Position numbers and translations under genes: made by a program
Part shown: positions 1 to 64,000 of the stretch, piece after piece
How positions within the stretch are numbered: position 1 is the first letter of the stretch
Layout: each line of letters opens with the position of its first letter
Assembly (NCBI GenBank): GCA_025024175.1
Contig: QCXZ01000064.1
Span: 10,912,001-10,976,000, forward strand
From: Rhyzopertha dominica
Lineage: Eukaryota; Arthropoda; Insecta; Coleoptera; Bostrichidae
Direction: 5' to 3'
DNA: 64,000 bases
Notes under the pieces: model-generated
What the model was told of the DNA's origin: nothing
Database searches by the model: none
What the model saw: only the letters and a program-made list of their open reading frames with translations

Positions 1-129
1 CGAAATAAAACTACGTGTACTTCCGGTATCGATCAAAAATTTAGCGTTAAGATCCGGCATAAATATATGTGGCAAGTTTTTTGTGTTAACATTATAAGAA
101 TCTACACAGGGTCCTGGTTTTGGGAGGTC
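1..129 (-). CDS. start of gypsy-type pol (aspartic protease), cut by the window edge
   Basis: Read on the minus strand, a frame that is -1 relative to gag continues past the gag stop and encodes a peptide with the retropepsin active-site motif FLIDTGSTRSF at about 18-50. In gypsy/Ty3 elements the protease opens pol and cleaves the polyproteins. The frame overlaps the last gag codons, so pol is probably made by -1 frameshifting near 115-130. The local sequence TCCCAAAACC is only similar to a slippery heptamer, not a canonical one. The reverse transcriptase and integrase would lie outside the window to the left. Confidence 0.7.
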
Positions 130-1385
130 GATGGAAAATTTATCATGTCTTGTTCTTCTGTCGTCGGAATTTGAAATTCTGTTTCTTCTTGATAAATTTG
201 GTATTCGGGGTCTTGTTCGAATTCATAATTTTCACTGCCAGCTTCGAAATTTTCAGATTGTTCGTTTTGATCATTGTAATTTAATTCTTGTGAGATAAAG
301 TTTGGTTTCTGGCCAGTTGGTCTGAAGAAATTTTGGGGCTTTTGAAAATGAGTGAAATTTCGTTTCGATTGGTTAATGGTAGATGTACTCATAGGAGTTG
401 GCGTATACGGGGAATTTGGATTGCTGTTTCGTGTTTGACCTGAATATTGGGGCTTACCAAACACTTCAGCATTCGTAAAATATCTTTGTGGGCGAATAAC
501 GGGCTGAGGCACGTTTATAGGTCCTCTCGGAAATGAAGAAGGTTGAGGCTGACGGTACTGAACAGCCGGTGAATTAAATTGTGGAATACTTGCAAAATGA
601 TTTTGAAAACTTGACATCTGATTTTGATACTGGTTTGGTTTAAACAGAGAATTTCCGGGTGACATTTTCGTAAGCGGTCTGTGTTGACTCGCATTCAATG
701 AATGACTTTTATTTTGGGAATACAAAAAGTTTTCCTCCTCAATAACCATGGATAATGCTTGTTCGATGGTTTGAGGGTTCTTGACACGGATCATCATTTG
801 TATATTGCCAGGTATATTCCTAATAAAAGTTTGAAGTGCCAAATCGTCATAAGTTTTAATTCTAACAGTTTTTTCGGCAGCGGTGATCGGCAAGATACTA
901 GTTTTTGCTCTCACAAGTTCCCTAACATCTTGACAACGTTGCCCAAAGTTAAATATAGTCTCGTTTTTAAATGGTCGCAAAGTTATTATGTCTTGTATTA
1001 GACATTCGACGTTTCTTTGGTCCGAAAAAGTTTCAATCAAGGTGGCTCTTAACTTTTGCCATGTATCTATATCGGTACGGTTTCCTATCAATAGCAAAGC
1101 ACGATCTCTCAACTTCCCAATAATCGCGTTAACTAAAGTACTGTTGATATCATCCTTAACATTAATCGCGTTACCATACTTATTCACTAATCTATCGCAA
1201 AGATTTATGAAAATATTTAACGTATTTACATTTCCGTCATATGTGATTATGGAATCTAATTCTAATTTTAGTACATTAAAGTTTATTTCGCGAGTCATAT
1301 TTGTTTCGTTATCGGAATCGGATTCTAACCCTATTGTATTAAATAAATCGGCTACGTCGTCGATTTCTTCAGAATCGTTCGACAT
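102..1385 (-). CDS. gag: gypsy-type retrotransposon Gag, 427 aa
   Basis: This intact frame encodes an acidic N terminus (residues 1-35), a helical capsid-like region (about 40-225) and a long Gln/Asn/Pro/Phe-rich tail. I see no CCHC zinc knuckle, which agrees with the 17.6/297-like gypsy group, whose Gag often lacks one. Gag packages the element RNA into particles in the cytoplasm. The frame is followed at once by a protease in the -1 frame and preceded by a leader and a tRNA-type primer-binding site, so the assignment rests on context as well as composition. The frame has no stops or ambiguous bases, so the copy may be recent. A host-domesticated Gag is unlikely because the rest of the element is present. 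Confidence 0.75.
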   Translation of the reverse strand: MSNDSEEIDDVADLFNTIGLESDSDNETNMTREINFNVLKLELDSIITYDGNVNTLNIFINLCDRLVNKYGNAINVKDDINSTLVNAIIGKLRDRALLLIGNRTDIDTWQKLRATLIETFSDQRNVECLIQDIITLRPFKNETIFNFGQRCQDVRELVRAKTSILPITAAEKTVRIKTYDDLALQTFIRNIPGNIQMMIRVKNPQTIEQALSMVIEEENFLYSQNKSHSLNASQHRPLTKMSPGNSLFKPNQYQNQMSSFQNHFASIPQFNSPAVQYRQPQPSSFPRGPINVPQPVIRPQRYFTNAEVFGKPQYSGQTRNSNPNSPYTPTPMSTSTINQSKRNFTHFQKPQNFFRPTGQKPNFISQELNYNDQNEQSENFEAGSENYEFEQDPEYQIYQEETEFQIPTTEEQDMINFPSTSQNQDPV

Positions 1386-1714
1386 ACAATTATTATAAAG
1401 CGTAAGAAAGGAAAATATAGGTACTCACAGTTTAAGGATAGGTCTCATGCCTTTTCTTGTCTTCTTAAAACTAGGTCTCGGGACGACTGCGATAGTCAGC
1501 TTTTACGTGGTGGCCTCTTGGTGAAGTTCCGTATGCAGCGGCGATACTTCTTTAACCTTCGGTCTCCACGGAGTCCTATGTGCTGTCAATGGGTTGATGG
1601 AGTCTTCCTCTGGTCTGGTCACGTATTCCGCGTCGGCACCAGGTCCAAAATCAACTCGATTCGAATTGCCGGTAAATGGTTAACACCAACGAAATTTCGA
1701 AAAATTCTCCGACA
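1386..1714 (-). other. 5' leader of the gypsy-type element
   Basis: This is untranslated sequence between the primer-binding site and the Gag start codon. The plus-strand open frame here (1518-1724) is a chance frame. No other feature is visible. Confidence 0.5.
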
Positions 1715-1732
1715 ATCCTACTGACTGCGCCA
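1715..1732 (-). other. primer-binding site, Ser-tRNA type
   Basis: The minus strand reads TGGCGCAGTCAGTAGGAT. This is the form used by 17.6/297-type gypsy elements, where it pairs with the 3' end of a tRNA, usually serine, to prime minus-strand DNA synthesis. It sits one base inside the presumed LTR end, as expected. Confidence 0.75.
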
Positions 1733-1733
1733 A

Positions 1734-2100
1734 TGATGTTTTCGGTAAACGAAAACGAGTTTTTAAAAAATTTTATTTTAAAATTACTGCGTACAGCTCT
1801 AAAGCTATCTAGGAACTGAGCTAACAAGCAAAACTACATATGTAAGAAATGTCGGTGTGGTAATATAATACGCCGACTTGATAAGGTGTCGCATGAGTGC
1901 GACATACGGGGAATCTCGATGTTAAAGTCCTGCGTTGGCGGATTTGTGCACTGGTTTCCCAGGGGGCCGAATACATGACTCATACAATTTACGTGATCAG
2001 TCCATCTATTCGGTGATCGGAGTATAGTATAGTATGAACGTCCGTGAAATAAAAATAGATTGATAGTGTTTCTTATACACTCGATTAAAAGAAGCCTGCT
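1734..2100 (-). repeat. 5' LTR of the gypsy-type element (inner end defined, outer end not)
   Basis: The LTR should end immediately next to the primer-binding site, with a terminal CA on the minus strand at 1734-1735. A minus-strand AATAAA poly(A) signal lies near 1770-1777. The partner LTR is outside the window, so the outer boundary cannot be set by comparison; 2100 is a placeholder. No other genes are seen here. Confidence 0.45.
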
Positions 2101-4018
2101 CTAAATTCAGATTTTATAATTCCATTGTACCTACCCCAATTTTCACGGTCTTTACACTTCCTTTCACTTCCAAAATTTAGTAGTCGTTTACGTACTGATG
2201 CAACTCGTGGTGATATAAAATTCCCTAGAATATATCCGTATGAATAGTATATTAATCATCCGATTTTCTCAACAAACTGCCTAGATCCCGACTGTTACAT
2301 ACAGATTGATCAATTATATTGCTCATATGGTTAATAAATTATTTGGTGATTAGTTTAAGACAAAAACTTGCACAGGAAGACATCAAAATAATAACCCTTA
2401 TAACCGCTTTTGCTACTGAGCGCAAAAAGGTAGGGCAGCCCTTGGCCGACAGCTTGGGTCGTGAGTAAAGCGTTGGAGCACTTGGGCGCCACGCAGTTTA
2501 TTAAAGAGACTCTAAACGACTAACTGCGAAGTCGAATTTTGAAATAAAACAATTAAAACCTGTAATAACGAATAATTATTTAACAAAATGAGATTTGACA
2601 CAATGACAAATTTTGACAATTTGGAAGTGACAGATAAAATGGGGCCCCGCAGTAGTACTACCAACTTTACAAGTATGACTATTTTTTAGTTAAATTAAAA
2701 GAATTGAAAATCTAGCCTTGTCTTAGGCAATCCTTTGGGTAATGCAGCCACTGGCAGCGTACGTGCTTCTTTCCGATTCGAGACCGTTGTCCTCTTTGGG
2801 CCCTTTGTGGAAGGTAGGGTTTCCTACTCGAACTTCCGTTCTAACAATGGTAATGGTCCGTGGGTCTCTACTTGACTCGGGGGGTAGGTAGCGGTAGCGG
2901 TACAACTCAAGGTAGTATCATACGTAGGTAGAACAAAGGTAGAAAGAACCAGATTATAATAAAAAACCCTAAGATATATTAGCATATTAGAAAACAGNTA
3001 ATATTCCACAAAAAACACGCACCTCTGTTAGAGGGTTCTGTTATTGACTAATAGGGAATTTATAATTTTCCGAGNTGCCGGAATTTCTTTCTAGTAAGCC
3101 NTCAGAGACTTAAGGTAAGGTAAGTTTTAAGATAACACTCGCTATTTTTTTGTTATTCGTTTCTATTTTTTTTCGTTTTTTTTCAGTTTGACAACTGTCA
3201 GGCAATGTGATTGTTATCATCTTAGATATTGATAAGCAAAAGCTACCAACCAGATTGCTACACCCTTGAGATGTGTGCTGTCGTGTAAGAAAGTAGCACT
3301 CTATTCATAACCATCCTAAAATAAAAATTATTACTAAAGACGTTAAAAATAAATAATTTGATAACGAACTGATCTGTTATTCCATCCAAACTAATCTTGC
3401 ATAACGCTTCAATTATCAAATTAGAATTTAGCAGGCACAAGCTGATTAAAATTTTATTATTTACATAACCAATTCATGCAGCTCGCGCGATTATGGGAAT
3501 TTTCTCCACAAACCGCTGTTAAATCCATGAAAATAAAATCAGCTTGAACAATTACCCGACTGTAATAATTACTCGACGCGTACCCAGGTGACATTTCCTA
3601 TACAGCCATTATTATTCAAACCCACGCCATAACAGACACTAGGTTTCGTGCGTCATTGTGAACCGGGCTACAGCCCTTTATTGTGTCAACCGTGATATGC
3701 ATTGTTTCGCCTTTAGGCGAAATTCACGCCGCGTACACCGAGAGCCGCGGTTGCCTTCACTGATCGCCAGATATGGACGAAACATCTACACCGAAGCAGT
3801 GTTGCCACATTATAGGANCGGAAATTGCNCGTGACGTGATCATAATGTCCAGGAATTACGATTAAAAATAAAAAAAAAATGTTTTCTAAACAGTTTATTC
3901 CAGTAAAGTACACAAAAATATAAACAATTTCTGATTTTGATTAGTCCGTTTTCCTATTTATATAAGCAGTGGGGGATTTTATAAAAAGCCGAGCTTATTT
4001 TAGCCAAAGGCACGTTCG
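2101..4018. other. no recognisable gene
   Basis: The stretch is AT-rich and partly outer LTR or flank. A minus-strand open reading at 2723-2905 is GC-richer and low in stops but matches no family I know. Single N bases at 2998, 3075, 3101, 3818 and 3829 mark poor assembly quality. Confidence 0.4.
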
Positions 4019-4019
4019 C

Positions 4020-4053
4020 TACGTTTCTCCGCCAATGTAAGGCTTCCTCAGGC
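4020..4053 (-). ncRNA. hammerhead-ribozyme-like relic
   Basis: The minus strand reads CTGAGGA (4045-4051), one extra A, a short GCC/GGC stem II (4041-4043 with 4031-4033), then GAAACGTA (4020-4027). The core boxes fit a hammerhead, but stem I is only about two pairs and three bases intervene before GAAA. It is probably an inactive relic from a retroelement. Confidence 0.35.
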
Positions 4054-4057
4054 TTCT

Positions 4058-5100
4058 GCTAGAAATTTGGAAAACACGCCTTACAACATAGGAGGAACAT
4101 CAATTTATTATTCAGCATTGTGCAGCACTAACAACGTTGCACCGAGAATATTACCAACCTTTTAACTATTCTAATACTAATTTGTTAAAATTATCTTCAA
4201 AATTTACTTGATAAGACAATCACACTTCGATCGGACTTCTTAAGCTTACAACCTTATCACTTTTGCTGGAAAATAACTTTCTGTAGGACTATCAAAGAAC
4301 AATTTGGTTCCAATATTCATAGAAAATTAAAGTTAGTCTCAAGATTATTGAAGCGCCGTACTAGATTAAAAAATAAATTGGTATTCCTCCTAGGTTGTAA
4401 GAAGGAACATCAATCTTGGAGGCCAACACAAGAGCTTGGAGATTCCCTAGACTGGGGGAGAAACCTAGCAAATAAACGAGTCCTTGACTGAATCATGTCC
4501 GGTTTTTGAGAAAATTTTTCCTTGCTTAACACGAACGAATCAACATCCATTTTCTAAGTGAGAAAGTGATGTAACTATCTGTGGGGACTAAGGTTAAATT
4601 TAATCTTGCTATTGGCTAGTATCCGCAATAACTTTGCTTACTGGAAAAAGTAATACCTAGTGATCGCACCTTGAAACAATTTCATAAGCTTAACTGCATT
4701 CAAGAGTAATACTTGAATATCGCTTTGTCCAAAGCTGATAGCTATTCCTGGATATGGCTTTCTTTCGAACTCTTGCTTGGATAGGTTACCATGGAATACT
4801 GCAACAGTTCGCGTTATCCATCATAAGTCAGAACCTTTTAATATTGGCAATAGCTGTTCTTCTATACATTGCAGAAAGTGTGTGTTGTTTATGCGAGCAT
4901 GATAATCACTTAGCGCACCTTGGATTAAAAAATCAGTGACGCACATTCCGTCTAAGTGTCTAATTATACTTGGTATCTTCAGAAGCTCTCGCATAGATCA
5001 TTGATTTTGCCACCACCTCTCTCAAAATGTCGTCTTAAAACACATCTATAAATAGCTTTTTCTGCTTTAATTTTTGGAACGTAGCTTGGAAGGATGCAGG
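4058..5100. other. no recognisable gene
   Basis: Non-coding in all frames as far as I can tell. A short open frame at 4754-4939 has no family resemblance. It may include decayed flank of the transposase relic to its right. Confidence 0.35.
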
Positions 5101-5102
5101 CC

Positions 5103-5238
5103 TCAAGAAAAGAAGTAAAATAATTTATACAGAACGTATCTGTCATGTCCTTTCTTCCACTTCAAACCCATGCCTCTTAGGATCTGTTGTACACCCACAT
5201 GCAGTGTTTCTTTCGTTATCAGCGTATCCTGAAACGAT
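5103..5238 (-). pseudogene. possible Tc1/mariner-like transposase N-terminal relic
   Basis: A minus-strand frame carries the string ILRGMGLKWKKG. This resembles the helix-turn-helix part of IS630/Tc1-type insect transposases, where an LRKILR-x-G-F-x-WKK pattern is common. The frame ends in a stop at 5103 and no DDE region follows. The match is short and based on memory of the family, so chance similarity is possible. Confidence 0.3.
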
Positions 5239-5955
5239 CGAGGGCAACTCTGAATTTAAAAAATGCACTCCGAAAAAATGATATTCATAGCAGAGATCCA
5301 AGACAAATTTCCGGCTCACATGACTTAGCTTCTTCTGTCAACTGTCAACTTCTGAAGTGCTGGAAATGTCAACCACATGTTTTGACGTGGACACGTCTTT
5401 GCTCTCGTTTTAGGAGGCTTTATGTGGCGTACTACCTTAAAACGTGCCATCTAGCGGTGCCGATAGGCATAATACGGTTTTAGCGGTAATACAAAACTCT
5501 GTATACACAAGACCTTAAGCTCGAAAGTAGATACCTGCCTCACTAGTCTGTACTGTATTCGTCAACGGTTAATAACATGTAAAACAATCAGATGTCGTTA
5601 AGTTTGTGTAATGTAAACAAGCTAATCCGATTGTATTGAACCGATAACTTGCCAGCATTAACGCATTAACGCCATAACCTTTTCTATAATGCATCAGACG
5701 TGTCCACATTAATATTATGAGTGTATCGAACAATCATGCAATGACCTTATAAGCTTTTAGGATGAACTAAACAAATTTCAAGTGTAAATTCCTGTTTTTA
5801 TGAATAGGAGCTACACCGACCTGGGTTGTGCTATTTTTGACTTCAGAACATACCCTAAAGAAGACCAAACCACGATTTCTAATATTAAAGATCACAGTCA
5901 AATGTATTAATAATGATTATAAGACATAGTTCATTGAATTTGCGGGCTAATATAT
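5239..5955. other. no recognisable gene
   Basis: Non-coding stretch between the transposase-like relic and the tRNA-related repeat. A plus-strand open frame across 5187-5483 is antisense to the relic and not convincing. Confidence 0.35.
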
Positions 5956-6170
5956 TTATGAAAAAGTACCGCCAGCTTTGACCGGGAATCGAACTCGTGA
6001 ACTTTCTCCCGTGATGCCATGCACACCACAAAACCCTATTCAGTTTCCAGGTCAAAGCGGCATATATACATACGTCAAACTTTACTTTAATATGTAACAC
6101 TACTGAATGCCATCCGGCGATTTATAGGCGAATCGCTCGTCGCTCTTTATTTGCAAGCTTAAGAACAGAC
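5956..6170 (-). repeat. tRNA-related dispersed repeat, copy 1
   Basis: This segment aligns with 39237-39480. It shares a minus-strand tRNA-like block with a B-box-like GTTCGATTCC at about 5984-5995, then the segments around 6055-6075, 6105-6145 and the final CGGTGGCCAGA. The tRNA-like part has lost cloverleaf pairing, so this is a repeat and not a tRNA gene. The 43-bp inverted repeats present around copy 2 are absent here, so the core moved or decayed independently. Confidence 0.55.
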
Positions 6171-9004
6171 TTATGCTACGGTGGCCAGAACACTAATTAA
6201 CAGCTGTAACTGAAAACAGCGAGTACTAAGCAAAAATGAGATACAGGCAAAATCGCATCCCAGTTCCGAAAGAATACAATAATAAATGACTGCCGTATAG
6301 GTGACCACATCTGCAATGTAACGCTAAAATCGAAACCGTTACAAACAGCACACCACCTATGATCTAAACTTAGCTCTAAACGCAAAAAGGTAAACTCCTA
6401 AAGACTATTAACGACTATGTAAATTTCCATTCGCAGGCATGACAGTTAAGAAGGGTTCGTACGCTACTCTGGGGTCCAAAAACAAGTTCTGCGGAATTAA
6501 TCGTACAAGCCTTATTTTTCAATATTTTGTTTATATCTTTGGCTCATTGCAGACAAAGGTTTAAACTGCAGGGTTTACTGAACTGAAAAAACAAATAATA
6601 TGAATAAAACGCCTAAGTTTGCATGCTTTTTACGAGGAATGAAGGCCACGTTTTTAGTTTTTATTCAGTAGTCCCTGCAGTTTCATTCTTTATCTACCTG
6701 CGTTTGAGTCATACGGCGAGGCTCGGGCTGCACGACCAAAACGTTCTAATTTAAGTGTATGAAGCCAGTGACGTCACTTTTCTTGCAGTGGGATAAATAA
6801 TGCTGTAAGGGGCAGTAGAGACACGTACGTATTCCTCTTAACAATCCCTCAGCTTCGTACACCACGTACCTGCATAGCCATTAAGGACGCAAAAGTTGGT
6901 GTTCTGCATGTAAATGTAATAGATAGTTATAGAAAAATACCCTCAATATAATATATAGTATGTATCTCAAAACGCAAAGCGGTTACAAAAATTCTATTTT
7001 CAAAGATAAAATCAACAATATGGCAATGCTGCACCCAAGTTGACTTTCAGAGGCGGTGTTTATTTGCGTAAGGAATACACGTGCCGAGTACGTAGTGCGA
7101 GTTTAGTAATACATGTTCAAGAACTTCGCGACCTTTTGCATGCATGTTGCCTTTGTAGGAGCATGTGGTGTTAGAGAAACATAGCTTGTTTACACTTAAA
7201 ATCTTTCGACCTTACGAGTTGTATTACAACGTATTGAGTCAGCGGACAGTTTCGCAGGTGCGCCGTTTTCGGTACGTGTGTGAAATGAATTCGGTTTTGT
7301 TGGAATGATACTAACTGTTCGTGGTACCTACCTAAAGATAGTATCCGTTAATGCTATAATTTTCTGCATGTTATTCTTATCCTATCGTTACTCTCATAAT
7401 TTTTGTTCCAATGCTTGCTGTACATTTGTATTGGATATCATGTAGGCAGTCTGTATCGAATAATATTGTAATGCCTTCGGTTCACTCTGCTTTTCAAAAC
7501 AGAAAATTAACATTACTTAACGATACAGATCTAGCTCTTTCAGGCTTTACGATTAGGCAGAGACTTTCTGTAATAGCCATTTATATAAAAAGAAAGGCAT
7601 GAGGAACTTTCCTGGACTGGTCGCAGTTTGTCCAATAAAGCTAAATTACACACGGGTTGCATACAAAGCTTTATGTTCGACTTGAAAAAATTATTAATTT
7701 CTATTTAAAAACATAAATACCGTATCTAATAGAATCCCGTGTTTTCTGTCCCTCACGTTTGATAGATGATGACAATTCCGTGTCAAAATTGCAAAATTTC
7801 GTTAAATTATATACAAGAAGGTTAGAATTTTTGCCCAAATCAAGAAAAACGCAGTGAACTACGTCATGTATATATAGTGGAAGTTAAAAATTCTTCGTAA
7901 GCTAACCTAAGATAAAAATTTGTCCTGCAAATCTTACGTGTAGTCATACTGTTGGTAACAGTGAATGTCACAGTAAATTAAAACTGTCTAGTTCGGTAAA
8001 GTGCTATTTTACGTCCTCTAAATTTAAATTATACGTAAAAAACCTAATAACCGAGTAACTTTGATGTTTAGACATTGTTAATTTTTGTTAGGGTTTCTGT
8101 TTCGGTATCGCAAAATTGCGAATTACGGTTCCGTTTTTGGTTACGCCTGAGGTTCGGTTTGGATTACTGGTACATACCATACTCGTATGTAACCACGGTC
8201 ACTGCTTCTGTCTTCCAGCAGCCATGTTCGTTTTGCTTTGAAAACGCAACTCTATTGTCAGTATATCCAAAGATGATTTCACCGCGAAAGTCTTTGCTGG
8301 ATGGCTAATACGCGTCTTAATTTGTGAAAAACGTAACTCTAGACTGTCTGTGCAGGAATTATAGTAGTAAAGAGACTGAGAGATGAAGGGCTGCCAAAAC
8401 TGAAAAGTGCCAAGTAGTCTATCGAGGAGTTTAGATATACCTAATGATTAAACTTTATTACGCATCACTTTGATTGTAACATGCAACGATCAATAGCTTT
8501 ACGTATTAGCTTTATTGCCAATGAAAATGAGACCATTTGCAATATAAAGCCTAATGGTACTCCATCAAATGCAGGCATGTCCGCAATAAATGCGATGCAA
8601 ATTAAAGGCAACGTGAGCATGTTTCAAGTACGTACCTGGTTTACGGTATTTTAAGCGGTTTCAAAATTAAATTCCTGCTGTTTCATTATAAAACATAAAA
8701 CTATAATGAAGGAGAAACCAGAATTGGTAATAAATTAATATTTATTAATGAATAGTTATAGTTTTGCTTCGCGGAATCAATTAGAACTTCGAAGAGTAAG
8801 CGTAATAAGCCTTCTGGTTCTAAAAAATACTGCCTAATAAATCTGTTAGTTTTATAAAGCGGCGCATTTATAAATAAAAATCTTAGTTTAACTTCGATGT
8901 ATACAATTTTTTCAAAATACGACGCTTTTGCAAACATTGACTTGTGAAAGGATGATTATCTCGTTGATATAATTATTACTAAGAAGATTCCGGACACATT
9001 ATCA
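6171..9004. other. no recognisable gene
   Basis: I see no convincing gene, repeat or RNA in this AT-rich stretch. Short open frames at 7411, 8075 and 8701 lack any family signature. Confidence 0.35.
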
Positions 9005-9603
9005 GTGTCTCCGAAGCTGCGACAGTTTATAGAAAGTAGTGATAGTGATGAGTTTCACTTTAACGAAACAACCAGTGACTTTCCACAACACAGTAACTCT
9101 AAGCCAAATGACTGGTCAGACACAAAAATCAAACTTGTGGTGGCCCAAGTTTACCTGGAAGCTTCAAAAAGACTGATAAAATTGGAAAACTATCAGTGAC
9201 AATAGTATACCATCAATTTTATAAACACTAAAAATAAAATAAACACGATAAAAATAAAAATGCGTCGTTGCCGAGTTGAAAATAAATTCCAACAAAGTTA
9301 AGAAACACGTTGAAACACCAGAAGTAAACTCCGGTGGTCTCTTAACATCGGGAAAACACCTACAATGTACCCAGACTAGCTGCAGAAATAAGACAAGCTG
9401 TGATAATCCAATCAATTGAGACCGAGAAATCTACAGTTGTAGTAGGAAATGACACCTTTACGAACCCAGACTATTCCTTTTCGAGTGCTTGGTTATATGC
9501 TGAACAAATCAACCCTCAAATAACTACAATAGACTTAAGCTTCCAGGAAAGGATTTTTCGCTTGAGTATTTACCGAAAAGGGAAAGAGCATCTAGTCCTT
9601 TAA
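9005..9603 (+). other. two short unrecognised open frames
   Basis: Frames at 9005-9199 (64 codons, acidic N terminus) and 9400-9603 (67 codons) lie just upstream of a LINE endonuclease relic on the same strand. They could be remnants of its ORF1, but neither has a zinc knuckle, RRM or coiled coil that I can identify, so this is only positional inference. Confidence 0.25.
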
Positions 9604-9774
9604 AGTGGAAGCCGATTAGTCACTCCTAGAAAAATTATATGATGCCAAGTTATGGCCCGAAGGTATAGTGGTGAAACAATTCTGTTTTTTTTTTCGAAAA
9701 AAAAATCTGTCTACAATACAAAAGAGCAAGCCGAACAGTTCAATTTTTAAATTGTTAAATCTGAATAAATTAAT

Positions 9775-11060
9775 ATGCTAAATATGTACCCATCTCAAAA
9801 TAACATTGATGTGCTTGCCATCACAAAACATTGATAGACAGAAGCAAATATAGATAGCTTACTTTAATGAGACATTAATATGTGCAAAAACCAACTTATA
9901 CATTAAAAAAGTGATGACAGTAATGAAATTATCAGAAGAAACACATATAGAGCTAGCTGTTGTGGAAGTGTGTAGAAAAAATATTGTCGTATTGGCAGTA
10001 TATAGGTCACCGACAGAAAACATCGGTATATTTTTGCAGAAAGCCTTACTAGTATTAAATCAAAATGCAAAAATATTTATAGCAGGTGACTTTAACATAA
10101 ATTTCCAACAAGAGTCGTAAGAAAAATTTAAACTAATCAACTTGTGTATATGCTTCGAGTTGAAAATAAGAACTCTGGAGCCTTCTACGGTAACATATAC
10201 AACGTCAACATGTATAGATAACATAGCCACTAATCTTAGCACTAAAACTGTCATTGTCGATACAGTAATCCTGCATATGTTTGATCATATAGCGCAAGTA
10301 TTTAGATTAAATAATTATAAAACTGATGTAATGATGATGATGTAATTGAATTTTTCGAAATAGGAATGAGTAAAAAAAAACATCCTATTTTCTACGGAAA
10401 ATCGTGGTGATTCACAGAAATGTTATCGTCCTATTTCTGTGATTCCGACAATCTCTAAAATCTTAGAAATGATTATAAATGAGAGACAGAATTTTTCGAA
10501 AAATACATTTTAATGTAACAACAGAAAAAAACAGAACAGAAAAATTCTATCGTTGCTGCCATTAATGGCGTTATTCAGCATATACTAACTGCACAAGATA
10601 ATGAGAATCAGGTAATCATGGGTTGCTGTGATCTTTCGAGAGTCTTCGACACTGTTCAGCACAAGGTGTTTCTACCAAAGTTTGGAATAGTATGACATCA
10701 GAAGCATCGCTTTAATAATATTCGAATCGTATCTGTCAAATATAAATCAAGTAATTGAATAAAAGAAATAAACGTCAGGGAGTGAAAGAATTGAACATAG
10801 TGTTTCTCAGGGAATATATAATTTATACCAATGACTTAATAACTAATGTTTCACAATATACCGCATGTTGCTTTGCTGATGATACTTCACACATTGTTAA
10901 AGAAAACTCTGTCCAACAAGCTAAGGAACTAATGAATGTCACACTTCAACAATCCTAAAACTGTATGGACTCAAATATGTTGAAGAATCGGTCCTGCAGA
11001 GCAAAGAGCAAATCAATTCACCACAGCATGTAACTGTTTTATAATACTCGGATATAACGT
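9775..11060 (+). pseudogene. decayed jockey/CR1-like LINE (endonuclease and reverse transcriptase)
   Basis: Scattered in-frame pieces run in the expected order. The APE-type endonuclease start (NIDVLAITKH, near 9805) is followed by the endonuclease core at 9911-10120 ending in IFIAGDFNINF. A reverse-transcriptase block near 10560-10690 includes IMGCCDLSRVFDTVQHK, and a later block at 10830-10960 has the catalytic YADD-type motif read as CFADDT. Many stops and frameshifts separate them, so the copy is dead. In live elements these domains nick the target and copy the RNA into the chromosome. The 3' part is missing and replaced by the repeat that starts at 11127. Confidence 0.7.
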
Positions 11061-11126
11061 TAAAAATGTCCCATGCATTCAGCCTCTGGTTTATAGATGA
11101 ATTCGCAAACGATTGCTCTTGGGTTT

Positions 11127-11409
11127 TATATAATTTACTAACAGATTAGAAAATAGAACTTTCTATACTTTAACAATGTGTCCTTATAAACTAATGGCTA
11201 GTAGCCACGTGCAGCTACAGTAATGAGTTTAGAAATAGGAAATGGTCCCCACTGTATTCTTAACAGTGTGTCCTACTTTAAGGTTGATTTCCTGCAATAA
11301 TAAATTTCTCTTCTATTGACAGTGGATTCTCTATCTAATGGATTACATGCAGGTGCATAACTTATTTTAGTTTTTAAAGCACACTGCTAGAGTTGCAGTT
11401 TAGCATAAA
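11127..11409. repeat. 283-bp direct repeat, left copy
   Basis: Nearly identical to 12461-12743, at a constant offset of 1334 bases and with no net indel. The pair frames a Penelope-derived insert. It does not occur beside the related insert at 21.1 kb, so it is not part of the Penelope element. Confidence 0.85.
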
Positions 11410-11760
11410 GAGATCAATGCTGAAGTGTACTTTACTCAAATTCGCATAAGACAAAATCCGTCTCGACTTTTATATCAATCAAACGATGAGCCCTTAACAA
11501 ATCGAAAGCAGGATTTGAAAGTTAGTTTTTATTTACTTATTACAGATAATTCACGAGCTTCTGTTGAAGAAAGATTACCTGCACTTGAGCTGTGTACAGA
11601 TACATTTAGTTTTGTATCTAAGTATGATGGTATGAGTCCAGTAACTAAAAAAAGGTTGTCTTTCTTTCAAATAATTGAAAACAACTATATTCAGAAGCGT
11701 ATTAATTGGTTGGTACTACTAAGTATTTGGAAGGTATTTCTGATAATTCAAGGCAGTTGA
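11410..11760 (+). other. conserved plus-strand open frame X, copy 1
   Basis: A 111-codon frame opens at 11425 and is almost identical to 21137-21471, with very few differences (for example 11572-11580 versus its partner). It lies antisense at the distal end of the Penelope-like 3' untranslated region in both copies. Its sequence faintly recalls the middle of ZMYM/hAT-type transposases (a segment rich in Phe and Leu before a run of charged residues), but I cannot confirm that. It may simply be non-coding sequence that travels with the Penelope element. Confidence 0.4.
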
Positions 11761-11769
11761 ACATCTTAG

Positions 11770-12432
11770 AATGCTTAATGCTTAGTGGTCTTATTTCCCT
11801 AATTTTGCAATAACATTATTATGATTTATTTAACCTTACCTATAGCTGCGGCGTTTTTCATTTTTGTTTGTTTGTTATTATGTTATAATTGCATATATTA
11901 TATCAATTAGGTAGCTTGGAAACACGCTGATTGAACGTATGTGCTTTGTCTCATTTGATTTATCAGATAACTCTGACGATCGCTTCGACCTAGAACGGTC
12001 ATTGTCAAAGAGATAACTGCGTTATACTAAACTCAGATGTGCAGAATTTTGTTTGTATCCTCTTTTTTACAGGGGTTGTAAAATACAGTTGTAAAATCTC
12101 TCGCCTGGGTTTGAAGGTCGACTTTATAGTTTCGGCAATATCAAAGGCGTACTGGACGTGGGAATTTCTATTTGTGTATTTGCCAAATGTTTTTTCTGAT
12201 GCTGAGCTTTTTCAATTTCCAAAAGTTCTAAAAGGTTCAGCTTTTTACCTTTCCTTTCGCAATGCAAAATTTTGACGTCGTTTTCATCTAAGTGATGATT
12301 ATTAGTTATGCAATAGTCAGCAAAATATGTTGTGCTTTTGTTTGCATTTATATTCGAAACGTGTTCTTTAATTCTGTTTTAATAGCTCTACCTGATTGTC
12401 CTATGTATATCATGTCACATTGCATGCATTTT
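11770..12432 (-). pseudogene. Penelope-like element 3' end, truncated copy
   Basis: Homologous to 21489-22152. It contains the C-terminal part of the GIY-YIG endonuclease frame (stop near 12124) and the 3' untranslated region. A T-run near 12375 is one base shorter than in the other copy, which shifts the frame, so the endonuclease is broken. The 5' side stops at an N beside a TTTA microsatellite. 5' truncation is usual for target-primed retroelements such as Penelope. Confidence 0.75.
11966..12016 (-). ncRNA. variant hammerhead-like motif, Penelope copy 1
   Basis: Same motif as 21685-21735: stem I AGAG/CTCT, box TTGACAA, stem II GACC/GGTC, then GAAGC where the other copy has GAAAC. The change hits a core adenine, so this copy should be inactive. 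Confidence 0.4.
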
Positions 12433-12433
12433 A

Positions 12434-12460
12434 NTTATTTATTTATTTATTTATTTATAT
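12434..12460. repeat. TTTA microsatellite
   Basis: Six or so TTTA units directly after an N, at the truncated 5' end of the Penelope fragment. Confidence 0.9.
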
Positions 12461-12743
12461 TATATAATTTACTAACAGATTAGATAATAGAACTTTCTAT
12501 ACTTTAACAATATGTCCTTATAAACTAATGGCTAGTAGCCACGTGCAGCTACAGTAATGAGTTCAGAAATAGGAAATGATCCCCACTGTATTCTTAACAG
12601 TGTGTCCTACTTTAAGGTTGATTTCCTGCAATAATAAATTTCTCTTCTATTGACAGTGGATTCTCTATCTAATAGATTACATGCAGGTGCATAGCTTATT
12701 TTAGTTTTTAAAGCACACTGCTAGAGTTGCAGTTTAGCATAAA
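12461..12743. repeat. 283-bp direct repeat, right copy
   Basis: Partner of 11127-11409, differing by only a few substitutions (for example TTAGAT versus TTAGAA near the start). Confidence 0.85.
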
Positions 12744-13112
12744 ACGTGAGAGCTTCATTTTAAAAATTACCTATTCGCATAATGAATACGTAAACCTCTC
12801 ACTAGAAAAAGATTTCAAGTATTATTCGTGTTGTAATAATGGAGAAGTACCACATAAATTCTATATTTAACGTCGCATGAAAGCTAAAGTTGAATTGAGT
12901 TATACAGCTCCCAGATATTATAATATCGTGACCCTAAAATATTTAGGCATTCCAAACAATTTATCGGCATATTCAATTCGACAGTGAGGAATTTGACATT
13001 GAGACATTTGCGATCCGTTGGTTATAAATCTATTATGAGAATCGATTTTAACGACCTGATATTTTGAGAACAGCTTTCTAAAGCATTCCACCTATGAATA
13101 CTGTAAAGAAAT
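12744..13112. other. no recognisable gene
   Basis: AT-rich flank with no coding or repeat signal that I can see. Confidence 0.4.
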
Positions 13113-13385
13113 TTATAATAATAATCAGCTTTATTCGTTAACTTAATTAATTAGCATTACAGAATGGAGTCATAAAAGGTAAAATAGAATACAATAAATG
13201 CTATGTAGCGCACAAGAAACATTACAATAATACAAATTTAAACATCTGGGTTACAAGTCACAGTCAATATAGTCCTCTACAGAAGGGAAATATTTGTTGA
13301 TCAACATTGCTTTTATTTCCCGTTTAAACTGAATTATGTTTAAGCTGTTAATGTCTTCGTTTAGTTTATTATAAAATGTTGATCC
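13113..13385 (-). pseudogene. LINE 3' end (reverse-transcriptase C terminus, UTR and ATT tail)
   Basis: A minus-strand frame from 13385 to a stop at 13251 reads like the last residues of jockey/CR1-type ORF2 (FYNKLNEDINSLNIIQFKRE). A short UTR follows, then AATAAA near 13130 and an ATT-rich tail at 13113-13125. A stop codon upstream shows decay. The AATAAA-plus-ATT ending matches that of the LINE at 32493-33508, suggesting the same broad family. 5' truncation is typical of target-primed insertion. Confidence 0.5.
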
Positions 13386-14083
13386 CTAGAAATCAACACC
13401 CACCAAGGCTTCCTTTCAAGCGATAGTGAGGAATTAGGAGTGAATCTTTATTTTAGTATTGTATTTGTGATAGCTGCAATTTAACTAAAATTCACTTAGA
13501 TGTTCATGAACATACCAGAGGCAATTATATATGAACAGACAGGACACCGTTAAAATTTCCATAACAATAGCCCTACAAGTATTTACAAAACTCTTAAGGC
13601 TTTTTTCTGATTCTATGATTGCATATAGTAAATGCGACTATGAAAGTTTGCATTCACTATTCACTAATATGTGCTGTTCACCTATTTTAAGTCTCTGTCC
13701 TCAAAAACACCAAGAAACTTAAAAGATTCGTTGCTTTTCTCGCCTCAGGGCAGCCAAAAATAGGGGCGGCCGCAAGCGGTTACCAACAGAATACAGAATA
13801 CGAGTTTATGAATTACGACCACGGCCACCGTAAGGTAACTCAGGCCTCGTCTAGGAGCGACTGATGGCATAATTTTTATAAGAGCCGCAATTTTATAGTG
13901 GCGGGAATTCGTTATAAACACCTACAATACCAGTCGTTTTAAAAGCGTTTATTGCACATCACTCCAGACTACCAAATTGTAACGACTTGTCAATTACTGA
14001 TATTATTGATTTTTTCATTTCAATATTGATTAGTCGATTAGTCGTAGGTATTTATTTATAAAATGTTGTTACCAGAAAGGTTT
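13386..14083. other. no recognisable gene
   Basis: Non-coding, with a short open frame at 13531-13722 that I do not recognise. Confidence 0.35.
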
Positions 14084-14364
14084 GGTATTGTCGCATCTAT
14101 CCAAAGATGGTAGAACAGCGACATCAAAAGATTTAGAAATGGACTTACCTTACTCACTCTTCACTTAGAAAATGTGTTAATTTTGTAGGCTTTTAGGAAA
14201 GAAAGTTTACCTACCCACGAAGACGGTTGATCGGAGAGAACGTCAATCCCTCATTTTTTGCCACCTCGATACTTAATAATGATTAAGTGCGCATTTTTTA
14301 TACAGTGGCGTACTCCGCGATACTTACGCTCAAGTGGACAGGTTCGTACGTATGTGACAGTATC
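14084..14364. mobile_element. MITE, copy A
   Basis: Homologous along its length to 51180-51536. It begins GGTATTGTCGCAT and ends ATGTGACAGTATC, which are imperfect inverted repeats of 13 bases. Copy A lacks a middle segment of roughly 80 bases present in copy B. There is no coding capacity, so it would depend on a transposase encoded elsewhere. No clear target duplication is visible. Confidence 0.7.
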
Positions 14365-14939
14365 AGTGCAGTGACTTTATCATGCTAGTAAATTTTTTCA
14401 TAAAACGCAAGGTAGTATTCTATTTTACTAGACTGTATATCGGATTAGTCATACAAAGTAAATAACACTTATTGTTGGGTAACCATTTTATGAAAAAAAT
14501 TATTACCAAAAATTGATCTTGATGTGCAAAATACTAATAGGCAACGGTACGACAACGGTGCAAGTATGAAGGGACTGCAACAAATAAATTTAATTATTAA
14601 TAATGCCGCAATAATTTCTAGCGAATCTATAGTTTTTGATTAGTTCAGGAATTGTACAATTTTTTTCTGCTTCACCCTTCATACGAATTTGTTTAAAGAA
14701 ATTATTACAAATTTGACGTAGAAGTTATTGAGTGAAATTTGTAGGTCAAGTAGTAATGATGCTCTTAGGCCATTGCAACAAATTTATGGCAGTACAATCA
14801 TTGTCAGTGATTAGAAGGCTGGAGGTCTACATACAAGAGGTACAGCACAGAACTGTTTGAAAAACTTAAGGTTTTTAAGATTTTTGAATGGCATTTGGTG
14901 AAAAACTGATTAGTGGAGTAAAATCAGTCACAAATAATA
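14365..14939. other. no recognisable gene
   Basis: Flank left of the large transposon; nothing identifiable. Confidence 0.35.
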
Positions 14940-14955
14940 ACTTTTTTTTTTCTTG

Positions 14956-15412
14956 GCGTAGAACCAAATGAAACCTACATGGTTGCGTTCATTATATAAT
15001 TTTCTACTAGAAATGATGATTGACGACATTTTTGGCCGATGCAGAACTTTTTTATTTTCGGAAAACATGAAAACTGCGGCAATATTGGAATCATTGCGTT
15101 CTAACAAATATCACGTCATATCTGGAGAACTATTTCAGATATCGCATTCATTTTTTTTTTTCAATGAAAGTACAAACATGAGCGCTTTTAACAGTGTTAA
15201 AATAGTTTATAGAACTGTAACACGTTTTGCAGAAAAAAAAAAGAATGTCGTTGTACACTGCACGGCTACTGAAATTTTAGACACGCGACAAACTTTTTTG
15301 TTTCTCAAAATTTATACTTATATGCAGCGAACGATATGTTGAGAAAGGTCTAAAAAAGTTTTTGGTGAAAAAATTATTGTCGTAGGTACCATGGTTTTCA
15401 CGTTATGAATTT
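14956..15412. repeat. left terminal inverted repeat of the Academ-like element
   Basis: Reverse-complementary to 20473-20926 over about 455 bases. It starts GCGTAGAACCAAATGAAACC and ends near the shared block around ACCATGG (15389-15395). Differences are scattered substitutions and poly-T length changes. Confidence 0.9.
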
Positions 15413-15573
15413 TTTCTTAACGAGTGTATCACCCGACAGTGAGCGCGCCGCGCCGTGTTGTTATTCCTGGTAACCGAGCTGGTGACAGATAACGCGTAAT
15501 AAGTATACTATATTTCACAAGAGATAGATACATTATTTGTGAAAACGAAATGAAAATAGAACTTGAAAATATT

Positions 15574-18500
15574 TTAATACATTTCTATGTCAGTATCAGG
15601 GTCTGCTTCTTCCTCTAACATAGTATTTTTGCAATTAGCACAATTACATTCGCCGCAGCATTTCAACCCTTGTTTCACACAGTTGCACCTGTTTGTAGTA
15701 CAATTTCCATCAGAACAGTACAGTGATAAGGACTGCCTTAGAGATTGCGGTATAGGATCTTGGTTTGCAAATACAGGTTCCCAATGATCAGAGTCGAATG
15801 TCCATCCGTATTTATCAGGGTTTTCAAATTTTACTTTTCCAATGTGGCTGGAATACCATATTTTCAACTGGTATATGCACCTAAAACAGGAAACGCATAT
15901 AAAATGTTATCTCTACTTACCAAAGAATATACATGTAAGTATTTTCTTTGCATTTACTGAATACGAACCTCTGCAAATGCAATTTAAACGCATCATCCGT
16001 GGGTGGAATTTCAGAGGCTGAGCGATTGGTATTTTTCGTAAAGAAAAGACGTAATTCGTTCAAAGTTCGAATATCCTTTTGTTTATTTTTGTACAAAAGC
16101 AGAACGTAGTGCACGGCAATTTCTTGTGCTCGATCGAAAGGTAGATTTGGCAGTTCTTGCAAGTCCTTCAGATTAGCAGCATTTTTCATCAATATGTCAA
16201 AGGCAGTTTTTTTGCCTATCTTGTAAAATGCGCTGGTGGTGTCGCATCCAGTTAGTGAATGTATTGCCAATAAATTTTGTGAAACTGTGGTTCCAATTTT
16301 ATCAACAATATCACGTATCGCGACAATGCGTTGATTATGACTGTGTCCTAATTGCATAAAAACCTTGCATTTGTTTAATACGGACCCACTAGTATAGTAG
16401 TGAATGAGCAAAATTAGAACATCAGTATCTACAGATTTTACTAATATATTTTTACTGTAACTCGATTCATGTAAAGCGTGCAAAACAATTCTCGTGTCCG
16501 CCTCGTCCTGATTGCTGCTTAAAGAATCCAAGACGTACAAGTTTTCATTCTTCCTTACAAGACATGTTTGCTCAGGATCCTCAAAGCCTCCAGCTATTAT
16601 CAAATGTTCATTTTCGTTTAACAGTTCTGAAGCGTGTTTCGTAATATACTTTGTGAGGAATATTAAGAGTGACCACTTATTTTCGGACGACTTCAGAAAT
16701 TCTCTAAATTTTGGAACCTTTCTTGAACCCAAAATAGCGAAGTTCGAGTTAAAATCTCCTCGTCTCATTCTCTCAATAAACTTTAAACCTCTTCCCTTGT
16801 AATTATCGAAAACCACGGTCAGTCTTTTACTATAGTTCTTTCGAGCAGTATAAATAATATTATGTAAGAACATATTTCCGACATCATCAAACGTAGTAAT
16901 TTTTTTTTCGTTCAGCTCATGAACAGAAACCATGCCATCGATTATTATAGAATCAAAATCAAGATTAGGCGCCACGGGATTTACGTAGGTCTCCAACTTT
17001 TGGATTAAGTCCGACTTTGTAGTTTTTCTCATTGAGCCGTCCTCACAAAATAATGAGGTGGGAACCACCGTCAGTTCATAGGAAATAATGTCTGTTAAGT
17101 CCAGTTCATGCAAACGTGCAGCACACACAATTCTCCGAAACATCAATTCAGACCCAATGAACGTTTTTTTTTGCGCTTTCCTCGTAACTTTATCTTCTTT
17201 GAATCCCACAACTTTTTCTCTTTTTTGCGATTTCCAAAAGTTACCAACATCAAAGTTCAAAGATAATTTTTCAGTTTTGTTTTTTATAGCTTCAGCAAAT
17301 TTATTTATACCATTTCGAATCTCTGCCTTTGCAATTTTGCCTGTGCAAATATTGATTAACTCCTTTGGAACAGAAGATATTTCAAACGGATTACACCAAC
17401 TTTTTTCAATTATATCAACAATTTTCTTTACGTCAGCTTCGTTTCTGTCTCTTGACGACAACCCCTCCTTTTTGAGTACCTCTGCCAATCCCCTTGTATC
17501 TTCTAGAATAAAGTATGCAATTTTTTGCATTAGAATGAATCCCCTAGTTAAGTAAAAGGAGACGCACTTACCTAAAAATTGTTGTGAATAATCTCCCAAG
17601 ATATGACGTGTTGCTATCCATCGAAGGAGTGCACCCGGTTTTTGTGTGAACCCTACAACACCAGATGTGCTTTTGCAATCTCGATTTATGGATTGCTCCA
17701 ATGCCATGTCCGAAGCGACACAATTGAATTTTTTGTCACCTGTTTTCTTCACAACAAAATTCCCATTTATCAAAAATCTATGCATGTATGGCACCGCACT
17801 CTTCAGCCTTTCCATGTCGCTTAAATACACGGGAACCCATTTTGAATAGAGGTTTCTTCCAGCAGACCTCAGATACGGTAATGTATCATGAACTGCACTT
17901 AAATGGGCTTCAAAGTCACCATCTCTTTCTGCGCGTAACATTCGCCACAGTAAATCCACTCCTTCAAGAAACGAGTGCCAGTATTTAAAAGTTTCAGATA
18001 ATGCCATTCCTTCGTTGGAAAAATTGATCATTTTGTTTTCAACAGTTTCCAATTGATGAAGAAGATCGTCGAAGTGTTCATTGTTAAACTGAAAACCACA
18101 AATCTCATCTGTCACAAGTTCAATAGTATTTAAGAACTCTTGTGGTATTAAACTCTCGTCATATGTATCCTCACACCACTCACCCAAGGCTTTAAAATAT
18201 AATCTGGACAAAGCATCACAAGCAAGAGTAAGTCCTCGAATGGATCTTGCATATTGCTTCCCATTCAACATTAATTTGCAAGTATTTTCGGCGTACACGT
18301 CTGATTCTACAAGCATAGCTGTTAGTCCCCCGTCTCCAAAAATATATCCAAGGCTAGCAATGAAAGCCAAAACGAGGTGCATTCCACCCAACTGCATAGT
18401 TACTTTCCCAGTTAATTCTGGCGGATTGCTCCACNAAATTTCCTGCGCTTTACTATAAATTGCCAAATCTGCAGTAATAACAATATGGTCCTGATTCACA

Positions 18501-20300
18501 GCAGTTGCTAATTCAACAAGTCGAACCATGGATGTGAAAATTGTGTCGTACTCAGTTGGAGGAGCGTTTAAGAACGGCATGTACGCTATATTTGAGATAC
18601 TAACATTATTTGGAGATATTGTATTGCAGTAATCGGTCCAACCGATAAAAGGCCTTCCCTTCTTTAAAAATCGCAACAGTTTCCACAACAGATTAATTTT
18701 TTTTGATGCAGCATCATTTTTACGGCTAATGCGTACTTCAATTCCTAAATTAGACGGTTCTGGTCGTGACTGTGGCTTTTTATAACGTAAGATTTTTTGG
18801 AAGGGAAAGTCGAGTTCCTCAACTTTCAACGAATATGTTCCAATTTTAGGAATATCACTTTGACGACTTGAAGTGCATGATTGCTGCTGAAAAACTACAG
18901 TGGCCATAGAATGCGTAGTGCATTTACCATCAATGGTGTCTTCGTTAAGGTCAAAGTTATCGATACTGGCATGAATATAATTTTGTTTCGATTCATCCAC
19001 AGTTTCAATACCATATGGTATGTACACACTATCCTTTACAATTTTTTCTTGCGCTAGTGCTGTCATAAGGTGTCTTATATCATTGTATGAACAAGTGAAT
19101 CCCATCGACGATAATATATCAAGGATTTTCCTACTGCGTATAGCGTGGTACACGTAAAGTCCTAGGCCAATATGAAAAGTGTTTGTCTTACACTTCGAAT
19201 TAAAAACTCCCATAAGTATGTTACAGATTATGGTAGCCTGGGGATCTGCACCTTTCTCAGCATTTGTAAATAAAGATTTATTAACTATCCATGACATAAA
19301 TGTAAGTAAAGTTTCGGGAACTTCATTTTTAAAATTACGACCATTAATCTCTGAAGGTGGTGGAAAATTGTTATTGCGAAGTGGAAAATCGGACATTTCT
19401 TTTCTTAATATTGCTGCGGCTTTGTGCAGAATATGGATATCAGATTCGGCAACCCTGGTAGAATTTCCGCTAAAGTCTAAATCAATGTTACTGCAAGAAC
19501 TAGACGATTGATTATTTGTTTCGACCTCGCTTGTGTCAGTTTCTGTTGCAACATTTGCATTTTCTTGTCTTATTTTGTTCGAGACAGCTTTTATATTTCT
19601 TGATGATATGTAATGGCTGTAGCAGGTCTTATGATATTTAGCGTCATAAGCAAATAAATCCTCGTAAGTAGATAATTTAGATATCATGTCGATGTCAGTT
19701 CTTCGTTTTGCCGCTTCTATAACTTTGGCATATGTGGATCTTCCCGTCCCTACGGACATATCTTATATACATACCTTATAATATATACATACCCTATACT
19801 TATTTATGAGGTATGTAGGTATTGAATATGCATAAAGACCAACAATTTGAAGTACTGACTCAATCAAAACCCAATACTATGCTATCCGAATTAGGTATCT
19901 AGCAAAGAAGTAATTTACAGTCAAACTTACCTGTTTGGATAGAAATCAAGTGCTTTCCTTTCTTTCTTCCATCTTTATTACAAATGAAACACATCCTGCG
20001 AATGTCAAAGCCACTATTTGCTCGCCTAGTAGGTCTGGAGGGAGCCGCTTCTCTGGCATTAGGTTTAGTAGATGTTAAAATGTTTTGTAGGCTTGTATAT
20101 GACTTTCTGCATGCTTCATGGTACTTTATATTCAATTTTCCTGATATTATATCATCTTTATTTGACAGAATATTTCTGGCACAAATGTCTTGCCGCTTTT
20201 CTGCAGCAGATATTATTGTCAGTAGTCCTTGATGTCGCGGATTCCGGACAACCCCCTTTTCATTAGCAGTAACTGCTTTCTTGCAAATAATGCACTCCAT
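15574..20300 (-). CDS. transposon protein: Zn modules, DDE-like core, XPG/FEN1-like nuclease, CXC domain (1501 aa, three exons)
   Basis: Exons 20300-19931, 19749-15921 and 15880-15574 join in phase through GT-AG introns. The start is the first ATG of the open frame. Residues 3-64 and 104-166 each hold CxxC...HxxxC, likely two zinc modules. Residues about 380-830 look like an RNase H-fold transposase core: an IDNFD motif (D387/D390), TADLAIY (D551) and DMALEQ (E808) are candidate DDE residues. Residues about 1055-1320 match the XPG/FEN1 plan: IIIDGMVSV (D1061), VVFDN (D1105), EADTR (E1206, D1208), SVDTDVL (D1231, D1233) and LTGCDTTSA (D1293) before a helix-hairpin-like stretch. Exon 3 carries nine cysteines at 1455-1483 in a Tesmin/TSO1-like CXC pattern. 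The role is presumably excision and integration of the element in the nucleus. One N (near 18435) leaves one residue unknown. The ATG lies only 173 bases from the right inverted repeat, so the promoter is probably inside it. Confidence 0.8.
15881..15920 (-). other. intron 2 of the Academ-like gene (40 bp)
   Basis: Donor G|GTAAGTAGA and acceptor CTGTTTTAG|G on the minus strand. Without splicing the 1280-codon middle exon ends in a stop two codons into the intron; with splicing the CXC exon follows in frame, sharing a Trp codon. Forty bases is very short but within the range of small insect introns. Confidence 0.7.
19750..19930 (-). other. intron 1 of the Academ-like gene (181 bp)
   Basis: Donor ACAG|GTAAGTTT at 19930 and acceptor CCGTAG|GGACG at 19750 on the minus strand. 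Joining them keeps one frame and places the second CxxC just before its matching HxxxC, which supports the splice. Confidence 0.7.
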
Positions 20301-20472
20301 ATTTACAATAACACCTGATTCCAACAAAATTGGCAACTAACACGATTTGCGACATGCGATGTGTGTCGCGCGAAATCTTTGTGGGATCATGGGAGTAGTT
20401 ACTGCGCAGGAACAATAATAAACGCCCTCTGTTGTGTCTGGACAGCGACGTGACCCTACCGTTCAGAAATAT

Positions 20473-20926
20473 AAATTCATAAAATGAAAACCATGGTAGT
20501 TACAACAATAAACTTTTCGCCAAAAACTTTTTTAGACCTTTCTCAACATATCGTTCGCTGCATATAAGTATAAATTTTGAGAAACAAAAAAGTTTGTCGC
20601 GTGTCTAAAATTTCAGTAGCCGTGCAGTGTACAACGACATTCTTTTTTTTTCTGCAAAACGTGTTACAGTTCTATAAACTATTTTAACACTGTTAAAAGC
20701 GCTCATGTTTGTACTTTCATTGAAAAAAAAATGAATGCGATATCTGAAATAGTTCTCCAGATATGACGTGATATTTGTTTGAACGCAATGATTCCGATAT
20801 TGCCGCAGTTTTCACGTTTTCCGAAAATAAAAAAGTTCCGCATCGGCAAAAAATGTCGTAAATCACCATTTCTAGTAGAAAATTATATTATGAAAACAAT
20901 CACGTAGGTTTCATTTGGTTCTACGC
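20473..20926. repeat. right terminal inverted repeat of the Academ-like element
   Basis: Inverted partner of 14956-15412; its outer end reads GGTTTCATTTGGTTCTACGC. It probably contains the promoter of the transposon gene. Confidence 0.9.
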
Positions 20927-21078
20927 GACTTTTTTTTTCTGAGGAAATGAGCGCGTTTTATGCCTCGTTTTACTCCTCTAGATGTAAACAAATTGCTGCG
21001 GAATTTTAAAACTGATTTGCTGAATGTATTAAAAAGTTGCACAATTAAAGCACTTTTTGGATCAGAAAAAAATGATCC

Positions 21079-21471
21079 ATGTTTTGGGCAACATCTAAAT
21101 ATGGAGTAAAACTCGGCGAAGAGATCAATGCTGAAGTGTACTTTACTCAAATTCGCATAAGACAAAATCCGTCTCGACTTTTATATCAATCAAACGATGA
21201 GCCCTTAACAAATCGAAAGCAGGATTTGAAAGTTAGTTTTTATTTACTTATTACAGATAATTCACGAGCTTCTGTTGAAGAAAGATTACCTTCACTTGAG
21301 CTGTGTACAGATACATTTAGTTTTGTATCTAAGTATGATGGTATGAGTCCAGTAACTAAAAAAAGGTTGTCTTTCTTTCAAATAATTGAAAACAACTATA
21401 TTCAGAAGCGTATTCATTGGTTGGTACTACTAAGTATTTGGAAGGTATTTCTGATAATTCAAGGCAGTTGA
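21079..21471 (+). other. conserved plus-strand open frame X, copy 2
   Basis: A 130-codon frame whose part from 21120 onward is nearly identical to 11409-11760. The upstream 40 bases are unique to this copy. It starts beyond the right end of the Academ-like element and runs into the 3' region of the Penelope-like element. Product unknown; see copy 1 for the weak hAT-type resemblance. Confidence 0.4.
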
Positions 21472-21684
21472 ACATCTTCGAATGCTTAACTTATAATGAG
21501 TTAGTGGTCTTATTTCCCTAATTTTGCAATAACATTATTATGATTTATTTAACCTTACCTATAGCTGCGGCGTTTTTCATTGTTGTTTGTTTGTTATTAT
21601 GTTATAATTGCATATATTATATCAATTAGGTAGCTTGGAAACAAGCTGATTGAACGTATGTGCTTTGTCTCACTTGATTTATCA

Positions 21685-21735
21685 GATAACTCTGACGATC
21701 GTTTCGACCTAGAACGGTCATTGTCAAAGAGATAA
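21685..21735 (-). ncRNA. variant hammerhead-like motif, Penelope copy 2
   Basis: On the minus strand: stem I CTCT/AGAG (21728-21731 with 21690-21693), box TTGACAA (21721-21727), one extra T, stem II GACC/GGTC (21716-21719 with 21706-21709, loop of six), then GAAAC, and AC-GATC-GT-C as a two-pair stem III ending in a GTC cleavage triplet (21694-21702). The layout is that of a type I hammerhead, but the first box departs from CTGANGA at two positions (C3 to T, G8 to A). Activity is doubtful. It lies 110-160 bases past the GIY-YIG stop. Confidence 0.5.
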
Positions 21736-21842
21736 CAGCGTTATACTAAACTCAGATGTGCAGAATTTTGTTTGTATCCTCTTTTTTACAGGAGTTGTAA
21801 AATACAGTTGTAAAATCTCTCGCCTGGGTTTGAAGGTCGACT

Positions 21843-22220
21843 TTATAATTTCGGCAATATCAAAGGCGTACTGGACGTGGGAATTTCTATTTGTGTATTT
21901 GCCAAATGTTTTTTCTGATGCTGAGCTTTTTTAATTTCCAAAAGTTCTAAAAGGTTCAGTTTTTTACCTTTCCTTTCGCAATGCAAAATTTTGACGTCGT
22001 TTTCATCTAAGTGATGATTATTTCTTATGCAATAGTCAGCAAAATATGTTGTGCTTTTGTTTGAATTTATATTCGAAACGTGTTCTTTAATTCTGTTTTT
22101 AATAGCTCTACCTGATTGTCCTATGTATATCATGTCACATTGCATGCATTTTATTTGGTAAATGCCGTTTTTGTTCAATTTATTGGATTTTGGCTTATTG
22201 TTAACTAGAAGACCTCCCAA
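21843..22220 (-). CDS. GIY-YIG endonuclease module of the Penelope-like element
   Basis: A 125-codon frame shows the family signature in order: NGIYQIKC, then the C-x2-C pair CMQC, then MIYIGQSGRAIKNRIKEH with the catalytic Arg, and a later acidic LLELLEIKK that fits the metal-binding Glu. In full elements this domain is the C-terminal part of one RT protein; here it is separated from the RT by stops, so it is a fragment of a dead gene. A copy at 12124-12432 is truncated. Confidence 0.8.
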   Translation of the reverse strand: MGGLLVNNKPKSNKLNKNGIYQIKCMQCDMIYIGQSGRAIKNRIKEHVSNINSNKSTTYFADYCIRNNHHLDENDVKILHCERKGKKLNLLELLEIKKAQHQKKHLANTQIEIPTSSTPLILPKL

Positions 22221-23396
22221 ATTGCACTTATTAACCTCTATTGCTTTTATTCGGAGTCTATTGAGCCTATTTTTAACAAAACACTAACTCCTTTGACATA
22301 ATTTACTGCGGCAAAAATATGTTCTTTTTCATTGATGTTAGCATTGTACAGCATTCTTTGTATTCTAATTTTATTTTGTTTTTTAAGTATTTGGTCCACA
22401 ATGTTTGTGTCGTATCCATTGTTAAAGGCTATTTGTTTAATTGTCGTCAATTCTTTTTCGAAACTTTTTTTTCTAAGTGGTATATTTATTAGTCTGTTTA
22501 TTAAACAATAAAACACGGAATGCTTAATCTGTAACGATTGATTTCAAGAAGCCGGGATTGTAACATCTGACTGTGTTGGTTTTTTATAAATTTCAAAGTC
22601 TATTTTACTATTTTTTACCGACATTGATAAGTCCAGAAAATGAAGAACTCCATCCTTTTCTTTTTCTAGGGTAAATTGAATCTTTTTATTTATTGTATTT
22701 AAGAATTTTAAGAATACATCCAACTGCCTGTCAGTTACCGTCCAAATACAAAAAATATCATCAACATATCTAGTCCAGAATAATACATTTTTAATAATTT
22801 CATTTTTCTTTGCAAAAAGCTTTTTTTCGAAATTTGACATGAAAATTTCGGCCAAAACTGGAGATAAAGGTGAACCCATTGGCAGTCCATCGTCTTGTTT
22901 GTAGAATGTGTCATTGAACGTAAAATAACTTTGATCTATGCAAATTGGCAGCTCTCTATTTTATTTTTGAGGATTGTTAGAAGTTCATTTAGAATAGAAT
23001 AATAGAAGTGAAAAGATTAGACACATCGAAGGAGACAAGAATAGCGTTATTTGGTAATGATAATTCTTTTACCTTGTTCGCGAAACCTACGGAATTCTTC
23101 ACGCTGTATTTGGACTAGCATTCAATTGATTGTGTCAAAATGCTGTTGGCGAATTTGCATAATTTATACGAAGGAGCATTAATGTAGGAAACAACCGGTC
23201 TCAAAGGTATTCCATTTTTGTGAATTTTTGGGAGGCCATATAGAATTGGAGCTCGGGGGTTCATTATTCTTAATTTGTACTTTTCTTCGTTTGATAGCAA
23301 GTGTTCTGAAGATTTTAAAATGGACGTGACGTCTTTTTGGAACTGGCCTGTGGGATCTGAATTAAGTTTAGAAAAGTTAACTTAATGATTTGTACG

Positions 23397-24331
23397 TTTT
23401 AAGTTACGAATGTTTATCGGCGCTGTCCAGTACTATACAGCAGTGTGATGATTTGCAGCATATAAACTCATTAATGTAGCTTCATTTGCTAACACATTGC
23501 GACATATAAAATTGTTGATTTAGCTACGCTATTGTTTGCCTGTGTAAATAAATCGCTTGTCTACTGCGATTGTATTAATTGCATACCGATGAATTATTCG
23601 ACAGTTTCAAGATTTTGAAATAACGTCTGCCAAAGTTCATTCAGTTTGGGATACAATATGAAAACAGGAAAAAAATATTCGATTAATTAATTATTACGCC
23701 AATATAAGTATTGCATATGTATGTAGTAATTTCGTTCGGAGCACATTAGCCGAAACTTGGCGTTATCGTTATTTTACACATCAATACATAAAATCGTTGA
23801 AGAATGATTAATGAGCCTGTCGGTCAGTCGCGACCGTGCAAATGTAGCCTAAAAGCGCGGTTCCGCACTATCGTTAATTGCGATACGTTAAATCCAATAT
23901 TCCGTAACGCACTTGGAATTGACATTGGCGCCACTATCGCTTATCGCATTGCTCACTTTACCACCGCACCGTTAGAGATCGTTTTTTCCGGAAAAGCACG
24001 AAGTTATGCCGAGAGAAGGCATAAAAGAGCACCAAAATGGAAAATTGAAATACCTCCAAATAATGACTTTTGCTATACCAACTGGTGTTTGATGGAAAGT
24101 GTATTTAAATATTCTTGTTATGAGTAATGATACAAAAAATAAAAGGAACACGCTCAACAGATTTTGAGAGCGAAACAGTACAAAAGAAACAAACATTACA
24201 CACAGTAAAACATATTGACAAATATGGTTGATCAACATCAAACTTTTTCGGACGTAATCTTTACTGCTGACTTGAAATAATAAAAATAATAATTTATCAA
24301 TAAATAATAATTTGAAATGATATCTGCTTTG
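23397..24331. other. no recognised gene; one 107-codon open frame
   Basis: Between the Penelope coding region and the hammerhead. A plus-strand frame at 23804-24127 is open for 107 codons and unusually GC-rich for the area, but I recognise no domain in it. The stretch could be the 5' untranslated part of the Penelope element. Confidence 0.3.
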
Positions 24332-24406
24332 GTCAATTCATTCGGCACCTACGACTAGTTTCGTCCTTGTTAGGACTCCTCAGGCAGATATACCGAATAA
24401 ATTGAC
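24332..24406 (-). ncRNA. type I hammerhead ribozyme
   Basis: All conserved parts are present on the minus strand. The first box CTGAGGA is at 24377-24383. Stem II GTCC/GGAC (24373-24376 with 24363-24366) has a TAACAA loop. The second box GAAA is at 24359-24362. A two-pair stem III AC/GT with a TA loop ends in GTC, with predicted cleavage between 24353 and 24352. Stem I has six inner pairs (two of them G-U), a small internal loop, then ATTCGG/CCGAAT and GTCAATT/AATTGAC outer pairs. Very short stem III is characteristic of Penelope-associated hammerheads, which process multimeric transcripts. It lies on the same strand as, and upstream of, the Penelope reverse transcriptase at 21.5-23.4 kb. Confidence 0.85.
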
Positions 24407-27400
24407 AACGGTCACTGAATATTAAAAAGTAGCGACAACAATTGCGATGTGTACAATTTTCATACTGTTTCTTATAATTCCATCTCTCTTATTGTCAGAT
24501 TTGGCAGCTATGACCAGTGACTGCTTGTGGATTCGTCAAATGGTTGAGTACACGCATTTATGAAATAGACTAATATAGGACGAACAGGTGTTTCGTCGGA
24601 AATAAGCTCAGACTTGCATTAATACTCAGAAACATTTAAATCTTATGAAATTTAAATATTCCGCACAGAATACATTTTTTTCCGTTTATTTTAAAATTTT
24701 TTTACCTACATTTCGTAGCTTGTACTTTGCTTACGTTCGCGTTCGTATAGCTACCATATAGGCAAAATAATGCTCTAAACGTAAGCACGTCCCTGGAATA
24801 TGGATATGTTAAAAAAATTTAATTAAATTATTATTTCTTATTTCAAAGCAAAAACAAGCTTAGAGTCTGCTTACTGATGATGCAGTTGCTTCATTGCTCC
24901 AGAAGGGGAACCGCCTCTGACAGCGATGGTTGGTAGGTGAAGTTGAACTCCCGCCGGATTTCAATTTCACCCCATCTCTCGCCCCACAGGAAAAAGTATC
25001 ATTCTATCTCTTGTGTTGCCGGCTTAAACATGAGACTAGAGTTGGTGATACCACGTAAATGCAGTGACCTTAGAATTGACCATAACAGACCGATGTCTTA
25101 AGCCACAGCCACCTTCAATAGGGCCGGGGCCGCGTCGATTTGGCAACAGCGCGCGCAAGGCCGATTCTGTATCAATTGAACGGATTGATACATGACGTAC
25201 TCTTTGAACTAGTGTAGTGTGTTCAGACCGATAATTTGGAATCTAGATTTGGCTATTACAGGTAAATGGCCGGCAAAATTTTGATATAATCGCTAATCAA
25301 GTTTTCGAGTCAGAACCAAAACTGCTGATTAAAAGTATATTTTTGTTATGGTCTACTCACTGCGGAAATTTACAACTATTCACTTTGTGCTTCGAGAAAG
25401 TCTGTGAAGCACTAACAAAAACAAGTCATAGTTTTATCAAATCCAGGAGACACTGCAGCTGCTATTTTTGTGACATTTAACTACAACTATACCTAAACGT
25501 TTTACAAATCAAGTACCTACCTATATTTTATATTAGCGATTCTGTTGCATCTAAACTTGGACGAAAACTTAATTGCCTTTGGATGAATTTAATTAATGCA
25601 TTAAATTGAAACGAATTTACAATTTAATAAACGATGGAGTTTCTGTACCGCCTAGAATTGTTGTCGAACGTGTGAAATACGTAGTGTGCGTGGTTCAAAT
25701 GTGAATATTTGAAAAAACTAGAAGATTGTTTATGTCGGCAAGTACCTACAAAGCAAAAGGTTATTTGAAGTGTTTTAAGTGAACGAATCATATTTTCTTT
25801 TTTTGAGATCCCCTCTACATTGCTACTAATGCAACAATGGTGTAAAATGTATAATAAAATCCCTCGTATCAATTGTTAATAATAGTTGTTATTTTAGATA
25901 CGTTCGTATAAACTGTAGCCTCAGATTTAATTATAAGAAATTCTAAATACTTTATTTTTATAAATACTTATGTAAATTTATTTATACCTTTTCTCTTGTT
26001 AACTACATGTCTTAACATCTGCGAATTTCTTATGAAACTATGTGTGTGTAACAATTATTTGTACAAATCTTGGTTGTAAAAGTTCAGTTGTTATATGAAT
26101 TTGGTCATGGAGTGATATATGGTGTCGGGTAAGAAATATATTGCTGTAAACGCGGAACGTGTATTATTGATAAACCAGCTGGCTACCACAATGTGGTCGT
26201 CGCAATGCTCGTAAAATAAACCCTTTGTTTCAGTATGTTAGACGATTTATTAAAAATAAAGCACATCCCAATGTAACAAGTAAGTAAAATTCAACAGTCA
26301 CAGTTAAATGAAACTGCGGGTGTGGCAAAGTTTGCACGCCATGAGATTTACCTGGGTTTCGCTAAAGCATGAAGTGCTTGCCTTTGATACGTAATTTTGT
26401 TCCTATTCAAGTTATCACGACAATTTCTTTAATAATAAAAAAATTAACCCTTCCTGTATAACTATGCCACTGGAAGTTTATATGATTTTCAAAAATGTAC
26501 ATAATACCAAGATACCCGAAATAACACTACCTACCTCAATTTTATTTCGCTCCGTTTCAAGCGAATTTGAAGCAATTATAGCAATTGATTTGTATTTTCA
26601 AAACAGGTGTCACCTTCTACGAAATTTAAGGAACAAAGGAAAATACCTCAAAAGCCCTACCAATAAAGTAGATATGACGTTATATATTTTAGGCGCGCGA
26701 CTTTCGGACCGCGGCATATCTGCCTTTTGCTACAACAAATGCGCTGTTACCATTTACTACGGCCTCGGCGTAGCGTGGGGTACTAGTGATAATCAGAGCA
26801 AATGTTTCCGCTTAGATAGCGGCAAGGGCGTTTGCTTTCGCTATCATAAATAATAACTTACTAATAAGTAATGAAAACCTTAATGTATTGCAATTTGGAA
26901 ATGATATATGAGCATTTTTTCTGGTTTTGCACAACTATAAGACATAGAAAAACCTTTTAGTGATATCAACCATCAAAAATTGTAGCACTTGCAATGTTTA
27001 TTTCAAGAATTATATTGATTATGTGTAATTGTATTTTACAGTAATATACTGACTGGGTTAACGTTACCTATGCAGTTCGTATAAACGAAACATTTTGTTA
27101 TAATTCGATATTGCACTTTCAAAACACCGACAGCGACACAAAAACACTTTTACGCCAGACTAAAATAACATATTTGCTGACATTCCTTAAATTTTGTTGA
27201 CACATCGCGCTATTATTTTATATACGTACTATTGATATATTGTTATCCTAATTTTAATCCCACTTTTTAAAACCAACAAAACTGATAGTAACCCTTTTGT
27301 ATCATACCTATTTTCACAATTAGTACCTGCTCTTTAAAATGACGATTTTTGCTACTGATGTTTTATTGTAAGCTACTAGTCCGGTATATTGCAGTGTTCA

Positions 27401-28435
27401 GTGTATAGGTGTATAAATATATGTAAGCATACCTATGTGGAAAATTAGTAATTGCCAAGTAATTGTCTTCTTATTAATACAAATGGGCAAGGCAGCTATA
27501 CACCACAACAGTGTCTATTAGCCTTGGGAAGTTGTTAATGATAAACATTCTACAAGTTTCTTGGGAGGCAAGTTGTTATTTAGTATAATTATTTTAGTCC
27601 TACATTTGTAGCGGCGCAGCTACTTAAAATTTCAATGTATCAAGCTGTTGTAAACATGATTTTGAAACCACTAAGAATTTCAAAATGGTCGCCTGTGATG
27701 CAAAATGTTTCCATTCTGAAGGAATCTGCTGCTGAATTGAAATGCAAGATGGTTAACCTCTACCCTTTGATTTACTTCCTAGACGGAGTTCCATGCTGCA
27801 TTGCCGCTCTACTTTACTGTCAGCTTCAGCCGCTGTCGAAACAATAAAATTCAATTGTCAGGGCCCGCTGCACGAATAAAAATCGAACATCTCTTCAAAT
27901 TGAAAACGTGCGGTTCTTTAACTGGCGCTCCTCCAGCCTCAACACTGTGTCCATTGGGAGAGATAGATTAAAAACTGTTGTCCGCTAATGGACGGCCATA
28001 TTGCTATGTCACTAGCAGCGTCGAAATAACTGCTAAACGTGCTATTGAATACTTCGTATGTTTCCACGTCTCTAGGATCCTTGCATTTGTTTGTTTTTGG
28101 ACTGATAAGGTTCATCTACTGGAAATTAATTTAAATCATAAGGACTAATTTTCCAGGAAGTAAAATAAAAAACAGATCATTTGAACCCTAACTAGCCGTC
28201 ATCAGCAGATGAAATACCGACTTAACTATTTAGCACAATTAATCAACTTTATAAAAAAATATATTATTTTGATAATAATTTTCTCAAAAATTCAGTTATA
28301 GTTTTTGAAATTAAAAATAAAAAAAATATGTATTTTTTAAAGATAACCTATATTAAATATCACACCAAACACTATTGAATTGGGCTGTAGTACACTAAAT
28401 AGTGTAAAATTTCTGATTAGTAGTGATGCTTTAAT
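24407..28435. other. no recognised gene
   Basis: About 4 kb with no family I can name. A 129-codon plus-strand frame at 26464-26853 and a 70-codon frame at 27635-27847 are open but have no visible domain. A GC-richer block around 24890-25200 is distinct from its surroundings. No tRNA or clear repeat was seen. Confidence 0.3.
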
Positions 28436-28439
28436 TACT

Positions 28440-28744
28440 TTATTTTGGGGTAGCTTTATCTAAATCAAGAGGATTTTAGTCAGGAGCACATGCAATTACC
28501 TACAACCAATCCAGCGTTCTAAAAAATTTGTATCACGTGCTTGCTTAACTATAGGAGTGTGATGAGTTGGACTGTCATGCATAAAATAATGGTTGCAATG
28601 TGGCTCAGTAGAAAAATATGTAAATAGTTTTCTGCAGTTGGAGGAATGGTAGTCCAAAAAAATACAATACTTATCTTCTTTTAGAACTCGCGGTACGGAA
28701 GTCTTAAGTAATCCTACAGCTAGAAAAAGGTGTCCTGTGGTCAT
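28440..28744 (-). pseudogene. Tc1/mariner-like transposase relic (DDE region)
   Basis: A minus-strand frame contains HYFMHDSPTHHTPIVKQ and then FLERWIGCR. These align with the second-Asp region (FMQDGAPPH) and the RWIGRRGPIEWP region of IS630/Tc1-type insect elements. After a stop and frame change the next bases still read like SPDLNPLD (near 28450-28475). The catalytic Asp is kept, but the frame is broken and the rest of the gene is missing or unreadable. Confidence 0.5.
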
Positions 28745-31741
28745 GTATTTGTTTTCAGCAATTTACAACAAAATGTCGCCCTTCCATCTCTTATATAGTT
28801 AAGTATTCAAGCATCATTTTTTGGGTACAAAAAGTGGTGAAATAACCTAGTAGCAAATTTGTGATCTGGTTCCGCCCATTTGAACATAATTCAACATACT
28901 CGTATCTGCTAATTGCTCTATGAAGAAAATTGTGGTGTATGAGCAACCATCAAATTTCGGCACTTTTATAAGATTTACAAGACAGAATAAAACGAAGTTC
29001 GTTTGCTTAGATGAAGAGCTTTTCTACGCGCGAAGATAGAATTTGGTACTTAGTCCAGATACTGCATACTGCATACATAGGTATCATTTTTGCCCGATGA
29101 GTTTTTTTTACGCATATAATAATTTAGTTTGTGGTATCCTTAAAGTTTGTTTTTTCTTTTAAATACAAGAATACCATTAACGAAAAATACTCCAGTTATT
29201 ACTGACGCATTTGTTTAATGTGTATATATTTGATGAAACTTTTTTATCTCCTTAACACCAAAATTAATCTTGTTGACGGCAAAATAATAGTTATAATAAG
29301 AATAATGTAGGAAATCCCATATCAATTACCTACTGATGTAATAACGCTGTTTCTATAATTACATCGAAAGAAAAAAAATGAGTGAACCATTTTATGTGCA
29401 TATTTTTGCATATATACCTACCTTTCATTTTTACTCTAACAGTATTATTTACATTTGACGTTGTACTTCTTTGGTTATTTTTTCACAAAAAAGGTGTACC
29501 TACTAAAATTTACGTACTAAAACTTTATCTAGTCTGAACAGACATCCCGATTTCACTACATATCATACATAAAATGTATTTCTCATTGCTTTTATTTTTA
29601 ATTATATATAATTACATAAAAACTTCATTGAGTAATCGTTAACGAGTACGAAGTAACGATTACTAGTTATACCAGTAACGAGTAATCGCGATTACATAAA
29701 AGTAATCGGATTTGACATCACTAATATTCAATAATTCTGCAGTCGACAGATGACAACCATCTGAGAAATCAGTAGTTGTTGTGTTCACTATCTTGAGAGG
29801 CGGCAAGTTGATTTAATCGATAATTTCCATAAGCGCGTGGATGCATGAATCATTTATAGAGACCCTGTATTTATTACTAGCGTTTTAGGTATATTTAGCT
29901 AGTTAAAATACTAATGCAAATACCCTTTTAACGAAGATAATTACTCTGTGTTTCGCATATTCCACACACGAGTACAATATTTACCAAAATTATGTTTACG
30001 CTCGAATAATCTAACATAAGCCCTTAGACGATCCTTCTTTTTATTTCTGTTAAGACGACGAAGGGAACCGCCGCTAACATTTAAAATGTAAATCGCGCGG
30101 GATTTGCTCAAGTTAATGCAGCCGCGTTCTCATAATGCGATTACAATTCCCGTCACATAGATAAAACCCGTTTTCGTCGCTCAGATAATCATTCAAATTT
30201 TCGCTTCGGATTCCGTGTAGAATTAAACTGATTTATTAAGATTTCACGAGCCCGGGGGGGCGGGTCGGAGTGGGAAATTTTACTAATAATTTCGGGCATT
30301 CAGGGGTGCACGGGAAAATTCCGCGGAGATATTTTCGCATGAATGGAAGCAAAGTTGGTAGGGCTCCCTATTAATTCCGGTTGATTGCAGCTTTCGGAAG
30401 TTTACCCGTGCAGACCAGCGCAGTGTAAAGGGGCATTATTTTTGCCGAACGAGCGAGTTAAAGTGGTAAGAGAGTTATGGGTTCATTTGGAGGATATAGC
30501 CGGTAAAAGTCAATTGGAAGCAGTGCAACTCTTTTTACCCTGAGGTTATGCGCTATAAATTACACAGGTCAGTTTAAAGGGAGGTCCATGTGTACGAACT
30601 GCATGGCACTATTGGGATATCTACGGAGAATTCTAACCACACTCTGAAACCAAACAGTGACTTTCTAATATACTACATGTATTTCACAATCTCCGGTAAT
30701 TTCGATTAAGTAGGTTCGGACAAAACTACGATATACCACAGTTTAATTTAGTAAGTACAGGGTGTCTCACTTTCGCTTGTCAACGTGAATGTTACAACGT
30801 GACAAGAGTTGCAGTAAGGATAAAATGACACAGTTGCTGAATTTAATGCTCTTAGAATTTAAAACAAATCGTCACCAGCTCATGTTCTTTTCAATCCTGA
30901 ATATTGTGATTATATTGTTTTACTCCCAACTCTTTAATCTACAAGATCTTCAAGAAAAACGGATAGCTCCTTGCCTGGAGACACTTTCTTATTATACTCG
31001 TATAACCACAAATTTTTTTAACGAGTTATGATCATTAACTTTTTTTTTGGTATTTAATACACTCCAGTGCAAGTATACTTAAATTCGGTATTTCGAGTAC
31101 ATTTGGAGTACGTGTACTTGGTATTTGAGTCCTTTTACAGATTATGTAGATACTTGTACTTGGCTCGGTCAATATAAAGCACTTACTACTTGAACAGTGC
31201 TAAGTACTAAGTACGTGTATTAACCAGTTGTATAACGTATTGCGTGCCTGTCTACGACTCAGTATTTTTTAATCTTTAAAAATGCTGATGTGATACTTGA
31301 TTCATTACCTCCATTATTCCTTCTACCACAGCACGTTATTTTACAATAGTTATATCAACCATCCTATATTTTAATAATGACTAAGAAACTTAACCAAGTA
31401 CTTTATAAATTTTGAAGACTTGTATTCATTACTTTGTTGTTAAATAAGAAAAGTTCAACAGAAATTGTTCGTTTAGCGCACACAGGGACTAAGTTTTTAT
31501 CCAAACAGACTTGTAACTTTAACCACGTAACTTTTAGACTGATTTTACAAATTTAAAAATCACCTAATTCAGATTTTAATTTCTTTTAGAACACTCAGTA
31601 TAATATATTGTATTATGTGTGTAATTAGTTATAAAGCTTCATTATCAATGTAGTAGTGTCTGTTACCACAAAACAAGAAGGTGTAAGTAACACAAATATA
31701 ATTTCATAACCCAGAATTTCAGTTCACATACTGAGACGCTT
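28745..31741. other. no recognised gene
   Basis: AT-rich flank, then a block rich in AGTAATCG-type motifs at 29630-29730 that resembles the end of a hAT-like element. A GC-richer island follows at about 30020-30560. Short repeated GTACTTG-type motifs at 31060-31220 recall subterminal repeats of hAT elements. None is complete enough to name. Confidence 0.3.
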
Positions 31742-32492
31742 TCATGTAGACAGCTTGTACAGTGTGGCGGCAACGTGCCACACTTGGCTTTCATCTTCAG
31801 CGCCCCTTGAACGTCTGTTTAATTTGCTTCCATCTTCAATAGGCTTCCACGTATGATACACTGTATAAAAGGTATGAGCCATCTCAATATCGTTCGCTGT
31901 GCGCAGATACGTCATCGCGAGAGCCCCTTTTGCAGCGAAAGCGATCCTTGAGCGGCTTACTGTTTTGTTGGGCATGTCGACATTATAATTTCAAATTCTT
32001 TTTCTCCCAAATGAAATTTTTCTAATCATTCATATGGAAGGCTTACATATGTATATTATGTATTATGGTATAAAAATGTTTTATTAAAACAAATAATCCG
32101 GCTCGATCAATAAAACCTTAGATCAGGAATGGTAAGGATACATAACTAAGCATTTGGCCGCCATTTTAATGGTCAAGATGTCAGATTTTGTCCGTTATTC
32201 TGCAATATTAAAATGTGTTTTATTAAACAAAGTCAGTGAAAGTTGGACGGAAAAAATCAGTTTCTACAGAAGATAACAGAATTCAATTCACGACATGGAT
32301 CCAGGGCGTTGGTCAGCGTTCCTTATTATTATTTTTGCTGGCTGGCTGCCCTAGATATAAGCCAGAGAACACCACGTGGTTGGTATCAGTTGGTAATTCT
32401 TTGGGTTATTACATGCGGTGTCGATCTTTTATACTTGTCTAAGATTAAAATAATAAAAAAGTAGTCAGTTTCCATATTAAAGAGTCTCAAGA
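31742..32492. other. no recognised gene; one 77-codon open frame
   Basis: A minus-strand frame at 31742-31975 has balanced composition and could be a real exon or relic, but I cannot identify it. The rest is non-coding. Confidence 0.25.
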
Positions 32493-33341
32493 TATGATTT
32501 AAAGATTGCTACGGTAGTCCGAGGAGTTGATGATTGTTTGGAATTACAGCGCGATTTAGACATGTTGACTCAATGGTGCCAAAAAAACTTGCTTGATATT
32601 AATATTAGCAAATGTAAGACAATGTCTTTTACTAGAAATAATAATAAGATAACGTATTTTTACAATATAAATGGTCATGTTTTGGAGAGGTGCACGCAAG
32701 TGTCTGATTTGGGCGTAATATTCGACAGCAGTCTGACATTTGTTCCTCATATTCTGCATATCACAAACTCTGCAATGAAGACTCTTGGTTTTATATTTAG
32801 GAATACTCGAGAATTTACAAATATATCTAGTCTAAAGCTTCTTTTTTACTCTCTGGTCAGGTCTAGGTTGGAATATTGCTCAGTTGTCTGGAAACCTTAC
32901 TATCAAGTTTATATTAACCTAATTGAAAATATTGTTCGAAAATTTGCAAAATATGTGTTTTTTAAAATGTTTAATATGTATCCTGTCAGACATTGTAACC
33001 AGATGCAGCTCTTGGAGGTGATCGGAGAGAGCTCATTGGTTTCTAGGCGTAACACGCATTGCTTGATATTTTTACAAAAAATACTAAATGGTTCTGTAAA
33101 TAGTCATATATTACTAAAAGAAATATTTATAATTTGCCCTAGACGTAGCTCTCGCTCTCAAAATACATTTTATTATTGTACACCTAGCACTTACCATCAC
33201 CTTAACTCTCCTCTGTTGTATAGTTTTCGTCTGTACAATGAGATTAATTTAAGTTTAGATATTTTCTACAGCAATTTCAGCGGAAATAGTGTTAAGAAGG
33301 CTATTATAAATTTTTTAGATGCTCGTTTGCATGCTCTGTAG
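32493..33341 (+). pseudogene. 5'-truncated jockey/CR1-like LINE (RT C-terminal half)
   Basis: Open from about 32493, just inside the YADD motif (YDLKI), with an ATG at 32538. It then follows the usual order of LINE RT palm-thumb and C-terminal region: LQRDLDMLTQWCQKNLLDIN, QVSDLGVIFDSSLTF, LKLLFYSLVRSRLEYCSVVW and a final basic segment. The frame is intact to a stop at 33341, so the copy is fairly young. The endonuclease and most of the RT fingers are absent, as expected of 5' truncation. The 3' side has a 130-base UTR and an ATT tail. Confidence 0.8.
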
Positions 33342-33471
33342 CATATAAAAGTATAAATATATATTTAAGTTATCTGTAGTGTTATCTTTTTTTTTTGTAT
33401 TAGAACATTGATTTCCATCTTCTTTTTGTAGAATTGTCCACTATGGACCTTTGGGTCCGTTGGAATAAAAG

Positions 33472-33508
<37 letters not shown>
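33342..33508 (+). repeat. LINE 3' UTR with hairpin, poly(A) signal and ATT tail
   Basis: Holds a perfect small hairpin GGACC-TTTG-GGTCC (33445-33458), AATAAA shortly after, and an (ATT)n tail at 33473-33508. In several LINE groups a 3' stem-loop is what the RT recognises; here that is inference. Confidence 0.65.
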
Positions 33509-33509
<1 letters not shown>

Positions 33510-36052
33510 CATAAGTGTAAGTGTACCTAACACCAATTTGGTTATTCAACGGTATTATGACCTGGCAGTGGTTTTCAGCGACTATACTAGTTCCTCCCAA
33601 AAATTACTAACATTACTATTTTTTAAGTTTCTTTAAAAAATAGAAATTTTCTATTCAAATTTTAAAAGACCACTAAATCAAGCAATTTTGCCGACATTTT
33701 CCTTGCTTTATCTGTTACCGCTAACGAGATCTCCACACCCCATATTTCAAGATGTTTGTTAAGGAAAATATTTCTACCAAATCAGTTGTGGAATAATGAT
33801 CAACATGCTCGTATAAAATAAAATGTAGTCATTATAAACGTCATTTAAGATGTCGCCATCAAGTACGCCTACGTTTAAAGTATCAATCTAAAATTTATAC
33901 AAGAAAATACAATTAGTAAGGCTTGTAGAATAAAAAAATGATCTGCACAATATATAACCGAGTCGCTGTCCTACACAAAAATGTTTTCACATTACAAATC
34001 ATTTAGTTAGACAATGCACATGCTCAAATAATGGTCTAAAAAATATCAAAGTAACATTTGGGCACGCATTCAACCTCCTATACTACAAGCCGTGCTAATG
34101 GCGAAATGAATGTTGCTTGTACGCTCATAACCTTGTTTGTAAATACTACATTAGACCAAAAGGCTTCATTTGTTTCGTTTGTTGTAATTTTTAATCTACG
34201 TTATTAAAAGCTACTGTTCTAAAGCATTAAATAATAAAAAGACAAACAAATTATGAAATAATAATTTACTCGTCTAAAATCCACTCTTTATCTAGATATT
34301 AGCGGACGTGAAAGTAGAATTACCCAACAAATATGTAGCAAATGTGTAAATCGCTAGCGCTAGGGGTTTGCACATCTTTCACTGCACTACTGATAAAGGT
34401 TATTTAATGGTGCAAGATCTGCACTTTGATCTTGCACATGTAATATCGTATTTCACACTAACGACGAGCTGGGTAATATAAACCTTAAAAAATCAACTAC
34501 TACCACTAATAATTATAAAGTAATAATAATAAACTGATGATAATAATAAAGTATTACTTATCATGTATTGTTTTCAGCTGATATTTCTAGCTTAGATATA
34601 CTGAAGAAGCCGATGAATTTATTCGTAAGGTCAGCTATTTGGAATGAATTACATTTGATAATAGGTGGTGTAAGATGATTATATAATTTTTATAATTTGT
34701 ATATATTTGTTTTAATATGTTGTGTTCATATTTCAAAGCTTTATAAAAATTTTGATAACATGTTTTGGCCCATACACGTTAATATTTTTAGAAAGCGTTT
34801 ACATTTGAACCAATAATTTCGATGTACATGCTGTAATGCGTTACTGCTTTACTTTTGGAATTTATTACTCAATAAGATCTCTGTATTTGTGCTTCAGGTG
34901 TATGCCAGTTCGTATAGAAGTTTAACTTGATGCCCTCCCGCAGTTATAAATTGGAAAGCTAATTTCCGAAAACACGCTACATGTTGCTTATTTATCTAAA
35001 TTCAAATCTACAGCTATCTCCATTGCAAGCTTTATCCGTTATACTACAGACCGTTTAACGTGAGGGTTATACGACAACTTACTCCTTGGTTTTACGGGTC
35101 ATACTATAAATTGGAGCGGTTTATAGACTTTAGCAGGCGTGGGATCAATTCAACATATTTATGCCATTTTATTGCAAAACCGTGGCGGCCAAAGCTTCAA
35201 AAGATGTCATTATACATTTATATAGGGATCAACTTGTTAGCATATTAAATATTAGACTAATCTCCAGACTAAATAATATATTTTCATCTGTATGCTTTAT
35301 ATTTTACTATGAAAGGTAACGATAGGTTATAGCTTTTTATGCCGTCGACGGGGAATTTAAAATCGAATCTGCTAGATGGAAAAATAATTTAAAATTTGAA
35401 AAAGGTTCAGAATTAATTGGTGTCAAATGGCCCTTTTAATTACTGTGACCTGGATCAGAGCATTCATTTCTCTGGCGCTGCCATACTTCCAGTGCCCTTA
35501 ATTTGCATCCACCGAACTGCAGCATCGGAACTGTCACAGGCTACCGCAATCTTATAAAACATTCATGATTCAATCTCATTTCTCTTCGAGGACAAGTTCG
35601 AACCTTTATGCGGTAAGCAGCAATCCAACGCGCATTCGTTCCCGAGCCACATTTTCGCTGGCTCCGTTTGAGAAAGTTTCCTACCTAGATTACACCAGTC
35701 TGCAACTAAGCGCATTACACATAATGAAATCTGTTTAGTAAAGTGAGGTGAGCGAGAAATTTTAGTTTGCTAATTGAATTCCAACCCCGAGAAAACCAGA
35801 TGCGTATGAATTCCAGACAGATGTTACAACTTTAGCCGTTGACTGATTTCTATCAATATGCTGATGATATGGAACTACATGCGATAACTTTTGTGAGGAA
35901 AGATAAATGTATTCTGAAAACAAACTCTCTCTCTTTCTATTGGATATGCATGTATAACTATTTATTAATCAGTAACAAAAAGAGATGATTATTAAGAAAC
36001 TATATCAGGTTTATAGTTGTTGGTGTTTATTTGTGGAGTCCTTTGGGTGTTA
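33509..36052. other. no recognised gene
   Basis: Mostly AT-rich and featureless. The 35430-35830 part is GC-richer and could be single-copy host sequence, but it has no convincing long frame. Confidence 0.3.
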
Positions 36053-36704
36053 ATTTTTCTTATTGTATTTAGTTGTGGGTTCTGGCTCCTTATTTTTATA
36101 AATTAAAGACACGTTTTCTAATAATATGACGTTTCGACCTATAATTTAGGTCTTTGTCGAATATTTTTATTTTGAAGATTGACAAATTATTATGAAAATC
36201 AATATGACATTTACAATTTTGATATTAATATAAAATGTACCTTCAAGTTTGTTCCTTTGCTATCATTGTGGATAGTAAATGTGATGGTGAGAGGATGTGT
36301 TTAAATGACGGTGTAGTAGGTATTACTTAGTCCTTGTATGTCAGTCCTGTCGTTTACACATGTGTTTAGGTTTTTTTGAATATGTATCATTTCTAAAAAT
36401 TGTCTTTTTTGTTTATGTTGTTCTGTAGTAATAATTTTGGTATTATCAAAGTCAAAAGTGTGGTCAGTTTGTTCTTGATGTTTTTTTAAAGCTGTGTAGT
36501 TGTTATTATTTTTATGTTGTTGTAGTCTGTTTTTTAAGTATTGTCCTGTCTGTCCTATATATTGTTTGTTACATTCTTTACATTTTATACTGTATATTGT
36601 GTGTGTTCTTGTTTCTTTTGGTATTTTTGTTTTTAACGGTGTGTAAAATTGTTTAATTGTGTTAATTGGTTTATATGTAATTTGGAAGTTATGTGGTTTT
36701 AGTA
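36053..36704 (-). mobile_element. Penelope-like element 3' end, left arm of palindrome
   Basis: Reverse complement of 36723-37374 with almost no differences (one near 36305/37130). It contains the GIY-YIG frame on the minus strand (36704-36301), the 3' UTR and the variant hammerhead-like motif at 36123-36165. Confidence 0.8.
36123..36165 (-). ncRNA. variant hammerhead-like motif, palindrome left arm
   Basis: Mirror copy of 37262-37304. Confidence 0.45.
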
Positions 36705-36724
36705 CTCAAAAAATAAAAAACCTA

Positions 36725-37126
36725 CTAAAACCACATAACTTCCAAATTACATATAAACCAATTAACACAATTAAACAATTTTACACACCGTTAAAAACAA
36801 AAATACCAAAAGAAACAAGAACACACACAATATACAGTATAAAATGTAAAGAATGTAACAAACAATATATAGGACAGACAGGACAATACTTAAAAAACAG
36901 ACTACAACAACATAAAAATAATAACAACTACACAGCTTTAAAAAAACATCAAGAACAAACTGACCACACTTTTGACTTTGATAATACCAAAATTATTACT
37001 ACAGAACAACATAAACAAAAAAGACAATTTTTAGAAATGATACATATTCAAAAAAACCTAAACACATGTGTAAACGACAGGACTGACATACAAGGACTAA
37101 GTAATACCTACTACACCGTCATTTAA
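36725..37126 (+). CDS. GIY-YIG endonuclease module, second Penelope family
   Basis: Reads TIYSIKCKECNKQYIGQTGQ followed by YLKNRLQQHK, with CxxC between the GIY-like and YIG motifs and a downstream Glu (RQFLEMIHIQ). Sequence divergence from the 21.8 kb module is large, so this is a different family. The frame appears open from 36659, but the part before 36723 is antisense to the left arm and not real protein. The RT is absent. Confidence 0.75.
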   Translation, partial: LKPHNFQITYKPINTIKQFYTPLKTKIPKETRTHTIYSIKCKECNKQYIGQTGQYLKNRLQQHKNNNNYTALKKHQEQTDHTFDFDNTKIITTEQHKQKRQFLEMIHIQKNLNTCVNDRTDIQGLSNTYYTVI

Positions 37127-37261
37127 ACACACCCTCTCACCATCACATTTACTATCCACAATGATAGCAAAGGAACAAACTTGAAGGTACATTTTATATT
37201 AATATCAAAATTGTAAATGTCATATTGATTTTCATAATAATTTGTCAATCTTCAAAATAAA

Positions 37262-37304
37262 AATATTCGACAAAGACCTAAATTATAGGTCGAAACGTCA
37301 TATT
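37262..37304 (+). ncRNA. variant hammerhead-like motif, palindrome right arm
   Basis: Stem I AATAT/ATATT (37262-37266 with 37300-37304), box TCGACAA (37267-37273), one extra A, stem II GACCT/AGGTC (37275-37279 with 37287-37291), GAA, self-complementary ACGT as a loopless stem III, and C at 37299. The core differs from the consensus as in the 21.7 kb motif. It lies 135-180 bases past the GIY-YIG stop. Confidence 0.45.
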
Positions 37305-37400
37305 ATTAGAAAACGTGTCTTTAATTTATAAAAATAAGGAGCCAGAACCCACAACTAAATACAATAAGAAAAATATATAAGGTTTTATTTTCAAAGATTA

Positions 37401-37440
37401 ATATTATTATTATTATTATTATTATTACTATTATTATTAC

Positions 37441-37497
<57 letters not shown>

Positions 37498-37530
37498 CAC
37501 TATTATTATCACTATCATTATCATGATTAG
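37401..37530. repeat. ATT/ATC microsatellite
   Basis: Long run of ATT units with interspersed ACT and ATC variants directly beside the palindrome. Confidence 0.95.
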
Positions 37531-38825
37531 GTATATAACAATTAGTTGCCTGCATCTTGAATGATGAATGAAAATTGTTTCACTTATATAGACCTCACTG
37601 TAGACTTATGAAAGTTAAGGTTTTTTTTGTATAACACTCAGTAAAACTTATTTTGTTTGAAAACATTTTGATACACAAGTTTGTTTTTATATCGGTCAGA
37701 TTACAATCACATCGGTGCATTGGTTTTTGTTATAGGGTTCTTTATTATTTTTTTTTCATTTAACAACCTTGACGAAAACTGCACCTTTTGTGTGATTTTT
37801 AAAGGATTGTTTCACTTGTCAGTATGCCGAGAGAGAGAAGACGTAAATTTTGTGAAAAAATAAGACACAGTAGTGCAGATAGTAATCTCTCGCGCCCAGT
37901 GTAAAATAGTTACAAGCTAATAGGTTCCCACAGTACGTCAAAGTCGCTATTAGTTCGAGGCTCTATCTTACACAGAGTCTCTGCATTATTGTCTTTGATT
38001 ATTACCTTTATGGCTTGTACGATTTCTCATTTACAGGAGATCGTCTCTGTTGGTATCTTCGTCTCATGAGCTGGAAAAAACAACGAAAATCATGTCTCAC
38101 GGGGTTGGAGTTGATAACCATGACAGATGCCTTTTAATTTGTCATTTTGAGTAAATTACCATTAATATAACGAATGTGCTGTTATATTGCTACCGAATGC
38201 CAATCGAAAACAGCTTATATAAAAGTGTTGAATTAAAAAAGTCAAGTTCACGATGTAGATTTACGAAGATTGCGATTGCTTACTACTAACATAATATATC
38301 AATAATGATTGTTTTAATGGGTATTTATCCCAATATAGGTACACGAACAAGATATTTAAATGGGTCTAACAACGAACCTCCTGCACATTTGTAGCTATGA
38401 TCTCCATCGTTCAGGAATAATAATAATAATAGTAAAAATGAGCGATGAAATAGCGTAGTTCACATTAAAGTTTGTAAAGTTGCAAACCCACCCAACCAAC
38501 AAAGTCTAACTTCATCTCAATCTCGAATACCAATTCGAAAGTCCACAATCATATATAATACGTATATGTGCAACATACACTTACACGAGAAACAGCTCGG
38601 CAAACCTGACAATCTGTTATTACTTGTAGCTTATAGAGACATTTTCAACAACAATTTGAATCTAGAAACAGCAGGGACAGATTTAACGTTTAGCGGTAGA
38701 GAGTTGTAGACCTTTGGTAAAACTTGCATCAGTGCTTGGAGACAGAAGGTAAGTCTTTGCGACGGATATTAAAGTTGTGCACATCCATCCTAAACGTAAT
38801 TTTGTTGTAAAGATATGGTGGTGTC
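37531..38825. other. no recognised gene
   Basis: Nothing identifiable; possibly includes the 3' UTR of the minus-strand LINE that ends near 38826. Confidence 0.3.
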
Positions 38826-39189
38826 TTAGAATTTATAATAGTATGGTACAATACAGCAGAATGTAAACGACGGCGCCATTCGATTCTCAACCAAGGCAAC
38901 ACTTAATTTGTGAGAGACGGGCTGTCGGCGGGGAATGCCAAAGATTAGTCTGGGGCAGCAGTTCTGCAAAAACTGGATTTTCCTGGTCAACAGCCTGGGA
39001 AAATGGGTACCATAAACACTAGAAGCATAGCTAAAGTGACACAGAGCATTAAGGAGATCACAGAACCGCGTCTTCGTACTATAATTTAATATTTTTCTAA
39101 ACCTATATACAGTTCTCAGGTTGAAATATGCTTTTTGTGTGAGCATGAAAATATGTTCAATAAATTTCAATCTTGTGTCAAATATAACT
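38826..39189 (-). pseudogene. LINE reverse-transcriptase C-terminal part, split by an insertion
   Basis: Minus-strand frame with VIFDTRLKFIEHI, then KAYFNLRTVYRFRKILNYSTKTRFCDLLN and IQFLQNCCPRLIFGIPRR. This is the thumb and C-terminal order of jockey/RTE-like LINEs. Its first codons come from the inserted element. It continues the RT block at 39628-40085. Confidence 0.7.
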
Positions 39190-39627
39190 ATGAAGCATAC
39201 GTAATGTTTTATTGGGTTTGCAGGCATAAGACGAAATGAAAAAGTATTGTCCTTGACCGAGATTTGAACTCGGGACCTTTTGAATACTAGTCAAACGCTC
39301 CACCACTGAGCTATCACGGCCCTATTCAGAATCGAGGTCAAGCAGGCATATATACATCAAAGTTAACATGTAATACTGCTGAACGCCATCCGACGCATTT
39401 GCAGCTGAATTGCTCGTCGCTCAGTATTTTTGAGCTTCAGAGCGTAATTCGCTGCGGTGGCCAGATTATGGCGACCAGCAGATAATTACAACCCAAATAT
39501 ATTATAATATTATGAAAGATAATAAGTGCCTGAATTAATTTCGTCTTATGCCTGCAAACCCAATAAAACATTACGTATGCTCATTTATAAATGAATTCAG
39601 GCAACTATTGTCTTTCATAATATTATA
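39190..39627. mobile_element. composite MITE-like insertion with nested inverted repeats and tRNA-like core
   Basis: Flanked by ATAACT on both sides (39184-39189 and 39628-39633) and inserted exactly where the LINE frame breaks. Inside are 43-base perfect inverted repeats (39195-39237 and 39538-39580) around the tRNA-related repeat. A second, imperfect inverted pair lies at 39503-39536 and 39594-39628, so the right arm of the first pair sits in the loop of the second. No coding capacity. Confidence 0.7.
39238..39480 (-). repeat. tRNA-related dispersed repeat, copy 2
   Basis: The minus strand at 39318-39247 keeps a near-complete tRNA shape: D-arm region ATAGCTCAGTGGTGGAGCG, an anticodon stem TTTGA/TCAAA with loop CTAGTAT, and a T-arm CCGAG/CTCGG around TTCAAAT. 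The acceptor stem pairs poorly, so it is tRNA-derived and not a functional gene. The downstream part matches copy 1 at 6 kb. Unlike ordinary SINEs the tRNA-like block is at the 3' end of the shared unit in its own orientation. Confidence 0.6.
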
Positions 39628-40085
39628 ATAACTCTCAAATTTCTAGCACTTTCACAGCACTCCAATTTAATATTATCTATTTTAACATCTAACCTATCGA
39701 TTATTTTAGAGCGCAAATTCTTTACATGATCCTTGCCAAACAATAAGAGCATTGATTTGGCAGGATTTATTAATAAAGAGCTAAAATTATAATAGAGTTG
39801 TGTTTCATCAGCACAAAGATGATACTGACCATTCTTATTGCTGATGGACACAAGCACTAAACCGTGGATATAAGAAACAACATTGATCCATGAATTGAAC
39901 ATTGAAGTATATACCATTGGCAANAACTGCAGCAATCGAATAGTTTCCTCTCACCCCTATCACCTCTTTACGTTGGTAAAGATAATTATAAAATAAATTT
40001 ACAGCACTTTTACAAAATAACTCAAAATTGCCAAAAGCAGATCGTGAAAGAACAAGTAGAACAAGTTCATCTCTATCCAAAGTTG
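39628..40085 (-). pseudogene. LINE reverse-transcriptase core relic
   Basis: Minus-strand pieces read like the RT palm: MDRDELVLLVLSRSAF, then LFYNYLYQRKEVIGVRG, then YIHGL and QYHLCADETQLYYNF (YADD motif degraded to CADE), then SAKSMLLLFG-type text and ARNLRV at the insertion site. The catalytic motif is lost and frames shift, so it is dead. An N at 39925 adds uncertainty. Confidence 0.65.
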
Positions 40086-41028
40086 TTACGATATCAATCC
40101 TAACTTTTAGCAGTGCTGTCTCACAACTAAATCCCCGGAAAGACCTAGCTGAAATAATGGTAACACGTGTTTAGTATTGATATGAGTTATATGAGTTGAT
40201 TAGGCAAATTTTTTGTAAGTGATCTTTGACATTACTGGAAGAATCCTTATAGGTCTTACGTCTTTAAACTGTCTTGGACAAAGTAGCTGAAGAAACAGGT
40301 ACTTTTGTTAGTCCCCAGTCACCACTTGCGTAAGATCGAATGAATCCAACAATTCCAAATACTGTTGTAAAATATACGTTACGCTTAGGACATCTATATT
40401 AATATCGCCAGTAGTGTCAGTATTAGCCCAAATGCAAGAAAAAAGATTCTAGAGATCTTCAAAAAACTGATTGTAATCTTTAAATCTGAATACAATACAC
40501 AAAATATAGTTGAGCTTATGATATTTAAAGCTCACTGCAAGTTATTCAAACAAAGTGACAGATAAATTAAGATCAAAAAGCTTATAATTAATACACTTAA
40601 GTATGACCTCGCCTCACCTAACCTTCCCTGCCATCACTATCACTACCAACAAAGGACATATCAAAATTAAACTAAACAAAGCTGCTCCTCACCTCCTTAG
40701 TCAACCAAGTTTCACTCACATCAGTCACATCATAATCGTAATCATCGAAAGACTGCTTAAAAGCATGATAGTTAAAGATCTAACATTCATCACCTTAAAT
40801 CTAATCTAGAAACTGAAGTTTACCTACCATATAATGATATTTAAGCAAAAATGTAAGAAAAAAATGGATAGAAAACTTTTCAATTTAATTTACAAATATA
40901 CAAACAAGATCGTAGGCTTGATTAGTTTTCATCGTTATTAAAGAATGAATTAATCACATTTATCGAACTCGTCAACAGTATATATTTTTTCCTTCCATTA
41001 CTTTTTGGTGTTTATCAGTATAGTGCCA
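40086..41028. other. gap inside the LINE; no readable domain
   Basis: The endonuclease should lie here between ORF1 and the RT, but I see no GDFN-type motif, so it is deleted or too decayed. Confidence 0.3.
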
Positions 41029-41446
41029 TCACAAGTTCAATACTACGACTGCCAAATTTGTTTTTAATTTCCTAAAACACAGTTTGTCTTGCAGAGCACA
41101 AATCTGCTCCGACAATGACAGGTTTCGAAATTTATAGTTCGTGAATATTATAATGACCTGGTGTGTTCTAGTCCCACTATCCCGATTTCCAATACGATGA
41201 CAATGGTCAGAAGCATATTCGGGTAGCTGCACGTCCATTTTTGTCACAAATTATTTCAACAGCTTCGCGTTCGATGTCCTCATCCTGCTCCTCAGAAATC
41301 CTGAAGAATCGAAGATTATTTCGACGAGAGTATCGTTCTAAATTAACCACACCACTTCCCAATTTTTTATGGAGATTGTCATTCTTCCTTTTAAGATTTT
41401 TGATCTGCTCATTCATGTTTTTTATGGTTCCCATTATTTCTTGCAC
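41029..41446 (-). pseudogene. LINE ORF1 protein relic (coiled coil plus RRM-like)
   Basis: Minus-strand block 41446-41207 has a heptad-like MNEQIKNLKRKNDNLHKKL followed by LERYSRRNNLRFFRI, the classic entry to the RRM of L1-type ORF1. After a frameshift near 41225 the block 41247-41029 continues with HCHRIGNRD and QVIIIFTNYKFRN. ORF1 proteins bind the element RNA. Same strand as the RT remains to the left, so probably one element. Confidence 0.6.
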
Positions 41447-44400
41447 TGCCTTCCTTTGACACTAAGAACCACGATATCCGTGATCAAGTTTTCAGTAAAA
41501 CCTTTTCCAGTGTTTTTTCGATCTACTGACGTGTGAAACCCATTCCTAAATATGTATATCTAAGAAGCAAATCAAGCCAGTATTAGGTTCTATGGCACAT
41601 GCAAAGTATTAGTACACCGACCGCACACTGGTTCAAGACTAAAAAAATATTTAAACACCGCTACTGTATGCAAAAAGGATAGTGATCCAGGGAGCCGAAA
41701 CAATCACGCGCTACTTTCTCGACATTCTCAAAAATTAGGCATTACAACAACTATTATAATTTACTGCTATCGGGTAGGTGTGCGCCTATCTTCCTTGGCC
41801 GCTGTGGCACGATTCACCAAAGTTCGGAAAACTGAAGGATGAATATCATAGCAACAAATGTTCTGGAGGGGCGTCGGTAGGCCGAGTTAAATATATTATT
41901 CGTGTATATTACTCACCTGGCTGGGATTCTAGCCAGAATGTTGGTTAGCACGCTAGAGATCCGTTCTGGAGGTTTCGGGTTCTACTATGTAGCACTCCCT
42001 TGTATATTAACATCTGTTTGCTTATGTTTTACACAGCCCTGATTTTGATAAATGTTTGTTTAGTGATGAACCGCGTTAATAAATGGAGCTCTCTCCTGTC
42101 TAGATATTAAATAGCTTTTAAGAAGACTAATATGTTACGTACATGAATAGGTAGAAAAATATAAACGTTGGTTCCATGTTGAAAGTTGAGTTTTTAAAAA
42201 AATCAAGAAAATTATTTGCCAGTCTCAATCCCTTACTTAATATAATTTGCATGGGGCAGAAATTTTAGCGAACTGTAATTTATCTAATAGAAGGCTGTAG
42301 GTTGATATTTTTGAATGGTTGTTAGGTGACAGTTATTATCTTTTTATAGTAATACCGTGATCGTTTCGAGAATAGCGTTTTGTGCAAATTCATCAAGTCA
42401 GATTAGTACTATACTGATGAGGTAACCTACATGGACTTTTTTATGCTGTGGCTAATTATTTTAATTCCTTAGCAGTGTCTAGAGTAAATGCTGAAATATA
42501 TTCTCAACGTGTGACTTTTATCTGGTGTAATTTACTACTAAACACAAAGTCTGGAACTACATGACCAGTGTTGTATTTTAAATTGTTTGATGCTGAAGGG
42601 TATAAAACTGTTTAAATATTTGTATATTTTAAGTGACAGTTAGCTCGGTTTTAGTTAAAGTAGGATATTACCAGTTTAAAATAGTGATACATCATAATTG
42701 GTATACTTTACAAAATAACACACGCATTTTTGACATCAAGCTAATTGCCGCAAGCGATAACTTTATTCGGTGAAAGGAAATGTTTTCATAATTCATTTAA
42801 TTACGTTTTGAAAGTTACTACTGAATTTGACGGAGGACCTCTCCATTATTCACTCAACCAAGAAATACCGTCAAGGAACGTAGAATTTATTACTTCCCCA
42901 CTTAATTCTACCTAACCCGACTGAATTAAAAAGTTGTGCTCGACTTTGGTGGACGAAGCATAGCGCCTAATTAACCGATGTTAAGTTTCGGTATGCGGTA
43001 ACCATTTCCAAGTATTTGCGTCCGAACAACACCACTGGCCGTTATCGCGGTTATTTGTGTCGAAACTGCGGATAAGAACGTTACAAGTAAAGGGGATTTC
43101 GCCATGTTGCTGTTTCATTAAGAGTTTTACAGCGTTATGTAGCGCACGCTTTTATTTCATCGCTACAATGTCTTCCGCTCAACCATGGCGAAGTCGCGTG
43201 TGAGCTGCAACGAAGTTTAAGAGGCGCGTAATCTGTGAAGCTGTTAAGAGAGAGACTGAACTCAGCCCCTGGGGGAGTTTATAATCCATTAAGTGTCTCG
43301 GTTGGTTTTTCTGGATAAATGTTTAATCGTCTGGAACTGCACACGTATTTTGAAAATGCAAAGCACCTGAGAGACTTCGACGCGGTTTGCTTTCCATTTT
43401 GATTAATGCGGTCTGCCGTTAGGGTGGTTGGTTTCATTCTCACTGTCTGTTATAAAAGATGTCATAAACGTTAAGGAGTGGTACTGAATACGCCTGAACG
43501 AGTAAATAATGGAACACTCCTGCAAAATGTTCGCGAGACTGTACAAATAATGTCGCTTTCTTTTTATTTCTAGAGACGCAATACTTAAATCGAAAAAGGT
43601 TGAGTGACTGCTTCAAAAAGAAGAGCAAAATTAGCACCGACAGAAGCTATGCCGCAATGTATCACATTAACCGTATACTTAAACCAGCGAATGTTACTAT
43701 ATTATTCATATACTGAGCAGTACATTAGGGGTGGTTATTTGACCGGACCACGCTCTGTCTCCGCCAAAAAATGTTTCCTACCGATTTTATGTATCCATAA
43801 ATGTGCCTAGAAGATAGTATGGTTGAATGCACGTTGTTGATATGTTCAAACAGCAATGAGTCACGTAGCAACATTCGCAGGTCCAAGTATAATTGCTTAT
43901 ATAAATATAAACTATAAATGGCCTTCAAATGTTTCTCCTATTCATAAATCTTTGAACCCACATTCTGGCAGGCAATTTTGTGAAGGCGTCTAGTGTTTGG
44001 TTTTCACCTAAAATGAATGTGGCACATTTCAATCGTTTAAATGAGTACACTGAAAGAAAGGAAATGTTCAGTTTACTTAGATCTAGCATTGTCAACAAAT
44101 TTTATTTGTATCTATAGCATCGACTAAAAATTTTGTAAAGGCAAAAATTTATTTTTGTTCCGCAAAAAGTTTGTTATTATAAGTAATTTATTATTATTAG
44201 TCACAAAAACATTATTTGTTATTGTAACCTGTAATTTATTTAGCACATAATATTTGTATTTGTTACAATAATTAACTTTTTGTTGGTTTGTTTTTTGTTT
44301 TAGCATGTTATAAGTAAGTATTTAACGCTAACAATGCTGCCGATGAACTCCTACATTTTCTATTACTTAGGTGTACAAATATCACAATATTTGTGGATAC

Positions 44401-44665
44401 TTTATAGTTGTTAATGTAACGAATAATATTTAACAAGCTGACTGTTTGGCTGCACTTTGGCGAGTTTTATCAGATATCAGATTCAGATCTCCAAGAACTC
44501 TGTGACTGATACATCCATTATAATCCTTGTTCTAAACGGTAAGCACTTCTAGATATTTCCTGAACCCAGCGTGGTCTGACTTTTCTCTAGGTAATTGGCA
44601 TCCGATGAGTGAAAAATGTGAAACAAACGTGACACTGCAGTTGTTAATTGCCAAATTAACGACGC
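41447..44665. other. no recognised gene apart from a tRNA-like relic
   Basis: The 42850-43300 part is GC-richer and could be single-copy host sequence. 44040-44330 is a TTATT/TTGTT-rich block. No open frame is convincing. Confidence 0.3.
41918..41990 (+). repeat. tRNA-like relic with hairpin (possible SINE head)
   Basis: A-box-like TTGGTTAGCACG at 41941-41952 and a degenerate B box GGGTTCTACTA at 41978-41988, correctly spaced. They are preceded by a perfect six-pair hairpin CTGGCT/AGCCAG (41918-41937). The cloverleaf is incomplete. Confidence 0.35.
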
Positions 44666-44670
44666 AACTT

Positions 44671-45266
44671 ATAATGCTCCCTTCTTATAAGGGAACTAGA
44701 TTCTTTCCTTTAACGTAATCTAAATAGCAGTGGTGAAATAACAGAAAAGCATTTAAAGACAAACCACTTTATTACATTAAAGTCAAGCAACTAAAAAATA
44801 ACACGCGTCGAAAACGTTCGAACGAAAATCAGTTTATTCCTGCCCGTAAAAGAAAATAATTAGTTTGTTCACTTATCTGTTCGTTGCAAGCTCGCTCACA
44901 CGAAGAACTTTCCAAGGTTGCTGTATAACGCAGCTGGCTGGGATGACGCAATAGCGGCAGGTGTATCGCCTCCGCTCGTCACAAGTCCGCGTGCACGGCG
45001 ATCTCTTAACTCCAGGAAGAAATCTCCACCAGGAGATTTATCCTTGCTGATAATGACGACGGTGGAAGCTTTCCAACTTTGGGTGAAGCCAACACCACAA
45101 AACACAAGCTTGTCTTCCTTTCTAGCCTTTCAGGCAGCTAGAAACACCACCAGCGAGCACTACGGCGTACCGACCACCATTCTTCGCCGCACACCGCCTA
45201 CTCAACTCAAACTAACATGGTTGCCAGACGTACTCTTTTGTCCGGCTTACGCACTGTTTGATTACA
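44671..45266 (-). repeat. 3' LTR of the gypsy-type element
   Basis: Begins TGTAATC on the minus strand at 45266 and ends GCATTAT at 44671. The plus- and minus-strand open frames inside it have no coding meaning. Confidence 0.9.
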
Positions 45267-45279
45267 CTACCCCCCTAGG
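45267..45279 (-). other. polypurine tract
   Basis: CCTAGGGGGGTAG directly before the 3' LTR on the minus strand, the expected primer site for plus-strand DNA synthesis. Confidence 0.7.
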
Positions 45280-45337
45280 AAATGGCGCAAATATATACAA
45301 GAGATTTGAGTCATTTTCTACCGCTAACCACCTAAAA

Positions 45338-48300
45338 CTATAGCTGGTCCATTGATTTTATCGGCTGGTGGTATGGTCGCAAGTTTACCACGTTTTGTTT
45401 ATTCAATTTTCGACCATCCGTGTCGCAAATCAAGTAAGCATTCGGTCCAACCTTACTATGCACATAGTAGGGACCGTTGAACAAAAGGAAAAACTTCTTT
45501 ACTTCGGATTGCTTGGCTGAGGACAAGTTATGATTCCGAACCAATACTGGATCACCCTCCTTGAAAATAGTCGGTTTTAAAGTTTTATCCCTAAAAGCGC
45601 GTCTGCGTTCGGCTTTACTTAATAAAGATTTCCTAGCCAAAACCCATACATCTTCCCGGTTTACTTCCGCGATCTGGTTTTCGGGGTAGCAAATTAACTT
45701 GGCAACCCTGTTAGGTTCAACTTTCCCGAAATGCAAATAATTAGGTGCAAAACCTGTGCTGTCGTGAACGGAATTGTTTATACAAAATTCTACCTCTGGC
45801 AGCATGGTAGCCCATTTTTTATGCTGTTGGTGGCACCACGTCCGTAATAATCGCCCAATTTCGCGGTTAACGCGTTCCGTCGCATTACCCTGGGGGAAAT
45901 ACACCGACGTATTTTTTACCTTGATTCCCTCTTTACTTAACCCGTCTCGCCAAACCTTCGACACGAACTGAGACCCATTGTCGCTCAGTATTGCCTGAGG
46001 CTTGCCCAGCTCTTGAACATATTTGGTCAGTATTTTATTTAACACCACTCGAGCAGAAGCCTTCTTTATTGCATATAGCCTAACCAATTTTGTAAATAGA
46101 TCTACAACAACAAACAGGTAAGTAGCAGATGACAACGATCTAGGTAACGGCCCCATCAGATCGACCGACACCAATTCTCCCGGTTTATTTGGTATTACTG
46201 CGTAAGTTTCGCCCCTACATACATTAAACACTTTTGCCTTCTGACAGACATCGCAAGAACTTACAATTCTCCTTATATCCCGCCGCATTTTAGGCCAAAA
46301 GAAGGTTTGCTTCATTCGATCATAGATCTTCCGAGGACCATAATGACCCATGTCCACGTGTTGCTGCAACACCAAATCTACCACTTGATTCCTTGGTACA
46401 CACAACTTATATCCCGGGTTTGCGTCCGTACCCCACCTAAAAAGTACTGACTCATGAAGTGCATACCACTGCACGATCTTGTCAGAGCATTCCGATCCCA
46501 TCCTGTGTTCCAACAACTTAATTATCTTTTCGGTCCATACATCACTCCTTTGATCACCCCCCAACCTTTTAAAATTCTCCTTAACTTGTTTATATTCCTC
46601 ACTTAAACGTATAGCAGATAAACAAACAGAACCACCTTCTTCTGGTTTCTGAAGTGTCTCCTTAGAACAGCTTCTAGACAAAAAATCTGCTAACAGATTA
46701 TCCTTGCCCTTACAATGCTCAATGGTCACATCAAATTCTTGAATGGCCATTACCCATCGATATAATCGACCACTCTTAATGTTGGTAGTCATTATAAATG
46801 ATAGGGCCTTATGATCAGTAACCACTACCACTTCTCTACCCAACAAAATAGTTCTCCACAGCTGCAGAGCGTACACAACTGCAAGCCCCTCCTTCTCCGT
46901 GACACTGTACGACAGCTCCGCTCCCCGCAATACTCTACTACAAAAAGCTATAAATCTCCTTTCCCCAGTCTGATCATCCCTCTGGAACAAGCAACCTCCT
47001 ATGGCATAATCCGATGCATCGGTTTGAACATAGAATCTACGTGCCCAGTTTGGATGCGAAGCTACCTCAGCACCCAAATATGCTTCCTTTATTGCATCAA
47101 ATGCTGCTTGCTCTTCCCCTGTCCACTTCCACTTACATCCCTTTCTTAACAATCTCACCAGTGGTTGTGAAAGTCCCGCAAGGTCCTTGCAGAATCTCCT
47201 ATCATAATTCACGGCTCCTAGGAATCCCCTTAACTCCTTAATACTTTTTGGTCTTTCATATTTAACCAGCGCCTCGATTCTTTTGGGATCTAATTTCACC
47301 CCTTCGGCAGTCAAGACATGCCCTACAAACGGAACTTCTGTCCTTAAAAACAATGATTTCCGCAACTTAATCGTCATGCCTGCTTCGCGCAATCTTTGTA
47401 GTAATTCTTCTAGATGTTGCATGTGCTCGTCAAACTCCTTTGAGAACACTAAGAGATCATCTACGTAGGCAGTAGTAAATGAAGCTACCCTAGGCCCCAA
47501 TACTTGTGTTAACCCTCTTATAAAGCTGGCGACTGATGTCGAGTAACCAAAGGGAAGCTTGCAGAATTGATCCACCTTATTCCCATACAAAAACCCTGTA
47601 TATTTACGGTGATCCCTTCTAATAGGTATCTGCCAGTAAGCACTGGTTAAGTCGAGAGTACTCAACACCTGGCCTCGTTGAAATGTCATAAACAATTCAT
47701 TTGGGTTGGGTGGTCTTACATGATCCTTCGCCATTCTTCTATTAAGAAATCTTGCATCAACACAAATACGAACTGATCCATCTTTCTTTTTCACAGTTAC
47801 GAGAGGCGAAATGTACTCAGTTCTTGCCTCCTCGATTATCTTCCAATCTAACATTTCCTGTATCTGTCTCTGTACTTCTTCGCGATGCACTAGTGGTATC
47901 GGGTACGGCTTAATGAAAAACGGCGATTCATCAGTCATCACTATTTCATGTTCGTATCCCTGCATTTCTCCTGGACATTCCGAGAATATGTCCTTAAACT
48001 CTAACAACAATTTACGTAATTGTTCCTTCATCCCATTGTCTCCTTCTATTTTCTGTACTGCCCTATCAAAATCTTCCTCCTTGTACTGATGCTTCATGAA
48101 TCCTTCAACAAAATTTATAGTGATATTATGTTTCTCATTCACACCACTGAGCAATTTAATTTCACTTATTTCACCAGCAAAACTACACTGCATCACCATC
48201 CGTTGAAAATCTATTTTCACGTCATATTTGTGCATAAAATCACACCCAATAATCACATCCCTGGTTAGTTTAGGCACCACCACACAATTCACTTCCACCA

Positions 48301-49177
48301 TCCTATGACACAATTTAACAGGTATCATAGCTTGTTCCACAATTCTTTGTTTGTCACTGCCTATAGCTCCGCCTACTACTATACCTACCACTGGTAATCT
48401 TGGCAGCACCATTCCATTCTGTTCCAGCTGTCTTAAAAATTTCTCAGATACAGCGGAAACCTGTGCTCCTGAGTCTACCAAAACTTCAACGATCCTCTGC
48501 CCTATTTCTGCTTTTATGGTTGGCGACCATAACACTGTTTCTTTTAACCCTTCTTCTTCTACGTCTCTCAATACTTCCTCCGTTTCTGTGAAAGTCGTTA
48601 TTATACTAATCTCCCTCCTTTCCTGTTGTTGCTGTCCATTTGATTCATTTAATCTTTCTATATTTCTTACAGGCTCACGTCCTGTGGGTCTATACTTTCC
48701 TCTTCTTTCTTGTTGTTGACTACTCCTATCCTCTGTAGCGCTGAATGTCTCATCGATTCTTTTTAGATATGCCTCTATTTCTTCTAAGGTCTTGTATCCT
48801 CCTGTTACAATTCCTCGTTGGATCTCTGGCGGAAAATGTTTCGTCAAGAACTCCATCAATCTACCCTCTTCTAATCCCTCGGACAAATAGGTGGCTTGGC
48901 TGGCCATTTTTAACAGATAGTCTGCCCTACTTCCCACTGTATACTTTCCATAGTTTATTTCGCAGAACAAATCACGCTCCTGTTCGACCCCCCAATAACG
49001 ATCTGTGAACCTCCTGCTAAATACCTCAAAATTCGTAAAGGAATCTTGTTTTGCCGTTACCCAATCGACAGCCGAACCCCTTAAGCACTCTACTACCAAA
49101 CCTACTTTCGCATTTTCAGGCACCCCGGCCTCTAAAAACAATTTTTCTAATTTTTTTAAAAAGAACTTGGGATGCAT
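45338..49177 (-). CDS. pol: Gag-Pol polyprotein, main frame (1279 codons)
   Basis: Residues 1-200 are the capsid-like end of Gag with no zinc knuckle. The protease motif LVDSGAQ is at 234-239 (Asp235). RT follows with LDLTSAYWQI and YVDD at 571-574, then RNase H with Asp720 (QTDASD). Integrase has an HHCC zinc site (H940, H945, C975, C978) and D1006, D1066, E1101 as the D,D-35-E triad. A basic C terminus ends at 1279. All catalytic residues are present. Gag and Pol are in one frame, without the usual shift between them. The start codon at 49177 is internal: the same frame is open upstream to 49213 and the true Gag start lies in the next entry, one base out of frame. Confidence 0.9.
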   Translation of the reverse strand: MHPKFFLKKLEKLFLEAGVPENAKVGLVVECLRGSAVDWVTAKQDSFTNFEVFSRRFTDRYWGVEQERDLFCEINYGKYTVGSRADYLLKMASQATYLSEGLEEGRLMEFLTKHFPPEIQRGIVTGGYKTLEEIEAYLKRIDETFSATEDRSSQQQERRGKYRPTGREPVRNIERLNESNGQQQQERREISIITTFTETEEVLRDVEEEGLKETVLWSPTIKAEIGQRIVEVLVDSGAQVSAVSEKFLRQLEQNGMVLPRLPVVGIVVGGAIGSDKQRIVEQAMIPVKLCHRMVEVNCVVVPKLTRDVIIGCDFMHKYDVKIDFQRMVMQCSFAGEISEIKLLSGVNEKHNITINFVEGFMKHQYKEEDFDRAVQKIEGDNGMKEQLRKLLLEFKDIFSECPGEMQGYEHEIVMTDESPFFIKPYPIPLVHREEVQRQIQEMLDWKIIEEARTEYISPLVTVKKKDGSVRICVDARFLNRRMAKDHVRPPNPNELFMTFQRGQVLSTLDLTSAYWQIPIRRDHRKYTGFLYGNKVDQFCKLPFGYSTSVASFIRGLTQVLGPRVASFTTAYVDDLLVFSKEFDEHMQHLEELLQRLREAGMTIKLRKSLFLRTEVPFVGHVLTAEGVKLDPKRIEALVKYERPKSIKELRGFLGAVNYDRRFCKDLAGLSQPLVRLLRKGCKWKWTGEEQAAFDAIKEAYLGAEVASHPNWARRFYVQTDASDYAIGGCLFQRDDQTGERRFIAFCSRVLRGAELSYSVTEKEGLAVVYALQLWRTILLGREVVVVTDHKALSFIMTTNIKSGRLYRWVMAIQEFDVTIEHCKGKDNLLADFLSRSCSKETLQKPEEGGSVCLSAIRLSEEYKQVKENFKRLGGDQRSDVWTEKIIKLLEHRMGSECSDKIVQWYALHESVLFRWGTDANPGYKLCVPRNQVVDLVLQQHVDMGHYGPRKIYDRMKQTFFWPKMRRDIRRIVSSCDVCQKAKVFNVCRGETYAVIPNKPGELVSVDLMGPLPRSLSSATYLFVVVDLFTKLVRLYAIKKASARVVLNKILTKYVQELGKPQAILSDNGSQFVSKVWRDGLSKEGIKVKNTSVYFPQGNATERVNREIGRLLRTWCHQQHKKWATMLPEVEFCINNSVHDSTGFAPNYLHFGKVEPNRVAKLICYPENQIAEVNREDVWVLARKSLLSKAERRRAFRDKTLKPTIFKEGDPVLVRNHNLSSAKQSEVKKFFLLFNGPYYVHSKVGPNAYLICDTDGRKLNKQNVVNLRPYHQPIKSMDQL

Positions 49178-49190
49178 ATTCCCATTCGGT

Positions 49191-49487
49191 CTAAAAAATA
49201 AATTTGTACCCCCCCAATTCTTTCCAAAGCATAATATATGATTTCGAACGCTCTAACGCCCCTTGACTCGACGTCACACCTGTCCTCATCTCATCTACCT
49301 GTTCACTACCAGTGACATTAGACTGATTCGACGGTACCGAATTGGCTAACTGCGCCATACACACCTGCATCTGTGCCATACTATCGGCTAACCGACACAA
49401 AACCGATTCTAAGTTAGATGGTTCGCGGTTTACACTATCATTGCTTTCTGCCATCTTGGGTTCTTGTCTTTTCCTACCTCTAGGCAT
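49191..49487 (-). pseudogene. gag: Gag N terminus, separated by a one-base shift
   Basis: A frame starting at the ATG at 49487 runs through a basic then Asn/Ser-rich N terminus and stops at 49191, just after a run of G on the minus strand (C at 49211-49217). Past that run, the neighbouring frame continues into the main polyprotein. The simplest reading is a single-base change in the homopolymer, either a real mutation or a sequencing error, that splits one Gag-Pol frame of about 1390 codons. Confidence 0.7.
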
Positions 49488-49564
49488 TAACTTCTTCTTT
49501 ACAAAACAATTCAACAATCAAACAATGCAAATATCTATACACTCAATCTGATAATTGAACAATG

Positions 49565-49582
49565 TCCAGCTATTGGGCGCCA
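49565..49582 (-). other. primer-binding site
   Basis: TGGCGCCCAATAGCTGGA on the minus strand a few bases inside the 5' LTR. The TGGCGCC start is standard for tRNA-primed retroelements; I cannot name the tRNA with confidence. Confidence 0.7.
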
Positions 49583-49587
49583 AATAT

Positions 49588-50183
49588 ATAATGCTCCCTT
49601 CTTATAAGGGAACTAGATTCTTTCCTTTAACGTAATCTGAATAGCAGTGGTGAAATAACAGAAAAGCATTTAAAGACAAACCACTTTATTACATTAAAGT
49701 CAAGCAACTAAAAAATAACACGCGTCGAAAACGTTCGAACGAAAATCAGTTTATTCCTGCCCGTAAAAGAAAATAATTAGTTTGTTCACTTATCTGTTCG
49801 TTGCAAGCTCGCTCACACGAAGAACTTTCCAAGGTTGCTGTATAACGCAGCTGGCTGGGATGACGCAATAGCGGCAGGTGTATCGCCTCCGCTCGTCACA
49901 AGTCCGCGTGCACGGCGATCTCTTAACTCCAGGAAGAAATCTCCACCAGGAGATTTATCCTTGCTGATAATGACGACGGTGGAAGCTTTCCAACTTTGGG
50001 TGAAGCCAACACCACAAAACACAAGCTTGTCTTCCTTTCTAGCCTTTCAGGCAGCTAGAAATACCACCAGCGAGCACTACGGCGTACCGACCACCATTCT
50101 TCGCCGCACACCGCCTACTCAACTCAAACTAACATGGTTGCCAGACGTACTCTTTTGTCCGGCTTACGCACTGTTTGATTACA
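49588..50183 (-). repeat. 5' LTR of the gypsy-type element
   Basis: Same length as and near-identical to 44671-45266; carries the promoter for the element transcript. Confidence 0.9.
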
Positions 50184-50188
50184 AACTT

Positions 50189-51179
50189 CAACTTATTGGA
50201 CGCAATCTTAACCCGCAATACTGCCTTCCACGGAGAACGCAAATACAGATATGACAGATAATATAGATACTGTCAACCGACAAAATATTAACTATACTCT
50301 GGTAGCCCTAAATATTCATGTTCTCTTCTAGAATATTTGGAAATAACTTTAGCACCACCCTGTTTAATATTATATAAATATTTACTTAAATGAAATGGCT
50401 ACCTATCAATTTTGACAAGATACAAGCATAAACTTTTTAACATCTTATTAGTGTCCTTATTTGTAATATCTGTTTCTAAATCTGTACTATGAACGTTGTT
50501 CGATTATTTCTATAACATTTGTCAGTACTCATCAGACAAAATAATATTACCAATTTTGTGTAGGTACTAGCTTATTAGATTATTTATTAATTACAATAAT
50601 TAATTCTCCTAATTAATTAACAATCGATGGTGACAAGGATACAAAGATTTGAATTGATATTGAATTAACCTACATCTAAATTTTTCTTCATTGTCTCAAT
50701 AACAAAAAATCATTTGTTATTTTAACAGAGGACGCCGGATTTCCACATATTTACAGATATCAACTTTAGGGCAACGCTGGATCACACACGTGTAGGCTGA
50801 AGAAGAGTAAGCTTCTGCAATTACATTCGCTTTACAGAAACTTCACCTTGTCCTCCCTGCTCGTTGCCCATAACAACACTACAGTGACAAATTAAAAATA
50901 TAAATGGACTGTTAGCTGTCTAAAATACATAAATGCTTCTAAATATCTTTCTGTTCTAGAAGTACAGTAATTATAATATATATTATAATTATAAAATATA
51001 AAAAAGCAGTACTAATCTAGTCAACGACCTATTTAATTTGTTTAAGAGACTATCTAAGGACCACTGCAATATTTTGCTTTACCTTTAAAGACAAAATAAA
51101 ATTCACAGGAACAGCAGGTACTAATGATTAATATTAGCTTTATATTATTATCAAATGATTAAGTTAATGGATAACCAGT
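50189..51179. other. no recognised gene
   Basis: AT-rich flank with no coding or repeat signal. Confidence 0.35.
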
Positions 51180-51536
51180 GATATTGTCGCATCTATCTAA
51201 AGATGGTAGAGCAGCGACATCAAAAGATTTAAAAATGGACTTACCTTAGAAAATGCGTTAATTTTGTAGGCTTGTAGGAAAGAAAGTTAACATAACGTTT
51301 CCAAAAGATCTATTTACTAACTTATAGTTACATGAGAATAAAATGAGGTACTTACATTTTTCTTGGACAGAGCGAACGTGTCACCTACCCACGAAGACGG
51401 TTGATCGGAGAGAGCGTCAGGCCCTCATTTTTCCACCTCGATACTTAATAATGATTAAGTACGCATTTTTTATACAGTGGCGTACTCCGCGATACTTACA
51501 CTCGAGTGGCAAGGTTCGTACGTATGTGACAATATC
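51180..51536. mobile_element. MITE, copy B
   Basis: Begins GATATTGTCGCAT and ends ATGTGACAATATC: 13-base terminal inverted repeats with one mismatch. Aligns with 14084-14364 and carries an additional middle segment at about 51291-51375. Confidence 0.75.
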
Positions 51537-54500
51537 ATAAAATAAAGAATGCAAACTGAAGTGTACAAAAAACCAGCATAGGAAACCTATAAGAACGACA
51601 AGAGAACAGAAAATTTTAATGTGTTGGCTCTCAATAGGCTTGGGTCCTCATCTAAATATCTCCATCGGTTAGCCTTGCTGGGCCCCTCTGTCATAACAGA
51701 GTGAGTATATCGTGCCTTTGGTAGACAGTGCTAGTGATACACCAAGGTGCCAGTGAGAGTCCATCGCGACAAAGGGACTTCAAGTTTTGATTAATTAGTG
51801 AACAAGTTAAAATTGGGAAGTAATGAGTGATGCGGTCAAAGAAAGCAGGGCGACAGATTCCAAAGCGGAGCAGTAAAATTCCAGAACCGAACTGGCTGCA
51901 GTTTCCAAACCATCCCCTAATTACGAACGGCGGCGAAATATGGGAAGCGGGATATCCCACCAATCATGCCACTGCAGCTAACAAAGCACTCGCAGTATGT
52001 AATTGCGCCAGGTCAACGTGATCACGATCTGTAGATATCCCGGTTTAACCGGAAAAGCATGAGTGTGTTCGTTAACTTCGGGAATGATCGAACCTCACGG
52101 ATCCTTCTCGAGAATCGTACTGCTCGGGGCACGAACTGATTTTGTACACCTCCTAACTTGTTTGCGTTTGGTGAATACTGAATCTAATATTGCAGTGGTC
52201 CAACAGAACAAAGTTTGTAATATCTGATTTGATTTAATTTATTTAATGATCTTTATGGGTCAATGGAAATGGTTGCCCCGACCATCGATGTCCGCGTTTG
52301 GTTGAATTCAGTTGAACTAAGTTTAAATAAGAAATTATGGAATAATAGATTAGAATCGACTTACGCTTGATGTCTTCTCTCAGATATCAACGAATAGCTA
52401 TCCGTATCAGACACCGAACCTTCTTCCTCGAAGTTGAAGACGAAAATGACTAATTGTGCGAATTCTAGGTGGTGGTCCATCAATGTTGGGGTCAACAAAC
52501 ACTTATATAAGAAAAACAGATTTATTTTTGTCGACGCATGTATTTCTTTCACAAGGTGCGTTAAAAATGTACAGGGCCATAAGGGGTCACGATGCTTCAA
52601 TCTAATTTTAAAATTGTTGGGCTGATATGAACATAATTAGATGTCAATGGAATTTAGAGCCAACACTACCTATCCGACAATTCTAAAGTCAATTAACAAA
52701 GAAGCACTGTTTGTAAAAAGTTAAGAGTAAATCAATCAATTTGAGTATTGATAAAATGTTATGAAGGTGTTAACGAATAGATTTGAACAAGTAAATATAA
52801 ATAATAATCAGAAGTTTGGCCAAGGAATCAAAAATATGCTGGTGCTATTTGAAGAATACTATTGCACAGAATTGTCAATTTGATAATTTTTGGTTTCAGT
52901 TGTAGCTATATTTCTCAGTAATGATGATGTCTTCAAAATTTTTTTCAAATATTAGTCTTCAGTATCTACAGGGTATTTAAATTTACAATTTCTTAAGAGG
53001 TGGTACAACTGCAGATGTCAATTGGAATTAAACTAGCCCCATCTTTCCTGAACATTTCCTTTTTTGATTCATGCCAATATCTTTATTATTAATGTAGATA
53101 TACACTTTTGAAGCAAATAGCATATGAGACCTATTAAATGGGAATGGTAGAACAAACATTTACAATTATTATAATAGTAACGAAGGGGTTAAATATTTCA
53201 GAATGTATATGCAAAATATATATAAATATTAAAAATTAAATATTTTTTCATAAATGTTCCACAAATGTATAATATTAAATATTCGTTTAAAAATGTTATG
53301 TGTTATGTGGGGTAACAAAGTTTAGCTTGGTATTAATAGCGATGGGATTTTTGCAAGCGCAAACAACAAGCAAGAAATTATTTGGTATTTACAACAAACA
53401 ATTCTTTACTACAGCAAATTAATCTCTAACAAAAAAAAATTGTTGTTGGTAACAACAAATTTTTCTCGGTGTACTTACCACGAATACCTCGTTTTAAAGA
53501 GGAGATAGGGATGTGCTAAAGGAACGACTTCTCCTGTCGTCTGTGGGTCTGCTCCTCAGGAGTGCATATGTTCCCTTACTGCACCTGTACACGACTCTGT
53601 GTTGATTTTAAAAGTGTCAAGTGAAGGTCAGGTAGACAAGGCGTTATTAAGTGATTGCAATGAACTGTAGTGTCTGCGTAGTGGTAAAATGATTTAGTGG
53701 AGTTAGAATTTAGCAAAATCATTATCTAATATGATAATAAAGAAGGTTTGGTCAAAAATTAGCATTTTTTCGAACTCGTGCACGTAACAACATTTTGCTT
53801 TTATAGAGATACTACAAGGAACAAGTCGGTAATATTTAACAATTTAACCCACCGAAATTTAATGACCACTATTAAATTTTATTAATATATTGTAGCGTGA
53901 AATGTCATAAATGTCCTTCACACAAATTGCTATTAAAACCTTATTTATTTGCGCAGCATTATTATCTTTACCACTCTGGCAGTTAGTTGGCAATTGAGTA
54001 TAATGATTTTCGTACAAATTGATTGTGTAAATGAATTCGCCGAGGGCGTAATCAACTGTACAACCGATAGCGGAATGAAAACGATAAAAATATGGTGCTG
54101 TCGAATTGGGTAAATTAATGCATTTGCCTTAATAAACTGATATAGATAAGACACAAAAATGCAGTGTAATATGAAATATTTGCTAACATATTTACTTGAT
54201 TATTTTGTAAATGTCCTGCCCCAGCACAAACGAATCGGTAGGTAACATATTAAACTTATTCTATCCTACTACTAGATTTCCGATAACATATTGCTTAAAC
54301 AATTTGTTTCAAAAATTTTTTAATTTTTCGCAAATGTCTGAGAAACTACAAATTTAATTGCAAAAATGGTGAGAAGCAATCTTAATTGCTATTAGGTCTT
54401 TGCAGTTTTACTCCCCGTCCGCTCTTTGTATTCATTTAAAAGTGTTAAACTAAATTTTGAATTATAAACACAAAATATGTCCTACAGCGTAGTGCAGCTT

Positions 54501-56491
54501 TTGTAAAAGCGCGGATACAGGTGTTACGTTTTTGTTTATAACTCGATAAATAAAAAGCGGGGGATAAGAACTATATATTCTTGTCCCGAATTTAATAGCA
54601 ATTACACTTCTGGTACCGAGATATGCGAAAAAAATGTTTATAACAACTTGTTTAAACAGTATGTTGCTGAATTATTTCATCTATTAAGTCACTCACGCCT
54701 GGACTATACCAGTTCATTTTATTGCTGCAAGATCTCCCGTCTGAACTAAAGCCCGTGATTAAATTACGAAATACCCTTGATAATTTTCTGCCTAGCAAAT
54801 ATTTAGATAAGGGGCGTTCTATTAGGTTTGCAAATTGCAAAGCATGAGCAAGAGTGGAAGGACTAGTGTGTTATAGTTCAACGTATAGACAATATTATCT
54901 AGAATGGCGGTTCTCAAACTCTGATTGGTGGCGCCAAAAAATATAGGTAGAACACAAACTGCTATAGTAAATCACGCTTAAATTTCGAGAGTATTGAAAA
55001 CGTTACCATTTTCACTCCAAAAAAAGAACGCGAAATTTGAATGTGGAAGAACTGGGAAACTGTCATTAGAAAATTTATAACAATAAAACATCATCTTTGT
55101 ATTCATTTCCGTACATGAACTTTAAGATAAACGTTTTCATTTCCAAGAACATAAAGATGTTGTAACTTTAGTTCTTTCTCAAGAAAATTCGAAACTAGTG
55201 ATACTCATTTAGGCATTTACAAAAAGTAATCAGGTTGGTATCTACCATTTATCCAACGGTAATCAGCTGATTAATCGATACATGGATCAGGTTAGGCAAT
55301 TTTCGTAACCGGTGTAGACATCTGTCACCTTTACTAGCACATTTTGCGTTAACAGGCATGCGCAAATGCAAACCACGAATGTCAATTATTAAAGGTCATG
55401 TTTTGACATCTATCGCGGTTACCGGCGGCGGCGCTTGTAATCGATCCTGGTCGATGTACCGGTAAACCGATTACAAATTCGAACGCGAAACACATCAACC
55501 CGGTAAATTTTTGAACGGATCCGGTGCAAGCGTTATCTACCAGGTCAATAGTAGTGACGGCCCTAATTCTATATTTTATTCTATATAAATAATACAGCAA
55601 CCTGGAGATGGACTAAAGAAATACATAGTTACTTAGGAATTTAAAGCAATGATAAGATTTTGTACCAAATTATCATTGCGCACGAAGGGCCAGACATAAG
55701 CGAAGTAAAGATTATACAGGAACGTCATGACACCCTCGCAACAAACAACAGCATTTGCAACGCAGATTTGTTACCATACAAGCTAGCAACATGGCAACGT
55801 ACTGGTGGTCGTAAAATTTTCTCGCGTATGTCATAAGATTTAGACGTCTGGATAAAATATACGGTGTCTGTGAGATGAACAAATGGAAAACGCTGAGAAT
55901 GATTACATCTACAGAAATACTTCCGGTCCTCGAGATTTATGGTTGGGGTAATAACTCACTAATAAAAAATTACAAAAGCGTTATCGCGATAAATATTCGT
56001 ATCTGTAGTAACAGAAACATCCGCTTTTTAATCTTTAAGAAATCTAATTTAAAATCTTGAAACCATATTAAAAGTCTTAACAATGTAGCAGATATGTCGA
56101 AATTTAGTTAAATTGTTGTTATGTGTGCTATACATCCAGACATACAGATTCAAGTAGCAGAGAAACTTCAGTTGTTTATTTTTAGACAAAAGGAAATATC
56201 TCAAAAAATACATTTTGCATCGGCACAGATTAGTCAAAGAATTCATAGTGCATAACCCCTCCAAAATATATGCTTTCCTTCACCATTTCGTTCTAGCTAC
56301 ATCGTACCTTTGTATAATTTCCTGTTACCCTTTAATGGACAATGTTATTTTAAGAAATCTTTGAATATATAAAATACAATATGCATAAAATGTATTTTCT
56401 GCATATTGTCAGCTACCTGCCTAAAATGATACACCACGCTCGTTGATTAACGATTTATTCATTAGTTACTTAGCAAACACAACGCACACGT
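51537..56491. other. no recognised gene
   Basis: About 5 kb without a nameable feature. A minus-strand frame at 52361-52600 (79 codons) ends in an acidic/Ser-rich stretch and might be an exon or an LTR-element leader. 53340-53480 is rich in AACAA/TTGTTG tracts. 51900-52150 and 55300-55560 are GC-richer. No tRNA was seen. Confidence 0.3.
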
Positions 56492-56597
56492 TACTGGGCG
56501 ATTATGAAGCGGAATAATATCGAAATGAATGCCTCTTCGGCCATCTGCCTTCCCATCTGATGACCATTCGCCGTGCGCATTACATGAGGGATTCAAG
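56492..56597. repeat. 105-bp dispersed repeat, copy 1
   Basis: Aligns with 57231-57341, including GAATGAATGCCTCTTC and CATCTGCCTTCCC; diverged but clear, in direct orientation. Confidence 0.6.
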
Positions 56598-56713
56598 GAC
56601 GCCCACATTCGGCCATCCAGTTTGCCGTTTTGACCTCAAAGGCTGAAAGTCGTAAATGGCGTGGTTGGATTCCATTTGATACAGCAGTATGCCTTTTATG
56701 TCTGGCAGGATAT

Positions 56714-56815
56714 CCATTGGCGGAATGAGCGCTTTAGGTTTGCAAAATGATGTCCGTTGGCGGATTGAACTCTTTAGGTTTGCGAAATGATGTAAATTGG
56801 CGGACTGAACCCTTA
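56714..56815. repeat. 40-bp tandem repeat, about 2.5 units
   Basis: Units start at 56714, 56754 and 56794, each containing TTGGCGGA, TGAAC-type text and a TTTAGGTTTGC block. Confidence 0.75.
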
Positions 56816-56854
56816 ATGTTGGAAAAACATAAAAAACACTCACGACCTGCCACC

Positions 56855-56936
56855 GTCGGTTACTTCTCAAAATTTGTTCCTCAGTTTGCGAAACGAACTG
56901 CGCCTCTAACAAAATTATTGCAATAAGGGACAGAAA
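56855..56936 (+). pseudogene. short gypsy-type pol relic
   Basis: Reads YFSKFVPQFAKRTAPLTKLL then a stop, matching the conserved stretch between RT and RNase H of gypsy elements (YYRKFI-x-x-FA-x-x-x-xPLT-x-LL). Only about 25 codons survive. Confidence 0.5.
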
Positions 56937-57230
56937 TTGTAGAAACTCTGATAAACGATATTATTACAAAACCAAGTCTGTTTATTTACAATACTATTAT
57001 AGTTACCAACAGTAGTCTCCACAGATGCAAATAGAGATGGACTGTAAGGCATTCTTATACAAATCTCTAATGATAGCGAAAACCCTGTTGCATATTTTAG
57101 CAAACAAACAACGAAATTGAAAGAACTGCCACTCTTTTGAGCTAGAATCTTTAACCATTTTCAAAGCATTATAGCGATTCCGGTATTACTTCCTGGACGT
57201 TGCTGTGGGCCACTTCTGACGCGTCTTATC

Positions 57231-57341
57231 ACTAGGCGATTATAATGAGGAATGATATCGGAATGAATGCCTCTTCTGTCATCTGCCTTCCCGTGTGATG
57301 ACATATTCGGCGGGCGCATTACGCGAGTTATTCAGGGATGC
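57231..57341. repeat. 105-bp dispersed repeat, copy 2
   Basis: Partner of 56492-56597. Confidence 0.6.
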
Positions 57342-58107
57342 TAACAATACAGATGTTACGTTAGGGATCGATCAACCTCAAGTACTACACACGGTTTTAT
57401 TGACCATTGTTTAATGTAACCAACTTTAAACCATTTTAGGTTTTTAGGCCCTGAAGAAAGAGATAATATAATATATAAAAACATTAATTGAACTATATAT
57501 TTTTTAATCACACTAACGATCAATGCCCTTTTATATTTGAAATAAATTTGCTTAGTAAAAAGAGTACTCCTTGAATATAGCTTTCTGGGTCGACATACCC
57601 CTAATTACTTGGACCTGTATTAATTATACACATTAGTTGTAAGATTAATTTTTCAGCGTTGGAGGTTTATCCAAAGTTATCCAACTGCAGTCGTGAACGA
57701 GAAAATTCTCGTTTTGACGGCAACACCCGTAAACGTCCAAATTGTTATGTTCTGCTAATGAATACAACCGAATTTTAACTCACAAAAACAGTAGGTGCTG
57801 TTTTGGAATACTTCTTTTTTGATTTCTTCCGGAACAACCAGCTTTGAATGCAATATTTTACGCGACGGTATACACCGTGAATCTGTGCGGTGTTGGCTTG
57901 TCCTCATCGTCGCAGGGGTGGTCCGTTATACTGTCGAACAGACACGTTCAGTACATAGAAGTAGATGTTTAATGCAGCAAACAGCACTGAAGATGCAATT
58001 CGATGCAAATGCGTATCATCTGCAATGCTAAATTGTGTTGACGAATCTGTACCCAAGCGTATGTAGAGCATAAAGTAATACGGAGAAATCTAATGAAAAT
58101 TGTATCT
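57342..58107. other. no recognised gene
   Basis: Open frame at 57795-58031 (78 codons) has no recognisable domain. Confidence 0.3.
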
Positions 58108-58311
58108 ATAAGATAATATTTTCTCGGAAAGATGGCTGTCTTTTGAAAACACTGGCAAAATGTTATTCGTCTGACGATTCGATTACACCTATAATCTTTG
58201 TCAAAGACGAAGAACCTCAAAATTTGCCTGACACAAGTTTTCAAACAAAATAATAACATTTTGTCAGTGTTTTTAAGAGAAGGCGATCTTTCCGAGAAAA
58301 TATTATCTTAT
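58108..58311. mobile_element. foldback element
   Basis: Arms 58108-58168 and 58251-58311 are imperfect inverted repeats of about 61 bases around an 82-base loop. The outer 25 bases, containing AATATTTTCTCGGAAAGAT, are the best conserved. It is a likely MITE; no target duplication is obvious. Confidence 0.65.
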
Positions 58312-59641
58312 ATTATGGACGCTGAATGCATTCACCCTCGTATGTAGTATCTATGTTAGACTTTACTTCGCAAATATATTATTTATGTTTATGCAGCCAC
58401 TTAATACAAAATGTTTATTCCTACGTTCAGACCGACCACTGTTCAAAACACACACGGCTTTGTTATTCCAAATTTTGCTTTTAATTTTGAAGAATTATCA
58501 TTATTATTTTAATATCATTATTACATTATGCAGATGCCAAATCCGAAAAGAAGGCGGGTAATTAACCAATTTGAAACTAATTACACATCTAAATATTTTA
58601 TCATTTTTTTATCTTTGTTTCTAAAAGCTAATGTAAGAATCTTGCCTACCAGTTTAAAAACGGATAACTTTTTAATTTGTAAATATATATACTAAAGGGC
58701 AGAATCAAAATTCGGTACTTCTGGACAAGTCGCGTTGGCGCCGCCCTCTTCAGGCCGATACATTGTCACTCGACAACGCACTGCGATGCAGCATCACGTG
58801 ATAACTCTTGCGCGCTGTTGCAATCACAGTGTCACAGTGTTGTTTGCAACCTTTTTCTTCAAAACTGGTAGTTTTCTGCCTCAGTAATCTAATCTGCTTC
58901 TAATCAGCATTAAAACATCTCTGAAAACATGACAGGAAGCTTTTTCATGTTCCAGTCATAATGGGTAGGCATGGCATCTGATTAGTGATCTTTTGATTTC
59001 CATCAATCAGATGGAGAGGGATATTGCTATCGCGGCTGACTTTTTTAATACCTCTACACCTGTGTATAGTATTTTCATGTTTTAAACAGGGAAGCTTACA
59101 TTGTTTGCCGAGAGTTACATTACCCAAGCTGTTGTACTGCGATCTGTTCTCGACAGACTTGTCCGCTGCTAAGGTGCGCACGGTTTATTGGTACGTACCT
59201 ATCGTTCTAAAGGCTCTTGTTTGTGAAATAGCTACTATATTTTTGCTGAACATTTGGACTTTTAAACGTTTTTAATTAATGTAGGATGTTATTTCATAGG
59301 TGAAAATCCGGAAGTTGCGATATATGACAATAATACTGTGTTTATGATGTTGCGGCACTTTCTTCTGGTTTTGGTTATTATTAAATTTTGTGTCGGCAAT
59401 TACTATTAATTTACGCTATGGTGAAATGCTTTTATATATTATTTATAAAACAATAAAGACTTAAAAAAGGCCAAAATACAGACCGAAGCATCGTATAAAT
59501 ATAACAATTATAATAACTATACAATACATCGCATGTGATTTTTCTGGCTGGTGATAGGTCGGTATAATTGTGTAGTAACCTTGACTGGATTTGGATTTGT
59601 ATATCAAGAAACGCCAGTGCTGTTTAAATTATTTATTGATA
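58312..59641. other. no recognised gene
   Basis: Contains a GC-richer block at 58720-58830 with a palindromic TCACGTGA at 58793-58800, a possible E-box. The open frame at 59024-59275 is not recognised. Confidence 0.3.
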
Positions 59642-59678
59642 GCCGACGTTTCAATCAATATGTGATCTTCTTCAGGGC
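59642..59678 (-). ncRNA. hammerhead-ribozyme-like motif
   Basis: Minus strand: stem I GCC/GGC (59676-59678 with 59642-59644), canonical box CTGAAGA (59669-59675), an extra A, stem II GATCA/TGATT (59663-59667 with 59653-59657), GAAAC (59648-59652), and GTC at the cleavage position. Stem III is the loopless ACGT. Core boxes are intact but stem I is short. Confidence 0.5.
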
Positions 59679-61275
59679 ACTGAAAGAAGATGATAGTGAC
59701 AAGTAGCAACATATTTTAGAATAAAAAAAAAACTTTGGTAGAAATATGTAGATAAACCAACAATAGCAAAAAACATTTACAAATAAAACATATTAAAAGT
59801 TATTAATAAACGAACACCATCAAAATACAGCATATTTCGAAATTAGTTAGATATGAAACAAAACGAGTACAGAGATGCACGCACGCCTTGTGAAGGTTGG
59901 CAAAACACAGACCAATCTAAGGCGAAAAAAACGTAGAACAAAAAGAAGATAAAAGAGATGTGACGTATTCATTTCTTATAACTGCAAATTACATTGTATA
60001 AATAAAATGAATATTACTAACAAACACTCATAGTATTTTAACGAAAAATGTCTGTCTGGCCAAAATTACTTACATACACACAGTCTAAAGACAAGTGTTA
60101 TATGTTACAATCGTTTTACTGAATTTAATCGTGACTTACTTTCCTCCTCCGACATTGTTGACTTACTGATTGTTTATTAAACAAACACCGGTCACATATC
60201 ACAGCAAAGTCGCATTGTAACCAATGACAACCCGTCTTGTACTACAAAGTACATTAATCACGACTAATAAAAAATTTCATTTCTACAAGTTTATTTTGAA
60301 TTCAAAACAAATTTCTTAACATTTTTTAAAACTACCATTTTCTTCATCTTCTGCTGGTACTGTTTGCAAGAAATAAAAACTAGCACCACACAACATACAA
60401 AGTTTAAAACATACCTTATAAATCAGTGTTAGGCAGGGATGACGTCGTATAATACATGTTGTATAAAAAATTTTTTTATACAGTATATTAAAAATTATGT
60501 TTATTATTAAGTGTATTGTAGGTTGTAGATATCTAATAAGGTAAGTGTGTTAAATATAATGGAGAGGAAAGCACTGGGGCTGGATTAGCCTTCCCAGTGC
60601 TTAGAGTTGATGGAAATTGGACATATTAAAAAGAAAACATTAATTTTGTTTTATTATTACAATTTTATAATCAGAACTAAATACATTAATTTATACTTCA
60701 AAAATATAAGAGAAATAGAAATGTAGAGATATTGATCGTTAATGTTATAAAGCTGAAAAAATATTTGTATTTAGGTATCGTCTTGTGGGAAATTAAAGCT
60801 CCTTTTATCTTAAAGCAAAGTATTTTTTCCAGTACCTACAACAGTTTATTAAATAAAATTATATTAAAGAGACAGTAAAAACTATATGTAAACTACTTAC
60901 AGTGGAAGTGATATCACGATATCATTCTATGTAATAGCATAAACAGGGTACTGATATGGTAGTCTGAAGGTAAGCAATATGAAATTCAACATCAATATTA
61001 AAAAATACAGGCTGTCAAGCACAAAAGTTCATAAAATCTAAATAGGAAGACACAGAAAAGTAATTATGAAGAGATAGACGGTTTTATGTGAGAAAATAAG
61101 TTTAAATATTAGATAAATTATTATTATATTTTTTTCTTTATAACAGAAACTTAATTTAAGTTGAACACTAAACAATAAACTAAACTGAAAACAAAACATT
61201 CAAGTCTATTCAAACAGTAAAAATAATGTTTTTAATAAAATAATCTGCAGAGTAACAATATAAAAAAGTAAATTC
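59679..61275. other. no recognised gene; small hairpin at 60569-60602
   Basis: AT-rich. The only structure noted is a perfect ten-pair stem AAGCACTGGG/CCCAGTGCTT with a 14-base loop at 60569-60602. The right part may be the non-coding end of the hAT element. Confidence 0.35.
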
Positions 61276-62500
61276 TTAGAATTCATCAGATTCTAAGTTA
61301 TCTTTCGTTTTAAGGGAATACACATGCACAAGTTTTTTTTGACGTTTCTGGACCAAGTCTGTTTCTTATTCTGTTGTGCACGTAAGACCAATTACTAAAA
61401 ACTCTTTCTAATTGGGCAGATGATGCCGGAATGGACAGAAGCTTTTTTGCCAAAGGTGCTAAATTTGGGGCTTTCTTTAAAGCATAGTTCCAGTACAATA
61501 GCGGTTTAAGTCCTATTTTGTTATTCAATAATTCAAAAATGCCAGAGTTCTCATTAAAATTATGCAACTCTTCTAGACCAGATGCATTTAAATTTGTCAG
61601 TAAGAATTCATTAACACGATCGAGTCTAGTATTTGCTACTAACACCTCATCCTTTAGTGCATATTGTCTGCGTTTTTCTAGACACTCTTCAGCATCTGTA
61701 AAACCATTTGGTAACTGCAAACTCATCCACGCTTCACCAGCATCAGCAATACTGGATGTTGCTTTCTGACATATGTTGATTAAAGTACAAATTGGATCAA
61801 GCAATTTTACGTGTTCATCAACATCTTTTTCAAATACTTTATCAAAAACTAAATTTTTGACGCTGCTTGGAAAATTTGTATTTTCACTTTCTGCTATAAC
61901 TTTTTTAATGAAAGGCAAATTTTTCAGAAAACATAGAAATGAATCTCGATTAGAACACCAACGTGTTTCTGATGGTAATTGAATTCTAGTTCCACCAATT
62001 TTGAGAATTCTGTGTTCCATATTTGGTGAATTAAAGTGTTTAAGGACACCAGTTACTTTTGTAGCAAATTCTTTTGACAGTACGTCTTTTGCTAGAAGTT
62101 GTGCAATATGTGAGTTACAAGTTAAATGCAAAATATCTGTAAGACGTCCCATTTTTATCATGTTAGCAGCATTATCGCTAACGACGCAGTAAATGTTAGT
62201 GCTGTACATATCCATAGCCTTTTTTTATAATTCAATTATCTCCAATAATTTCTCACCAGTTTCTTTCTCTACTGAAAGGTCCCAGTTATCTAAAAATACA
62301 GCTTTTCCGGATGCACTGAATTGGCGTCAAATTTTGTGTCATTAGTTATTTTTTCATACACTTCGTTTAAAAATGTATGAGCCAAACTTTGTCGGCATGG
62401 CAATTTATAGGCAGGCCGGAGAAAATTAATAATTTTTTTTAAATGTTTTGATCCTACAACACTGAATGGTATATTGCATCCAATCTCCGCACTGAGGGCT
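61276..62500 (-). pseudogene. hAT transposase, lightly decayed
   Basis: Minus-strand protein in hAT order. The DUF659-like start (IPFSVVGSKHLKKI and FLRPAYKLPCRQSLAH) lies near 62350-62480. The middle block at 62215-61310 has CVVSDNAANM (a catalytic Asp region), LTCNSHIAQLLAKD and RWCSNRDSF. The C-terminal dimerisation motif LAKKLLSIPASSAQLERVFS is near 61400-61460. Three lesions are visible: a frameshift near 62310, an in-frame stop near 62227 and an extra A in an A-run near 61335. Past the last lesion the correct frame ends at 61276. It inserts by cut and paste when intact. Upstream sequence is cut by the LINE that begins near 62480-62520. Confidence 0.85.
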
Positions 62501-64000
62501 ACTGTGCCGCAAGTTGATATAGCAGGTGTCAGACTGACGTTTGGAAGTGTTTCTGTATATCTTCTAGTCATTTATATACCTCCGGCTCTCAGTTTAGCTG
62601 TTTATACTCTTCTGTTTGATTACTTGGAAACACTTGACTACTTGCATGGTAATAACACCCATATTGCTGGTGATTTTAATATTCCCGAGTACAGTGCTAA
62701 TTCAATTACCAGTAAAGTATCACTGTTAAATAACACTTGTGAATATTTTAATTTTAAGCAATTTAACACAAACCTCAATTGTAATGATTGCCTTCTTGAT
62801 CTGGTGCTATCAAACGGTTTGTGTAGTGTTGTGCTTTCTTCAGATGTTTTGTTGCCATTAGATAATCATCATCCCCCACTAGATATATGTATTGATCTTA
62901 AAAATAATGACTTGGGGCGAGTGTTTCCAGTAAACAATACTTATAGCTATAATTTTAAAAAAGCTAACTATTATTTGTTATATGATAGGATAGCACATAG
63001 GAACTGGGACTTTCTTCTTCAACATATTGATGCCGATCAAGCTTGTCAAGAGTTTTATATTGTCCTTAATGATATATTTGATGAATGTATTCCAAAAACA
63101 CGTGCCACTCAAAAGAGCAAATTTCCTCCTTGGTTTAGCAAAGATATTATACGTGATCTTCGACATAAACGGCTGTTATGGAAACAGTATCAACAGTCTG
63201 GTAGTGTTGACACTCATAATGCTTTTAAGGCCTTAAGAGCTCAGATAAAGAAAAATATTTCATCTTCACATGAGAATTATATTTTGCTTATGCAAAATCA
63301 GATTAAGGCTGATCCTAAAAAATTCTGGTCCTATATGAGTAACTTTCATAGCACATCTTCAATGCCCGATCAGTTGTTCTATAATGAGTCACATCTATCA
63401 TCTCCAGAGCAAATTGTTAACTCCTTTGCCTCATACTTTCAATCTAAGTTTGCAACCCCTGACCTTTCAAATGCTACAAGTTATAATGTTGCGGACAATG
63501 CTCGTTTCTCAAACGTTTTGAGTTTGACATCACTTACCCAAGATGAAGTTCTTTTGGCAATAAAAAAACTCAAGTGTAAGTTTACCAAAGGCCCAGATGG
63601 TATTCCTTCGTTTATCGTTCGTGATTGTGCGACTGCATTTGTCGTGCCTTTATGCATCTTATTTAATTTGTGCTTGAACACTAATACTTTTCCTAATACA
63701 TGGAAAGTAACAAGACTTTGTCCGGTTTTTAAAAAAGGGGATAAGACATTAGTTGAAAACTATCGCCCAATAGCAATTATGTCAAATTTTGCTAAGGTCT
63801 TCGAAATTGCGTTGCATAGACACTTGGAATATCACGTACGACCGCTGCTGTCAGACTGTCAACATGGTTTTACTTCTGGTAGATCGACTGCTACAAATTT
63901 AGCGTGTATGTCAAATTTCATATCTGAGCGTCTTGATTGTGGGATGCAGGTCGATGCAATCTATACGGATTTTTCGAGTGCTTTTGACCGTCTCGATCAT
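62490..64000 (+). CDS. jockey/CR1-like LINE ORF2, endonuclease and RT, runs off the window
   Basis: A frame of about 500 codons is open without a stop from about 62490 to the window end. The endonuclease tail has VYLLVIYIPP and HIAGDFNIPEYSAN (the GDFN motif) and then LDLVLSNG and the NHHPPLDI motif. A linker has FPPWFSKDIIRDLRHKR. RT starts with FTKGPDGIPSFIVRDC, then VCPVFKKGDKTLVENYRPI-type text, QHGFTSGRST and DAIYTDFSSAFDRLDH, with the first catalytic Asp. The 5' end, including the endonuclease N terminus and ORF1, is missing at the hAT junction, so this is a 5'-truncated but otherwise undamaged copy as far as it can be read. Confidence 0.85.

Follow-up and report, generated by a model that had tools for sequence, protein, structure and literature searches.

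The locus considered here raises the question of how a transposase polypeptide with two predicted nuclease folds would divide the cutting and joining of DNA between them. It lies in a stretch of 64,000 nucleotides (the window) from Rhyzopertha dominica, positions 10,912,001 to 10,976,000 of the forward strand of contig QCXZ01000064.1 in assembly GCA_025024175.1. The genome searched was the assembly that contains the window (479 Mb, 138 contigs). The features of the element are collected in Table 1.

Table 1. Features of the transposon and of its gene, in window positions
Feature	Position	Strand	Details and basis
Whole transposon	14911..20980	- (gene strand)	6,070 bp; ends set from 16 of 20 copies and the empty sites of copy L026
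Left target-site duplication GAT	14908..14910	.	copy comparison
Right target-site duplication GAT	20981..20983	.	copy comparison
Left terminal inverted repeat TAGTGGAGTAAAA	14911..14923	.	left limit of homology among copies
Right terminal inverted repeat TTTTACTCCTCTA (reverse complement TAGAGGAGTAAAA)	20968..20980	.	right limit of homology among copies
Long subterminal inverted repeat, left arm	14956..15422	.	443/470 alignment columns identical
Long subterminal inverted repeat, right arm	20460..20926	.	443/470 alignment columns identical
Exon 1, from ATG	19931..20300	-	gene model
Exon 2, with DDE core and XPG nuclease	15969..19749	-	gene model; relatives at junction
Exon 3, with cysteine cluster and stop	15574..15880	-	gene model
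Base N, codon of residue 562 (TNG)	18435..18435	-	sequence
First CxxC...HxxC zinc-like module, residues 3-64	20109..20294	-	cysteine/histidine counts
Second CxxC...HxxC zinc-like module, residues 104-166	19622..19991	-	spans intron 1; cysteine/histidine counts
Predicted DDE (RNase H-fold) transposase core, residues 375-865	17525..18997	-	D387, D551, E808; H581 invariant; predicted structure
Predicted FEN1/EXO1/XPG-type nuclease domain, residues 1034-1383	15971..17020	-	D1061, D1105, E1206, D1208, D1231, D1233, D1293
C-terminal CXC (Tesmin/TSO1-like) cysteine cluster, residues 1439-1467	15631..15717	-	cysteine count and weak profile matches

Ends of the Element and Target-Site Duplication

A genome search with the left-end pattern of the element gave 20 places, of which 18 match exactly and two have 2-3 mismatches; the reversed control pattern gave none. 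A search with the left arm gave at least 40 matches (40 of the 54 candidates were scored), and the copy counts are thus lower bounds. Twenty regions were fetched, comprising the window copy and 19 others; one left end with two mismatches, at C42:10326509, lies outside these regions. Sixteen of the fetched copies have both ends exact, and all 16 carry an exact 3-bp target duplication. At shifted control positions a match was obtained in 0 or 1 of these 16 copies, and a fourth matching base is present in 2 of 16. The copies left out of the count (L011, L012, L014, and L019) each lack an exact end; L011 and L012 share their right flank, partly N in L012, and look like a single duplicated locus. 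Copy L026 is inserted in a repeat for which at least 40 genome places, from 82 candidates, match across the junction. Four of the four empty sites that were aligned carry AAA once and contain no transposon bases, with an additional gap of 5-7 bases between the joined site and the empty sites about a dozen bases to the left of the junction. From the 3-bp duplications at the exact ends and the empty sites, the window element was determined to extend from 14911 to 20980, with GAT duplicated.

A sequence-only reading of this locus had placed the termini at the long inverted repeats and read ACT(n)CT as the target duplication. Neither assignment is retained. Homology among the copies runs past the long repeats to the ends given above, and the flanks with ACT(n)CT are common to the copies, so this sequence lies inside the element. 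The terminal inverted repeats match at 12 of 13 bp, and the separate subterminal inverted repeats of ~467 bp are found further in.

Next to the right end of the transposon, at 21843-22960 (minus strand), are open frames like those of a Penelope-type element, with reverse transcriptase-like and GIY-YIG-like pieces as judged by eye. Also by eye, a Ty3/Gypsy-like LTR element was noted at 44864-50254, with a 1,304-aa open frame (45338-49252, minus strand) flanked by stretches with near-identical open frames, and a 304-aa hAT-like transposase frame at 61310-62224 (minus strand).

Gene Model and Reading Frame

The single three-exon gene that had been noticed between the long inverted repeats was found there, on the minus strand, and encodes a protein of 1,485 residues. 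The length first given, 1,501 residues, requires a second in-frame splice donor 48 nt downstream. This model was rejected because the downstream donor reads GATAAG in the decayed relative L067, where the upstream donor is kept, and because the resulting 16-residue insert at the splice junction is present in none of the 28 full-length relatives.

The frame had been called intact, and it is open except for a single codon. Base 18435 is N, and residue 562 is therefore read from TNG, which would specify Leu, Ser, Trp, or stop. In the 28 full-length relatives this column holds L or I in 14, Q in 9, and R, K, or V in 5; in the nine most similar (P0004 to P0023) it is always L or I.

The Transposase Core

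Structure models agree with the DDE/RNase H-type core that had been suggested from the sequence, and they support a P-element-like DDE fold for residues 375-865. The P-element transposase and the window core are 9% identical over the aligned part. D804 and E808 are conserved in every one of the 116 rows of the alignment of relatives. We prefer E808 as the third residue of the triad because of its place in the helix and its approximate offset to E531 of the P element. The core was not found by Foldseek by itself, a single-sequence PDB search with the window protein gave no match, and the exon-2 protein has no match at E<=10 in Pfam and likewise none in NCBIfam. In two distant relatives, P0036 and P0041, the segment containing H581 and E808 matches Pfam DUF6589 (PF20231) with a score that exceeds the cut-off. 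The match suggests that DUF6589 represents one portion of a DDE transposase core of the P-element type. A literature search on DUF6589 found no relevant paper.

The Nuclease Domain

Enzymes of the FEN1/XPG nuclease superfamily carry seven acidic active-site residues on the FEN1 fold. This set is complete in the window protein. The motifs EADTR (1206-1210), DTD (1231-1233), and GCD (1291-1293) are present as first read, and their acidic positions are near-invariant among the relatives. An XPG fold had also been proposed, and the structure models agree with it, supporting a FEN1/XPG fold for residues 1034-1383. The seven acidic residues are kept in 117 of the 118 relatives that cover them, and the DDE triad and the nuclease residues are both kept in 87 of 89 covering relatives. 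This conservation suggests equal constraint on the nuclease active site and on the DDE triad. Among the titles listed in literature searches, none dealt with what the XPG domain does in Academ.

Terminal Cysteine and Histidine Modules

The two N-terminal CxxC...HxxC modules are 31% identical to each other. Matches of the end exons in Pfam and NCBIfam are weak and all under the cut-off. An eight-cysteine zinc cluster would be expected at the C-terminus of an Academ protein. The C-terminal cysteine cluster claimed for the window protein is present and putatively Tesmin/TSO1-like, with a match to Pfam TCR (E = 0.034) that is below the cut-off and a match of the family profile to LIN54 at E = 0.0015. 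Seven of the nine cysteines in residues 1439-1467 are kept in 26-27 of 29 rows, versus 9 of 29 for C1444 and 2 of 29 for C1459. The cluster is absent in relatives P0050 and P0055, and P0045 departs from it.

Proposed Mechanism

The ends, the 3-bp duplication, the predicted P-element-like DDE core, and the FEN1-type set of residues in the same polypeptide are the basis on which we consider it fairly probable that the window element is a full-length AcademX DNA transposon, probably autonomous, and uses the following two-nuclease route. Binding to the terminal and subterminal repeats would be done by the CxxC...HxxC modules of the N-terminus together with the cysteine cluster of the C-terminus. 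The triad of D387, D551, and E808 would nick the 3' ends and join them to the target with a 3-bp stagger. In the joined intermediate the 5' ends of the element would stay on the old flanking DNA as 5' flaps, each next to a short gap. The built-in nuclease would then take off the 5' strand, which would either free the element from its donor site or prepare the ends for ligation by trimming. Branched substrates of this kind are cut by FEN1-family enzymes. The route as a whole is the most economical reading, since the 5' flaps that strand transfer produces are the typical substrate of that family.

It is rather unlikely that the XPG-like nuclease instead cuts first, at the 5' (non-transferred) strand of the ends, leaving the DDE core only the 3' cut and the joining. 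In Tn7 the TnsA/TnsB pair shares the work in this way. The joint conservation described above, by which both sets of residues seem to be needed, is consistent with it, and the long subterminal inverted repeats are a possible source of extruded, branched DNA near the ends. However, the substrates of FEN1-family enzymes are branched or gapped DNA and not plain duplex ends, and in the P and hAT transposases to which the core is related, the DDE site alone cuts both strands. A role in opening hairpins or trimming donor-site ends, in repair after a hAT-like excision, with the nuclease dispensable for insertion, is improbable, since in the hAT and RAG systems the hairpins are opened by host enzymes.

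Copies and Relatives in the Genome

Eighteen non-autonomous copies (L009-L026) share end sequences with the window element, 14 of them with both ends exact. Each is ~3.1-3.7 kb long. The left end, with part of exon 3, accounts for ~880 bp and the right end for ~550 bp (less in L026), and the middle ~2 kb has no DNA similarity to the window element. The median pairwise identity among these copies is 98.3% (gaps ignored). L010 and L013 (3,615 and 3,613 long) have no base difference and are on different contigs, with duplications GAT and ATA, respectively. The non-autonomous copies have therefore moved recently. Derivatives with the same ends as the element would be mobilized in trans, but the ends of these 18 are only ~85-90% identical to those of the window copy, which is thus no more than a candidate for having moved them.

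A further copy, L027, is a deletion derivative of 2,456 bp with the same ends and a TTT duplication; it carries part of the transposase gene and is 97.8% identical to the window element over 2,124 bp. The long inverted repeats had been read as part of the element, and the 18 copies and L027 share its ends; no copies with the repeats around different termini were found among those fetched. That the repeats belong to another element in which this gene was inserted or captured is scarcely credible: 18 of the 19 other fetched copies do hold unlike filler between the same ends, but they share the end segments with part of exon 3, and L027 contradicts gene capture by a foreign inverted repeat, which was rejected on this ground.

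The ~2 kb filler of L009-L026 (e.g., L010:1240-3425) contains frames of another protein, to which open frames of up to 722 aa at other places in the genome are related; its Pfam matches are weak and below the cut-off. It looks like the capture of a gene fragment by an Academ derivative.

In the protein search of the genome, 36 of 108 candidates were scored, so that copy numbers are lower bounds, and the window's own copy was the one full-length coding copy among these 36. Further Academ-type genes were noted: L067 is decayed, with pieces 59-94% identical, and L069 and L070 are distant (25-35% identical) with long open frames. Among GTDB genome contigs there were 14 pattern matches, none of which was confirmed as a relative. 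The family supplies the parts for a direct test of how the two nucleases are used, namely a coding copy that is nearly intact, ends known to the base, and non-autonomous substrates.

Comparison with Known Systems

The sequence-only call of an Academ-like transposon agrees with the domain content, the 3-bp duplications, and the length. The nuclease, the 3-bp duplications, the DDE core, and the length together support membership in the known Academ superfamily (Kapitonov and Jurka 2010, as cited in PMC4455052) and in its AcademX lineage (Kojima 2020, as cited in PMC10045372), whose described features the element matches. In the account given in PMC10045372, AcademX has a nuclease and target duplications of 3 or 4 bp. 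Compared by description, it shares the DDE transposase, the nuclease, and the 3-bp duplications with the window element, and no defining difference was found against that account. The combination of a transposase with an added nuclease is thus not new. The same source describes AcademH, of the same superfamily, with a helicase in place of the nuclease and duplications of 9-10 bp, as opposed to 3 bp here. A DDE core in Academ is described in PMC9587614 and PMC10294476, the latter giving a mean length of 5,565 bp for bivalve Academ elements versus 6,070 bp for the window element.

No helicase was matched by Pfam at E<=10 in the three exon pieces of the window protein. The P element is not known to have an XPG domain, and the P superfamily makes 8-bp target duplications, in contrast to 3 bp in 16 of 16 copies of the window family. 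In FEN1 and EXO1 the aligned part starts at residue 2 or 3, whereas it starts at residue 1034 in the window protein; relative to the FEN1/EXO1/XPG nucleases, the domain is here inside a 1,485-aa transposase. Pfam DUF6589 matches the distant relatives P0036 and P0041 but not the window exon-2 protein at E<=10.

We tentatively raise the possibility that AcademX transposes by means of one protein with two nucleases. Joining of the 3' ends would fall to a DDE core of the P-element type, and cutting of the 5' strand, on the branched intermediate, to an integral enzyme of the FEN1 type. A swap for a helicase, as in AcademH, would alter the length of the target duplication. The division of labor would resemble that between TnsB and TnsA in Tn7, and eukaryotes would have arrived at it independently, by way of a repair nuclease unrelated to TnsA.
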